From a virus: a stretch of 45,824 bases of DNA. The position numbers were made by a program, and so were the translations under genes. The notes beneath the pieces are model-generated. The model searched no databases. It was given only the letters and a program-made list of their open reading frames with translations, and was not told the DNA's origin. The stretch is taken from the IMG/VR virus record IMGVR_UViG_3300025168_000157, positions 1-45,824 of that record. One strand, written 5' to 3'. Shown here piece by piece: positions 1 to 45,824 of the stretch. Each line of letters opens with the position of its first letter. Within the stretch, counting starts at the first letter, position 1.

Positions 1-263
1 GCTGTACCCGCATTGGCTAAGTCTGATAGGTTGCTTGTCTTTACTAATTTTTGACCTAATGAAGTCGCAGTTGTTGTAGCAAAGTTAGCATCATCCCCCA
101 AAGCGGCGGCTAATTCATCTAGTGTGTTAAGTAAAGATGGCGCGCCAGTTGTTATTGCTGTTATTGCAGAAGCGTTTGTCGCTACTTCTGCATCTACATA
201 AGCCTTGATTGATTGTTGAGAAGCAGCAGCAGTAGCACTATTACTAGCCATGTTATCTTCATC
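1..263 (-). repeat. fibre shaft repeat, LSDLANAGTARSNLGL module, copy 1
   Basis: In protein order this unit begins DEDNMA, continues with SQQSIKAYVDAE and LDELAAALGDD and ends LSDLANAGTA at the window edge. It is about 21 nt longer than the other copies because of extra residues after the VDAEV segment. The module may continue past base 1. Confidence 0.8.
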
Positions 264-3200
264 TTTTAATGTCAATTGAGTGTTCGTATTAGTATCGGTT
301 GAAGTAATAGTTACTGCACCACCTGACTCAGTTATTGTTACATTACTACCTGCTGTAAAGGCTAGAGTCTCAGTAGAACCTAGTGTATTACCCCCTGCGG
401 TAATTGTTCTGAAGGTATTATCGTTTGCCGTCATATCATCTACGACAAAATTGATTCTACCGTTGGTATCATCATAGGCAACACCTATCCTTGTTTCTGT
501 TCCTACTAACATACCGCCAACAATATCTTGGACTTGTTCTGTTGAAAGTTGTGTATTAGTATTAGTGTCAGTTGAAGCAATTGTGACAGCACCACCGCTT
601 TCTGTTATAGTTACATTAGACCCTGCTGTAAAAGCTAATGTTTCTGTTGAACCTAATGTATTCCCACCCGCAGTAATTGTTCTAAATGTATTATCATTTG
701 CGGTCATATCATCAACAACAAGATCTATTGTTCCGTCACCATCTTGGTAAGTAGCAGAGATTCTTGTTTCAGTATTAGAACCAAACATCGCCCCTACTAT
801 ATCTTGAACGGCTTCAGTTGAAAGATTAGTATTTGTATCAGTAGTATAACCGTAAGAAAGTATCTTGTCTTGTATTGCGGCTGAAGTCATTAGTGATGTA
901 TCGTTATCAGCAAAAGATTCCGAGCTAATTTGAAGGCTATTTGCAGCAAGCTCCGAAACGGTCAAACCTGCTACATTCAATGTAGCACTTCCAGATGTAG
1001 CACCACCAGTCAATCCTGTTCCAGCTACGACAGCCGTTATGTCGCCCGAACCCGAACCGAAGTTTTGAGCTTGAATGTAATCATAAACTACATCTCCTGT
1101 GATTAAACCCGCATTACCATTGGCAACCGCACCTGTTCCTGATAATGTTGCTGCTGTTCCTAATCCTAAGTTACTTCTAGCTGTACCTGCATTAGTCAAA
1201 TCAGATAAGTTACTAGACTTTACTAATTTTTGACCTAATGTTGTTGCAGTAGTAGTTGCGAAATTAGCATCATCACCCAATGCGGCAGCAAGCTCATTAA
1301 GCGTATCTAATGCGTCAGGTGCGCTATCAACAATACTTGCTGTTTTGCTATCCACATAAGCTTTGATTGATTGCTGTGATGCTGCTGCCGTAGCACTATT
1401 AGTAGCCATATTATCTTCGTCAAGAAGAGTTAGCTGAGTGTTAGTATCTGCTGTCATGTCATCTACTACGAAATTAATCCTACCGTTTGTATCATCATAA
1501 GTAACACCGATTCTTGTTTCAGTACCAACCAACATACCGCCAATAATATCTTGAACTTGTTCAGTAGAGAGTTGAGTGTTTGTATTTGTATCTGTTGAGG
1601 CTATTGTTACCGAACCACCGCTTTCGCTAATTGTAACATTAGAACCAGCAGTAAAAGCAAGTGTTTCTGATGCCCCTAATGTATTTCCACCTGCGGTTAC
1701 AGTCCTAAACGTATTGTCATTAGCGGTCATGTCATCCACTACTAGATTTATTTTACCTGCCGCTACGCCACCATCAACATAAGTAGCAGAAATCCTAGTT
1801 TCAGTATTAGAAGCAAACATCGCCCCTACTAAATCTTGAATATATTCTGTATCTATATCATTTCTTAATAAGACCTGACCTGAATGATCGGGAAAAGCCC
1901 ATATCCTGTTATCAGCCTGTGGGTTGAGCCATGAAAGTGCGCCTACATTTGTATCACTAGCACTTCCTGAAATTATAAAGCTAGACGCACTTACTTGACC
2001 CGCAAAAGTCGCTTTATGACTAACAGTAGTCCCAATGTTAAAATCAGCACCTATGCTTGCATTCAACGCAGATGCTACATCAGCAGTAGTAGTGGTATTG
2101 GTATCTGCTGAAGCAATTGTAACGGTATCACTAGACGCATTAGTTGTTAGTGTTACATTAGAACCTGCGGCAAACGTAAGTGTATCAGTAGTGGCATCTG
2201 CGACTAGGTTATCTTGCCCCGATACTGCTATCGTGTTGAAAGCATTCTGATTGTTCTCTCCGCCAGCACCCGCCGCTATCCAAGTAAATCCACCACTTGC
2301 TTGATCATAACTTAGAAGATAGTTATCTGTTGGTGAATTGGTTGCGTTCAGATGCGATTCATCAACAGCTCCATCTTTTAATTCTGAGCTATCAATAGCA
2401 TTAGCATCAATCTGCCCTGCGGCAACTGAGTCAAGAGTAGCTAATGCACCAAGAGCTGAACCGCCTAGATTTATTGCATCTGCATATACTACACCATCAA
2501 AATATGCGTCTTTGAACTTGAAAGTGCTAGAACCTAAATCGTAATCATTGTTTGTTGCGGGTCTTACGAAGCCATCAAGGAAATGAACTTGATCATCACC
2601 TGTGACTACAATCATCAATCCTTTTCTTTGATTTGTATTATCGTCTATTGCGGCTCTAAGTCCAGTATCAGTCCAACCTGTGGCATAAAATGAAAAGCTT
2701 GGATGCGTATTTGCACCTTGTCCTGTACGAATTATACCATTATATTGGCCGCCTACTGTTAGTAATTCCGTGCTATTAGAAGTTGTATATGTCAAACCCT
2801 GATGGCCTGTAATGCTTGTGCCGTTACCAAATGCAACTTGTGTATTGGCTATGCTTCCTTGAATCCCAGTTGCAGCGGCAACAAGATCTATTGTTCCATC
2901 TGAATCTTGATATGTAGCTGTAATATTTGTTTCAGTATTACTAGAAAACATAGCACCAACTATATCTTGCACTTGTTCATTTGACAATTGAGTGTTGGTC
3001 GTGAAAGTTAGATTATTCTGCATATAGGTCTGCAATACAGATGTATCCATTCTCTTTAGTGAACCGGCATCGCTAATCACAAACTCATCTGTGCTTACTA
3101 ATCCACTTGTGATTGCGGTTTGCCCTGTTATATCACCAACAACAAAGTTAGATGCCCCACTAGATGCGAAGTTTTGAGCTGCGATGTAATCATACACAGC

Positions 3201-6056
3201 ATCTCCTGTTACCAAACCTGCATTACCGTCAGCTACCGCACCAGTCCCTGCTAATGTTGATGCTGTTCCTAACCCCAGATTCGTTCTAGCTGTTCCCGCA
3301 TTTGCTAAATCAGATAGATTACTAGCCTTTGCGAGCTTAGTGCCGACACTTGTAGCGATTGTTGTCGAGAATGAAGCATCATCACCTAACGCGGCGGCTA
3401 ATTCATTCAAAGTATTCAATGCAGCCGGAGCTGTATCAACCAATCCAGACACTTCTGCATCCACATACGCCTTGATAGATTGCTGACTTGCTGCTGATGT
3501 TGCACTATTCGTAGCCATGTTATCTTCATCTAACAAGGTCAATTGGGTGTTAGTATCAGTTGATGTAATCGTTACTGCACCGCCACTCTCAGTAATGCTA
3601 ATGTTTGAACCTGCCGTGAAAGCTAAGGTTTCGCTAGCGGAGAGTGTATTGCCGCCCGCAGTAATGGTTCTGAAGGAGTTAGTCATGTCATCAACGACAA
3701 GATCTATTGTTCCATCACCATCTTCGTAGGTGGCTGAAATCCTTGTCTCGGTATTACTTGAGAACATAGCACCTACAATGTCCTGAACCGCCTCGCTCGT
3801 CAATGGTGCGCCATCTAAGGTAGTCACAACATCTATTGTTCCATCGCCATCATCATAGGTCACAGCAGTATTGGTTTCAGTATTGCTCGAAAACATAGCA
3901 CCTACAATATCTTGGATTGTTTCTGTAGCTAAATTGATTGTAGCATCGCCTGTATTCGCACCACCTGTGAGATTTGTTCCGGCAATTACCGCAGTTATAT
4001 CTCCACCACCTACACCAAAACCATAGGACTCAATCTTATCTGCAATAGCCGCAGAAGTCATCAATGAAGTGTCATTATCGGCAAAGGACTCACTACTAAT
4101 CTGAAGGCTATTGGCCGCTAATTCACTTACAGTCAATCCACTAACATTTAGGGTAACTGTTCCCGATGAACCACCACCTGATAACCCCGTTCCAGCTACA
4201 ACACCTTCTATATCTGCTGCATTTGTAGCTATTGTAATCGTTTCTCCGCTATGAGCTAATGTAATATTAGTACCTGCTACAAGAGTAATGTCGTCATTAC
4301 CTGAACCACTACCCCCTGCTGTAAGACGAATAATTGCATTATCACCCGAATCAACAGCACTAATCGAATATGTTGTATCTGTATCTGTTACAGATTCAGT
4401 AGCTGAAGCTATACTTGTTACATGACCATCTGAATCAAGAGTAATATCTTGTATGTATGTTCTGCCACTATTATTGACTGAGTTTGCACCACTTATGTTA
4501 GGGTGAGCTGAAGCTATGGTTATCTGATCCGGAGATGTTGAAGTATCTGGTGTTAAGGTAATATTAGACCCTGCTACTAACTTAACAGAAACTGTACCTG
4601 AACTACTACCCCCTGCTATTAAATCAATAAGAGCATCATTTGAGCTGTCTGATGCAGCTAAGGTGTAAGTGGTGTTCGTATTACCCGAAGAAGTATCTAT
4701 GGAATCCTGTAAATCATCCAAAGTCATGTATTTCCATGCAGATGCAGATTCATCCCAAAGCAGAATCTTATCATCGGTAGCATCTGATGATTCATTTAAT
4801 TGAGTTAGAGAAGCAGGGTCAATAAGACCAAGTGTATCTCCTGTGAGTGTTAGTGGTGAAGAAACTGCAAGATTAGTGTTAGAACTAATATCTATACTAG
4901 ATAGTGTAGCCAACGAACCTAATCCTAAATTACTTCTTGCCGTAACTGCATTCGCTAAATCTGATAAATTACTTGATTTCGCAAGTTTGGAATTAACGGT
5001 ATTAGTTATAGTAGTATGAAATGAAGCATCATCATTAATTGCTGCAGCAAGCTCATTGAGTGTATCTAACGCACCCGGAGCTGAAGCTATTAAATCAGAT
5101 ACTTCAGCATCAACATAGGCTTTGATTGATTGTTGCGAAGCTGCGTGAGAAGCTGAATTAGAAGCCATATTATCTTCGTCTTTCAAATCCAGATTCAAAG
5201 TGACTGTTCCTGACGTTCCACCGCCCGACAATCCTGTTCCAGCTACAATTGATGTAATGTTCCCTGCACCTGTTGAATAACCGTAGGATAGAATCTTATC
5301 TTGTATGGCGGCTGAAGTCATTATAGTAGTGTCATTATCTGCAAAAGACTCACTACTAATTTGAATACTGCTTGCCGCTATTTCTGATACCGTAATCCCG
5401 CTAACATTCAAAGTCACCGCACCGCTTGAGCCACCGCCACTAAGTCCTGTTCCGGCGGTCACACCAGTAATATCTCCTAACTCTTGAGTAGTCCAAACAC
5501 CATCTATTGCTACAATTGCATGATTATTGGTAGGTGAAAGGTTAGCAAAATCAGTAAGTTGTGGATCATAACTTTGCCATATATCCGCACCTACTACATC
5601 ATTAGTTGATGGATTGATAAATGATACTTCACTACCTGCCGATAAACTAAATGTAATTACTTCAAATTGCATAGTATATCTAAACAATTTCTTAGCACGG
5701 TCTGATAAGTCCGTTCTTGTTTTGAAAATAATACGATCTATGTTTTTACTATCTCCTTTTCTAAACCCATGCAAGATTCTTCTTACTTCATTTCTAATTT
5801 CAGAAAGGCGAGTGCGACTTTTTACGGTACGAATATCAATGGTTAAGTTGATGTGTTCATTTACGAAGTCATACAACAGCTCAGGTTGGGATTCATTATG
5901 AGCTGTTTCAAATATTCTAATAACATCTTTATCTTGTAATCGAACTCTCTTACCATCGCCTTTGTCAATGTTAGCAATATCTTGTATTGATGGCTTAGGT
6001 GCTTTCGACCAATTAGCATCAAGGATATTGACAAGTATTGCGATTGCATCAGTCAC
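1..6056 (-). CDS. giant repetitive tail fibre protein (N-terminal 2,018 codons, cut by window edge)
   Basis: A single minus-strand frame runs from a GTG at 6056 to beyond base 1. I confirmed the frame at four repeat copies spread along it. The start overlaps the preceding stop as GTGACTGA. About 155 residues of non-repetitive N-terminus (probably the virion-attachment end) are followed by threonine/serine/glycine-rich repeats. One block reads AGTGLSGGG..G.VTLN, then S.SFADNDTS.MTSAAIQDKI. A second reads STEQVQDIVG.M...TETRI, followed by ITAGGNTLGSTETLAFTAGS and NVTITESGGAVTI. A third reads AAASQQSIKAYVDAE, LDTLNELAAALGDD and LSDLANAGTARSNLGLG. Such blocks are typical of marine phage tail fibres, where they make a long trimeric shaft. 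The receptor-binding tip would lie outside the window. The many short plus-strand frames here are antisense echoes of the repeats. Confidence 0.85.
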   Translation of the reverse strand, partial: MTDAIAILVNILDANWSKAPKPSIQDIANIDKGDGKRVRLQDKDVIRIFETAHNESQPELLYDFVNEHINLTIDIRTVKSRTRLSEIRNEVRRILHGFRKGDSKNIDRIIFKTRTDLSDRAKKLFRYTMQFEVITFSLSAGSEVSFINPSTNDVVGADIWQSYDPQLTDFANLSPTNNHAIVAIDGVWTTQELGDITGVTAGTGLSGGGSSGAVTLNVSGITVSEIAASSIQISSESFADNDTTIMTSAAIQDKILSYGYSTGAGNITSIVAGTGLSGGGTSGTVTLNLDLKDEDNMASNSASHAASQQSIKAYVDAEVSDLIASAPGALDTLNELAAAINDDASFHTTITNTVNSKLAKSSNLSDLANAVTARSNLGLGSLATLSSIDISSNTNLAVSSPLTLTGDTLGLIDPASLTQLNESSDATDDKILLWDESASAWKYMTLDDLQDSIDTSSGNTNTTYTLAASDSSNDALIDLIAGGSSSGTVSVKLVAGSNITLTPDTSTSPDQITIASAHPNISGANSVNNSGRTYIQDITLDSDGHVTSIASATESVTDTDTTYSISAVDSGDNAIIRLTAGGSGSGNDDITLVAGTNITLAHSGETITIATNAADIEGVVAGTGLSGGGSSGTVTLNVSGLTVSELAANSLQISSESFADNDTSLMTSAAIADKIESYGFGVGGGDITAVIAGTNLTGGANTGDATINLATETIQDIVGAMFSSNTETNTAVTYDDGDGTIDVVTTLDGAPLTSEAVQDIVGAMFSSNTETRISATYEDGDGTIDLVVDDMTNSFRTITAGGNTLSASETLAFTAGSNISITESGGAVTITSTDTNTQLTLLDEDNMATNSATSAASQQSIKAYVDAEVSGLVDTAPAALNTLNELAAALGDDASFSTTIATSVGTKLAKASNLSDLANAGTARTNLGLGTASTLAGTGAVADGNAGLVTGDAVYDYIAAQNFASSGASNFVVGDITGQTAITSGLVSTDEFVISDAGSLKRMDTSVLQTYMQNNLTFTTNTQLSNEQVQDIVGAMFSSNTETNITATYQDSDGTIDLVAAATGIQGSIANTQVAFGNGTSITGHQGLTYTTSNSTELLTVGGQYNGIIRTGQGANTHPSFSFYATGWTDTGLRAAIDDNTNQRKGLMIVVTGDDQVHFLDGFVRPATNNDYDLGSSTFKFKDAYFDGVVYADAINLGGSALGALATLDSVAAGQIDANAIDSSELKDGAVDESHLNATNSPTDNYLLSYDQASGGFTWIAAGAGGENNQNAFNTIAVSGQDNLVADATTDTLTFAAGSNVTLTTNASSDTVTIASADTNTTTTADVASALNASIGADFNIGTTVSHKATFAGQVSASSFIISGSASDTNVGALSWLNPQADNRIWAFPDHSGQVLLRNDIDTEYIQDLVGAMFASNTETRISATYVDGGVAAGKINLVVDDMTANDNTFRTVTAGGNTLGASETLAFTAGSNVTISESGGSVTIASTDTNTNTQLSTEQVQDIIGGMLVGTETRIGVTYDDTNGRINFVVDDMTADTNTQLTLLDEDNMATNSATAAASQQSIKAYVDSKTASIVDSAPDALDTLNELAAALGDDANFATTTATTLGQKLVKSSNLSDLTNAGTARSNLGLGTAATLSGTGAVANGNAGLITGDVVYDYIQAQNFGSGSGDITAVVAGTGLTGGATSGSATLNVAGLTVSELAANSLQISSESFADNDTSLMTSAAIQDKILSYGYTTDTNTNLSTEAVQDIVGAMFGSNTETRISATYQDGDGTIDLVVDDMTANDNTFRTITAGGNTLGSTETLAFTAGSNVTITESGGAVTIASTDTNTNTQLSTEQVQDIVGGMLVGTETRIGVAYDDTNGRINFVVDDMTANDNTFRTITAGGNTLGSTETLAFTAGSNVTITESGGAVTITSTDTNTNTQLTLKDEDNMASNSATAAASQQSIKAYVDAEVATNASAITAITTGAPSLLNTLDELAAALGDDANFATTTATSLGQKLVKTSNLSDLANAGT
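1180..1421 (-). repeat. fibre shaft repeat, LSDLANAGTARSNLGL module, copy 2
   Basis: This 242-bp unit has the same order of segments (DEDNMA, SQQSIKAYVDSK, LDTLNELAAALGDD, LSDLTNAGTARSNLGLG) and the same reading frame as copies 1, 3 and 4. It differs from them at many synonymous positions, so the duplication is not recent. Confidence 0.8.
3289..3530 (-). repeat. fibre shaft repeat, LSDLANAGTARSNLGL module, copy 3
   Basis: This unit is also 242 bp and in frame with the others. It reads DEDNMA, SQQSIKAYVDAEVSGL, LNTLNELAAALGDDASF and LSDLANAGTARTNLGLG. Confidence 0.8.
4939..5180 (-). repeat. fibre shaft repeat, LSDLANAGTARSNLGL module, copy 4
   Basis: This is the copy nearest the protein's N-terminus, again 242 bp. 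It reads DEDNMA, SQQSIKAYVDAEVSDL, LDTLNELAAAINDDASF and LSDLANAVTARSNLGLG. Confidence 0.8.
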
Positions 6057-6303
6057 TCGGCATCACTCCATCAAAGGGCTTCATGGCTTCCCTTAAATTA
6101 TTGGTGAAGGCATGAGCATCTAATTGCTTTTCAACAAGACTTTCTATTTCGGCATCAGTATAATTTAATCCATCTTCAATTGAAGATTGTGTTTCTGTCG
6201 CAATCAATTTCTCTCGAACACTTGGCATTTTAGTAACATAGTCATCCATAGCAGAAACGAGCTTTTCACTAGCCTTAGCTAAATCTTTGAAATAGCCATC
6301 CAC
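6049..6303 (-). CDS. small hypothetical protein between structural gene and tail fibre
   Basis: This 84-residue, mostly helical, charged protein has no motif I recognise. It starts right after the 612-residue structural gene and its stop overlaps the GTG start of the fibre gene by 8 nt, so the two are probably translationally coupled. A small protein just ahead of a fibre gene could be a fibre adaptor or chaperone, but nothing in the sequence proves it. Confidence 0.75.
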   Translation of the reverse strand: MDGYFKDLAKASEKLVSAMDDYVTKMPSVREKLIATETQSSIEDGLNYTDAEIESLVEKQLDAHAFTNNLREAMKPFDGVMPSD

Positions 6304-8142
6304 TCAACCACCTACCCCCGCAACGATAATGGTTTCTTGATACGGGATAAGAAGTCTTTTTGTTTCTTCATCTAACTTCTGTATCTTAGCATCAAGAGAT
6401 ACATTTTGAGTGCCTTCTGGGAATAAAGAAGTATAATCATCTGACATTAGTATATCTCTAACTACTAGCTTTGTGCAAACATCTTCAATAACTTTGTCTA
6501 AATATCTTTCACCATAGATATATGATACTTTTAGACTGTGATTTTCAAAGAAAGGATATTGATTATTGAATAAGATTGCACCGTTATCTTCGATAGACCA
6601 CCAATCTTTTTGCCTTTCTTCATCTATTATGTCTGTTTTGAATCGGTATTGTTTTATTTTTCCTACAACCGCAGTAGCAGATGAACCCGATCCACCGCCA
6701 CCACTAAATGAAACGGTAATATTTGTATCTGTTGATAAATAAGCCGAACCCGGATTAGAGATAGTAAGTTTAGTTATAGCACCATTTGTTACTGTTGCAG
6801 TAGCCGCAGCATTCACACCTGTTCCGCCTGAAATACTTACAGAAGGGGCAGAAGTGTATCCTGAACCCCCACTATCTACTATAATATCACTCAATCCCCC
6901 CACATTTGAGGCAAAACTTGATGTTAAATCGGTGGTAATTGTTATAGTATTATCATCTCTTGAGCATAAAGCCACATGATTAACACCATTCAAGCCTTCA
7001 ATGTAATACAATCCAGACCCTTGAACCATACCTGCTGCATCAGATGTGGTGAATGATGTTGTTGGTGTTCCTGTTTCGGTTAGTAAATCAACAGCAATTT
7101 CATTTCCTTTATCAAAAAGAAAACTATTTCTTTGACTAACAGCAACGGTGCTATTTGTTCCATCTACGGCTTCTCTCATACTACTAATAACAACAACACC
7201 ATCGCCTTCATCGCTATTACCCGTAGCTAGATATTCGTTAGATATATTGAGGTTAGAACCGTTTTGTGTAAGGCTTCCAATCTGAATTGCAGCTTTTGAA
7301 GTATCAGAATCTTCGTTAATCAAAGAAGCTATTTCATCAGCTACAGATTTTTTACCAAAATCTCTAATCCATTTTGTAGTTGATGATGCAGTTGATTGAG
7401 CTGCTTGTAATGTTCCTACATGAGCTACATTCGGGCATAAAAATATTTTATCTGTATCCGACATTTTATGCGTCTTATCAACATGAAGCTCCATTCTACC
7501 TGCGGCCAATTCTCTGTAATCATCTCCTTGCCAAACCCCCATTTTTAGAATCTGCCTAATACTTCTATGATTAAGATAAACTGCACCTACATAATCTGTA
7601 TAATATCTCCTACGATATGGTTTGAAAGTTGTGAAGTTTTTGTATTCATCTACTACAATACGAGGCCGCCAAGCCATTCTTGTGATTGTATCAATGTAAT
7701 CTTGTCTTTTCTTAATTAGATTTTCAACACCAGATTTTGTGATTCCTCTTTCATTACTATCAGTCAATATACTTGCAGGTTGAACAAAAGCATTGTTCGC
7801 AGTAGTAAATGAATTATTTTGTGATTCGGGTGCTAACAACCAAACTAAACCACTTGAACCTGCTGATTGTGTTCCATTCAAAATATAGTCAATACCTTTA
7901 GCATTCAAATCATCATAGACTTTTATGGTATCTCCTGATACAAAACCCCACCTTCTGTAATCTGCACCAGTTATTGGGATGCGGATATTATTGCCGGATA
8001 TTGATGTATCACCGCCAAGAGCTACGGGTTCAGTAGCAGGTAGCTGAAGGTATTGCACTACTTTAGCTACTGTGCTATAAGCCAATGCGTCTGGATACAA
8101 AGGCTGACTTGGCCTATGTCCGGGATTGAATGTTCTCGGCAT
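6304..8142 (-). CDS. virion structural protein, possible adaptor or baseplate-like component
   Basis: The 612-residue product starts at an ATG with a strong upstream site (GGAGGGTGA, 4 nt spacing). Residues 1-270 are tyrosine/arginine-rich with a RMAWRPRIVVDEY segment. The middle (roughly residues 420-490) has two Gly/Ser/Thr repeats of the type GGSGYTSAPSVSISGGTG and GSAYLSTDTNITVSFSGGGG, a module common in phage tail and appendage proteins. The last 100 residues are helical (DVCTKLVVRDILMSDDY ... KIQKLDEETKRLL). Its place directly before the fibre gene supports a neck or tail role. The exact role is undetermined. Confidence 0.75.
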   Translation of the reverse strand: MPRTFNPGHRPSQPLYPDALAYSTVAKVVQYLQLPATEPVALGGDTSISGNNIRIPITGADYRRWGFVSGDTIKVYDDLNAKGIDYILNGTQSAGSSGLVWLLAPESQNNSFTTANNAFVQPASILTDSNERGITKSGVENLIKKRQDYIDTITRMAWRPRIVVDEYKNFTTFKPYRRRYYTDYVGAVYLNHRSIRQILKMGVWQGDDYRELAAGRMELHVDKTHKMSDTDKIFLCPNVAHVGTLQAAQSTASSTTKWIRDFGKKSVADEIASLINEDSDTSKAAIQIGSLTQNGSNLNISNEYLATGNSDEGDGVVVISSMREAVDGTNSTVAVSQRNSFLFDKGNEIAVDLLTETGTPTTSFTTSDAAGMVQGSGLYYIEGLNGVNHVALCSRDDNTITITTDLTSSFASNVGGLSDIIVDSGGSGYTSAPSVSISGGTGVNAAATATVTNGAITKLTISNPGSAYLSTDTNITVSFSGGGGSGSSATAVVGKIKQYRFKTDIIDEERQKDWWSIEDNGAILFNNQYPFFENHSLKVSYIYGERYLDKVIEDVCTKLVVRDILMSDDYTSLFPEGTQNVSLDAKIQKLDEETKRLLIPYQETIIVAGVGG

Positions 8143-8155
8143 TCTTCACCCTCCA

Positions 8156-8494
8156 TCACTCCTTCCATGTACTAGGTGATGAATCACGGTCTGATTCCAT
8201 AGACCTTCTTCGCAACTTGCACTTGTTAGCAGGGTTTCTAGGATTCTTACCGCAACGCTCACCAGTTTCAGCACCACATTGAGGACAAGGTGCAGCTTTA
8301 ACGACACCCCATGCTTTTTCAAAAGAACAATCGCACATTTCATCGTCTGCGAACATCAGCTCGTTATCTCCGCCTCTCTTGGGCATACCGCAATCCTCAC
8401 AGTTATCTGTTCCACCCATAGCTTGATTTTTCAAATCCCTCAACGGATCAAAATAATTTGGACCAAAGAACTTCTTTACATCGTCTTTGCTCAT
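8156..8494 (-). CDS. zinc-binding protein carrying an internal FEKAW tag
   Basis: The 112-residue product overlaps the stop of the preceding gene as ATGA. It has one cysteine pair CEDCG near residue 33, a second zinc-binding set (CPQCGAETGERC) near residue 71, and between them the peptide SFEKAWGVVKA (about residues 57-67). That peptide is the nine-residue tag found at the N-terminus of most genes in the right arm, and here it is internal. The C-terminus is basic. This is the only tagged gene within the tail-proximal block. Function unknown; a small DNA- or protein-binding zinc protein is possible. Confidence 0.75.
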   Translation of the reverse strand: MSKDDVKKFFGPNYFDPLRDLKNQAMGGTDNCEDCGMPKRGGDNELMFADDEMCDCSFEKAWGVVKAAPCPQCGAETGERCGKNPRNPANKCKLRRRSMESDRDSSPSTWKE

Positions 8495-8796
8495 GAATAC
8501 TTCCCCATATTGTAATCCATCTTACCGCCACACCCTGCACAGGCGGGAGTCCAACAGAAATGTAGTAGCCCACAGTCGGTGCATCTTGTACCTGCACCTA
8601 TGTTCTGAATATCAAATCTTTCTCGGCCTCTACTTTGAACCCGGACTGTATGTGAATCCTTAGCCATGTTATCTTTGCTAAAGATTGACTGGTCGGATCG
8701 AGTTGAACCTGTTTTTAATTCAGCTAGACGCTTACCACGCCTTTTTTCTATCTCCAATGCTTCTTGAAGATTTATTTCACCTAATTGTAGTCCCAT
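8491..8796 (-). CDS. small zinc-ribbon protein
   Basis: The 101-residue product has a basic N-terminal helix (residues 8-30, rich in E, K and R) and a C-terminal zinc ribbon with two CxxC knuckles (CTDC and CAGC, about residues 72-90). It overlaps the next gene by ATGA. It shares no tag. Its position among tail/connector genes suggests a virion or assembly protein, which is inference only. Confidence 0.7.
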   Translation of the reverse strand: MGLQLGEINLQEALEIEKRRGKRLAELKTGSTRSDQSIFSKDNMAKDSHTVRVQSRGRERFDIQNIGAGTRCTDCGLLHFCWTPACAGCGGKMDYNMGKYS

Positions 8797-8810
8797 AAGG
8801 CAAGCCTCTC

Positions 8811-9125
8811 TTAAGCTCGCCCGCCTGTAACCGTAATGTATGCAATAGCTGTTGATATATCTCCTGACGCTACTGCATCAAGAGGTGTACCATCAGCACC
8901 TGCTTCAAAGGCTAGAAGTTTTTTGTTTGCCCTATCATAAGAAAAAACGTATCCGGTAGTGCTTGATTCCACATGAGCTGTATCTATGTTAGCTACATAC
9001 TCAGTAAGATCTAATGCCTCACCACCTGCCCCTGCCCATGATGAGTCGGGGGTGACTTTCAATGCAACCGATAAGCGATTGCCACTAACATTCGTTCTTC
9101 CAAGTTGCTCTACGGTAAGTGCCAT
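8811..9125 (-). CDS. small structural protein (head/decoration-like)
   Basis: The 104-residue, beta-rich protein (VTPDSSWAGAGGEALDL ... LLAFEAGADGTPLDAVASGD) resembles the small head or neck proteins found next to capsid genes in marine phages. The upstream 52 bp has no clear ribosome site; it contains a T-rich run and an ATTGT/ACAAT inverted repeat. This is the first junction in the left block without overlap, so transcription or translation may be reset here. Confidence 0.65.
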   Translation of the reverse strand: MALTVEQLGRTNVSGNRLSVALKVTPDSSWAGAGGEALDLTEYVANIDTAHVESSTTGYVFSYDRANKKLLAFEAGADGTPLDAVASGDISTAIAYITVTGGRA

Positions 9126-9177
9126 ACAAAACTATTGTTAAGACAATCCTATTTAATAAGTTTCAAAAAAAACGCCT
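9126..9177 (-). promoter_or_regulatory. short spacer with T8 run and small inverted repeat
   Basis: Just after the stop of the 176-residue gene, the minus strand shows GGCGTTTTTTTTG and then AGGATTGTCTTAACAATAG, whose ATTGT and ACAAT arms can pair. A U-run without a GC stem is what archaeal intrinsic termination looks like; the inverted repeat could be an operator or a weak hairpin. No direct proof. Confidence 0.3.
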
Positions 9178-9708
9178 TTATTCGTAGATTAAGACCAATC
9201 TTATTGAGCCGCCAGTATATGCACCTGCGGCTACTGCAAAGGTAAATGTTACAGCTCCACATACTAACCCATTCCAAGCCGAAGGCTCATCAATAGTCTT
9301 ACTGCCTGTTGTAGAACTTGCTGGTGCGGTGACTGTTAGAGCTAATCCACTTGTAGCCCCACCATCTGCATTCATGTTGCCGCCTTCTGAAGTCTGAAAG
9401 TTAAGAGGGGTGTTGCTTGATGTTCTAAAATCAAGAGCTGCAAGAGTATCACAGTAAGGATATTCAATACTGCTTGAATCTTCTATATCCATCGTAAGCT
9501 TCATTGAACCAGAAGTTGCACCTACTGAGCCATTTGCAGTTACCCTGCTTGGATCAAGTATGATACGACCTATTTTACCATTCATAATGACAGTAGTAGT
9601 TACACTATTTCCTGAAGCGGTTGGAATATCAACTACTTTACGGTTAATGCGTTGTCTTGAGGCATACCTGCCATCTCCATCGTCAATATCTGTGGGATTA
9701 TCGGTCAC
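9178..9708 (-). CDS. structural protein, Thr/Ser/Gly-rich
   Basis: The 176-residue product has alternating hydrophobic/polar beta-type segments (TTTVIMNGKIGRIILDPS, GLALTVTAPASS, AVTFTFAVAAGAYTGGSIR). This pattern fits a beta-sandwich decoration or minor head/tail protein. It starts with an ATGA overlap to the upstream 189-residue gene. No family recognised with certainty. Confidence 0.65.
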   Translation of the reverse strand: MTDNPTDIDDGDGRYASRQRINRKVVDIPTASGNSVTTTVIMNGKIGRIILDPSRVTANGSVGATSGSMKLTMDIEDSSSIEYPYCDTLAALDFRTSSNTPLNFQTSEGGNMNADGGATSGLALTVTAPASSTTGSKTIDEPSAWNGLVCGAVTFTFAVAAGAYTGGSIRLVLIYE

Positions 9709-10274
9709 TCAGAAGCCCCCGCTAAAAATTGGCGGGCTTTTCCTGTTAGCGATGCTTTTGTATCGGTATTGATTGTAGGTATTCCCCTTGAACCACACCA
9801 ATTTTGCATTTGAGCCCTTGTCATTCCTGATGAAAACCCAGCTTCCATCAACATTTCATCGGTTACATCGTCAGCAGTTAAACTTGAAGATTCACTTACT
9901 ATTTCTGGAACTTCAGGAAGAAGGTCAGAACTTGTTATAGTAGTTGTTTCTTCAACGACTGGTTCAGGTTCAGGTTCAGGCTCAGGTTCAGGTTCAGGCT
10001 CAGGCTCAGCTACAGGAGCTGATTTCTTAGCCGCTTCTTGAAGAGCTTTTATCATTTCTTTGCCTTGTGATTTTGGGGTTGCCCCCGTTACGATCCACAT
10101 TGTAGTGCCGTTAGCAATAGCGGGTAGTATCTCTTGTTCTATCCACCAATCGGGTATATCATCCCGGCTAACGCCTCTAGCAAAGCCATACCGAACACCA
10201 TTTATTGATAGCTCGGTGTATGCCTTTCCACCTGCATATTTTAAGGTAAGAGCCAAAAGGCTCACCTCAAGCAT
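9705..10274 (-). CDS. protein with Glu-Pro repeat linker and C-terminal helical domain
   Basis: The 189-residue product has three parts. The first 85 residues form a compact domain with IPDWWIEQEILPAI and a lysine-rich helix. A run of Glu-Pro dipeptides follows (about residues 93-108), then an acidic Thr/Ser linker. The last 50 residues (VTDEMLMEAGFSSGMTR ... LTGKARQFL) look like a small helix-extended-loop-helix (SAP/HeH-type) module. Rigid EP linkers of this kind tether two domains. It overlaps both neighbours, placing it in the head-completion cluster. Specific function unknown. Confidence 0.65.
   Translation of the reverse strand: MLEVSLLALTLKYAGGKAYTELSINGVRYGFARGVSRDDIPDWWIEQEILPAIANGTTMWIVTGATPKSQGKEMIKALQEAAKKSAPVAEPEPEPEPEPEPEPEPVVEETTTITSSDLLPEVPEIVSESSSLTADDVTDEMLMEAGFSSGMTRAQMQNWCGSRGIPTINTDTKASLTGKARQFLAGASE
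9958..10010 (-). repeat. Glu-Pro coding micro-repeat
   Basis: Tandem 6-bp units (GAACCT, GAGCCT and variants on the minus strand) encode the EPEP run. Such a tract can change length by slippage, altering linker length without a frameshift. Confidence 0.8.
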
Positions 10275-10644
10275 ACAGTATTGTCAATCTGTGCGTATCG
10301 CCAGCTGTGTTACCTGCTGTTGTGAAAACTACTGTTGCACCTGATGTATGAGATAGTGTTGTACCTTCAAAACCACCTGAGTTATTGTGTAGTCCAAGAA
10401 CCGCTAATGCTGCTGTTCCGCTTACGCCAGTTATACCTGTATCAGTTAAGTCAAAAGTTGTTGCCGTACTTGCTGATGCACATACAAGATCCACTACGAG
10501 TAGCTTCAAACCACCCTCAGCATTTCCAGCAGATACACCTGCTATTCCATTCAACCATGCGGTTGAGCTATCTCTTGTTCCCGCCCATAGTCCTGTATCC
10601 AAGACTACTGAGCTGCTTGCTTCTGTAATATTTACGTTTGCCAT
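10267..10644 (-). CDS. probable capsid decoration-type protein
   Basis: This 125-residue, Gly/Ala/Thr-rich protein lies immediately downstream of the major capsid gene, the usual place for a head-decoration protein. It has an excellent ribosome site (GAGGTGA, 8 nt from the ATG). The sequence is predominantly short beta segments (LKLLVVDLVCA, TFDLTDTGITGVSG, ATVVFTTAGN) and ends HRLTILYA, much as the 176-residue protein ends IRLVLIYE. The two may therefore share a fold. Function assigned by position and composition. Confidence 0.6.
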   Translation of the reverse strand: MANVNITEASSSVVLDTGLWAGTRDSSTAWLNGIAGVSAGNAEGGLKLLVVDLVCASASTATTFDLTDTGITGVSGTAALAVLGLHNNSGGFEGTTLSHTSGATVVFTTAGNTAGDTHRLTILYA

Positions 10645-10682
10645 ATTTTATTCACCTCTTTATCTCCATATCTCCAAAGCAC

Positions 10683-11852
10683 CTAAGCACTCAAGTCCCT
10701 CACTTTACCATGCGCACCATAGAACAGTTGCCAAAGGTCGCCCATAGTATGGAACATACCCATTTGACCCAGCCTGTTGATTCCAAATGGATCGCCAGTT
10801 TCAATACCTGATTCGTGATATAGAGTAGGTTTAGCTGTGCAGAAATACATATAATCTGTATCCATGTAGTATAGACGGCTTAATCCGCCACCATCTTCAA
10901 CTACATCTTTAGAAGGAATTAGAGGAACACCGTTGTATGTTGCTACGATGAAACCAGCTTCCATACCGGGAACACCTTTTACACCATTAACGCCGGGTGT
11001 GACTCTCTTCATCTCAGTAAATCTTTGCTGAGGTTGTAGTAGTTGTTGGATTTTCTCAAGTGTATCATAGCCAGTCAAGATAACTTTTGGCTGACCTCCA
11101 CGTTCCCATACACTTCGGAACATACCGTCAAGGATGTTCAAAGTTAATGGTCTTTGAGCTGATGTTGTACCCGCATCTACGTTAGCATCATACCATTGTC
11201 TTGAGCTTCCATCGTCTGCTCTATCAATATTGTATTGCTTGTGGTCGCCAGCAGCTATATCGCTGAAGCTTGTAGTTTCAATGTTAGTAGCAGATATGCA
11301 ACGATCTAATGATTCAAAGTCATTTAATGTAGTTGAACGGTTGCTTACATCGCTTAGAAGCATTTTATTGATAACTTCAGCGTGATGTTTAGCCATTTCC
11401 ATTTTCATAACAGCTCTTGCATCTCCAAGACCGTCATCTTTGTCAGCTAAGAACATAGCTGTTTCTGATAGGTCAAAGGTATGAGCTACTGTGCGTGGTT
11501 TGTCGCTGACATGAGCAAACTCAGGCTTGATTGTATCTGGTAGTGTTCCGTTCTCAGGAAGTCCACCACCTACTGCACCTGCATTCGGTTTGCCTGTGAC
11601 GACTCTCCATCCAGACTTTTCCCATGGTTTCTTTGGTAGTATAGAAAAGGCGTTGAACTCTTGGTTGAGTTGCGACCAAACCTTTCTACCAAATATTGCT
11701 TGGTATGTACCTGTTGTGGTACTCATTAAAGGCGAATCTGCCTTCAAAAGGTCTGTACCGGAATATGCCCATGCGTTAGCACCTGCACCAGCTCCGTAGT
11801 ATAGCCTCTCCATATCTTCAATCGTGCGTATGTATCCTCTCGAACCACTCAT
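10683..11852 (-). CDS. major capsid protein, HK97-fold type
   Basis: The 389-residue product follows the protease/scaffold gene and has a strong GAGGTGA ribosome site, as expected for the most abundant virion protein. Length and features fit the HK97 family. A helical N-terminal segment (IEDMERLYYG) is followed by a long-loop region (WEKSGWRVVTGKPN ... GGGLPENGTLPD). A spine helix follows (GDARAVMKMEMAKHHAEVINKML), then a peptide carrying the conserved-type LNILDGMFRSVWERGGQPKV, where the capsid family places its A-domain. There is no obvious large N-terminal delta domain, consistent with scaffold being supplied by the protease gene. Confidence 0.85.
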   Translation of the reverse strand: MSGSRGYIRTIEDMERLYYGAGAGANAWAYSGTDLLKADSPLMSTTTGTYQAIFGRKVWSQLNQEFNAFSILPKKPWEKSGWRVVTGKPNAGAVGGGLPENGTLPDTIKPEFAHVSDKPRTVAHTFDLSETAMFLADKDDGLGDARAVMKMEMAKHHAEVINKMLLSDVSNRSTTLNDFESLDRCISATNIETTSFSDIAAGDHKQYNIDRADDGSSRQWYDANVDAGTTSAQRPLTLNILDGMFRSVWERGGQPKVILTGYDTLEKIQQLLQPQQRFTEMKRVTPGVNGVKGVPGMEAGFIVATYNGVPLIPSKDVVEDGGGLSRLYYMDTDYMYFCTAKPTLYHESGIETGDPFGINRLGQMGMFHTMGDLWQLFYGAHGKVRDLSA

Positions 11853-11854
11853 AT

Positions 11855-12628
11855 TTAGTCACCTCTTCTTACAGCCCTACGAGCTAAATCTTCAACAGCT
11901 CTCCATCCATCAAGATCAGTACCCATAGCTGCGTACTCTTCATGTGTAGGGACTCTAATATCAGTTGGTTGAACTACAACGGATTTTTGTATTTCGTTGT
12001 TAGTAGTGCGTAGGTTTGCGATTTCATGCTTTAGTGCATTAATTTGCCCTGAGTAATCTCTTGACTTCTGAACTTGTAAAGCTCTTGAAGTTTCAGTTTG
12101 GTATCGAGATTCCCACTCGCCTTTTACCATGCCTTTGAGAGATTCTTCATCACGAAGGCTTGCATAAGCCCTGTAACCTTTTTCAAGACCAGCAGGGGTA
12201 ATTTCACCTGATGATGCTTTTGAACTTCTGCGAGATTTGATTACGTTTTTGTTTCCAGATGGACCTTTGTAAGCCATGTTAGAAACGCCCGGTTGCTTGA
12301 TAACATATTTATTTCCGCCCGGTGCTGCAAGAGCAGGGTATGAAGGTTCAGAAGCACCTTCTCCGCTTCCTTCTGGGTCGCCTTGACCTCTATGTGTATG
12401 ACCGCTATTGCCATCTACACCAGCTAAGTATGCCTTTTCAAGACCAAAATGTCCTCTTAGTTTGTCAAGATCAATTCCTTGCTCATGAGCAAACTTCTCA
12501 AGAGTATCAATGTAGGCTACTGCCGTATTGTTCTCAGTTGTCGTTTTTTCCACCGTACCTGTATCCATGTGTTTTAATACACGGCTTAGGCCATCTCTTA
12601 TTTCGCTTAATGCTTCACTTTCAGTCAT
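11855..12628 (-). CDS. nested in-frame scaffold protein from an internal start
   Basis: Codon 200 of the protease gene is an ATG preceded by CAAAGGTGA with a 7-nt gap. This is as good a ribosome site as those of the capsid and decoration genes, and better than that of the protease itself. Initiation there yields a 257-residue protein containing only the linker and coiled-coil scaffold region, without the His81/Ser139 catalytic core. Known parallels are lambda C/Nu3, where an in-frame internal start makes free scaffold in excess of protease. The upstream ribosome site is visible; expression is inferred. Confidence 0.6.
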   Translation of the reverse strand: MTESEALSEIRDGLSRVLKHMDTGTVEKTTTENNTAVAYIDTLEKFAHEQGIDLDKLRGHFGLEKAYLAGVDGNSGHTHRGQGDPEGSGEGASEPSYPALAAPGGNKYVIKQPGVSNMAYKGPSGNKNVIKSRRSSKASSGEITPAGLEKGYRAYASLRDEESLKGMVKGEWESRYQTETSRALQVQKSRDYSGQINALKHEIANLRTTNNEIQKSVVVQPTDIRVPTHEEYAAMGTDLDGWRAVEDLARRAVRRGD

Positions 12629-13225
12629 TTTTTGTTCACCTTTGTTTATTATTTCAGATTCATCCATCTTAAGGATTGTATAACGAGCTTCAGGATTAAT
12701 CCCTTTCTTACATAGAGTAACCTCATGTAATTCTAGCTCGGTAATCTCACGGTGGGATCCATGTTCTGGTGTATGCTTTGATACACGGAACAATGCTTGC
12801 CCTCCTATTGAAAAGGCTCGAAGGTCGCCATCTCTAATTTGATTTTGCACCTCTCTTGCCTTCTGTATGTCGCTTCTTATCTTACAAACGACAAAAAGGC
12901 CGTGATCATCAACTTCTGATTTCCATACTCGGCCTTGTGAATCTGAATGGTCGGCTACAACCTCTCCGACTTGTATTCCGCTATGTGCGAGCTGAACATT
13001 TCTAAACGCTTTATTTTCCATAAACTTAGAAAAAGCTTTTTTCAACGCCTCGCCCGGTATTCTATCACCCTGCTTATCTACCATATCTACACTAGCATAT
13101 CCAGCGATGTATAAATCACCACCAACTTGAGACTTCAAGATGAAATCTGAGCCGACAGCACTCCACTTAAGAGTGGGTTGTAATACAGCCTCTGCGGTTG
13201 CCATTGGTGAACTATCGTTATTCAA
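11855..13225 (-). CDS. prohead protease fused to a scaffold-like C-terminal domain
   Basis: The 456-residue product matches the HK97-type prohead protease family (peptidase U35/S78). I see GYASVDMVDKQGDRI at residues 42-56, a likely catalytic His81 in QLAHSG and Ser139 in LRAFSIGG, followed by ELHEVTLCKKGINPEA. From residue 200 the sequence changes to a scaffold-like part with Gly/Ser linkers, a duplicated GNKYVIK/GNKNVIK motif and a coiled coil (SGQINALKHEIANLRTTNNE). The listed start is TTG; ATG at 13204 is an alternative and neither has a clear ribosome site. The neighbour downstream is the capsid gene. Confidence 0.85.
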   Translation of the reverse strand: MNNDSSPMATAEAVLQPTLKWSAVGSDFILKSQVGGDLYIAGYASVDMVDKQGDRIPGEALKKAFSKFMENKAFRNVQLAHSGIQVGEVVADHSDSQGRVWKSEVDDHGLFVVCKIRSDIQKAREVQNQIRDGDLRAFSIGGQALFRVSKHTPEHGSHREITELELHEVTLCKKGINPEARYTILKMDESEIINKGEQKMTESEALSEIRDGLSRVLKHMDTGTVEKTTTENNTAVAYIDTLEKFAHEQGIDLDKLRGHFGLEKAYLAGVDGNSGHTHRGQGDPEGSGEGASEPSYPALAAPGGNKYVIKQPGVSNMAYKGPSGNKNVIKSRRSSKASSGEITPAGLEKGYRAYASLRDEESLKGMVKGEWESRYQTETSRALQVQKSRDYSGQINALKHEIANLRTTNNEIQKSVVVQPTDIRVPTHEEYAAMGTDLDGWRAVEDLARRAVRRGD

Positions 13226-13265
13226 TGGTATATGAACAGTAGGTTGTCAATGCTGTCAGGATATA

Positions 13266-16200
13266 TCAGATTGAATCCGTGCGAATCGTGGGTTGTGCCT
13301 CTAATTCGCGGGTTTTTTCATTTTTTTCTTTAATTGGAATACGCATTATAACTTTATCACCTTCAAACTCTATTTGCGGTTCTTCAACATCTGCTTGAGG
13401 GTCTAAAGAAAGGTTAGGGATTTCCAATTTATCACCTTCTCTATCTCGATTTATAGGGTCAGCAAAAGTAGTATTATTTTCATCTGTTATTTCAGTAGCT
13501 CCTGTGGGTGCTGTAATGTCTGCTTGCATACCTGCCCAAGCTCCACCATCTCCAGATGCTCTATTCATTCTAGGAAAAACAAACTTTTCAACAACAGTCG
13601 TATCAACTATATCATCATCAATAGCTTCATTCAAAGTCCATTTGTCATCTTCTGTTTGTTCAATTCCGTATTCGCCACCAAATCTCAAAAGATGATCGTG
13701 TTTTAATCCTTCAACTCTTTCTTCTAATTCTTCTGATGTTAATGATTCCTCAGCATTGTCTATTGCTTCTCTAACGTGACCCATAAGATGGTGAACGTCA
13801 TCGCCATCATCATCATCATCAATAATAGCTGGTGCTTTTACTAGCTTTCTTTTCTTTTTCTTAGTAGCTACTGAATGAACAGGTTGGTATGTTCCTTCGG
13901 TAGTTGATGACACCATGCCAACACCCGCACCGCCACCTGCACCGCCACCTGCACCGCCACCGCCACCTTCTTTGAGTAAGAAAGCAATTGGGGGGGTCCA
14001 AAGAACTTCTTGTGATTGAGCTTGTTTTACTAAATGAGGGTAGCCTTCGTATCTATCAATAAATATTCCATGCTCATCATTTCCTAGCTTAACCTTTACA
14101 GGTGCTAATATTTCAGGATATTCTAATATCACAGTATCGCCTTTAATCATTACTTCAGGCAAAGGTGGGTATATTTTTGTTTTAGATATGTCATCATTAG
14201 CAAATAATATCCATTTTGGATGTAATTCTTTTTCTTTGATAAAAGTGGATGTGGCATCCCTAACAAAAAACTCGCCTCTATCAAAAGAAGCTATTGCTTT
14301 GACTAATCCTTCATCATCTGAATTAACACAATTAGAAGGCGCAGGGAAGTGAACATTGTCAGTTGAATGGTATAATGTTCTTAATACGTTAATTCTATCT
14401 TCTAATGGTTCAAAAGATAAATCAGATCCTTTATGGACTAACAAATCAATTACATTTAACGTGCTATCGTCTAAATAAGCATCAAAGGTAAAATCGCCTT
14501 TCATATCTTTGAGGTCTTTTGAAATTGTATTAGGAACACGGGGCTCTATTGATTTTCCTCTTTTTTCAATAAGCATACGTTCTCCAGATGGTTTATGTTG
14601 AACTATCCAATCACCACTAAATCCTTTCAAGGTAGTCAAATCATCTATGTCTTTCACCACATGAGCTGGTGTAATTAGCTTATTACCAAATACGCCAGTC
14701 GGTTCGTAATCATCATCGGATTTATGCAAATCGGTTACGAGAGATGGATAACCCGTGTGATTAGATGTGAGCAATCTAATATCTTCATCTTTTGTTTGTA
14801 TTGGTTTTTTACTATATGCAGGGTCTATCATACGAACATGACCTTCATGTGCTGTCCTTTGCATAATTGTAAATGGCTGTTCAGCTAACGAGAATGTTAT
14901 TCCAGAGCTTAAATCGTCAGACCAAATTAAAGTAGCGGGCATTCTATGACCCCAAGCATCAGTATTACCTGTATTGTAAATAGGTGGAACTACACCCATA
15001 GATTCGGGCGATACAGGGCCCAATGTTCCCTCTTCTGATGATAGTTGGCCGGAATCAAGATTAGGTAATGACATTACTGAATGCCCACCTGAATCACCAT
15101 ACTTCATCAAAGAATAATTTGCTGCCGCCATGAGCTGTTGAATATTTCCTCTAGCTATGGTATTAGCTTCAACATCAGCCCAAGCATTTTCACCAAGGCT
15201 TCCAATAAATACTTCAGAACCCAATTGCTGATTGACAATACCTGCAAGCCTCATGGCTTCTCTTGTCAATGCTTTATCTGCATCTTCAAAAAATGAATTG
15301 TGAAGTTTGTGGAAATCGGGATTAGAATTAGGATGTTCTAAGCCGATAAATTGAGCTAAAGGCGCACCGTGTTCTCCTACATTCATCATAGCCCTACCAA
15401 AAGGTGCAATCATGTATGCGTCATGTGGTATTGTCATCATTGAACCTTGAGATCCTATTTCAGATGGGTGCAAATGATGGTGGAATGCCGCCGCACCACT
15501 CCAATTAGCTCTTTTTCTTTCAAAATCTAAATTAACTGTGGAATCAGATGATACAACACCAGATAATTCGCCTTGCCCTGCTTCAGTATTTGCGGCCATT
15601 GGGAAGTGAGAACCTGCAATTGAATGTCTCCCGGTAAGAGGAATCCCTTCAAACAACATTTCACCAAGCCAAGATTCATTGAATATCTTAGAATAACTTT
15701 GTGAGAATATTGTTTTTAATGAATTAATATCTCTACCTACACCGCCCCAATATAGGAATGGTTGCCACCAATGGTGGTTATGATTCGGAACTATACCTTC
15801 TTCGCTTAGATTCCAAGGCGAATTGTGATGCCTATCCGGTGCTGTTGCATTCGGTCCAGCTTCAACGGGTCCTGATTTATCTGCTGGTCGCATCCACCAT
15901 GAAGCTAAAGGCGTAAATCTATCTCTCCAATTTCGCAACGCTCGACCCCAAGTAAGCCCTGCTTTTTCTGCAAACTTGTTATTTAGAAACTTAGCTTCAG
16001 GTGAACCTTGTTCAGTAGCTCCTAATTGCCCTACTAAATCCATGAATGTATCTCTTTGATTCGATGATTGATATTCTAAACCAAACAAATAAGATAACAA
16101 ACCATAGTTATCTGACAATTCTGTTTTTTTTGCTTCAAAATAACCTTCTTCAGAAAGCTCAGCATAACGGCTTCTATCTATGTTGTATAAGTCTAACATT

Positions 16201-16688
16201 GATTCAGCTGGGTCGCCCATCATTTCAAACATAGGTCTTAGGTCGTTTCTGATTCTTCTTTCAGCTTCTCTGCTATCACTTAATTGATTTATGAAACCAA
16301 GAACATGATTTGCATAATTAGGATCACCATGTACTGCACCGTGCAAAAGAGGGCAACTATTTGATTCGGGATGAAAAGGGTGTTGTTTTCCAAATCTATT
16401 ATCCATTTCAGCTTCAGGCCAATCGCCAGCGTAGCTAGTTGAAATCTTAGTATGGCCGTTAAGAAAAGCACTCATATCTTGAGGAATTACCATTGTTGAT
16501 GGATTCATAGGATTATCTAAATCTCTCATAGAGTAAGGTGGTGGTTCTGAAGCTACTGCAAGAGTAGCCGCATCTTGAGGTGATTCTACAACACCTAATT
16601 CTTCTTTGTAAATATCTAAATCATATTCTCCGCCAGTAAGAGCTGAAAGAAGTGTATCGGTTCTTTTTCTTACTAGCTCATCAGACAT
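13266..16688 (-). CDS. 1,140-residue virion-cluster protein with ligase-like nucleotidyltransferase core
   Basis: It starts at an ATG with a GAGGTGA site. Residues 1-680 are unknown, rich in His, Asn and Trp (for example HHNSPWNL and NHNHHWWQPFLYWG). Residues about 685-830 follow the order of ATP-dependent DNA ligase/capping-enzyme motifs: I as HKPSGERMLI (Lys699), III as FTFDAYLDDSTLNVIDLL, IIIa as PLEDRINVLRTLY, IV as DDEGLVKA (Glu793) and V as STFIKEKELHPKW. Motif I has Ser where KxDG ligases have Asp, and motif IV has its lysine one residue early, so activity is uncertain. A glycine-rich spacer, a KKKKRK patch and an acidic DDDDDGDD run precede a helical C-terminus. It lies between head genes, so it may be carried in the virion. 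Confidence 0.6.
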   Translation of the reverse strand: MSDELVRKRTDTLLSALTGGEYDLDIYKEELGVVESPQDAATLAVASEPPPYSMRDLDNPMNPSTMVIPQDMSAFLNGHTKISTSYAGDWPEAEMDNRFGKQHPFHPESNSCPLLHGAVHGDPNYANHVLGFINQLSDSREAERRIRNDLRPMFEMMGDPAESMLDLYNIDRSRYAELSEEGYFEAKKTELSDNYGLLSYLFGLEYQSSNQRDTFMDLVGQLGATEQGSPEAKFLNNKFAEKAGLTWGRALRNWRDRFTPLASWWMRPADKSGPVEAGPNATAPDRHHNSPWNLSEEGIVPNHNHHWWQPFLYWGGVGRDINSLKTIFSQSYSKIFNESWLGEMLFEGIPLTGRHSIAGSHFPMAANTEAGQGELSGVVSSDSTVNLDFERKRANWSGAAAFHHHLHPSEIGSQGSMMTIPHDAYMIAPFGRAMMNVGEHGAPLAQFIGLEHPNSNPDFHKLHNSFFEDADKALTREAMRLAGIVNQQLGSEVFIGSLGENAWADVEANTIARGNIQQLMAAANYSLMKYGDSGGHSVMSLPNLDSGQLSSEEGTLGPVSPESMGVVPPIYNTGNTDAWGHRMPATLIWSDDLSSGITFSLAEQPFTIMQRTAHEGHVRMIDPAYSKKPIQTKDEDIRLLTSNHTGYPSLVTDLHKSDDDYEPTGVFGNKLITPAHVVKDIDDLTTLKGFSGDWIVQHKPSGERMLIEKRGKSIEPRVPNTISKDLKDMKGDFTFDAYLDDSTLNVIDLLVHKGSDLSFEPLEDRINVLRTLYHSTDNVHFPAPSNCVNSDDEGLVKAIASFDRGEFFVRDATSTFIKEKELHPKWILFANDDISKTKIYPPLPEVMIKGDTVILEYPEILAPVKVKLGNDEHGIFIDRYEGYPHLVKQAQSQEVLWTPPIAFLLKEGGGGGAGGGAGGGAGVGMVSSTTEGTYQPVHSVATKKKKRKLVKAPAIIDDDDDGDDVHHLMGHVREAIDNAEESLTSEELEERVEGLKHDHLLRFGGEYGIEQTEDDKWTLNEAIDDDIVDTTVVEKFVFPRMNRASGDGGAWAGMQADITAPTGATEITDENNTTFADPINRDREGDKLEIPNLSLDPQADVEEPQIEFEGDKVIMRIPIKEKNEKTRELEAQPTIRTDSI

Positions 16689-16697
16689 ATACTCACC

Positions 16698-17555
16698 TCA
16701 TAGGCGAGCATAGACTTGTTCCGTGAGGCTCGCAATTTCTTCAATAATGCCGACTTTACCCGGATGTGCTTTCTTTAACTCAGTAAGTTTCTCTTCCCAT
16801 GTATCAATATTATCAGTAAAGCCGCCACCATCATTTAGTTTCATGTGTAAAGAAGAACTATCTACACCATAACCTGTTTGAGCTACTGATGGCATTTTAT
16901 ACACTTCACTAATTGGACTTCGTGTAGGTCCATCTTCCATGTAAGGGATTCTTTGATTCGTGCTATAAACGGTTGCTCTAATCTGTTCGCTGCCTGATAC
17001 TTCCATTAGTTGAGGCACATGATCATTTACTGAATCTTCTTGTTCATATTTTACAAATATTCCACGTTCTCTTAGAAATTGAGTAGTTGCATCACCTTTT
17101 TCTATTTTGCACCAACAATCGTCTGCACATGAGCCTTCATTAACACCACCTGCACCCGGAGTGAAACTACCTAGTTTATGGGTTCTTCCTTTCTTCATTT
17201 GCTTAAAGTCATCACCATCAATGTCGCCATCCTTGTCTTTATCAAGATTCTTTTGCCCGCCGACTAATGGTTTCTTTTTGCTATCTTTCTTGCCTTTGCC
17301 AATTTTGTTTTTATTGCCTTTAGGGTTTGGTAAATCCGGCATTTTTTTATCGCCACGATCTGATTTGTAACCACCTTTAGGTGAACAATCACTACAATCA
17401 TCACTCTTACAACCCATGCAATTCATGTTTTTATCCATGTAAGCCATACTGCTGTTCTTTGATTTGACAATGCGTTCTAATTCATTGACTATACCTAAAA
17501 GTTGGCCTTCAGGTGTGTCGTTCATTGGGTCGTGGTATGCAAATCCTTGATTCAT
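16698..17555 (-). CDS. Cys- and Lys-rich protein with an EF-hand-like loop
   Basis: The 285-residue product has a helical N-terminus, then SMAYMDK and a cysteine cluster (CMGCKSDDCSDC, residues 46-57). A lysine/glycine-rich stretch follows, then one calcium-loop signature DKDKDGDIDGDD (residues 105-116), a second cysteine pair (CADDCWC) and a C-terminal helix. The SMAYMDK box also occurs in the tagged 266-residue protein at 44308-45108. It starts at an ATGA overlap with the upstream 109-residue gene and lies in the head cluster. Metal binding is supported by motif; the role is unknown. Confidence 0.65.
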   Translation of the reverse strand: MNQGFAYHDPMNDTPEGQLLGIVNELERIVKSKNSSMAYMDKNMNCMGCKSDDCSDCSPKGGYKSDRGDKKMPDLPNPKGNKNKIGKGKKDSKKKPLVGGQKNLDKDKDGDIDGDDFKQMKKGRTHKLGSFTPGAGGVNEGSCADDCWCKIEKGDATTQFLRERGIFVKYEQEDSVNDHVPQLMEVSGSEQIRATVYSTNQRIPYMEDGPTRSPISEVYKMPSVAQTGYGVDSSSLHMKLNDGGGFTDNIDTWEEKLTELKKAHPGKVGIIEEIASLTEQVYARL

Positions 17556-17881
17556 TGTTTAGCCGCCTCTTCTGCATCAATCCATTCCTGTAGCTCATCG
17601 TATCGGCTTTTGGATTTAGTAAATATTTCACCAGAACCGTCAAAAGGAGTATCTAATCTCATTTCGTCTGCTCCAGCTCTATTTAATGGGTCGAATATTT
17701 CTGCGGCATGAGGTGTTGATACTCGTAACCAACCTGCTTTCTGCAATAGTGCGTCAGGGTTTGAAATTGCTTTTCGTAAGTCATGATTTTCGTGTTCAAC
17801 AAAAGCTATTCTTTCATTTAATGCACGAAGCTCTCCTACCACCTGCTTTAATATTTCTAATTCACCTGTATCATCGCTCAT
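17552..17881 (-). CDS. small coiled-coil protein of the head cluster
   Basis: The first 45 of 109 residues (LEILKQVVGELRALNERIAFV and on) form a clear amphipathic coiled coil; the C-terminus is acidic and helical. Both ends overlap the neighbours as ATGA, so its translation is coupled to them. It could be a minor scaffold or portal-associated protein, but there is no specific motif. Confidence 0.65.
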   Translation of the reverse strand: MSDDTGELEILKQVVGELRALNERIAFVEHENHDLRKAISNPDALLQKAGWLRVSTPHAAEIFDPLNRAGADEMRLDTPFDGSGEIFTKSKSRYDELQEWIDAEEAAKQ

Positions 17882-18420
17882 AATCCCATACCTCCAAGCA
17901 TACTATTCAAACCATTCACGGGCGGGTTCGCCACTTGAGGGTTTGCTATCTCAGTCATGTTAGGTGCTTGAACAGGTGCATCATACTCTAACATCGTCAT
18001 AACTTGAGGGTCTTTTTGCATAGCCGCTAATAATGAAAACATTTCATCGTATTTTTCCATTACTAACCCCAATACCATATCAAATTGAGATATACCTTCA
18101 CTTGGCATACCATTACTTGCCCATTGAGCTAAATACCCTTTTCTTGTTCCAAGCATATCTCCAAGCTGCCCTGCCGCAGCTAATAACTCATCGTAATATT
18201 TCTTACCTGCCGCAGAAGCAGGTACTACTGGTGGAACAAGTGATTGGTCTTGAACGGGTTGAGTATTAGCTAAACCCGCACCTGCTGGTGTATTAGGGTC
18301 TGATGCCATCATAGCTGCATTGGGATCTGCGGGTCCGGCCTTGCGAAGGAGAGTTGAACGAATCTCTAAAGCTCTCATCCGGTCTGATATTGACCCTCTA
18401 TCTGATGTAAATCCCGCCAC
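17878..18420 (-). CDS. hypothetical head-cluster protein (GTG start)
   Basis: The 180-residue product starts at GTG with a clear GAGGTGA site 5 nt upstream. A basic helical N-terminus (SISDRMRALEIRSTLLRKAG) is followed by a Pro/Ala-rich linker. A helical core (KKYYDELLAAAGQLGDMLG ... FDMVLGLVMEKYDEMFSLL) and a Pro/Asn tail complete it. It lies two genes downstream of the portal gene. No family recognised. Confidence 0.65.
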   Translation of the reverse strand: MAGFTSDRGSISDRMRALEIRSTLLRKAGPADPNAAMMASDPNTPAGAGLANTQPVQDQSLVPPVVPASAAGKKYYDELLAAAGQLGDMLGTRKGYLAQWASNGMPSEGISQFDMVLGLVMEKYDEMFSLLAAMQKDPQVMTMLEYDAPVQAPNMTEIANPQVANPPVNGLNSMLGGMGL

Positions 18421-18429
18421 TTTTTCACC

Positions 18430-18801
18430 TCAAAACACTTGATGCTTACGATAGAGTTTGTCGCTTCTGCCCGGTCTTACTACTCCGTAAGCAATAGCAT
18501 CTTCCCCACCATTAAAGTTATTTTCTGTGTTTTGAGGGGTATATGTAACACCCTTACGAATCTCATCTGTATTGATGTGATTGCCTAATGCTTTAACAAG
18601 CGAATCATGTAAAACCAAATCTTCTGAAAGAGCTTTAAGTGCATTTGTAGCAGCTTCAAGATGTTTAGCCACATCATCACGATTATTCAAATCAATTGCT
18701 TTCTGCATGGCCTCAACAGAAGCAACGCATCTGCGAGCCATAGGGTCCATTTTCTTAAGGTCAAATAGTGCTTCGCCCATAACTATCAACCCATCTACCA
18801 T
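18430..18801 (-). CDS. small helical protein next to portal
   Basis: The 123-residue product is helical (RCVASVEAMQKAIDL, DDVAKHLEAATNALKALSED), then basic towards the C-terminus (RPGRSDKLYRKHQVF). ATG codons at 18801 and 18780 are both possible starts; neither has a strong ribosome site. A regular four-helix arrangement is likely. Position directly after portal suggests a connector or head-assembly helper, unproven. Confidence 0.65.
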   Translation of the reverse strand: MVDGLIVMGEALFDLKKMDPMARRCVASVEAMQKAIDLNNRDDVAKHLEAATNALKALSEDLVLHDSLVKALGNHINTDEIRKGVTYTPQNTENNFNGGEDAIAYGVVRPGRSDKLYRKHQVF

Positions 18802-18819
18802 ATACCATCATATTCAAGG

Positions 18820-20595
18820 TTATTCATCAGACTGACCTCTTTGGCCGTCTATGTTCAATCTTTTCAATTTAGCATCTGCTAATTTTTCAGACGATGTTTT
18901 ATCTGTATCTTTGTTACCTTTAGATGAAATTGGTGAACCTTCATTGTGAATTACACGTTCATTCTTTTTGGTTTGACCGCCTCTTGTTTGAGCTATTCCG
19001 CCTTCTCTAAGTGGTCTAATAGATGAACCTCTTGTTGATACCATAGCCGAAGCGTCTGGAACACTACCATGAACTGAATCAGTTACATCTCTTTTGAATA
19101 CTTCAAACTCACCCATTTTCTGAACAGGAGCTTGCCCCCCGCCTTGTTCTTGAGCCATAGCAGCTTCTTGAGCAGCTACTTCTTCTTCATTTGGTTCTGA
19201 ATAATCAAACTTAAGATATACATCGTCTATGTCATCTCTTAACTTAGCATTGAATCCAGCTTGTTTCATCTGCATCATGTTACGGATAGCCATTTCATCT
19301 CTTCGTAGTTGCATAATTTCATCCTCTTCTTCATGAGGGGTCAATGTTATCTCCCACTCATCTATTCCAAATGCGTCAAGCAAAGCAGGGAATAGAAGTC
19401 TGTTGTATATAGACTGAGAAAAAGATACAGACCTATTACTTACTACAATTTGCATACCTTCATTGTTTAATCCGCCACCAGATACGTCATTCATAAATAC
19501 ATTTGATACACCATAGAATGCAGATATTCTTTGGCGAATATCATCTTTGATAGGTATATACTGTAATTCCTCAAGAGTATCCATCATTCTAACATATTCT
19601 AAACCACCTCTTCCCGATTCAGTTTCAACACCAATTGTAGGTATGTAATTTGGATCACGTTCAAGATGCTCTTGAATATTACGAGCTGTTCTTTCAACAG
19701 TTTCCATATTAGATGATTTGATTACCATAACACCTCTTGGCATTCTTCTCTTTTGATAAGCTGAATAAACATAATTATCCATAGCTATGAGAGTATTTAC
19801 TTGTCGCCACATAGTAGCTACAGGGCTTCGACCATACAATTTAGATGGCGACCATTTGCTAATATGTATTACTTCACCCTCAGTATAGACTTGACCAGAG
19901 CCTACACCTGCAAGATTCATGTAATGAATAGGAACAACGGGCATACCAGTTGTAGGGCAAAGAGCAGAAGCATCTGTTGTTCTATATGCTCTATCCACTA
20001 AGCTAGTATATTGTGAACCGCCTCTAACCCCTCTTTTGTCAGAAAGTATCCTCATAAATATAGGGTCAGCTCTTGAAATCTCTTTTATTCTAAAGAAAGT
20101 AGGTGATTTAGTTTGAGGGTCAATGAAATATTCTTTTGTGACAATTAAATATGCGTCATCAACAATATTCAAATCCATTTCCAATTCTCTTAGAACGTCT
20201 ATAAATGTCTGACCCATACCATTTACATTACTGAATATTGCATCAGCGTATTCAATTTGACTCCTATCTGCCTTTCTAACTTCCCCGCCTGTTTCAGGAT
20301 CCATTTCGTATTCTTGATTGAAGCGTTGGTCAGTATCTACGCTTTTAACTACAAACTTAGGCTTCCAACCCCACCCTTTTCTAAAAGTTTCAACACAAAG
20401 ATGATTCAATATAGATCTTAAAACCATACATTCGTATGATGCAGCATACAAAGCAGGTATTGTGATACCTTGTAATAATGCAGGTTCTTGAATCCCTGAT
20501 GTGAATAAAGGCATAGAAGGAATAGGCGTTGTATGCCTTTCCATATCTAAACCAACAGCAGAAAATATTCGGTCCATGCGTTTCTTATCAACCAC
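18820..20595 (-). CDS. portal protein
   Basis: The 591-residue product has the portal hallmark GEVIHISKWSPSKLYGRSPV followed by a long helix (TMWRQVNTLIAMDNYVYSA), and then the RISAFYGVSNVFM and GMQIVVSNRSVSFSQSIYNR segments that build the crown and stem. It would form the dodecameric DNA channel and join to the terminase encoded two genes upstream. The GTG start is chosen because a GAGGTGA site sits 6 nt upstream and the start overlaps the preceding stop as GTGGTTGA. The last 100 residues are hydrophilic and disordered with a Lys-rich end. Confidence 0.85.
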   Translation of the reverse strand: MVDKKRMDRIFSAVGLDMERHTTPIPSMPLFTSGIQEPALLQGITIPALYAASYECMVLRSILNHLCVETFRKGWGWKPKFVVKSVDTDQRFNQEYEMDPETGGEVRKADRSQIEYADAIFSNVNGMGQTFIDVLRELEMDLNIVDDAYLIVTKEYFIDPQTKSPTFFRIKEISRADPIFMRILSDKRGVRGGSQYTSLVDRAYRTTDASALCPTTGMPVVPIHYMNLAGVGSGQVYTEGEVIHISKWSPSKLYGRSPVATMWRQVNTLIAMDNYVYSAYQKRRMPRGVMVIKSSNMETVERTARNIQEHLERDPNYIPTIGVETESGRGGLEYVRMMDTLEELQYIPIKDDIRQRISAFYGVSNVFMNDVSGGGLNNEGMQIVVSNRSVSFSQSIYNRLLFPALLDAFGIDEWEITLTPHEEEDEIMQLRRDEMAIRNMMQMKQAGFNAKLRDDIDDVYLKFDYSEPNEEEVAAQEAAMAQEQGGGQAPVQKMGEFEVFKRDVTDSVHGSVPDASAMVSTRGSSIRPLREGGIAQTRGGQTKKNERVIHNEGSPISSKGNKDTDKTSSEKLADAKLKRLNIDGQRGQSDE

Positions 20596-21931
20596 TCTTC
20601 ATCACCTCTTGTTTCATCAAATCAAAATTGCTAACAGATAACCTTTTACTTTTCAAAAATGCAACTTGCTTTTTCTTGTCAAGTGAATCGTGTATCATTA
20701 CCATCAACGCATTCTTATCTCTTCTGAGAGCCTTCTCTAACAAAAATGCTTCGTGATTATCGGCCATAATATAAGGCAAAGCCATATCTAACGCTTTAAG
20801 CACACCCTTTTCTCCTTCTATTGTAAGACCACCTGCTGTGGGTTTAACACAATCAACCCCCATTTCTTTATTCAATGCTGTAGCATACCAAGGTGCAGTA
20901 GGGGCTTTGAAGTTTAATTCAATACGAGGAATAGATCTTATATCAAACTTAATCGTAGAACCTGTTTCAATTAAACCAGCTAAGAAACGGTGTGCATCTT
21001 TCAAAATTACATCTCGTCTTTTAATATCATAAAACAACCCTCTTCCTATTGATTTACTAACAACTCCTACCGATACAATATCATAAAGAAAACCATGTGA
21101 TTTGATTAAAGAAGAAATCTCAGCCGGACTAGCTCGAACACCATTAAACTTCAAAGTATGAGCATTCAAAGCACCTTTTCTTAATAACAAATCAGAACAT
21201 TGTGAAAGAATGTTTCTTTCTCTTGCAGATATTCTTTGGTCTGCATCAACAACAGATTTCCAAACATTGTATGATTCGTTTCTAGCTTGTGATGTATTTG
21301 CTGATTCCCACATTTTTACAAACCTTCTGAAAGGAATACCTAATCTTTCAGAATATCTATTCAAACGATCATAATCTATATCAGTTAATGGTAATTGCTT
21401 AACTAACTGCGGTGAAACACCCGGAAATGATGACAATATTGCTTTCCTTTCTGCAATAAGAAGGGGATAAAGTGCATCTAAAGCTTCTAACTCTTGTTTT
21501 TGAATTAATAAAGATGCCATTTCCGAACCCGTCATTCCAAAATTATCTAAGAACCAATTTTTGTCAAGAGATAATTGTATATTTGGGTCAGTAGGTAAGC
21601 CTTCTTTAGTAGGCGCAGACACTTCACCATCCACATCAGATGTAGGAGATGAGCTTTCAGGACTATCCATACCTTCTATCTCCGCACCCTGCCCCTCTTG
21701 AGTCTTAGCCTTGTTAGCCTTGTCAGCATCCACCTTTTGCGATGCTGTTAGAGCTTGCGTTGCTTCTGAAACTTTAGTTTGTAATGCTTGAGTAGCTTCA
21801 GAACCAACGGCTGCACCGAACCCTGTTGCTGCAGCTAAACCTGCTGCGGCCAAAGGATTTTTGCGAATGTCAAGAGAATCTGCAAGAGTTTCAACACCTG
21901 TCAAACTTTTGATATAACGTCTATCAAGCAT
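20588..21931 (-). CDS. unknown virion-cluster protein between terminase and portal
   Basis: The product has 447 residues from the ATG at 21931, chosen because it overlaps the terminase stop as ATGCTTGA. Residues 20-50 form a small-residue hydrophobic stretch (AAAGLAAATGFGAAVG), next an Ala/Gln/Lys-rich coiled segment and an acidic linker. From residue 130 on, the chain is helical with basic patches (LLRKGALNAHTLKFNGVRAS, KKKQVAFLKSKRLS). The hydrophobic stretch could insert in a membrane, as ejection or pilot proteins do, but it is rich in small residues and may equally be a linker. Not recognised. Confidence 0.65.
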   Translation of the reverse strand: MLDRRYIKSLTGVETLADSLDIRKNPLAAAGLAAATGFGAAVGSEATQALQTKVSEATQALTASQKVDADKANKAKTQEGQGAEIEGMDSPESSSPTSDVDGEVSAPTKEGLPTDPNIQLSLDKNWFLDNFGMTGSEMASLLIQKQELEALDALYPLLIAERKAILSSFPGVSPQLVKQLPLTDIDYDRLNRYSERLGIPFRRFVKMWESANTSQARNESYNVWKSVVDADQRISARERNILSQCSDLLLRKGALNAHTLKFNGVRASPAEISSLIKSHGFLYDIVSVGVVSKSIGRGLFYDIKRRDVILKDAHRFLAGLIETGSTIKFDIRSIPRIELNFKAPTAPWYATALNKEMGVDCVKPTAGGLTIEGEKGVLKALDMALPYIMADNHEAFLLEKALRRDKNALMVMIHDSLDKKKQVAFLKSKRLSVSNFDLMKQEVMKSG

Positions 21932-23339
21932 CTTGCCACCCCAATCTTCTTTGCCAAGTAGCACCATCAAGAATTACAATATTTTCTCTATATTCCTTAG
22001 TAGCCTGAACTGAAAGAGCTAATGCTATAACCATATCGTCATGAGCCCCTAAACTCGCCATCTTACCATTATCAAGCATAGTAAAATATGATAATTCAGT
22101 CAATAAAGCATTCATGTGCCTTCGAGTAGCACCTTCATCCTTGTATGGAATAAGTAAATGCCGTTGTTCAAAGTGCAATTGTAATGTATGAATAAGTGCT
22201 TCCTTTTTCATCCTACTCATGTTGAAAGGTTTGATTGGTAAATCGCTAATTTCTTGAAGAACTTGATTAAATGCCATAGCAAAATTGTTAGTTTCAAGCT
22301 CTATTATAACAGGATTAAATCGGGTATTCAATTCAATTATTTTGTCTATTTGCTGATTAAAATCCATATTTTTCTCATGATGAACATGAACTACTCTTTT
22401 GTGCCTATTTTCATCCATACCTATTACAATCATACAAGTGTAGTCAGCCCTTCTATCTGCGCTGATTGCCGGATCCCAACCAATATAATAATTCAAAGCT
22501 TCATCCGGTTCAGGATAGTATGACAAAGCCAAAGTGTCATCTTTTACTCTCTCTAATGTTTCTTCGGGGAATAAGCTTGACTCACTAGCTATCGGTTTGC
22601 ATAAGTATTCTCTTGTAAAAGCAATAGAAGTCATTTCACCTTTACGAGCATTCAAAGCATCAAGATTCCACCTTTCAGGCCATAGTGGTTCACCTGAAGC
22701 TTCGTTGATTGCAGGGTATTCTCTAACACAATAACCGTCTAAACTCTTTAACTCAGAATACAAATCAGTATAGGAGAAAGGCGTTCCGACAATGCACATT
22801 TGAGCAGTATGGTGAAGAACAGGAAGAAGTGCAGTATAGAACCATGTAGCTATGGACTTTAGTTGTGTTTGAGCTTCACTTGATAGAATATCGTCAAGAA
22901 CTACTATGTCAGGGTGAGCCCCACGAACCGCCTTACCGATAGACATAGCACGAATAGATGACCTGTTAGTGAACTTGAATAACTGCTTAGCCCAACCTCT
23001 TTTGGGCTTTAGATGTGCAAGAGCTGGTGTTGTAACTATTAGCTCATCCATTTTAGCCATGTGGTCAATAGACTGATGCTGACTGTGGCTAAAGAATAGA
23101 ACCTCAGTATTAGAGTTGTAAGCCATTTTCCATAACAAATAGCATCTAAAGAATACAGATTTACCATGATCACGGCTTGCTATAACGCATATCTTACTGT
23201 TATTCTCGGCATTCTCATACCATTCTTTGTGAAAGTTTGCGAGCTGAAATCCACATATATCTTCAAAGAAGTATTGGAAGTCACGCCTTCCCATTTCAAA
23301 ATCAACCTTACTGGCTAATCTTTGAACGGCATCACTCAT
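21924..23339 (-). CDS. terL: terminase large subunit
   Basis: The 471-residue product has an N-terminal ATPase with Walker A ASRDHGKS (residues 54-61) and Walker B DIVVLDD (144-150, after GKAVRGAHP), and the coupling-type motif CIVGTPFSYTD. It also has the typical LWPERW peptide. The C-terminal RNase H-type nuclease shows acidic residues in YIGWDPAISADRRADYTC (Asp289), VIIELETNNF and GAHDDMVIALALS. It cuts and pumps viral DNA into the prohead through the portal. The start overlaps the upstream stop by ATGA. It is complete and has all key residues. Confidence 0.92.
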   Translation of the reverse strand: MSDAVQRLASKVDFEMGRRDFQYFFEDICGFQLANFHKEWYENAENNSKICVIASRDHGKSVFFRCYLLWKMAYNSNTEVLFFSHSQHQSIDHMAKMDELIVTTPALAHLKPKRGWAKQLFKFTNRSSIRAMSIGKAVRGAHPDIVVLDDILSSEAQTQLKSIATWFYTALLPVLHHTAQMCIVGTPFSYTDLYSELKSLDGYCVREYPAINEASGEPLWPERWNLDALNARKGEMTSIAFTREYLCKPIASESSLFPEETLERVKDDTLALSYYPEPDEALNYYIGWDPAISADRRADYTCMIVIGMDENRHKRVVHVHHEKNMDFNQQIDKIIELNTRFNPVIIELETNNFAMAFNQVLQEISDLPIKPFNMSRMKKEALIHTLQLHFEQRHLLIPYKDEGATRRHMNALLTELSYFTMLDNGKMASLGAHDDMVIALALSVQATKEYRENIVILDGATWQRRLGWQDA

Positions 23340-23917
23340 TGAGAATCACCTCTGCAACTATCACATACGCCATCAGGGTGTCCTTCATAATTACCTTGAT
23401 GTTTTGCATTGACGGCTTCCCAAAACGCATCTACTCTTTCATCTGGTTCAGTATCAGGATGCACTTCATAATGACCGACTATGTTATCCCAAAGATTGAA
23501 ACATTGGTCGCATAAAACATAGGCTGAACCATCTCCGCCCATTACTCCATCGCCCCCTCTCTTGTTGCATATCTGACACAAAAAAGGGTTATCGCAATCT
23601 TCGCTTTGACATTGATTAGAACCTAGATTGTAACTATCAGTCGAACAACGCTCACATACACCACCATCGGGTGAAAATCTGTCGCAAACATCAACCGCAC
23701 ATTCAGAAATATCTTCTGTCATTTCTCCTGTTTCTTTATTCTCAGACCAGCTTATTGGCTTCTCCATGTCAGCGTCAAAAACTTTTGTTCCCGGTATGCC
23801 AAAAAAAGTAGGCGGGTTTTCTTGGTATTCTCTAACTTTATCTCCCCAATCTCGAAGCTTTTCAGGATCGTCAGAAAACTTAACTATATTCCAAGCCTTT
23901 TCAAAACTTTCACTCAC
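23336..23917 (-). CDS. tagged Cys-rich zinc-binding protein
   Basis: The GTG at 23917 is chosen as start because it overlaps the upstream stop as GTGAGTGA and puts the FEKAWNIVK tag at residue 5, as in the other tagged genes. An upstream ATG at 23983 would overlap by 74 nt. The 193-residue product has at least twelve cysteines in CxxC-type pairs from residue 80 on (CERC, CQSEDC, CQICNKRG, CDQC, CDSC), suggesting several zinc sites. It is directly upstream of the terminase gene. Function unknown. Confidence 0.7.
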   Translation of the reverse strand: MSESFEKAWNIVKFSDDPEKLRDWGDKVREYQENPPTFFGIPGTKVFDADMEKPISWSENKETGEMTEDISECAVDVCDRFSPDGGVCERCSTDSYNLGSNQCQSEDCDNPFLCQICNKRGGDGVMGGDGSAYVLCDQCFNLWDNIVGHYEVHPDTEPDERVDAFWEAVNAKHQGNYEGHPDGVCDSCRGDSQ

Positions 23918-24815
23918 TATCCCACCCCGCAGGTAGCAAGCTCGTATCCCCTTTTGGAGCTTCGCCATCTTTATTGAATGCACTTGAAGGCAACAAACTC
24001 ATATCATCACCTCTTCTTGCATCAAAACCTGCGTTTATTAGAGCCTCTTCGGGTGATTCGCCTTTGATTAAATCTGGTTGTAGTGAAATTATGGGTGTGT
24101 TATCATGTGTAACTTCGGGTGGTTGTTCTTCAGATAGAGATGCGAAGCCATCATTGAAGAACGGATTTGCGAATGGATCTTTAACGACAGTCCAGCTATC
24201 CGCTACTTGATGCGGTTCTGAAGCTTGTTTATCTTTTGCTTCCTGTTCCTCTTCATACTTTTGTTGTGAAATTAAAAGCCGTAGTAATTCATGGTCGTTT
24301 TCTAATTCTGAATCATTTGGAGATGGCGGTTTAGGCGCACCCTCAGCCCCGCCTCTAAATCCTGTTCCCGGTATTTCAGCTCTTACGGTTTCAGGCTGTA
24401 TCTCATCATTTGATATTTCTGGTTCTTCATTATGTATCGGTGGTGAAGCAATAACGGAATCCATAGATTCGGGTATGTCTGGCTTTGGCTTATTCATTTG
24501 TTCTAATGCCATTCTATGTTGCCGAACACCAGCTTCTAAACCATCAGGATTTCTAATTAGATTATTGACTATGTATTCGTTTAGAGCTTCTTGTTCTTTT
24601 TGTTTCTGTTTGACCTTTCTTGCGAAATCGCCAAAGAACCCCTTTTCCAATTCTTCATCATTTTCGGTTTTTGGTTTTGGTTTTGGTGGTCCTGTCTTTG
24701 GTAATGGGCTACCACGCTTTCTTCTCTCATCCATCTGATTCCAATCATCAGACGAAGGTAATCTCCACCCTTTAGCTACATCCCAAGCTTGGTCAAATAT
24801 ATCATCTGTAGGCAA
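23910..24815 (-). CDS. tagged acidic disordered protein
   Basis: The start is TTG, supported by a GGAGG site about 9 nt upstream and by the tag FDQAWDVAK at residues 7-15. The stop of the upstream gene is overlapped by 14 nt. The 301 residues are Pro/Glu/Asp/Lys-rich, with a coiled segment (FARKVKQKQKEQEALNEYIV) and long acidic linkers, and look mostly disordered. No catalytic motif is visible. With the next gene it forms a tagged pair between the large virion genes and terminase. Confidence 0.65.
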   Translation of the reverse strand: MPTDDIFDQAWDVAKGWRLPSSDDWNQMDERRKRGSPLPKTGPPKPKPKTENDEELEKGFFGDFARKVKQKQKEQEALNEYIVNNLIRNPDGLEAGVRQHRMALEQMNKPKPDIPESMDSVIASPPIHNEEPEISNDEIQPETVRAEIPGTGFRGGAEGAPKPPSPNDSELENDHELLRLLISQQKYEEEQEAKDKQASEPHQVADSWTVVKDPFANPFFNDGFASLSEEQPPEVTHDNTPIISLQPDLIKGESPEEALINAGFDARRGDDMSLLPSSAFNKDGEAPKGDTSLLPAGWDSE

Positions 24816-25932
24816 GCCGAATCGCCTCCGTGCTACCCCTATCTGTAATTTCTAATCTTGATTTGTGAACGCCATAATAATGTTCGAGAATATCTTCTGA
24901 AGCTTGTATAGCAGATGTATTACCCGCCATCAGCCTTTGTTGTCGGTTCTGCACATTGGCTACATCTTGTCTGCCCTGATTCCTTTTGTATGAGTTATAC
25001 CCTGCACCTAACACATTTGAAATACCACCCGTCAAAACACCAAGATAAGGGTTAGTAGCAAACCCACCCTTTGTATTCGCCCTACCCTTCGCCTCGGTTA
25101 ATGCCGTCTGAGAATCTGTTATTGCTTGGTTTCCAAATGCTCTTTTCGCTTCATCCCCAAGATTATACTGTTGATTCTGAGCAGGTGGATTCTCAGCAGG
25201 TGGATTCTGAGCAGCAGGTTTCGTCATCCCATCTGCTAAGTATTCCTCGTTTGACATCTCTTCTGGATTCGTTCCTGTTCCTGTTGTGGAGGTTAGTGGT
25301 AGCGATGCTTGTGGTATTCCTTGCCCTGCTGACCCTGTACCAGAATTGGTTTGAGTAGCGTTGTACGCATCTACACCTGCACCTACAACATTTCCTACGC
25401 CTTGAGCTAATGTTTTCGCGCCTTGAGCAAAATTACTCATAAAGCTAGTTGTTGAACTACCTGTTTGTGAGCCAGATAGATCTTGACCGCTTCGTATATT
25501 GCCTATTGTTTCTTGAGCTTCCGGTGAAGCTACACCCGGAGCGTTTTGTGTAAGTTTTACTTGAGCTGCATTTTGACCTGCATTTTGACTATCCACTCTC
25601 TGTTGCTGTAAGTTTTTATCTTGCTGACCTACCATATTTGATTGCTGTTCGGGGGTCATACCTGTTCTATCTCTTTGAGCTGCAGCTCGATTACCTGCGT
25701 TGAAAGGATTATTCCCTGCAAGAGCTGTTGTCATCCCATCTCTTACAGCACCAAGAGTGTTTCTTACAGCCCCACCTGATTGAACTCTTGTATTAACAGG
25801 CGATTGCTGACTATACTGACCTGCATTGTAGTTTTCTAACAGTCCTTTGTCAATACTAAAATTATTTTGAAGTTGGTAAGATACTGATTGTTCTTGCTCA
25901 TGCAAACGAGCTTTGAGGATTAAATCATTCAT
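24802..25932 (-). CDS. Gln/Asn/Gly-rich virion protein
   Basis: The 376-residue product is low complexity, rich in Gln, Asn, Gly, Ala and Ser. It contains QNPPAENPPAQNQQYNLGDE and a glycine/alanine hydrophobic stretch near residue 175 (LAQGVGNVVGAGVDAYNA) that recurs near residue 310 (LTGGISNVLGAGYNSYKR). Such paired amphipathic Gly/Ala segments occur in phage internal or injection proteins. It overlaps the upstream 616-residue gene as ATGA. No family recognised. Confidence 0.6.
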   Translation of the reverse strand: MNDLILKARLHEQEQSVSYQLQNNFSIDKGLLENYNAGQYSQQSPVNTRVQSGGAVRNTLGAVRDGMTTALAGNNPFNAGNRAAAQRDRTGMTPEQQSNMVGQQDKNLQQQRVDSQNAGQNAAQVKLTQNAPGVASPEAQETIGNIRSGQDLSGSQTGSSTTSFMSNFAQGAKTLAQGVGNVVGAGVDAYNATQTNSGTGSAGQGIPQASLPLTSTTGTGTNPEEMSNEEYLADGMTKPAAQNPPAENPPAQNQQYNLGDEAKRAFGNQAITDSQTALTEAKGRANTKGGFATNPYLGVLTGGISNVLGAGYNSYKRNQGRQDVANVQNRQQRLMAGNTSAIQASEDILEHYYGVHKSRLEITDRGSTEAIRLAYR

Positions 25933-27779
25933 GAAAACGCCACCTTTACCATTTGAACCTGCTCATGTTCGATGCCAATTGTTTTAGCAATATTTCGCCA
26001 ATCTCCTTTTGTGAACAATATACTGATTACATCAGCAGTTGGTTTCTGAATATGTGCGCCCATCATAGCAATATCAGTTGGCGAGTTTATATCAAAAGCT
26101 GGAACGTCATATACATCTTCAAGAACTGCCTTAGCAAGCTCTAATTGAACATTTTCAAGGTATTCTTCTATTTGGTTTGCATCTTCTGAACGTAAAATTG
26201 TTCTATTGCCCGCAATACGGCCAAGTATAGTAGCAATTTGATCCATAATACCGCCCCCGCCTTCGCCCTGTGTATTCGCATTCATCAATGGTATATTTGC
26301 ATTCCCGCCATTTATACCGTGTTGATGATTTAAGGTAGGAATTGGTGATGATACTAATGGTGGTGCTGTATTAGCTTCAGGTCTTGATATTGGTGCATCG
26401 GGTAATTCAGGAGCTTCGGGGGGTGGAGCTGTGTGAATTGTTATTGGTTCGGGCGGTAAAGCCATTGGCATTTGTTCTAGCATAGATGTTTGTGAAGGAT
26501 TCAATGCTTCGGCTACATTTGGTGGGGGTGCATCATCATACCATGTAGGAACTGCTGATGTTTGAGTTACATGATGATTAAGAAGAGCTTCTGTAAATCT
26601 GTTTTTGATACTACCCGATTTAGGCATACCGTTTTGTTTTCGGCTTACATCTTCAACAAACTGTGCAGCTTGAGCGTCATCCATGTGATGATGTTCTGCA
26701 AGATAATTCACTACTTTTTGATTTGCGATACCAGAATCTTTGTCAAAGAATGAATGTCTTTGGTTAGATACCATGTTTTTCATCCAAGTTGTGTCTCGGT
26801 GATCGGGATGAATTACAGCACTTGGATTTGTTTGCGGTGCTTGGGTAACTTCAGGGTCTGTTCCTTGAAGCATTTGCATTTCGTGTTCTATATCTTGGTC
26901 AGAAAATGGTTGTTCACCATCGTCTGGTCGTATAACACGGCCATAAGTTGATTCTTGAGCGTGATGGTGATGTCCTGTCATGTGGAACGCTCGACTATCT
27001 TGCATCCACATTTCTTTTGCATGACTAAGAGCAGATGCTCTATCAATTCCTTGCCCTAAAGCATCTTGAAAGTGTTGCCGGACAGCAGTATTCATCTGAA
27101 TTGCTTGATTGTTATCATTAAATGATATTAAATTGCGATTACTCAAATCTTTATGTCCTCGAATATATCTATCGTTTCTTTTAGTTTCTTCTCGACCTGC
27201 CGCTTGTAATGCTTCTTCGTAAGGTCTAGCCCAACCTTCTTCTCTTTTGGTATTAGTGCTTGTTATATGAGTTACTAATTGATTGTTAGAATTGAATGGG
27301 TTGGCATTTTTTGTTCCCGGTATAAGTATATGAGATGGTTCAGCAGAAGCTCCATGCACCCACGGCACATTGACTTGAACTGAACCTGACCTATCTGATT
27401 GAAAAGCCATAGGCATTTGAGCTATTCCTCTACCCATATTGATATTATTCTGTTGTTGAATTGCTGTATTAATTATAGGTGCGCCAGCTTGTATAGCTAA
27501 TTTAGCGGCATTTTGAAAATTAGGATCAGTAGGACCGTTATGTAATACTTCATACACTTCTGAAGGAATTAAAGAGTTTCTAATAGCCATATCAATAGCA
27601 TCAATTTCAACACCTGACATTTCGCTTTCTCTAACATTATGGTGGTCTAACTGCATCAAATCTTGAACTGCTGCACCTTGCCCATTCGCAAACATTTCAA
27701 TAACTTGGTCTAAATCATAGACACCCCACCCTTTTTGGATGAGAAAATAATGAGGGTCAAACATCCATGAACTACTCAT
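25929..27779 (-). CDS. large His/Gln/Pro-rich virion protein
   Basis: The ATG at 27779 is chosen over the in-frame codon at 27833 because it overlaps the previous stop as ATGA, the dominant junction here. The 616-residue product starts SSSWMFDPHYFLIQKGWGVYD. Its middle is rich in His, Asn and Gln (FHMTGHHHHAQES near residue 270), a Pro/Ala-rich linker follows, and the C-terminal 110 residues are a structured domain (NRTILRSEDANQIEEYLENV ... IAKTIGIEHEQVQMVKVAF). It may be an internal or tail-associated protein. The histidine cluster could bind metal. Confidence 0.6.
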   Translation of the reverse strand: MSSSWMFDPHYFLIQKGWGVYDLDQVIEMFANGQGAAVQDLMQLDHHNVRESEMSGVEIDAIDMAIRNSLIPSEVYEVLHNGPTDPNFQNAAKLAIQAGAPIINTAIQQQNNINMGRGIAQMPMAFQSDRSGSVQVNVPWVHGASAEPSHILIPGTKNANPFNSNNQLVTHITSTNTKREEGWARPYEEALQAAGREETKRNDRYIRGHKDLSNRNLISFNDNNQAIQMNTAVRQHFQDALGQGIDRASALSHAKEMWMQDSRAFHMTGHHHHAQESTYGRVIRPDDGEQPFSDQDIEHEMQMLQGTDPEVTQAPQTNPSAVIHPDHRDTTWMKNMVSNQRHSFFDKDSGIANQKVVNYLAEHHHMDDAQAAQFVEDVSRKQNGMPKSGSIKNRFTEALLNHHVTQTSAVPTWYDDAPPPNVAEALNPSQTSMLEQMPMALPPEPITIHTAPPPEAPELPDAPISRPEANTAPPLVSSPIPTLNHQHGINGGNANIPLMNANTQGEGGGGIMDQIATILGRIAGNRTILRSEDANQIEEYLENVQLELAKAVLEDVYDVPAFDINSPTDIAMMGAHIQKPTADVISILFTKGDWRNIAKTIGIEHEQVQMVKVAFS

Positions 27780-28993
27780 TTTTTGCCCACGACTCCCGCT
27801 ACTAAAAGGGGTGTAGGGTCGTGAAACTGCCAAGCTTCAAGTCCTTCATCTAACTTTGTACCGCCCGTAGGTGCTGTAGCTGTATCTTTATTTGGTGTAG
27901 CACCCATTTTGTCTTTGGCTTCGTTCTCTACGCCCGCTTTTGTCAATTTATCCAATTTACGCATAAGAGCTTCAATCTTTTTCTTTAGACCGATAATTTC
28001 TGTTCTGCTTAAACTATCAAAACCGCCTTTTGCTTTTGTCATTAGTGGATCAACTGCACCAAGAGGGTCGCCAAGATCCTTATCTGTAAGTTTATCGGGT
28101 TTTCTTGCATCTTCCCTCATAGGCATAGGCATAGGCATCCTTGTTCCCATTTTAGGAGAAGGTGGTAACTGTGTTCCTTTACCTTGAGGCATTCCGCCAC
28201 CCATAGGACCCGCACCCATAGGACTTGGATTCTTCATACGTTTGTTTGATTGTTGTTGATTATATTGTCCGGGATTGCGGAACTTAAGAGGCATTTGTCC
28301 TTGAGGCATTCCCCCACTTGGCGGTGGTGAACGGCCTTTAGGCATAGGCATTTTCTTGCTTGGTTTTTTCTTGGCTTTACCCTTTTTCTTGGCCTTACCT
28401 TTCTTTGCAGGTCTTTTGTTAGACTTTTTATCACGCTTATTTGATTTTTTCTTAGGTTTTTCATCATCCTCATCATCTTCGTATTTGCGTGACTTAAACC
28501 TCTCTTTTGCAGCTTTCAATAAACTCTCAGACTTACCAAATGAGTTTGTTGTTCCTCGCCCGTAATTCACATACGGTGTATCGCTTCTAACCGTGCCTCT
28601 ATGTGCGCCAGCTGAAAATGATAACCCTCTTGCCCCTAAATCAACCCCCAATCTTGATTCAAGAAGCTTATTTTCTTCTTCAAATCTTGGTGAACGCTCA
28701 ATTACATCAGACATTACTTCTGGTTTAATTTGAATATGTTGTAATCCCGGTAGTAATTCTCTCATAGCCTTTTCTCGTCTTTTATCGGGGTCTGCTTGGT
28801 TTCTGCTTTCTGTATCCTCAGTAGTGTTGCGTGAGTTATGAGCTAAATCATCATCATCCTCATTAGGATTGATTTGAAGATCTAATACTTCTCTCGGATT
28901 GAAACCACCAGTATGTTCTTGTGTTCTTGGTCGCCATAAGTTACCTACATCACGGGGATTAGCCGATACTTTGAGAATATCGTCATCACTCAT
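27776..28993 (-). CDS. lysine-rich, histone-tail-like protein
   Basis: The 405-residue product has an acidic N-terminal third. A very basic core follows (about residues 175-215), made of repeated KKKSNKRDKK, KKGKAKKKGKAKKK and KKPSKK blocks. Next comes a Met/Pro/Gly-rich linker with GQYNQQQ and MPMPMPM, and a helical coiled segment (RTEIIGLKKKIEALMRKLDKL). The Lys/Ala/Gly blocks resemble histone H1 tails, so DNA binding or condensation in the virion is plausible. The gene overlaps both neighbours by 4 nt. No enzyme motif. Confidence 0.6.
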   Translation of the reverse strand: MSDDDILKVSANPRDVGNLWRPRTQEHTGGFNPREVLDLQINPNEDDDDLAHNSRNTTEDTESRNQADPDKRREKAMRELLPGLQHIQIKPEVMSDVIERSPRFEEENKLLESRLGVDLGARGLSFSAGAHRGTVRSDTPYVNYGRGTTNSFGKSESLLKAAKERFKSRKYEDDEDDEKPKKKSNKRDKKSNKRPAKKGKAKKKGKAKKKPSKKMPMPKGRSPPPSGGMPQGQMPLKFRNPGQYNQQQSNKRMKNPSPMGAGPMGGGMPQGKGTQLPPSPKMGTRMPMPMPMREDARKPDKLTDKDLGDPLGAVDPLMTKAKGGFDSLSRTEIIGLKKKIEALMRKLDKLTKAGVENEAKDKMGATPNKDTATAPTGGTKLDEGLEAWQFHDPTPLLVAGVVGKK

Positions 28994-29487
28994 TTATACA
29001 ACGACCCTTTAGTATTGTTTTTGTAATCAAGCTCTAATCTTGCCCTATCTCTTTCAAGTTGTTTGATTGTTTTGAAAGAAGCGGCTACACGCATTGGCAA
29101 ATTAAGATACCAATGAGAAAGAGATGGAACTTTAGCATAGGATTTAGCTAGTGGAACATAGGCTTGTTTAAGTTTATTCATTTCCTTCATTACATCAACG
29201 AAATCCGCTTTTTCTTCATTCTCATCATCTAAGAACGAAAATATAGCAAAACGAGTAGTCAGATTTTTTGTGTATAAATCTTCAGCAACTTCATTAGCCA
29301 TATCTAATAAACCAAAAGGGGTCATTGATTCAACCCATTCTTTGACTACATAATCCATAGCATCAAGCAAATCCATCAACCCACTCCAATCAGAAGGTAC
29401 ATCACCGTGTAAAACATCTTCATAGTTGCTGTAAGGTCCTTCTTTGAGCTGTAACTCTTCTGGTCTTTTACCGATATGAAAACTCAT
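28990..29487 (-). CDS. helical protein, unknown
   Basis: The 165-residue product is mainly helical and acidic (GLMDLLDAMDYVVKEWVESM, EKADFVDVMKEMNKLKQAYV) with a coiled C-terminus (FKTIKQLERDRARLELDYK). It overlaps the zinc-finger gene by ATGA on one side and the lysine-rich gene on the other. Its partner may be the protein encoded upstream, because coupling keeps their amounts matched. No family recognised. Confidence 0.6.
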   Translation of the reverse strand: MSFHIGKRPEELQLKEGPYSNYEDVLHGDVPSDWSGLMDLLDAMDYVVKEWVESMTPFGLLDMANEVAEDLYTKNLTTRFAIFSFLDDENEEKADFVDVMKEMNKLKQAYVPLAKSYAKVPSLSHWYLNLPMRVAASFKTIKQLERDRARLELDYKNNTKGSLYK

Positions 29488-30194
29488 TCATCCATCACCC
29501 CTGCTTCTGCTAACATTTGTCGGATAACTCTCCACTCTTCAGGGGCCTTCTCCGAGAAATACTGTTGCATTATGCTAATCACAGACACGCTTTCAACCTT
29601 ATCCACTTCTTTGAGTTTATCCATCCATTTCGCAAGCTCCCCAAGAGTTTCACGAACTTCCCTGTGCATTTTAATCGCCAAATCTAAATCCTTACTAGAA
29701 ACCATATCAGGATTTTCTAACATTTGTTCTTCTAACCTATCTAAGTGTAATGAAAATAAAGAATCCATTCTATTCATATTCTTTTCAACACGATTCAAAC
29801 TATCATTAGTTGTCTGAATTGCTTTCGGTATAACTTCAATATTAGCTTGGCGTTGAATTAATGGTTTTGTATGTTTTTCCATGTGGTGAGAAATAGTCAA
29901 TTCAGGAATATCTAATTCTTCTGAAAAATCAATTATAGTAGCTCTATGGTCAAGAATTGCTGTTTCTATTTCTATTCTTTCAGGGTGCGTACATACAGGG
30001 CAATCTACGTTTGATTCGTTGAAAAAAGCACCTGCATGATTTCTCATGTGCCTATGAGCAACACCATTAGCCCAACCTTGATCTCTATCAATATCATTAG
30101 TATCAAGACAACCAGCTCGAACATCTAATTCAAGTGAATCTCTTTCGGGATGTTGGCAGAAAGGACAATTCTTGCGTATCCGCCTCCCACTCAT
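29484..30194 (-). CDS. double zinc-finger/HTH protein, candidate small terminase subunit
   Basis: The 236-residue product contains two matching units: CPFCQHPERDSLELDVRAG ... HRHMRNH (residues 10-53) and CPVCTHPERIEIETAILDH ... ISHHMEKH (65-108). Each has a CxxCxHPER knuckle, a helix-turn-helix-like segment and a pair of histidines. A long coiled coil follows (SLNRVEKNMNRMDSLFSLHL). A DNA-binding N-terminus plus helical oligomerisation region is the layout of small terminase subunits, none of which is otherwise apparent in the window. The assignment is inference; a transcription factor is the main alternative. Confidence 0.55.
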   Translation of the reverse strand: MSGRRIRKNCPFCQHPERDSLELDVRAGCLDTNDIDRDQGWANGVAHRHMRNHAGAFFNESNVDCPVCTHPERIEIETAILDHRATIIDFSEELDIPELTISHHMEKHTKPLIQRQANIEVIPKAIQTTNDSLNRVEKNMNRMDSLFSLHLDRLEEQMLENPDMVSSKDLDLAIKMHREVRETLGELAKWMDKLKEVDKVESVSVISIMQQYFSEKAPEEWRVIRQMLAEAGVMDE

Positions 30195-30225
30195 GTGTTA
30201 AGTGATGTTATACCATCGTTATTGG

Positions 30226-30693
30226 CTATTGCCCTTCAAACTTGCGTAAATGTATTCCACAATAACCCTTTTCTGATTTATCAGATATACGCCTCTTACA
30301 CCTATCACCAGATGATGTATGAGCTACACACCGTTCCGCATCAGTAGGATTTCTATAACATTCAACACATACACCCGTTTGATATTTTGATTTCTTTTTT
30401 AGTGCTTTGCCGCATCTAACGCAAGCTCTTTTTGTTGGTTTCCCGTCTTTAGGTGGGGTAGGCAAAAACGAATCAGCTAAACCATGTAAATCGTCAAGAG
30501 TAATTTTTCCATCATTGTTTCTATCAAGAGTTTTCTTAGCTACAGCCTTTACATCTTGAAAATTAACTTTACCATCTTTATTGTAATCAAAAGGCGAATA
30601 TTGTTGTTGGCGATTATATTGTCCGGGTTGGCGATAGTGTGCAACGGTAGGGGGTCGGTAGGGCCCCGCCATCGTCATAGATGGGGGGCTCAT
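30226..30693 (-). CDS. EF-hand pair plus zinc-binding C-terminus
   Basis: The 155-residue product has two canonical calcium loops, DYNKDGKVNFQD (36-47) and DRNNDGKITLDD (57-68). The spacing is that of a paired EF-hand or dockerin repeat. From residue 90 it has CVRCGKAL and CVECYRN knuckles. It ends with a C..HTSSGDRCKRR ... YCGIHL pattern resembling the short zinc-binding DUF5763-type motif. The N-terminus is Pro/Gln-rich. Calcium binding is strongly suggested by the sequence; the partner is unknown. It begins with an ATGA overlap to the two-pass membrane protein, so it may act at the membrane or in the virion. Confidence 0.7.
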   Translation of the reverse strand: MSPPSMTMAGPYRPPTVAHYRQPGQYNRQQQYSPFDYNKDGKVNFQDVKAVAKKTLDRNNDGKITLDDLHGLADSFLPTPPKDGKPTKRACVRCGKALKKKSKYQTGVCVECYRNPTDAERCVAHTSSGDRCKRRISDKSEKGYCGIHLRKFEGQ

Positions 30694-30953
30694 CGAAAAG
30701 CAGCGTATTGCCTAACTGCTAAAAAGAATGTTAAAAAAACACCCATAATAGCAACCATTGAAAATGTAGGATCCATTGTTGGACCCTTCCATAGCATTAC
30801 TGATGTAATTAAAAGCATAAACGATATAATGTAAATCATCGTTGCACTTTCAACTAACATCTTATTTGGTGCTAACATCTCCATTGTCGTGTCAGCCATT
30901 GTTGTTCCATAAGGTGTGCTATCTCTTCTTTCTCTCTCGTCATTCCTTTTCAT
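30690..30953 (-). CDS. small membrane protein, two transmembrane segments
   Basis: The 87-residue product has a charged N-terminus followed by two hydrophobic helices (MIYIISFMLLITSVML and FSMVAIMGVFLTFFLAV), joined by a short loop. A GAGGTGT site 5 nt upstream supports the ATG. The size and topology would also fit a holin or a membrane anchor, but no partner lysin is visible in the window. It is coupled to the EF-hand gene by ATGA. Confidence 0.65.
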   Translation of the reverse strand: MKRNDERERRDSTPYGTTMADTTMEMLAPNKMLVESATMIYIISFMLLITSVMLWKGPTMDPTFSMVAIMGVFLTFFLAVRQYAAFR

Positions 30954-30962
30954 ATTAACACC

Positions 30963-31616
30963 TCAGAGTAAAGCACCAGCACCCATCATAGCACCCATGC
31001 CGCCTTGATTTTGCATTTGCTGACCTAGAACATTCCCTATCAAGCTGCCGAAGAATCCCGGTTGGTTATTCATCATAGGATTATGAGCTTGGAGAAGCAT
31101 TTGTGTTTGTTGTTGATTCATCTGAAGCTGTTGTTGGGCGGATTGACGAATTGTTTGAAGAGATAAAGATAGGTTTTCAGGTGATAAAGTCGCAATATTA
31201 GTAGGAAGTGTAGTCATATCTAAACTAAGTTTTCCATCTTCCCCTGCGGCAAGTTGAACATTTGCGAAAAAGTCTTTGAGAGATAAAGCTATTATTTCGC
31301 CCATAAGATCCATAATCATACTAAATTGATTAGCTACTATGAATGCGTTTAGAGGGTCATAATACTGCAACAACCTTGATGTGGCTATAACAGGATCATT
31401 AGCCATTTGTTGCATCATAGGATTTTGACCCGCCATTTGCATTTGCATCGGGTCCATCATTCCACTTGTCATTCCATAACCATTATTCATTCCATTCATT
31501 CCATTCATTCCGTTCATTCCTCCCATAGCACCCATTCCTCCCATAGCACCCATATTATTTGATGCACCGAATTGTTGCGTAGGTGCTTCATTACCTCTGT
31601 TAAATAGCCAACCCAT
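30963..31616 (-). CDS. Met/Gly/Asn/Gln-rich low-complexity protein
   Basis: The 217-residue product opens with MGWLFNRG and then tandem MGAMGG and MNGMNG repeats. A structured helical middle follows (DPLNAFIVANQFSMIMDLMG), then Gln-rich and Met-rich tails. A GGAGAGAG site precedes the ATG. Both ends of the protein are repetitive and likely disordered; the function is unknown. The DNA repeats at 31440-31560 may vary in number between relatives. Confidence 0.6.
   Translation of the reverse strand: MGWLFNRGNEAPTQQFGASNNMGAMGGMGAMGGMNGMNGMNGMNNGYGMTSGMMDPMQMQMAGQNPMMQQMANDPVIATSRLLQYYDPLNAFIVANQFSMIMDLMGEIIALSLKDFFANVQLAAGEDGKLSLDMTTLPTNIATLSPENLSLSLQTIRQSAQQQLQMNQQQTQMLLQAHNPMMNNQPGFFGSLIGNVLGQQMQNQGGMGAMMGAGALL
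31485..31560 (-). repeat. Met-Gly/Met-Asn-Gly coding micro-repeats
   Basis: Tandem units of about 9 to 12 bp on the minus strand (ATGAACGGA and ATGGGTGCTATGGGA types) code for MNGMNG and MGAMGG. They make a slippage-prone tract at the 5' end of the 217-residue gene. Confidence 0.7.
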
Positions 31617-31629
31617 TATTCTCTCTCCA

Positions 31630-32628
31630 TTATGTTATTTGTTGTAGTCCTAGCGTATTTGTCTGAGGACTCTGATTTACCGCTGGTTGCGGTTGTGGTA
31701 TTGTATTTGGGGTCATATTAGGCATTACCGCACCATTTTGAAGCCCTATTGCTTGTCTTTGAGCCATCGCATCACTTATTTGTAAAGCTCTAAGGTCAAA
31801 TGTAACTGATACCAAATCTGCTACACCAGTTATAGGATTAGGGTATTGAGTCAAAACAATACCTTTCTTATGTTTCGTATCTTGCTGTATCATCTTGAAA
31901 AATGGTTCGTATTTGAGAAGAGAATCTGTTGTTGAACGATTTTGAGCAGAAGAACCGCCCATTAAGGTACTCATACCCGGAACTTTGAGAAACTTTGTTC
32001 CTTTACTAACGGGTCTTAATCCATCTGCCGTCATTTCATCTTCTTGAACTAATTTTCTTAAAGTGTGATAGATATGTAAATGAGCCGGACATAATGTGCT
32101 GTTCATCTCATCGCCATGATCACCTCTTGTTCTTGCGTGAGGAATAATTGAATTACCTGTTTCATCATCAAACCAATACAAATCAGCTAGACTAATCTTG
32201 CCCGGTAAATCGTAATCAACAATTTGTGCGTAGTCATTTTCGCCTTCAAGAAATCTTCTTACATCTACCCCGCAACAAGCACATTCAAAAGTTCCATTAT
32301 ATCTGTAAATACGCCATAGCCCTAGTAAATAACTAGGTGGTTTTAGTGCTTTTCTTAATTTTTTAATATTTTTTCGTCTTGCTTTTTTTGGATTGTCTGG
32401 ATTTTGCACTAATTGAACCTCAACTGTGGGTACTACTTCTTCAGTTCCGCCAAAGCCACCTGCCCCCCCTGCACTAGCGATTTCTGCCCTTTGTTGGGCT
32501 TTTATCATAGGATAAGCTATTCCTGATTGTGCGGCAACTACCTTCAATTGTTCGTCAGATAAACCAGCTAATTTAGCGTTTGCAGTACCCCCCATCCACG
32601 TGGGTAAGTGATTGCCAGTCCAGCTCAT
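31630..32628 (-). CDS. Cys/His protein, unknown
   Basis: The 332-residue product has a UBA-like N-terminal helix (AKLAGLSDEQLKVVAAQSG), a basic stretch (KKARRKNIKKLRKALKPP) and a CACCGVD knuckle near residue 118. About 65 residues later comes LCPAHLHIYHTLRK, which could supply a second pair of ligands as in HNH-like or treble-clef zinc sites. The C-terminus is Pro/Gln/Asn-rich. No catalytic assignment is safe. It follows the GTPase gene after a 43-bp gap. Confidence 0.55.
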   Translation of the reverse strand: MSWTGNHLPTWMGGTANAKLAGLSDEQLKVVAAQSGIAYPMIKAQQRAEIASAGGAGGFGGTEEVVPTVEVQLVQNPDNPKKARRKNIKKLRKALKPPSYLLGLWRIYRYNGTFECACCGVDVRRFLEGENDYAQIVDYDLPGKISLADLYWFDDETGNSIIPHARTRGDHGDEMNSTLCPAHLHIYHTLRKLVQEDEMTADGLRPVSKGTKFLKVPGMSTLMGGSSAQNRSTTDSLLKYEPFFKMIQQDTKHKKGIVLTQYPNPITGVADLVSVTFDLRALQISDAMAQRQAIGLQNGAVMPNMTPNTIPQPQPAVNQSPQTNTLGLQQIT

Positions 32629-32671
32629 GTTAGCTATCCCAACCTTGACAAGTAATTGAATGTATGCTGTT

Positions 32672-33400
32672 TCACAGTAGTTCTACAATAGATATTAACA
32701 CCTTTTCCACATTTACGCCGTGTTGAGCTGAAATGGCATCTATGTCTGCTCTAACCCCTGCTTTTCTCAACCTTCTTAGCTCGCTTCGGAAGGGTGCAAC
32801 AATAGGATGCTCTCTTTGAAGATTCTTAGCCCAAAGATAGTCAGCTTCAGGAGTCCACCAAATATCCATTTTATTTACCAGAAATACTACGACTTTAGGC
32901 ATATAATTACTACGAGATGCTTTTTTTGCTTTTCTTGATATAGCAGTAGATACATCTGTTCTAGTAATGTTATCAATTAAATATTTGAATGAAGCTAACG
33001 AATCCTTAGCAAAAGCCTGACTTGTCAATACTCTATGATCAACCATGAATATGACTATTTCGCATTTGCGACCAAACATATCTTCTATCCATAGATTTCT
33101 GAATTGAGCTTGACCTGCTATATCTGCATTAGAGATTGGTATCCTATCTTTTTTGTATTTGATTAATTTTCTATGAGCTTTAGGAAGTCTAGCTTGTCCG
33201 TTCACCATAGGATGCGATGTTCGCATCTCAATAGGTATAGGGTCTATATCACCGGGAACGGTCAAATATTGATCTAAAGTAGTCTTACCCGTCATACTTG
33301 GTCCGTATATTCCGACTTTGTATGGTTTGAGAATACGATAAAACTTTTGTATTGCGTGAACCGAGCTAATGAGCAGATGCCCCGCAATAACCGCACTCAT
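32672..33400 (-). CDS. Ras/Arf-like small GTPase
   Basis: The 242-residue product has the full set of small-GTPase motifs in order: G1/P-loop GPSMTGKTT (33-41), G3 DIAGQ (93-97), G4 NKMD (176-179) and a G5-like ISAQHG near residue 224. The Gln after DxAG is the residue that supports GTP hydrolysis in Ras and Arf proteins. Residues 1-20 form a hydrophobic/amphipathic helix that could contact membrane. It sits next to small membrane proteins. The presence of a Ras-type GTPase in a tailed virus is unusual; a role in membrane remodelling or host-signal mimicry is inference. Confidence 0.75.
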   Translation of the reverse strand: MSAVIAGHLLISSVHAIQKFYRILKPYKVGIYGPSMTGKTTLDQYLTVPGDIDPIPIEMRTSHPMVNGQARLPKAHRKLIKYKKDRIPISNADIAGQAQFRNLWIEDMFGRKCEIVIFMVDHRVLTSQAFAKDSLASFKYLIDNITRTDVSTAISRKAKKASRSNYMPKVVVFLVNKMDIWWTPEADYLWAKNLQREHPIVAPFRSELRRLRKAGVRADIDAISAQHGVNVEKVLISIVELL

Positions 33401-33413
33401 GCGGCCAGCCTAC

Positions 33414-33635
33414 TCAGACACGGCCTTTGAGATATTCCCATAGGCCAATTGGGGATGTGCCTAATTCGTCTAATAGGATTAGGGAGGCAAAAGTTCCACC
33501 TATTCCTATTGCTAATGCTGCAACAGTCCTGACCCACCCGGCCATGCGTTCCATTTTTCTTTCGTAAGAGTTTTCTGCAAGAATCTGAGCCATTTCTGCG
33601 GCTTGTCTTTCTTGTCTTGTTGAAAAAGGCCACAT
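33414..33635 (-). CDS. small membrane protein, one transmembrane segment
   Basis: In the 73-residue product a charged helix (QERQAAEMAQILAENSYERK) precedes one membrane segment (VRTVAALAIGIGGTFASLIL). The ATG has an AGGTGG site 7 nt upstream. A second frame over the same DNA lacks any hydrophobic pattern and is rejected. It is directly upstream of the GTPase gene and could be its membrane partner. Confidence 0.65.
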   Translation of the reverse strand: MWPFSTRQERQAAEMAQILAENSYERKMERMAGWVRTVAALAIGIGGTFASLILLDELGTSPIGLWEYLKGRV

Positions 33636-33651
33636 TTAGTTCCCACCTGCT

Positions 33652-34113
33652 TCAGTTGTTGGGCCCATCATCCTCATTTGAAACAGGGGAGTTAGGCAAA
33701 CCAAATAATTCTGTTCCTTGTGCTGTGGATTGCATTTGAGCCATTTGACCTTGTAGTTCTTGATAGTATTGTTGTTTCTGCATACGCCTGTTGGTCATTT
33801 GCATTTGATTTCTAAACCACTTATCATAACTAGCTTCTTTAGAAAACTCAGCTCTCATAGCCATACTATCTCTAATACCGCCTACTTGGAATAATACCAT
33901 TGAGGTGCATAAGAAACCGAATGCGATTAGTCCGTATTGTAATCCCATTTCACCTGCATTAGCAGAGTCAAGATACCAACCCATGTGAGAAATAGCTACA
34001 GCTACTCCTGTCAGTAAAGATTGCCATAAAAGCATGGCTATCAGATTTACATCTACTCGATTCCCTGTTGATTCTCCTTGCGGTTGCCACATTGGTATTT
34101 GTGTTCCATTCAT
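33652..34113 (-). CDS. membrane protein with two transmembrane segments and coiled tail
   Basis: The 153-residue product has two hydrophobic segments (VNLIAMLLWQSLLTGVAVAI, residues 22-41, and YGLIAFGFLCTSMVLF, 60-75). A Gln/Met-rich cytoplasmic-type helix follows (NRRMQKQQYYQELQGQMAQM) and then an acidic tail. It overlaps the ribbon-helix-helix gene by ATGA. With the neighbouring one-pass protein and the GTPase it forms a compact membrane-linked cluster; function unknown. Confidence 0.65.
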   Translation of the reverse strand: MNGTQIPMWQPQGESTGNRVDVNLIAMLLWQSLLTGVAVAISHMGWYLDSANAGEMGLQYGLIAFGFLCTSMVLFQVGGIRDSMAMRAEFSKEASYDKWFRNQMQMTNRRMQKQQYYQELQGQMAQMQSTAQGTELFGLPNSPVSNEDDGPNN

Positions 34114-34259
34114 ATTTTTCCTTCCTTTTGCTCATCTATAAGCCTAAAGTAGTGTTGTAACGCATGATTAACATACGATGATTTTGATTCTCTCCCCCTT
34201 TCTTTTTCCATTCTGCGGTATAATTCTTCCCACATCACTACTGAAACGTGTTGGCTCAT
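34110..34259 (-). CDS. ribbon-helix-helix DNA-binding protein
   Basis: From the ATG at 34259 the 49-residue product shows the ribbon-helix-helix pattern: a short beta strand (QHVSVVMWEEL), a first helix (YRRMEKERGRES) and the second helix beginning SSYVNHALQHYFRLI. An upstream in-frame ATG at 34361 would add 34 residues unrelated to this fold and overlap the previous gene, so the shorter form is preferred, although no ribosome site is seen. Small RHH proteins of this size usually repress viral or plasmid promoters; the target is unknown. Confidence 0.6.
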   Translation of the reverse strand: MSQHVSVVMWEELYRRMEKERGRESKSSYVNHALQHYFRLIDEQKEGKI

Positions 34260-34317
34260 TGTATCGGTCTGAAATATGAGAGCCTTAAGAGAGTTGTTAT
34301 AGATGACAGGGTTGAGG

Positions 34318-35508
34318 TTAGATTTTTCGCATAAATTGAGTAATATCAAGACCCGCATCAACAGCTCTTGGCCGTAAGTCTTGGTCGTAATCTAATTTTA
34401 GATTGTTTTTACTATTCAAACCAGTTTTTGTGTTCTTAGTAGAACCTCGATGAAGTGCAAAACTAATCGGATTAACACCAGTCCAACAATCATCACAATT
34501 ATGATCTTCACAATTACCCCCTAACATAGAAGCTGGACAGGATTCAACTGAGGGGTCTAACGAAGATGCCGAGCTTGCCTTTATTCGAGGATGCTCTAAC
34601 AATTCTTCATAACCTGTTGAAAAATCGTCACCTAAACGAGGCAAACCATACGCATCATTAATCTCATTGTCTTGACCTTGGCCTATCCACGGTAATGATA
34701 GCATAACTCTTAGATTCTCTGGTATAGATTCCCACCCTCTTTTATCTAAAAATGATTTGACACCTTTGGATTCTCTTGTAGGCAACCAATAATCATTGTT
34801 GGGCGTGGCTGAAGCTATATCTGCTAACATAGCAAAATGTTTAGCACCATAATTTTTGTCTGTTTCACCCTTACCTTGTTGTAAATCCCCACTATCCATG
34901 TGCCTAAACTTGTTAGAGCCGTAATAAAACGATTCAGCAGGGGCTCTATTGGCAAAGGCAGACGCATAACTTAGAGGATCATCTTCTGTTAATTGGTGAA
35001 AATTACGCCATAATTGTGTTTGTTTTGGATTCATAGCATAATGATGTTGCTTTGCATAACACATTTTACCGTCTGAGCCACCGCAGGTTGAACCAGCTAC
35101 CATACCTAATCGGCCACCTACATGACATAAATGCACAGGCATACCAAAAGAAGCTCCGGGCATTTTGTTTGGTGTTCCAAAACCACCTTTTGGATTAAGA
35201 CTTACTCTTTTGTTAGCTTCTTCAACTGCACTTCTTCCTGATGTGCGACCATCACTTCCTCGAAACTTTGGAATGCTAACTTGTTCATCAACATTCCAAT
35301 CCACTAATCTATTTGCTTTGTAATCATTTATTTTTTTAGGATTTTGTTCCAACCAACGAAATACTTTACCGCCCGAACCCAAACTTTGTCCTCCAAGAAG
35401 TTTGTCCCAATGAAACATCTCGTCTGGTTCACCAACGGCTTTTGCTATCACCCAAGCCTTTTCAAAAAGGTTAAGGCTATCCCTCATAATAAACTGTTGA
35501 GAGCCCAT
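34318..35508 (-). CDS. tagged protein resembling phage gp88 family
   Basis: The tag FEKAWVIAK lies at residues 15-23 of 396, or 8-16 if ATG 35487 is used. The body resembles the 'gene product 88' family of phages (Pfam GP88 pattern). It has a CHVGGRLGMV ... STCGGSDGKMCYAKQHHYAM cysteine region, FRHMDSGDLQ, a MLADIASATPNNDYWLPTRE segment and CPASMLGGNCEDHNCDDCW near residue 340. The family's function is unknown, so this says only that it is a known mobile phage type. It is the leftmost member of the contiguous tagged arm. Confidence 0.55.
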   Translation of the reverse strand: MGSQQFIMRDSLNLFEKAWVIAKAVGEPDEMFHWDKLLGGQSLGSGGKVFRWLEQNPKKINDYKANRLVDWNVDEQVSIPKFRGSDGRTSGRSAVEEANKRVSLNPKGGFGTPNKMPGASFGMPVHLCHVGGRLGMVAGSTCGGSDGKMCYAKQHHYAMNPKQTQLWRNFHQLTEDDPLSYASAFANRAPAESFYYGSNKFRHMDSGDLQQGKGETDKNYGAKHFAMLADIASATPNNDYWLPTRESKGVKSFLDKRGWESIPENLRVMLSLPWIGQGQDNEINDAYGLPRLGDDFSTGYEELLEHPRIKASSASSLDPSVESCPASMLGGNCEDHNCDDCWTGVNPISFALHRGSTKNTKTGLNSKNNLKLDYDQDLRPRAVDAGLDITQFMRKI

Positions 35509-35511
35509 TCA

Positions 35512-35592
35512 TCAAAAGATTACCGCACTATTCATAATGAATTGTAAAGGATAGTAAAACTGCGGGAGGAAGCTGACTCGTCTATCGTTCAT
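35512..35592 (-). CDS. possible 26-residue micro-protein
   Basis: A short frame (MNDRRVSFLPQFYYPLQFIM...) begins at an ATG preceded by AGGGGA with a 5-6 nt gap, and ends 3 nt before the next gene. The good ribosome site is the only support; it may simply be a leader. The 60 bp upstream of it also contain a GTATG/CATAC inverted repeat. The DNA from 35509 to 35651 otherwise holds nothing I recognise. Confidence 0.3.
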   Translation of the reverse strand: MNDRRVSFLPQFYYPLQFIMNSAVIF

Positions 35593-35651
35593 GATGTTCC
35601 CCTAAAGTATGGCTGCAATAACATACTTTCTTTCCTAGCTTCCTTTCGCAC

Positions 35652-35789
35652 TCAAAATCCGTTATTCTTTAGCTGACGAAGGGTAAAGTCAATAATCTTG
35701 ATGACAGGCCACGCAACGAGGACTATGGGAATCACCACCGCACCAGCTAACAATTCAGTCCATTTGGCACGATCAGAATTGTCTGACAT
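35652..35789 (-). CDS. 45-residue one-pass membrane protein
   Basis: ATG 35789 gives MSDNSDRAKWTELL followed by a single hydrophobic helix (AGAVVIPIVLVAWPVIKIID) and a basic tail. The size, polarity and positive C-terminus fit a membrane micro-protein such as a small holin-like or anchor protein. A perfect CGCAT/ATGCG hairpin lies 9 nt upstream of the start at 35798-35811 and could affect translation. It lacks the tag although it lies among tagged genes. Confidence 0.5.
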   Translation of the reverse strand: MSDNSDRAKWTELLAGAVVIPIVLVAWPVIKIIDFTLRQLKNNGF

Positions 35790-35839
35790 GGATTTTTCGC
35801 ATCCGTATGCGTTTATGTTTCTTTTTAATCCAAACAATA

Positions 35840-35875
35840 TTATTGATAAGACTTAGAAATGTCAAACGCTGTCAT
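35840..35875 (-). pseudogene. tag-only fossil reading frame
   Basis: Directly after the stop of the 108-residue tagged gene, GGTGAATAAG precedes an ATG encoding MTAFDISKSYQ and a stop. The first five residues equal the start of the tag (MTAFD), and the leader matches the leader of neighbouring tagged genes (GGTGATTAAG). The body is missing. It looks like the 5' end of a cassette whose body was lost, or a spare insertion point. Confidence 0.5.
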
Positions 35876-35876
35876 C

Positions 35877-36203
35877 TTATTCACCGCCATAGAGTTGGGC
35901 GTTTTGCTTTTCTTCGTGTTGGGTGATAAGATCCTCCCAATCCCATTCAGAAATACTAACGAATGCCTTACCTTCTTCGGTTGAAGGATCAAAGTATGTT
36001 CCTCCACCATTCCCCTCATTGTAAATCACGCCATGTTCTGTCGGAGCTTCATAAGCTATGCCCCTACGAGTTTCATAATATCGAATAGGACCGTTAATTT
36101 GGGGAAGATGGCTGAAATCTTTCATTTGTGCAGCTTCGCTACTTTCTCTAATATCTTCCTCCATGCCTTTCACGACACCCCAAGCCTTGCCGAATGCGGT
36201 CAT
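35877..36203 (-). CDS. tagged acidic small protein
   Basis: The product has 108 residues from ATG 36203, so that it begins MTAFGKAWGVVK. The GTG two codons earlier is possible, but the leader of the related genes favours the ATG. The rest is acidic with aromatic residues (GPIRYYETRRGIAYEAPTEH, YFDPSTEEGKAFVSISEWDW). No motif. Start and stop are 2 nt from the neighbours. Confidence 0.65.
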   Translation of the reverse strand: MTAFGKAWGVVKGMEEDIRESSEAAQMKDFSHLPQINGPIRYYETRRGIAYEAPTEHGVIYNEGNGGGTYFDPSTEEGKAFVSISEWDWEDLITQHEEKQNAQLYGGE

Positions 36204-36205
36204 CT

Positions 36206-36460
36206 TCACATCTCCATTATTTTTTGCCTAAGTGCGATAAGAGCCTCGACATTACCATCAAAACCACCTGAACCCCGTGCATCTCTCATCTGTGCCACTT
36301 CATCGGTTGTAAGTCCTGTAATGCCTTCTTCTCTAATTACATCTATGAGTTGTTCATTGGTTAAACCGTGATAACCGGGTATATTTCTCCTAACTTTGTC
36401 TAAAAGCATCTCTATTTCATCGCCTTTCACGATACCCCAAGCCTTGTCGAATGCGGTCAT
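36206..36460 (-). CDS. tagged small helical protein
   Basis: The product has 84 residues from ATG 36460, preceded by AGGTGATTAAG, a clear ribosome site. It begins MTAFDKAWGIVKGDE. The body is short helices (LLDKVRRNIPGYHGLTNEQL, DVIREEGITGLTTDEVAQM) reminiscent of a small UBA- or SAP-like fold. The DNA of its first ten codons is nearly identical to those of the neighbours at 36203 and 37732. Confidence 0.65.
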   Translation of the reverse strand: MTAFDKAWGIVKGDEIEMLLDKVRRNIPGYHGLTNEQLIDVIREEGITGLTTDEVAQMRDARGSGGFDGNVEALIALRQKIMEM

Positions 36461-36465
36461 CTTAA

Positions 36466-37005
36466 TCACCTGTAAGCTTCAGTATAAGCTCTCATCAAAT
36501 CTCTTCCTTTACAGCCTACCAATCGGCAAACCTGTTGAACGGCTTCCATAACAGGCATACCCTGTTCAACCAAATCTCTCACTTCTTCAACGAAATCTTC
36601 TGCACCGTTCATTTCATATTGAAGCTGACCAGATGGTGTCAAATCTTCACCATCAGGATTTTCATCGTATTTCTTTACAGGTCCTCTTGGTGTAGGACCA
36701 GCTCTTTTGAATCTCTCAATGAGTCCTTTTGATCCAAGAGCTTGAGATGAGCTATCAGGTATTGAAGCTGGTTCATTGTCAAACATATCTTTGAGCCTTC
36801 CATACTCATCTTCAATACCATCATTATCTGTTTCTAATATGTCAGCCATAACTTTTCGATTATGTTCTTCACCACCAGTTGTTGATTTCATATCTGCAAA
36901 TCTTTTAGGAACAGGTCTGCCACCTTCTTTGAGTGAATCCAGCTTACTATTAAACTTCTCACCGAAGTCAGCCTTAACCACATTCCATGCTTCTTCAAAA
37001 CTCAA
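36466..37005 (-). CDS. tagged acidic protein (TTG start)
   Basis: The 179-residue product starts at TTG, which overlaps the upstream stop as TTGA and is preceded by GGGAG. The tag is MSFEEAWNVVKAD. The body is charged and mostly disordered in the middle (acidic, then RFKRAGPTPRGPVKKYDENP). The C-terminus is a helix with two cysteines (AVQQVCRLVGCKGRDLMRAY). No family recognised. Confidence 0.65.
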   Translation of the reverse strand: MSFEEAWNVVKADFGEKFNSKLDSLKEGGRPVPKRFADMKSTTGGEEHNRKVMADILETDNDGIEDEYGRLKDMFDNEPASIPDSSSQALGSKGLIERFKRAGPTPRGPVKKYDENPDGEDLTPSGQLQYEMNGAEDFVEEVRDLVEQGMPVMEAVQQVCRLVGCKGRDLMRAYTEAYR

Positions 37006-37502
37006 CCTAACATCTCCCTTATCATTTCTATTTGTTCGGGGGAGGCACTTCTTAGCATATTTACAACTTCAGGATTTACGCCCCTCATCATAGAAGGAGG
37101 TTCATAGACATCTGAAGGTCTTGGAGTGTATGGGTTTTCTTTCAACCAAGCTTGCATGGCTTGTTCATAGGCATCATCATCAGTAAAATCAAGACCAAGC
37201 CCGTCAATAGCCTCATCATCCATGTGAGAGTGAGGCCAATCATCCAAGTAAGCGTCTAAATCCCCCTCTCTCATATAACCGCCTTTAACCCCGCCTGTTT
37301 CACCGTATCTTTGTGAAACTAAATCACTAAGCTCTTTACCCGATCCTTGTAAGGCATCCAAATAGCCCATGCCATAATCGCCAGCTTCATCGTCATTCAT
37401 GCCCATAGCCATACTAACTATGTGTTGAATGAGCCTTCTTTCTTCGTCATCATGCTCTTGGCCCATTTTTACGATCCCCCAAGCATTGTCGAATGCGGTC
37501 AT
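37002..37502 (-). CDS. tagged acidic protein with C-terminal repeat-like helix
   Basis: The product has 166 residues from ATG 37502 (an adjacent ATG at 37505 is equally possible). It begins MTAFDNAWGIVKMGQ; the rest is acidic (DDEERRLIQHIVSMAMGMND, YLDDWPHSHMDDEAIDGLG). It ends in PEVVNMLRSASPEQIEMIRE, a helix-loop-helix. The ribosome site is GGAGAGATGA. No catalytic motif. Confidence 0.65.
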   Translation of the reverse strand: MTAFDNAWGIVKMGQEHDDEERRLIQHIVSMAMGMNDDEAGDYGMGYLDALQGSGKELSDLVSQRYGETGGVKGGYMREGDLDAYLDDWPHSHMDDEAIDGLGLDFTDDDAYEQAMQAWLKENPYTPRPSDVYEPPSMMRGVNPEVVNMLRSASPEQIEMIREMLG

Positions 37503-37732
37503 CATTCATCTCTCCAATTCGGGCTTGAGTCTGGATGTGGGTCAGGATTACAACTGCAACTCGCCCACGGCGACTTTTCACCACTCATTCGTATTTTGAC
37601 TTGTTCATTACAAGTAGGACATATCGGTGCATTTTCTAAATCCTCATGCGAAACGACTCTATCCAATTCATCAAAAAAATCCTCAACCTTATCGCTTTTC
37701 ACGACACCCCAAGCCTTGTCGAATGCTGTCAT
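37502..37732 (-). CDS. tagged zinc-knuckle micro-protein
   Basis: The product has 76 residues from ATG 37732, chosen by comparison with the other MTAFDKAWG starts; it lies 1 nt after the upstream stop. The tag is followed by an acidic helix (EDFFDELDRVVSHEDLENA) and two cysteine pairs (CPTCNEQV and CSCNP). A small zinc protein of unknown function. Confidence 0.65.
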   Translation of the reverse strand: MTAFDKAWGVVKSDKVEDFFDELDRVVSHEDLENAPICPTCNEQVKIRMSGEKSPWASCSCNPDPHPDSSPNWRDE

Positions 37733-37733
37733 C

Positions 37734-38249
37734 TTAATCATCACTCCACGGCGGCTCTCCATTTTGACATGGTGAGCAACCACCCATTGACATCATTTCT
37801 GATGCACAATTAGAACAGAAATTAGCATCATCCCACTCATAGGGCATAAGAGGATGCAATTTACATTGAATAAACATTTTTGCTTCTTCGCCGCACATGG
37901 CACAACCTATTCCTTGATACGATGGTGGTTTTGTCTCCAAGTTTTCTTCTTTGCTAACTTTTGATTGCTGACAATTTCGACAACGTGTAGAGCCATCCTG
38001 TCTTTCGATTAAACGTGGACTATCGCAACACGAACCTGCCTTAACAACACCCCAAGCCTTCTCAAAATTATCAGGTTGCATCAAACCGCCATCGGCATTA
38101 TCATGCACATCGTCAATATGTGCGTTTAGTCCAAACTCTTGAGCTACTTGACCCAATGCCTTTTCCAATTCAAAGTAAAACCCAGATTCATCATCTACGC
38201 CACCTTCAACATCTCCGTGCAGGGTTATACTAATTATTACTTGACTCAT
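37734..38249 (-). CDS. zinc-ribbon protein with internal FEKAW tag
   Basis: The product has 171 residues from ATG 38249 (38258 is an alternative). Residues 1-55 form a separate small alpha/beta domain (SQVIISITLHGD ... FYFELEKALGQVAQEFGL). Then comes MQPDNFEKAWGVVKAG, with the tag at about residues 62-70. Three cysteine pairs follow (CCDSPRLI, CRNCQQS, CAMCGEEA, then CSNCASE). A GGCGG precedes the internal ATG of MQPDNF, so a short form starting there is possible. The layout looks like a fusion of an upstream small gene to a normal tagged gene. Confidence 0.6.
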   Translation of the reverse strand: MSQVIISITLHGDVEGGVDDESGFYFELEKALGQVAQEFGLNAHIDDVHDNADGGLMQPDNFEKAWGVVKAGSCCDSPRLIERQDGSTRCRNCQQSKVSKEENLETKPPSYQGIGCAMCGEEAKMFIQCKLHPLMPYEWDDANFCSNCASEMMSMGGCSPCQNGEPPWSDD

Positions 38250-38259
38250 CTTAATCATC

Positions 38260-38877
38260 TCAATACATATTTCTAAAATCTACGGGTGAACCTGATTGTT
38301 CATCATTAGCTAATCTTGATAATAATTCCATCATGTTCATTCTTTCGACTCTTCCTCTTTGGCCGTGTCGGTCATGATCATAACTAAATCCACTTTCACC
38401 ATAATTTCCATCACCAACTCTATCGTATTGTAATCTGTAATTCAAATCATAAGGGAAATCATTTGAGTATTGATCCATGCCACTAAGCGATTCTCTTTCA
38501 TCGTCTTGCATTTCCCAATCATCTTGGAAAAGCTCTTTTTCAGATGGTCTGCCCCGTGAAAGACCAGCGAAATCACCCCCCATGTCTGTACCTGTGTGCA
38601 TCCACATTTCTGGGTTTTGAGATAGCATTTCTATTATTGGAAGCATAGATTTTGGCATTTTGACATAGACCATCTCTTCGTCAGTCATCGCCTTTTTCAT
38701 GAAATTATATCTTCCCTTAGCATCTTCTTCTGCATATTTTTTCTCTCTTTCTTCGGGTGTTGATAGACAATGGGTGCATTTACCACTCATATCAGTAGTT
38801 ATGCAGTTCTCGCACATCTCATCATCTTCATCTTCATCTTTAGCTATCTTCCAAGATTTATTGAACGCATCGCTCAT
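38260..38877 (-). CDS. tagged Cys-containing acidic protein
   Basis: The product has 205 residues from ATG 38877, placing the tag FNKSWKIAK at residues 5-13. No ribosome site precedes it, but the 16-nt promoter-like element ending 19 nt upstream does, so the mRNA may be leaderless. It has a four-cysteine knuckle (CENCITTDMSGKCTHC) near residue 22, then long acidic, Tyr/Arg-containing segments. An in-frame upstream ATG at 38931 is less likely because it would place the promoter element inside the gene. Confidence 0.6.
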   Translation of the reverse strand: MSDAFNKSWKIAKDEDEDDEMCENCITTDMSGKCTHCLSTPEEREKKYAEEDAKGRYNFMKKAMTDEEMVYVKMPKSMLPIIEMLSQNPEMWMHTGTDMGGDFAGLSRGRPSEKELFQDDWEMQDDERESLSGMDQYSNDFPYDLNYRLQYDRVGDGNYGESGFSYDHDRHGQRGRVERMNMMELLSRLANDEQSGSPVDFRNMY

Positions 38878-38896
38878 GTAATTTGATCTATGAAGG

Positions 38897-38912
38897 ACAA
38901 TAGATTTTAACA
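38897..38912 (-). promoter_or_regulatory. shared promoter-like element upstream of 38877 gene
   Basis: The minus-strand sequence TGTTAAAATCTATTGT occurs here and, identically over all 16 nt, at 45124-45139, each time upstream of a tagged gene without a ribosome site. The TTAAAA core is centred about 30 nt before the ATG, the distance expected for an archaeal TATA box on a leaderless transcript. The assignment as a promoter is inference. Confidence 0.45.
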
Positions 38913-38917
38913 GTTCA

Positions 38918-39361
38918 CTAAATATCGTCATAAAATCCTAAGCTTTGGCGTAATTTTAACTTTTCTTTGTGATCTCTTAGCAGTTCAATAGCTCTTTCGA
39001 TATTGATTTCGTTTGTTTCTCGGTTTCTAGCTTGATTTAGAAGCATACTGAAATCTTCTTTTACCTTGCCTCTAATTTGATGTCCTTTCTTTGAACCTCT
39101 TGACCTATTCAAAGCTTCAAAATAATAAGATTCTATTGCGGTATCTAAATCATCAAAAGGACCAGAATAATTATCGGTGGCCGACCTTGCATCTGTAGCA
39201 TTAACAAAACCACCACAGTTTGGGCAAAAACCAAGCTCATCAAGCACATCAAGTTTTGATGATCCACTAATTGGGATTCTTTTTGCTTGACCTATACTCA
39301 TTAGAGGATTACCACAGTTAGTGCAATTGAAACCCCATTTGTTAGACCATTCATCAGTCAA
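38918..39361 (-). CDS. zinc-ribbon protein with TTG start
   Basis: The start is TTG at 39361. It overlaps the upstream stop as TTGACTGA and has the strongest ribosome site in the window (AAGGAGG, 7 nt away). An ATG at 39412 would overlap the upstream gene by 59 nt. The 147-residue product has CTNCGNP and CPNCGGF knuckles in its first 55 residues, the pattern of a zinc ribbon, and then a charged helical region (INIERAIELLRDHKEKLKLR). It lacks the tag, although TDEWSNKWGF at its N-terminus is faintly similar. Confidence 0.7.
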   Translation of the reverse strand: MTDEWSNKWGFNCTNCGNPLMSIGQAKRIPISGSSKLDVLDELGFCPNCGGFVNATDARSATDNYSGPFDDLDTAIESYYFEALNRSRGSKKGHQIRGKVKEDFSMLLNQARNRETNEINIERAIELLRDHKEKLKLRQSLGFYDDI

Positions 39362-40388
39362 GTGTATTCCTCCTTGCGTTTTCTCTTGCCCTAAGCCCCA
39401 TAGATTCTTCAAAAGACCGATTTTCTTTAGGGTTACGAGCTAAATCTAATATATCTGCAACATCGGAATCGGGATATTTATTTAATGCCTCGAATCTCTC
39501 TTCTGGTGTTGCCCCCATTATGTGAGCTTCAGCAGCGTGAGCTGCATACTCTTGAGATGAAAACCATTTTCTATTCACTTCTCGTTGCATCTGTCTCGCC
39601 ATCTCCCTTTTCTCAGAATCGCTCAATCCTTCGGGATATTCGCCTCTTTGCCGTGCATATTCCCATAAATCATCGGAATGAGGTTGGTTTAGTGCTTGAT
39701 GAGTTTGCTCATGTGCAAAGACTTGAGCTATCCTTCTAATCATCTCATCCTCATCTGTTTTACCACCCCAGCTCGGATCATCCCATGTCATACCGCCTAA
39801 ATTAACGAATGCTTCATCATTATTTGGGTCATACCCCCCTGCTGTGAGCATATCGGGGAATCTTCGGAGATAACGAAACTCTTTCACAATCTTTGGGTGA
39901 ATGTTGCCTTCGGGGTCTGTAGCTACCCATGGCTTTTGTGATGCACTATCAATCATGCCTTCATCTACTAGCTTATTCCAATAATCAACGGTATCGTTTT
40001 CAATATTGGTAACTCTAATCGGTAAATCCTTGCCCTCATATTCTTTAGGGGACTCCGAAATATCAGTTATCATTTCATTTAGCCTATCTCTTGATAGTCC
40101 TTGACCTTGCTTATCATTAGCCATTTGGAATAGAACCATTTGCAGATATGAGCCGAGTTCGGGGTCATCACCTTCTTCTACCCAATTCGCATAACCTTGT
40201 GCATCACCTTGTTCTGACTCCCAAAGCATTGGGTTGTCATCATTATGCCCAATCATCCTATCCTCTGCTACATTGATTACATTAAACTCGTAATTCTCAG
40301 CATCATCGTGCCAATCATCAGTATTGACTTGATAGGGGTGATAGATAGGCATCTTCACCAAATCCCAAGCTCGGTCAAAGGCGGTCAT
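39354..40388 (-). CDS. tagged HExxH metallopeptidase with possible GNAT domain
   Basis: The 344-residue product begins MTAFDRAWDLVKMP. Residues 35-148 resemble a GNAT acetyltransferase: a QGQGLSRDRL loop like the acetyl-CoA-binding RxxGxG, then LPIRVTNIENDTVDYWNKLV, like the N..a..Y.klGF end of that fold. Residues 216-240 contain a zinc-peptidase helix with HEQTH (226-230); the rest is helical with many Arg and Glu. Both assignments are by motif; the HExxH is clear, the GNAT part less so. It would be a two-activity effector behind the tag. It overlaps the upstream gene as ATGA. Confidence 0.6.
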   Translation of the reverse strand: MTAFDRAWDLVKMPIYHPYQVNTDDWHDDAENYEFNVINVAEDRMIGHNDDNPMLWESEQGDAQGYANWVEEGDDPELGSYLQMVLFQMANDKQGQGLSRDRLNEMITDISESPKEYEGKDLPIRVTNIENDTVDYWNKLVDEGMIDSASQKPWVATDPEGNIHPKIVKEFRYLRRFPDMLTAGGYDPNNDEAFVNLGGMTWDDPSWGGKTDEDEMIRRIAQVFAHEQTHQALNQPHSDDLWEYARQRGEYPEGLSDSEKREMARQMQREVNRKWFSSQEYAAHAAEAHIMGATPEERFEALNKYPDSDVADILDLARNPKENRSFEESMGLRARENARRNTLD

Positions 40389-40819
40389 TCTCGCTTCAAC
40401 CCCTCTAATTCTTTGTGATGGCGCATAACCCGATTTATACGTTCTTGTGCGCTTTCTACTGTCCTGTAATCCTCATCAGACCACACTTCAGAAAAGGTGT
40501 CCGATGGAACATCAGTTTCCGAAGTCCAAAATCGGGGGTTATCATTTCCCGCTTCCATTTCTTGTGTGGGTTCTGAATGGATGATGACGGGGTAAGTATC
40601 GGGGTGTGATTCAGGCCACCTTTCCCTATCTCTATCTGCGGCTTTGGTCGCATGGGTCAAAGCCTCAATTGGGCTACCTGCAAACCACGCCAAACGATTA
40701 CCCATAGAATCAGGATTAGGTTTCAACAACCCTGCTTCTTGAATCTCTTTCCATCGTTTTGAAGAAGTGCCATGAAACGGCATCTTCACAACATCCCACG
40801 CTCGGTCAAAGGCGGTCAT
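40385..40819 (-). CDS. possible internal start giving the ART domain alone
   Basis: The ATG at 40819 opens the second tag in frame, with a weak AAGTGAG ribosome site about 4 nt upstream. It would make a 144-residue protein with a normal N-terminal tag and the ART-like domain, like the other tagged genes. This looks like a former separate gene that became fused when the upstream gene lost its stop. Confidence 0.4.
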   Translation of the reverse strand: MTAFDRAWDVVKMPFHGTSSKRWKEIQEAGLLKPNPDSMGNRLAWFAGSPIEALTHATKAADRDRERWPESHPDTYPVIIHSEPTQEMEAGNDNPRFWTSETDVPSDTFSEVWSDEDYRTVESAQERINRVMRHHKELEGLKRE

Positions 40820-41233
40820 TTGCTCACTTGCTAACTTTTCTTGCCATTCTTCACTTTTGCTCTCATCAAGGTGAAAATCGCCAATCTTATCTCTTTTTGA
40901 TTCGGGATTTGGAAGAAATATACGAGCATACTTTGATTTTTTACGGTTTTTACGAGGTCTTGCGAGATTTGCTATATCATCTTGCATATTTCTCCAAGAT
41001 TCTTCCGAATCAAGGTATTTTCCCTCATCATTTACAAGATTAGTGGGTTCTAAATGATCTCTAAACATCTTTTCAGGTTTGTCTGAATTGGGCATAAATG
41101 TTTCTATGGGGTCTGCGACATGGATAAAGTGTTGAACATTCTCATAGCCATCCTCTTTATCGTATGCTTGTTGAAGAGGGGCTATCATAGAATCCTCCCT
41201 ACTCCTACGCCATGCTCGGTCAAAGGCGGTCAT
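40385..41233 (-). CDS. double-tagged protein with ADP-ribosyltransferase-like domain
   Basis: The 282-residue product begins MTAFDRAWRRSRED (tag with a decayed second half) and has a complete second tag, MTAFDRAWDVVKMP, at residues 139-152. After it comes an ART-like domain: FHGTSSKRWKEIQEAGLL (His154), AWFAGSPIEALTHATKA, then YPVIIHSE and a late acidic Asp/Glu segment. HGT, an [FY]xA/T strand and a final acidic residue are the ART signature; phage T4 Alt and ModA belong to that superfamily. Residues 15-138 have no recognised fold and a basic RPRKNRKKSK patch. The ribosome site is GGGTGA, and the start overlaps the upstream stop as TAATG. Confidence 0.6.
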   Translation of the reverse strand: MTAFDRAWRRSREDSMIAPLQQAYDKEDGYENVQHFIHVADPIETFMPNSDKPEKMFRDHLEPTNLVNDEGKYLDSEESWRNMQDDIANLARPRKNRKKSKYARIFLPNPESKRDKIGDFHLDESKSEEWQEKLASEQMTAFDRAWDVVKMPFHGTSSKRWKEIQEAGLLKPNPDSMGNRLAWFAGSPIEALTHATKAADRDRERWPESHPDTYPVIIHSEPTQEMEAGNDNPRFWTSETDVPSDTFSEVWSDEDYRTVESAQERINRVMRHHKELEGLKRE

Positions 41234-42267
41234 TAGAAATCACCCGCACAGTCGCAGGGTCTTTTCCAATTAGGAGGGTAATAAGGTAAGTTTGGGTATC
41301 TGCCATAAGTGTCTTTCACCTTCTCGCAAAGCCAACACCTTTCTTTCTTAGCTACAGACCAAGCATCCTCAAACACATCACCAGAAGCTGTGAAATCGCC
41401 CGAAAAGTCCTCAGATATACAAGATTCCCATTGTTCAAGCACCTTTTTTGCTTTGGGGGCCATATCCTCATCCCCCATCAATTCTGCTTCGGGGTCATCA
41501 TACACAAGCCATTCCAACCATGAATGAAGTTCATCGCAATCTAATTCGCCCTCACCAAAACCATCTGTTCCGCCTTCAACACCTTTAGACCATATCCAAG
41601 GGTTGCTTTTGCTGTAATCTCCGGTCAATTCTTGATACAATTGTAGAGCTTCAAGACAGCACTTATCCGGTTCACCACCACCGCCACCAAGATTTACTTC
41701 AACTTCTTCATCCTCAAAAGGCATCTGTTCCTGTTCAACCATCCTTGCCGTTCCAGCTCTTTGTTGATCAAACTGTTTTGAAACACCTTCATTAAAATCC
41801 CCACCTTGATATTCTTCCGTAAAACCACAATGACCGCAACCTAACGAGATGCTATCATCAGACTCTCGAATTACCATCGCCCATTCGTCACATTCAGGAC
41901 ACTTTGATTCACCTATACCTTCTGCGTCTTTTTCTTCTTCTAATTGTCTAAGTGCGTTTTCTTCTGCTTCTTCTTCTTCATCCACATAGCTCATTGTAGA
42001 TGTGAAAGGAATACCTGCATCTCTCATACGAATCATGACTTCATCTGGTGTCGCACCTCTTAACGACCAATCAAGCTCCCAATCTCTACCGCCTTTTGGA
42101 AAACCACCACCCGCATCAAAAGAAATACCTTCAGCCATTAGCTCATCCCGGAGAGCCCATAACTTCTCAGCCACTTCAGGATCTGATGTATCTGTATTAA
42201 CTGAGTGATAAAACGGAGCTTTAGCTATCTTCCAAGCCGAATCAAACGGGTTATCCGCTACGCTCAT
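41233..42267 (-). CDS. double-tagged protein with zinc ribbon
   Basis: The product has 344 residues from ATG 42267. The N-terminal tag is FDSAWKIAK (residues 8-16), followed by APFYHSVNTD, which resembles the YHPYQVNTD after the tag of the metallopeptidase gene. A zinc ribbon (CPECDEW ... CGHCGF) lies around residues 120-150, followed by an acidic region and a helix (LDCDELHSWLEWLV). A second tag, FEDAWSVAKKER, lies at about residues 298-309. It is followed by CWLCEKV and CDCAGDF, as if a tagged zinc micro-protein were fused at the end. No ribosome site. Confidence 0.6.
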   Translation of the reverse strand: MSVADNPFDSAWKIAKAPFYHSVNTDTSDPEVAEKLWALRDELMAEGISFDAGGGFPKGGRDWELDWSLRGATPDEVMIRMRDAGIPFTSTMSYVDEEEEAEENALRQLEEEKDAEGIGESKCPECDEWAMVIRESDDSISLGCGHCGFTEEYQGGDFNEGVSKQFDQQRAGTARMVEQEQMPFEDEEVEVNLGGGGGEPDKCCLEALQLYQELTGDYSKSNPWIWSKGVEGGTDGFGEGELDCDELHSWLEWLVYDDPEAELMGDEDMAPKAKKVLEQWESCISEDFSGDFTASGDVFEDAWSVAKKERCWLCEKVKDTYGRYPNLPYYPPNWKRPCDCAGDF

Positions 42268-42353
42268 CAATTAGAGTTAAAATGACAATGGTTTATCGTT
42301 TTATCTTATCAACCAAAAAAAGAAACCATACAGGAAATAATTTTAGAAAGGCA
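42268..42353 (-). promoter_or_regulatory. AT-rich spacer before the 344-residue gene
   Basis: These 86 bp separate the stop of the 51-residue gene from the ATG at 42267. Reading towards the gene there is a T-rich run (GGTTTCTTTTTTTGG), then AAGATAAAACGATAAACC and CATTTTAAC about 15 nt before the start. The T-run could stop upstream transcription and an AT-rich box could start the next unit. No conserved element is certain. Confidence 0.3.
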
Positions 42354-42509
42354 CTACTTATCATAATTTTCACCTAATATTTGAGCTTGAGCAAACACTT
42401 CATCCATTAATTTACGTTGCGTTTCTAAATAATCACGCCATACAGGTTTTCGATTAACCTTCATCATTTCTTCTAATTGAATATCCCAATACTCTTCAGT
42501 CATACTCAT
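42354..42509 (-). CDS. 51-residue hypothetical protein
   Basis: A short frame beginning MSMTEEYWDIQLEEMMKVNR, charged and helical, with normal codon use and a purine-rich GAGAGAG stretch just upstream of the ATG. It contains no tag. It lies in the untagged block 42267-43056 together with another micro-protein and the Hc1-like gene. Probably real, but only the composition supports it. Confidence 0.5.
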   Translation of the reverse strand: MSMTEEYWDIQLEEMMKVNRKPVWRDYLETQRKLMDEVFAQAQILGENYDK

Positions 42510-42574
42510 ATTACTCTCTCTTTCTATACCCGCTTACCCAAACCCAAAAACTGTTAGAAACAGACCAAAAACAT

Positions 42575-42733
42575 TTATCTAGCTTGTTCATTGTTCGCCT
42601 CATCAATCAAAGTATGAATAAGGTGGCTAAATTGCATGGCGATAATTACAAAAAATGTATTGACATAAAACATCGCCATTTCTAATTTTAATGGTTGTGA
42701 AACTATGCTCTCTAACATCGCCATTTCAATCAT
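42575..42733 (-). CDS. 52-residue membrane micro-protein
   Basis: A short frame with an acidic N-terminus, EMAML/EMAMF repeats and one hydrophobic segment (MFYVNTFFVIIAMQFSHLI) that could cross a membrane. The GAAATGGCGATGTT coding sequence occurs twice about 50 bp apart. No classical ribosome site; a small hairpin lies directly before the ATG. No tag. Confidence 0.45.
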   Translation of the reverse strand: MIEMAMLESIVSQPLKLEMAMFYVNTFFVIIAMQFSHLIHTLIDEANNEQAR

Positions 42734-42768
42734 GGTGTAAAAACTACACCACTTGTATTTGTAGTTTT
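42734..42768 (-). terminator. overlapping hairpins after the Hc1-like gene
   Basis: Two mutually exclusive inverted repeats overlap here. AAAACTAC (42740-42747) pairs with GTAGTTTT (42761-42768) across a 13-nt loop. GGTGTA (42734-42739) pairs with TACACC (42745-42750) across a 5-nt loop. On the minus strand the first stem lies 15 nt past the Hc1-like stop and ends in TTTTT, so it could terminate that gene; the second lies just before the next ATG and could control its translation. An attenuator-like switch is conceivable but unproven. Confidence 0.4.
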
Positions 42769-42783
42769 AATCGTAAAGAGTAA

Positions 42784-42966
42784 TTAACGAGAGTTTTTCT
42801 CATTTTGTACCTTAACTCGGACTTCTTGAGCTGCCGCTTTTACGGACTGAAGAGCTTTTCTTACTCTTGTTCCAGCAGCGGAATTGCCTTTGTCGTGCTT
42901 ATCAGCATCAGGCAGGGCGGTTGTTAGTGTTTCAATCATGTTTGATATTAGTTCCTTGACGGACAT
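42784..42966 (-). CDS. histone H1/Hc1-like DNA-binding protein
   Basis: The 60-residue product shows the Hc1-type pattern seen in chlamydial Hc1 and many bacterial 'histone H1' proteins: an N-terminal helix (SVKELISNMIETLTTAL), then DADKHDKGNSAAGTRVRK and ALQSVKAAAQEVRVKVQ. The hallmark is the GN.AAGTRVRK segment. Such proteins bind and condense DNA. In a virus it could compact the genome or alter host chromatin. No ribosome site; a TGTTAAAA box lies about 43 nt upstream of the ATG. Confidence 0.65.
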   Translation of the reverse strand: MSVKELISNMIETLTTALPDADKHDKGNSAAGTRVRKALQSVKAAAQEVRVKVQNEKNSR

Positions 42967-43003
42967 GATACTTGTGCCAAGCTTGACAGTTATATGTGTT
43001 TTC

Positions 43004-43014
43004 GTGTTTTAACA
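43004..43014 (-). promoter_or_regulatory. TGTTAAAA box upstream of the Hc1-like gene
   Basis: The minus strand reads AGCTGTTAAAACACG here, sharing the core CTGTTAAAA with the elements at 38897, 43912 and 45124. It is about 43 nt from the ATG, so this transcript would carry a short leader. Position and core are seen; promoter function is inferred. Confidence 0.35.
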
Positions 43015-43055
43015 GCTCTAAAGGCGATTATTACGGGTAAATATAATTACCATCC

Positions 43056-43430
43056 TCATCTTGACGAATCTGACCCTTCATCATTAGGTGGGATAACTTG
43101 GTAGCCCATAGCCTCAAGGACACTCTTTGCAGCTTCTATTACCGGGTTATAATCAGGCTCATAGCCCTCATCCCATACAGAATATGCGTCATTAGCACTT
43201 ATGAATGAATCATCAAGCATCCCATCAAGAGGATGTGGATTAGGGTTATCTCTATCTCTCATCGGAATGCTAATTTCACCCATCCCTTTTTCCCAAGTCT
43301 TATCTCTAATCCTATCAACTGAATCGCTGTAATTCATATTAAAAGAAGGTTCGCCATTCGGATCGAGAGGTGGCTTATCTTCTTTCATAGACTTTCTGAC
43401 AACATCCCATGCTTTCTCAAAATCACTCAT
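43056..43430 (-). CDS. tagged acidic protein
   Basis: The product has 124 residues from ATG 43430, which puts the tag at residues 4-12 (MSDFEKAWDVVRK), 2 nt after the upstream stop. It is acidic and Pro/Asn-rich, with a C-terminal helix (VIEAAKSVLEAMGYQV). No motif. This is the downstream gene of the pair at 43888-43056. Confidence 0.65.
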   Translation of the reverse strand: MSDFEKAWDVVRKSMKEDKPPLDPNGEPSFNMNYSDSVDRIRDKTWEKGMGEISIPMRDRDNPNPHPLDGMLDDSFISANDAYSVWDEGYEPDYNPVIEAAKSVLEAMGYQVIPPNDEGSDSSR

Positions 43431-43432
43431 AC

Positions 43433-43888
43433 TCAAACACAATTCCTACACAAGTCCATTCCATGACCACCATAATCGCCACTACCTTCAGCTGGCGCAC
43501 CACAGTTGCCACATTCACCAATCATTTCAGCAGAATATGGTGTAGGGTGTTCCGCCATGATTCTTTCCCACATATCTGCGGCAGAATCAGATTGAAGTTC
43601 AAAACGATTGTAAGCATCCTCACTCATATTTTCCGTTAGCCTCTCGTAAATCTCATCTTCATCAAAGAATCTGAAAGGACTAGATGCAGCAGTATGCCTC
43701 ATTCTATCTAAATCTCTTGGGTTTAGCTCACCTGTTTCGCTACTCCCCATCCATGAAGGCACTTTGTCTCTCAACCTTTGCCCTTTCATATCATCAGGAT
43801 GTGCAAACTCTTCTGCATCAGCTCTTTCTCTCAAGGATAATTCCTTCGTTATTTTCCAAGCCTTCTCAAAACTCGCACCATCGGACAT
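43433..43888 (-). CDS. tagged protein with C-terminal zinc knuckle
   Basis: The 151-residue product begins MSDGASFEKAWKITK, with an AGGTCA site about 7 nt upstream. The middle is helical and charged (RDLDRMRHTAASS, IYERLTENMSEDAYNRF). It ends in a zinc knuckle (CGNCGAPAEG ... LCRNC). A TGTTAAAAT box lies about 28 nt before the ATG. Confidence 0.65.
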   Translation of the reverse strand: MSDGASFEKAWKITKELSLRERADAEEFAHPDDMKGQRLRDKVPSWMGSSETGELNPRDLDRMRHTAASSPFRFFDEDEIYERLTENMSEDAYNRFELQSDSAADMWERIMAEHPTPYSAEMIGECGNCGAPAEGSGDYGGHGMDLCRNCV

Positions 43889-43911
43889 TGTTTGACCTAC
43901 AAAGGCACTTC

Positions 43912-43924
43912 ATTTTAACAGTTC
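43912..43924 (-). promoter_or_regulatory. promoter-like GAACTGTTAAAAT box
   Basis: GAACTGTTAAAAT on the minus strand is identical over 13 nt to the region next to the element at 38897. The TTAAAA core is about 28 nt from the ATG of the 151-residue gene, again TATA-box distance. Confidence 0.4.
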
Positions 43925-43939
43925 TCTAACTTTTGACTA

Positions 43940-44308
43940 CTATTGTGTTTCAACTACTTCCCAATCGTGATCTTCCTCACCATCAGCACAAAACTCATCA
44001 CTATCTATAAAACCACCATCATTAGCTATGGCTACCGCACCGCAATCCATACACTTGTAACGTGTAGTCCATTGAGGACTACCGTCTTGATTTGTGTCGT
44101 TAATCCAAGATTGCATGATGTATTCAGTATCGTCAAGCTCTTTGACAACATTCCATGCTTTCTCAAATGATTCCTTTTTACCAGATTTCTTATCCATCTC
44201 AGCATAGCAAGGACACTTTGGAGCTTTACTTGAACACTTTGTTATCCCCTTCTTCATGCAAATGCAGGGGTTAGACTTGGTTGCACCGCAACAGCATCCA
44301 TCTTTCAT
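43940..44308 (-). CDS. Cys-rich protein with internal FEKAW tag
   Basis: The product has 122 residues from ATG 44308, where the start overlaps the upstream stop as TAATG and an AGGTGG site lies 8 nt before. The first 45 residues hold nine cysteines (CCCGATKSNPCIC, CSSKAPKCPCY). Then comes ESFEKAWNVVKEL at about residue 47. A second zinc-type pair (YKCMDCGAVAI) and an acidic tail follow. A cysteine-rich module has been placed in front of a normal tagged sequence. Confidence 0.65.
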   Translation of the reverse strand: MKDGCCCGATKSNPCICMKKGITKCSSKAPKCPCYAEMDKKSGKKESFEKAWNVVKELDDTEYIMQSWINDTNQDGSPQWTTRYKCMDCGAVAIANDGGFIDSDEFCADGEEDHDWEVVETQ

Positions 44309-45108
44309 TAACAATTCCACCTATCAAGAGCTGCACCTTTTGGTGTTTTCTTACCCTCTTTACTGGTGGGCCCTTTGACACCACCCATTCGAGCGCAGAA
44401 TGATTTTCTTCTTTTTGCTTTCTTACTATCTGGATCAAGCGTTGATGGTTTTTCAGTCACAGGTGGCTTTAGATTAGCTCCCTCTTCTTTCTTTGCCTTA
44501 GCTCTACCTTTGGCATTTAACCCACCTTCTTTGCTATGTTTGTTAGGGTTGTACCCATGAAATGGTTTGTCGTCTTTCTTCTTTTCTTTCTTCTCTAAGA
44601 TTCCATGAACGGTAGTGCAGACATTACAACCGCACTCATAGCTCTTGTTAGTCAGCTTATTCCAATTCTTCTTATCAGGGTAGTCCTTATCTCCGGGTTT
44701 AGCTGCCTTCTCGCCTCTTTTCCTCTTAGCATGAACATTATCCCAAAGACCACGTTTGCCTTTATCCATGTAGGCCATGCTTTTTCGAGTTTCTTCAAAT
44801 CGTTTCGTTTCCTCACAGCTAACGCAATCACAATCACCTAAGCCCGCCCCTGATTTACAATAAGAACCATCTTCATTAACGTGCAAAGCCGCTGCCCAAC
44901 ACCAATCACCATCGCCACCGTGTAAAATACAGGGTTCTGCCTCATAACCGTCATCGCTATGTTCTCTTGCGAGTATTTGACAATTATCTCTATCCTTATA
45001 TTCTTCTATCTCATAGTCAATCATCTCATCATCTCTGCTTCCTGAATCAAATATGTAAGGTGGACTCATTTTTACTACAGGCCAAGCCGTAGAGAACGCA
45101 TCCGACAT
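44308..45108 (-). CDS. tagged protein with DUF6321-like C-terminal domain
   Basis: The product has 266 residues from ATG 45108, which begins MSDAFSTAWPVVKMSPP. Residues 85-145 hold cysteine pairs (CDCVSCEETKRFE, ECGCNVCTTVHG) and a SMAYMDKGKRGLWDNVHAKR box. The last 75 residues (HSKEGGLNAKGRAKAKKEEG ... KSFCARMGGVKGPTSKEGKK ... GAALDRWNC) closely follow the DUF6321 phage domain, also found in marine T4-like phages; its function is not known. It is very basic there, so nucleic-acid binding is possible. There is no ribosome site, but the 16-nt promoter-like element lies 15 nt upstream. Confidence 0.65.
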   Translation of the reverse strand: MSDAFSTAWPVVKMSPPYIFDSGSRDDEMIDYEIEEYKDRDNCQILAREHSDDGYEAEPCILHGGDGDWCWAAALHVNEDGSYCKSGAGLGDCDCVSCEETKRFEETRKSMAYMDKGKRGLWDNVHAKRKRGEKAAKPGDKDYPDKKNWNKLTNKSYECGCNVCTTVHGILEKKEKKKDDKPFHGYNPNKHSKEGGLNAKGRAKAKKEEGANLKPPVTEKPSTLDPDSKKAKRRKSFCARMGGVKGPTSKEGKKTPKGAALDRWNC

Positions 45109-45123
45109 AAACAAATCTAAGAT

Positions 45124-45139
45124 ACAATAGATTTTAACA
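45124..45139 (-). promoter_or_regulatory. shared promoter-like element upstream of 45108 gene
   Basis: An exact 16-nt copy of the element at 38897-38912. The TTAAAA core is about 27 nt from the ATG at 45108. See the finding on shared promoters. Confidence 0.45.
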
Positions 45140-45140
45140 C

Positions 45141-45710
45141 TTATCTTTTACGCTGAGCTTTTTCTTCTCTGGTTGGATGACTCATCCAATGTGGTTTTTG
45201 CCCATCGCTTAACGAATCTCCAAACTCACCGGAGCTAGGAAGAACCTTGTCATGCCATCCCGTATCAAAGCTTTCTGGATATTCGTTGCGACCCATCAAT
45301 CTACCCGGACTTTGTTCCTCAAGGGGCGTTGCTTCGCCATCCGAATGATACTCACGGTAATCCCTATTCCTCTGACCTTCACGGTTAGAGTCTATATTCA
45401 TATCCATGTCGCCATCCTCTAATATCCCCTCTACTGATTTAGGTCGTGTAAGAATACGCCTTAGATTTTCATCAGGCTCACTCATATTTCTCTCAACATA
45501 CTCATCGTGTTGAGCCTTCTCTCTTCGAGCCATCATAGCCAAGATTGCAGGGTGGATAGTGCCTTCAGACTCAAAGCCATCTCCCATATATGGTCCATTA
45601 CCTTCTGGTAATCCAGCGAACATAAACTTATCATTACCTCTTCGCCTTACTGCTTGCTGATTAGGTAACGCCTTGACGATGCGCCAAGCTCTATCGAAAC
45701 TATCCGGCAT
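45141..45710 (-). CDS. tagged acidic protein, rightmost gene
   Basis: The product has 189 residues from ATG 45710, preceded by AAAAGGTG with a 5-nt gap, which gives MPDSFDRAWRIVKALPN. A longer frame from 45809 has a poor context. The rest is acidic and Arg-rich, with disordered Asn/Asp/Gly segments (GDMDMNIDSNREGQRN). No motif. It is the first tagged gene of the arm in the direction of transcription. Confidence 0.65.
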   Translation of the reverse strand: MPDSFDRAWRIVKALPNQQAVRRRGNDKFMFAGLPEGNGPYMGDGFESEGTIHPAILAMMARREKAQHDEYVERNMSEPDENLRRILTRPKSVEGILEDGDMDMNIDSNREGQRNRDYREYHSDGEATPLEEQSPGRLMGRNEYPESFDTGWHDKVLPSSGEFGDSLSDGQKPHWMSHPTREEKAQRKR

Positions 45711-45824
45711 GACTACACCTTTTCTGCAATCGTATTTGAGCATTATCTTAACACAGCAAGATCCCCGCAAAAAAATATGGTATGGAAAAAATACAGCTAG
45801 AAAACGCAAAAACTGACAGCATTG
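45711..45824 (-). promoter_or_regulatory. AT-rich upstream region of the tagged arm
   Basis: No gene is seen here. Towards the 45710 gene the minus strand shows long T-runs (TATTTTTTCC, TATTTTTTTGC) and GCTGTGTTAAGATAATG, a degenerate match to the TGTTAAAAT box about 39 nt before the ATG. It may contain the first promoter of the arm and a terminator of whatever lies to the right. The window edge prevents more. Confidence 0.3.

Follow-up and report, generated by a model that had tools for sequence, protein, structure and literature searches.

Small GTPases acting as switches on membranes are described from eukaryotes, from Asgard archaea and from the vesicles of haloarchaea, where ArvA causes vesicles to form in Haloferax and carries an N-terminal helix proposed to insert into the membrane (Mills et al. 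2024, PMC10927574). Virus-encoded small GTPases are also represented by the Ras/Rab proteins of giant viruses, which are eukaryotic viruses with eukaryote-type Rab, Ras and Ran genes. How archaeal tailed viruses exit from their hosts, or make use of the host membrane, is poorly known, and the hosts of magroviruses are some of the most abundant archaea of the surface ocean.

The stretch of DNA analysed here (the window) corresponds to a virus record and spans 45,824 bases; its genes for capsid, portal, protease and terminase are of the tailed-virus type. On its minus strand it encodes an HK97-type major capsid protein (10683..11852; phrog_24667, 6.2e-53) showing 35% identity to that of the Haloarcula tailed virus HCTV-1, a portal protein (18820..20595; phrog_18178, 9.2e-56) and the terminase large subunit, TerL (21924..23339; phrog_38, 7.1e-74). 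Identity to the Haloarcula viruses of Druskaviridae is about 35% for both capsid and portal, and the magroviruses of Poseidoniales stand in the same relation to Druskaviridae in the ICTV profiles (PMC10768690, PMC12999244). A relative of the GTPase described below was found on a 106 kb contig (L016) of the Poseidoniales single-cell assembly AG-422-I20, the capsid gene of that contig being 83% identical to the one in the window. The window is thus a magrovirus-type archaeal tailed virus (Caudoviricetes, order Magrovirales) with marine Poseidoniales as hosts, a label read from sequence relationships, namely the relation to Druskaviridae and the single-cell contig. As part of a single-cell assembly and bearing the genes for both GTPase and capsid, the magrovirus-like contig L016 is itself a candidate host link; no terminal overlap was detected in it. 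Two further minus-strand products of the window are a 1140 aa protein within the structural run (13266-16688), without a Pfam or PHROG match, and a 268 aa protein with a DUF6321 domain at its C-terminal end (44308-45114; 8.1e-17). A promoter scan returned no more than expected by chance.

The original prediction, a Ras/Arf-type small GTPase at 32672-33400, concerned an open reading frame that is indeed present and complete from ATG to stop, encoding 242 aa on the minus strand (33400..32672), an orientation that had gone unstated. It lies in the same strand run as the terminase, portal, protease and capsid genes, upstream of them. Motifs G1 (GPSMTGKTT, residues 33-41), G3 (DIAGQ, 93-97), G4 (NKMD, 176-179) and G5 (SAQ, 224-226) are read directly in the protein sequence, together with a tryptophan at residue 104, eleven positions beyond D93 (D+11), and a basic insertion at residues about 147-168, while R60-T61 is a candidate G2 in switch I. 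In the AlphaFold2 (AF2) model, an N-terminal helix comprising residues 2-24 precedes the first strand.

Modelling with only 14 sequences gave a pLDDT of 57, and the run on an 80-sequence alignment was used instead (mean pLDDT 90.0, pTM 0.87), with residues 1-20 modelled at low-to-moderate confidence. The model has 1270 PDB fold matches at E<=0.001, and the best 50 are nearly all Ras, Rab, Rap, Rho or Arf proteins, at E about 1e-8 to 1e-7; the Asgard protein GerdArfR1 (PDB 8oum) aligns with a target-normalised TM score of 0.72. The family profile matched the GTP-binding protein 8oun in the PDB at 1.7e-6, and the window protein alone gave one weak match, to the same entry, at 1.5e-4. Its Pfam matches are all below threshold (GTP_EFTU 4.7e-4, Roc 0.004, Arf 0.011), and single members of the family match the small-GTPase models TIGR00231 (18/80, best 2.3e-5), Arf (15/80, best 1.6e-4) and Roc (16/80). 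Matches of the family profile to Arl8/Arf span residues 83-127, outside the P-loop. Kinship with ordinary P-loop ATPases, or a G4 motif lacking conservation, would have told against the GTPase assignment; the best matches are GTPases and G4 is invariant. RecA, Sak4 and similar ATPases were discarded as candidates, their matches being limited to the P-loop. Judged from motifs and model, the product is almost certainly a true member of the Ras/Arf-type small GTPases, and its sequence leads us to infer that it binds GTP.

Family-wide conservation was evaluated on homologues from viral contigs, successive scans of which found 14, 56 and 51 GTPase loci, the last scan, with the 80-sequence alignment as query, matching 271 stretches; altogether 107 copies were gathered, 96 of them distinct. 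All 96 keep G33 and GKTT (38-41), R60-T61 in switch I (with a putative Mg contact of T61), D93 and G96 of DxxG, N176, K177 and D179 of NKxD, and W104. The invariance of GKTT, DxxG and NKxD suggests that nucleotide binding is under selection. At residue 97, by contrast, where Ras and Arf have their catalytic Gln, 50 of these homologues have Q, 27 have E, 16 have D and 3 have H; the claim that all guanine-nucleotide motifs including this Gln are present therefore stands for G1, G3, G4, G5 and the Gln of the window protein, while the Gln is not a feature of the family. The second Gly of DxGG is kept in 66/96 and replaced by Ala in 30/96, and positions 224-225 of G5 vary among SA, AA, AT and SS, the second clade carrying ATR. 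Between the window gene and that of L018 dN/dS is 0.03, with dS near saturation.

A census started from the portal rather than from the GTPase, which samples relatives near the window, detected the GTPase in 22/22 portal-bearing relatives whose contigs continue for 13.5 kb or more on the upstream side of that gene; truncated portal contigs lacked it, as expected, and carry no information for this count. The GTPase is thus a core, near-universal and presumably late gene of magrovirus-type viruses.

Outside this lineage, the expectation that such a protein is not a standard part of tailed-phage genomes is borne out, since no homologue was detected in 50,697 phage records and the best 50 matches listed from the BFVD structure library are all giant-virus proteins. 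These Ras/Rab GTPases, the only viral fold matches among those listed, show no sequence kinship to the magrovirus-type GTPase beyond the fold. Neither was a homologue found in the 35 kb morphogenesis region of the Druskaviridae relative HVTV-1, which has portal, protease and capsid proteins in common with the window. The searchable literature, from which the primary magrovirus papers were left out, makes no mention of a magrovirus GTPase, and an earlier annotation is possible.

A host-acquired regulator had also been envisaged. However, the sole full-length match among 146 host-class genomes is a viral contig, and small GTPases were found in about 11/99 host-class (Poseidoniia) genomes, most of those sampled showing none with the models used. 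The GTPases that do occur are Rab-like and share all G motifs with the viral protein (profile-profile probability 95.9, E 6e-9), but they are much shorter, lack the N-terminal helix, have TSAK as G5 and score only 3-4 bits with the viral profile. Long Poseidoniia open reading frames (460-580 aa; L126-L130 and G014) also give weak P-loop matches and are not the GTPase. Within Thermoplasmatota, the best cellular matches of the viral profile, over residues 11-66, are ArvA/OapA proteins, identified by their OapB and OapC neighbours. ArvA was not found in the sampled host class, nor was OapB in any of its 146 genomes. Recent host acquisition was rejected, given the lack of ArvA and OapB in the sampled hosts, the distance of their Rab-like GTPases and the viral nature of the only full match. 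ArvA as a true homologue was equally rejected: with residues 28-42 (P-loop strand and motif) masked, the similarity is lost and the score is no better than that of Rab-like proteins, so that ArvA serves as an analogy, kinship with it not being supported.

The genes around the GTPase were followed among 57 relatives, on the same strand and at near-constant offsets, lower denominators being eligible relatives. All are encoded on the minus strand. Directly upstream, 33414..33635 encodes a 73 aa protein with one predicted transmembrane (TM) segment (55/57 relatives, same offset), and is followed by 33652..34113, for a 153 aa protein with two predicted TM segments and a polar Gln/Met-rich tail (53/55 eligible), and by 34110..34361, for 83 aa with an uncertain start codon (51/55 eligible). 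Directly downstream, 31630..32628 encodes a putative Zn-binding protein of 332 aa, present in 57/57 relatives, in which C116 and C180-P-x-H183 are invariant in 104/104 sequences. Beyond it lie a Met/Gly/Asn-rich protein (30963..31616; 217 aa, 56/57), a membrane protein with two predicted TM segments (30690..30953; 87 aa, 55/57) and a protein with the paired Cys motifs CPFC and CPVC (29484..30194; 236 aa, 57/57), a terminase-small-subunit candidate by its position. Two other genes of the region are less constant, namely 30226-30693 (-), whose 155 aa product combines two EF-hand/dockerin-like calcium motifs with a zinc-ribbon-like tail and occurs in only 17/57 relatives, and 34318-35508 (-), upstream of the GTPase run, whose 396 aa product matches phage Gp88 (PF17338, 4.8e-12) and occurs in 43/52 eligible relatives.

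Hydropathy thus agrees with the original prediction of three small membrane proteins near the GTPase, and these genes do stay together with it, at 53-55 of 55-57 loci in relatives. In the second clade, sequence inspection of a few sampled loci, where automatic ORF picking was crude, revealed a similar pair of one-TM and two-TM proteins upstream of the GTPase. Distances between GTPases correlate with those between neighbouring proteins (Mantel r 0.60-0.92, p 0.001), best with the 29484-30194 product (r 0.92) and with r 0.86 for TerL, as expected for co-inheritance; proximity and co-variation would also fit mere linkage within one viral lineage.

Considering these observations together, our best guess is a membrane-recruited switch that would act late, in assembly or exit, with its membrane-protein neighbours, an explanation that we hold tentatively and that, taken whole, falls just short of an even chance, its mechanism being slightly more doubtful. 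Upon GTP binding, the hydrophobic N-terminal helix 2-24 would attach to the cytoplasmic face of the host membrane in the manner of Arf proteins. There the GTPase would cooperate with the products of the two small membrane-protein genes immediately upstream, the downstream zinc-type protein (31630..32628) possibly being its regulator; the GTPase and its partners would then organise or remodel that membrane at a late stage of infection, while virions assemble or leave the cell. The invariant motifs, the fold, the helix, the Arl8/Arf matches outside the P-loop, the Trp at D+11, the membrane genes fixed in both deep clades, the co-varying distances and the run of morphogenesis genes all argue for such a switch. 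Against it stand the weak amphipathic signal in the second clade and the replacement of Gln 97 in 46/96 homologues, which places the hydrolysis mechanism in doubt, and exit is not favoured over assembly or entry.

The same gene run would suit a GTPase with an accessory part in building the virion or packaging its DNA, for example one that switches assembly or sets its timing, the membrane genes then being mere neighbours. Its location upstream of TerL, portal, protease and capsid, its near-universal presence in relatives and the way its distances track the 29484-30194 product and TerL are in agreement with this reading; nonetheless, we regard it as rather unlikely, since HVTV-1 shares portal, protease and capsid proteins but showed no GTPase homologue in its 35 kb morphogenesis region, so that conserved head functions can do without one, and since this reading leaves the N-terminal helix and the adjoining TM genes unexplained. 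A role directed at the host, by mimicking or titrating a host GTPase or its regulators and so reprogramming the cell, would be in line with small GTPases being cellular regulators and with the Rab-like proteins of some host-class genomes. Such a role appears improbable, given that most sampled host genomes show no detected small GTPase, that the viral protein is far from those of the hosts, and that a core late gene kept alongside membrane genes is an unusual pattern for host takeover.

The replacement of Gln 97 by E, D or H, together with the extra segments between G motifs relative to Arf, might instead point to a GTP-binder that no longer cycles, structural or a pseudo-GTPase and delivered, for example, in the virion. 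GTP hydrolysis without this Gln is, however, common among real GTPases, such as Rap, with Thr, and Era-type proteins, and the selection on nucleotide binding suggested by the invariant motifs also speaks against this option, which we consider very unlikely. Finally, GTP_EFTU being the best single Pfam match of the window protein, although below the cut-off, might suggest a translation- or ribosome-type GTPase (EF-Tu/Era-like). That assignment is already disfavoured and has hardly any likelihood, since the size of the product, its N-terminal helix, the Trp in switch II and the matches of fold and profile better fit a Ras/Arf protein.

Returning to the membrane-recruited switch, the comparison with Arf/Arl proteins, including the Asgard ones (8oum GerdArfR1, 8oun), reveals shared features, namely a helix that precedes the first strand, a G1 ending in GKTT, the fold of the model and the switch II pattern D-x-[AG]-G-[Q..]-...-L-W, the last read as DIAGQAQFRNLW in the window and DLGGQLHFRNLW in 8oun, with the Arf spacing of the Trp at D+11 kept in 80/80 members. 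The N-terminal segment shows a mean amphipathic moment of 0.34 against 0.22 for its own shuffles, reaching p<0.1 in 49% of 95 sequences, with a weaker signal in the second clade. On the contrary, the viral GTPase has about 242 aa against some 180 in Arf/Arl, with its G motifs set further apart and a Met-Ser/Ala N-terminus without Gly2, and neither the catalytic Gln nor the second Gly of DxGGQ is fixed. The window protein scores 15.7 bits with Pfam Arf (PF00025), below the cut-off of 22.3 bits, and no member was shown to reach a curated Pfam cut-off for Arf or Ras, the best of 80 for Arf standing at E 1.6e-4. Since Gln and second Gly are not fixed and the Pfam Arf score stays below the cut-off, the viral GTPase is Arf-like, not Arf.

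ArvA/OapA resembles the viral GTPase in length, in having an N-terminal helix for which membrane contact has been proposed (PMC10927574) and in a zinc-type protein encoded nearby, but its G3 is DTPG, unlike the DIAGQ of the window protein, and the viral neighbours are TM proteins, no Pfam match to the OapB and OapC of the ArvA operon being detected in the run. By analogy, the two TM proteins, the GTPase and the zinc-type protein might constitute the virus's own Arf/ArvA-like membrane-remodelling module, playing for the virus a part like that of ArvA in the vesicle formation of other archaea, in hosts that lack ArvA, and serving virion exit or membrane-linked assembly, although we consider this unlikely. 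A viral, lineage-core small GTPase is unusual in a tailed virus, and one kept alongside membrane proteins provides a concrete, testable entry point; if it acts as proposed, switch-type membrane GTPases would be known from a prokaryotic virus too, besides eukaryotes, Asgard archaea and the vesicles of haloarchaea.
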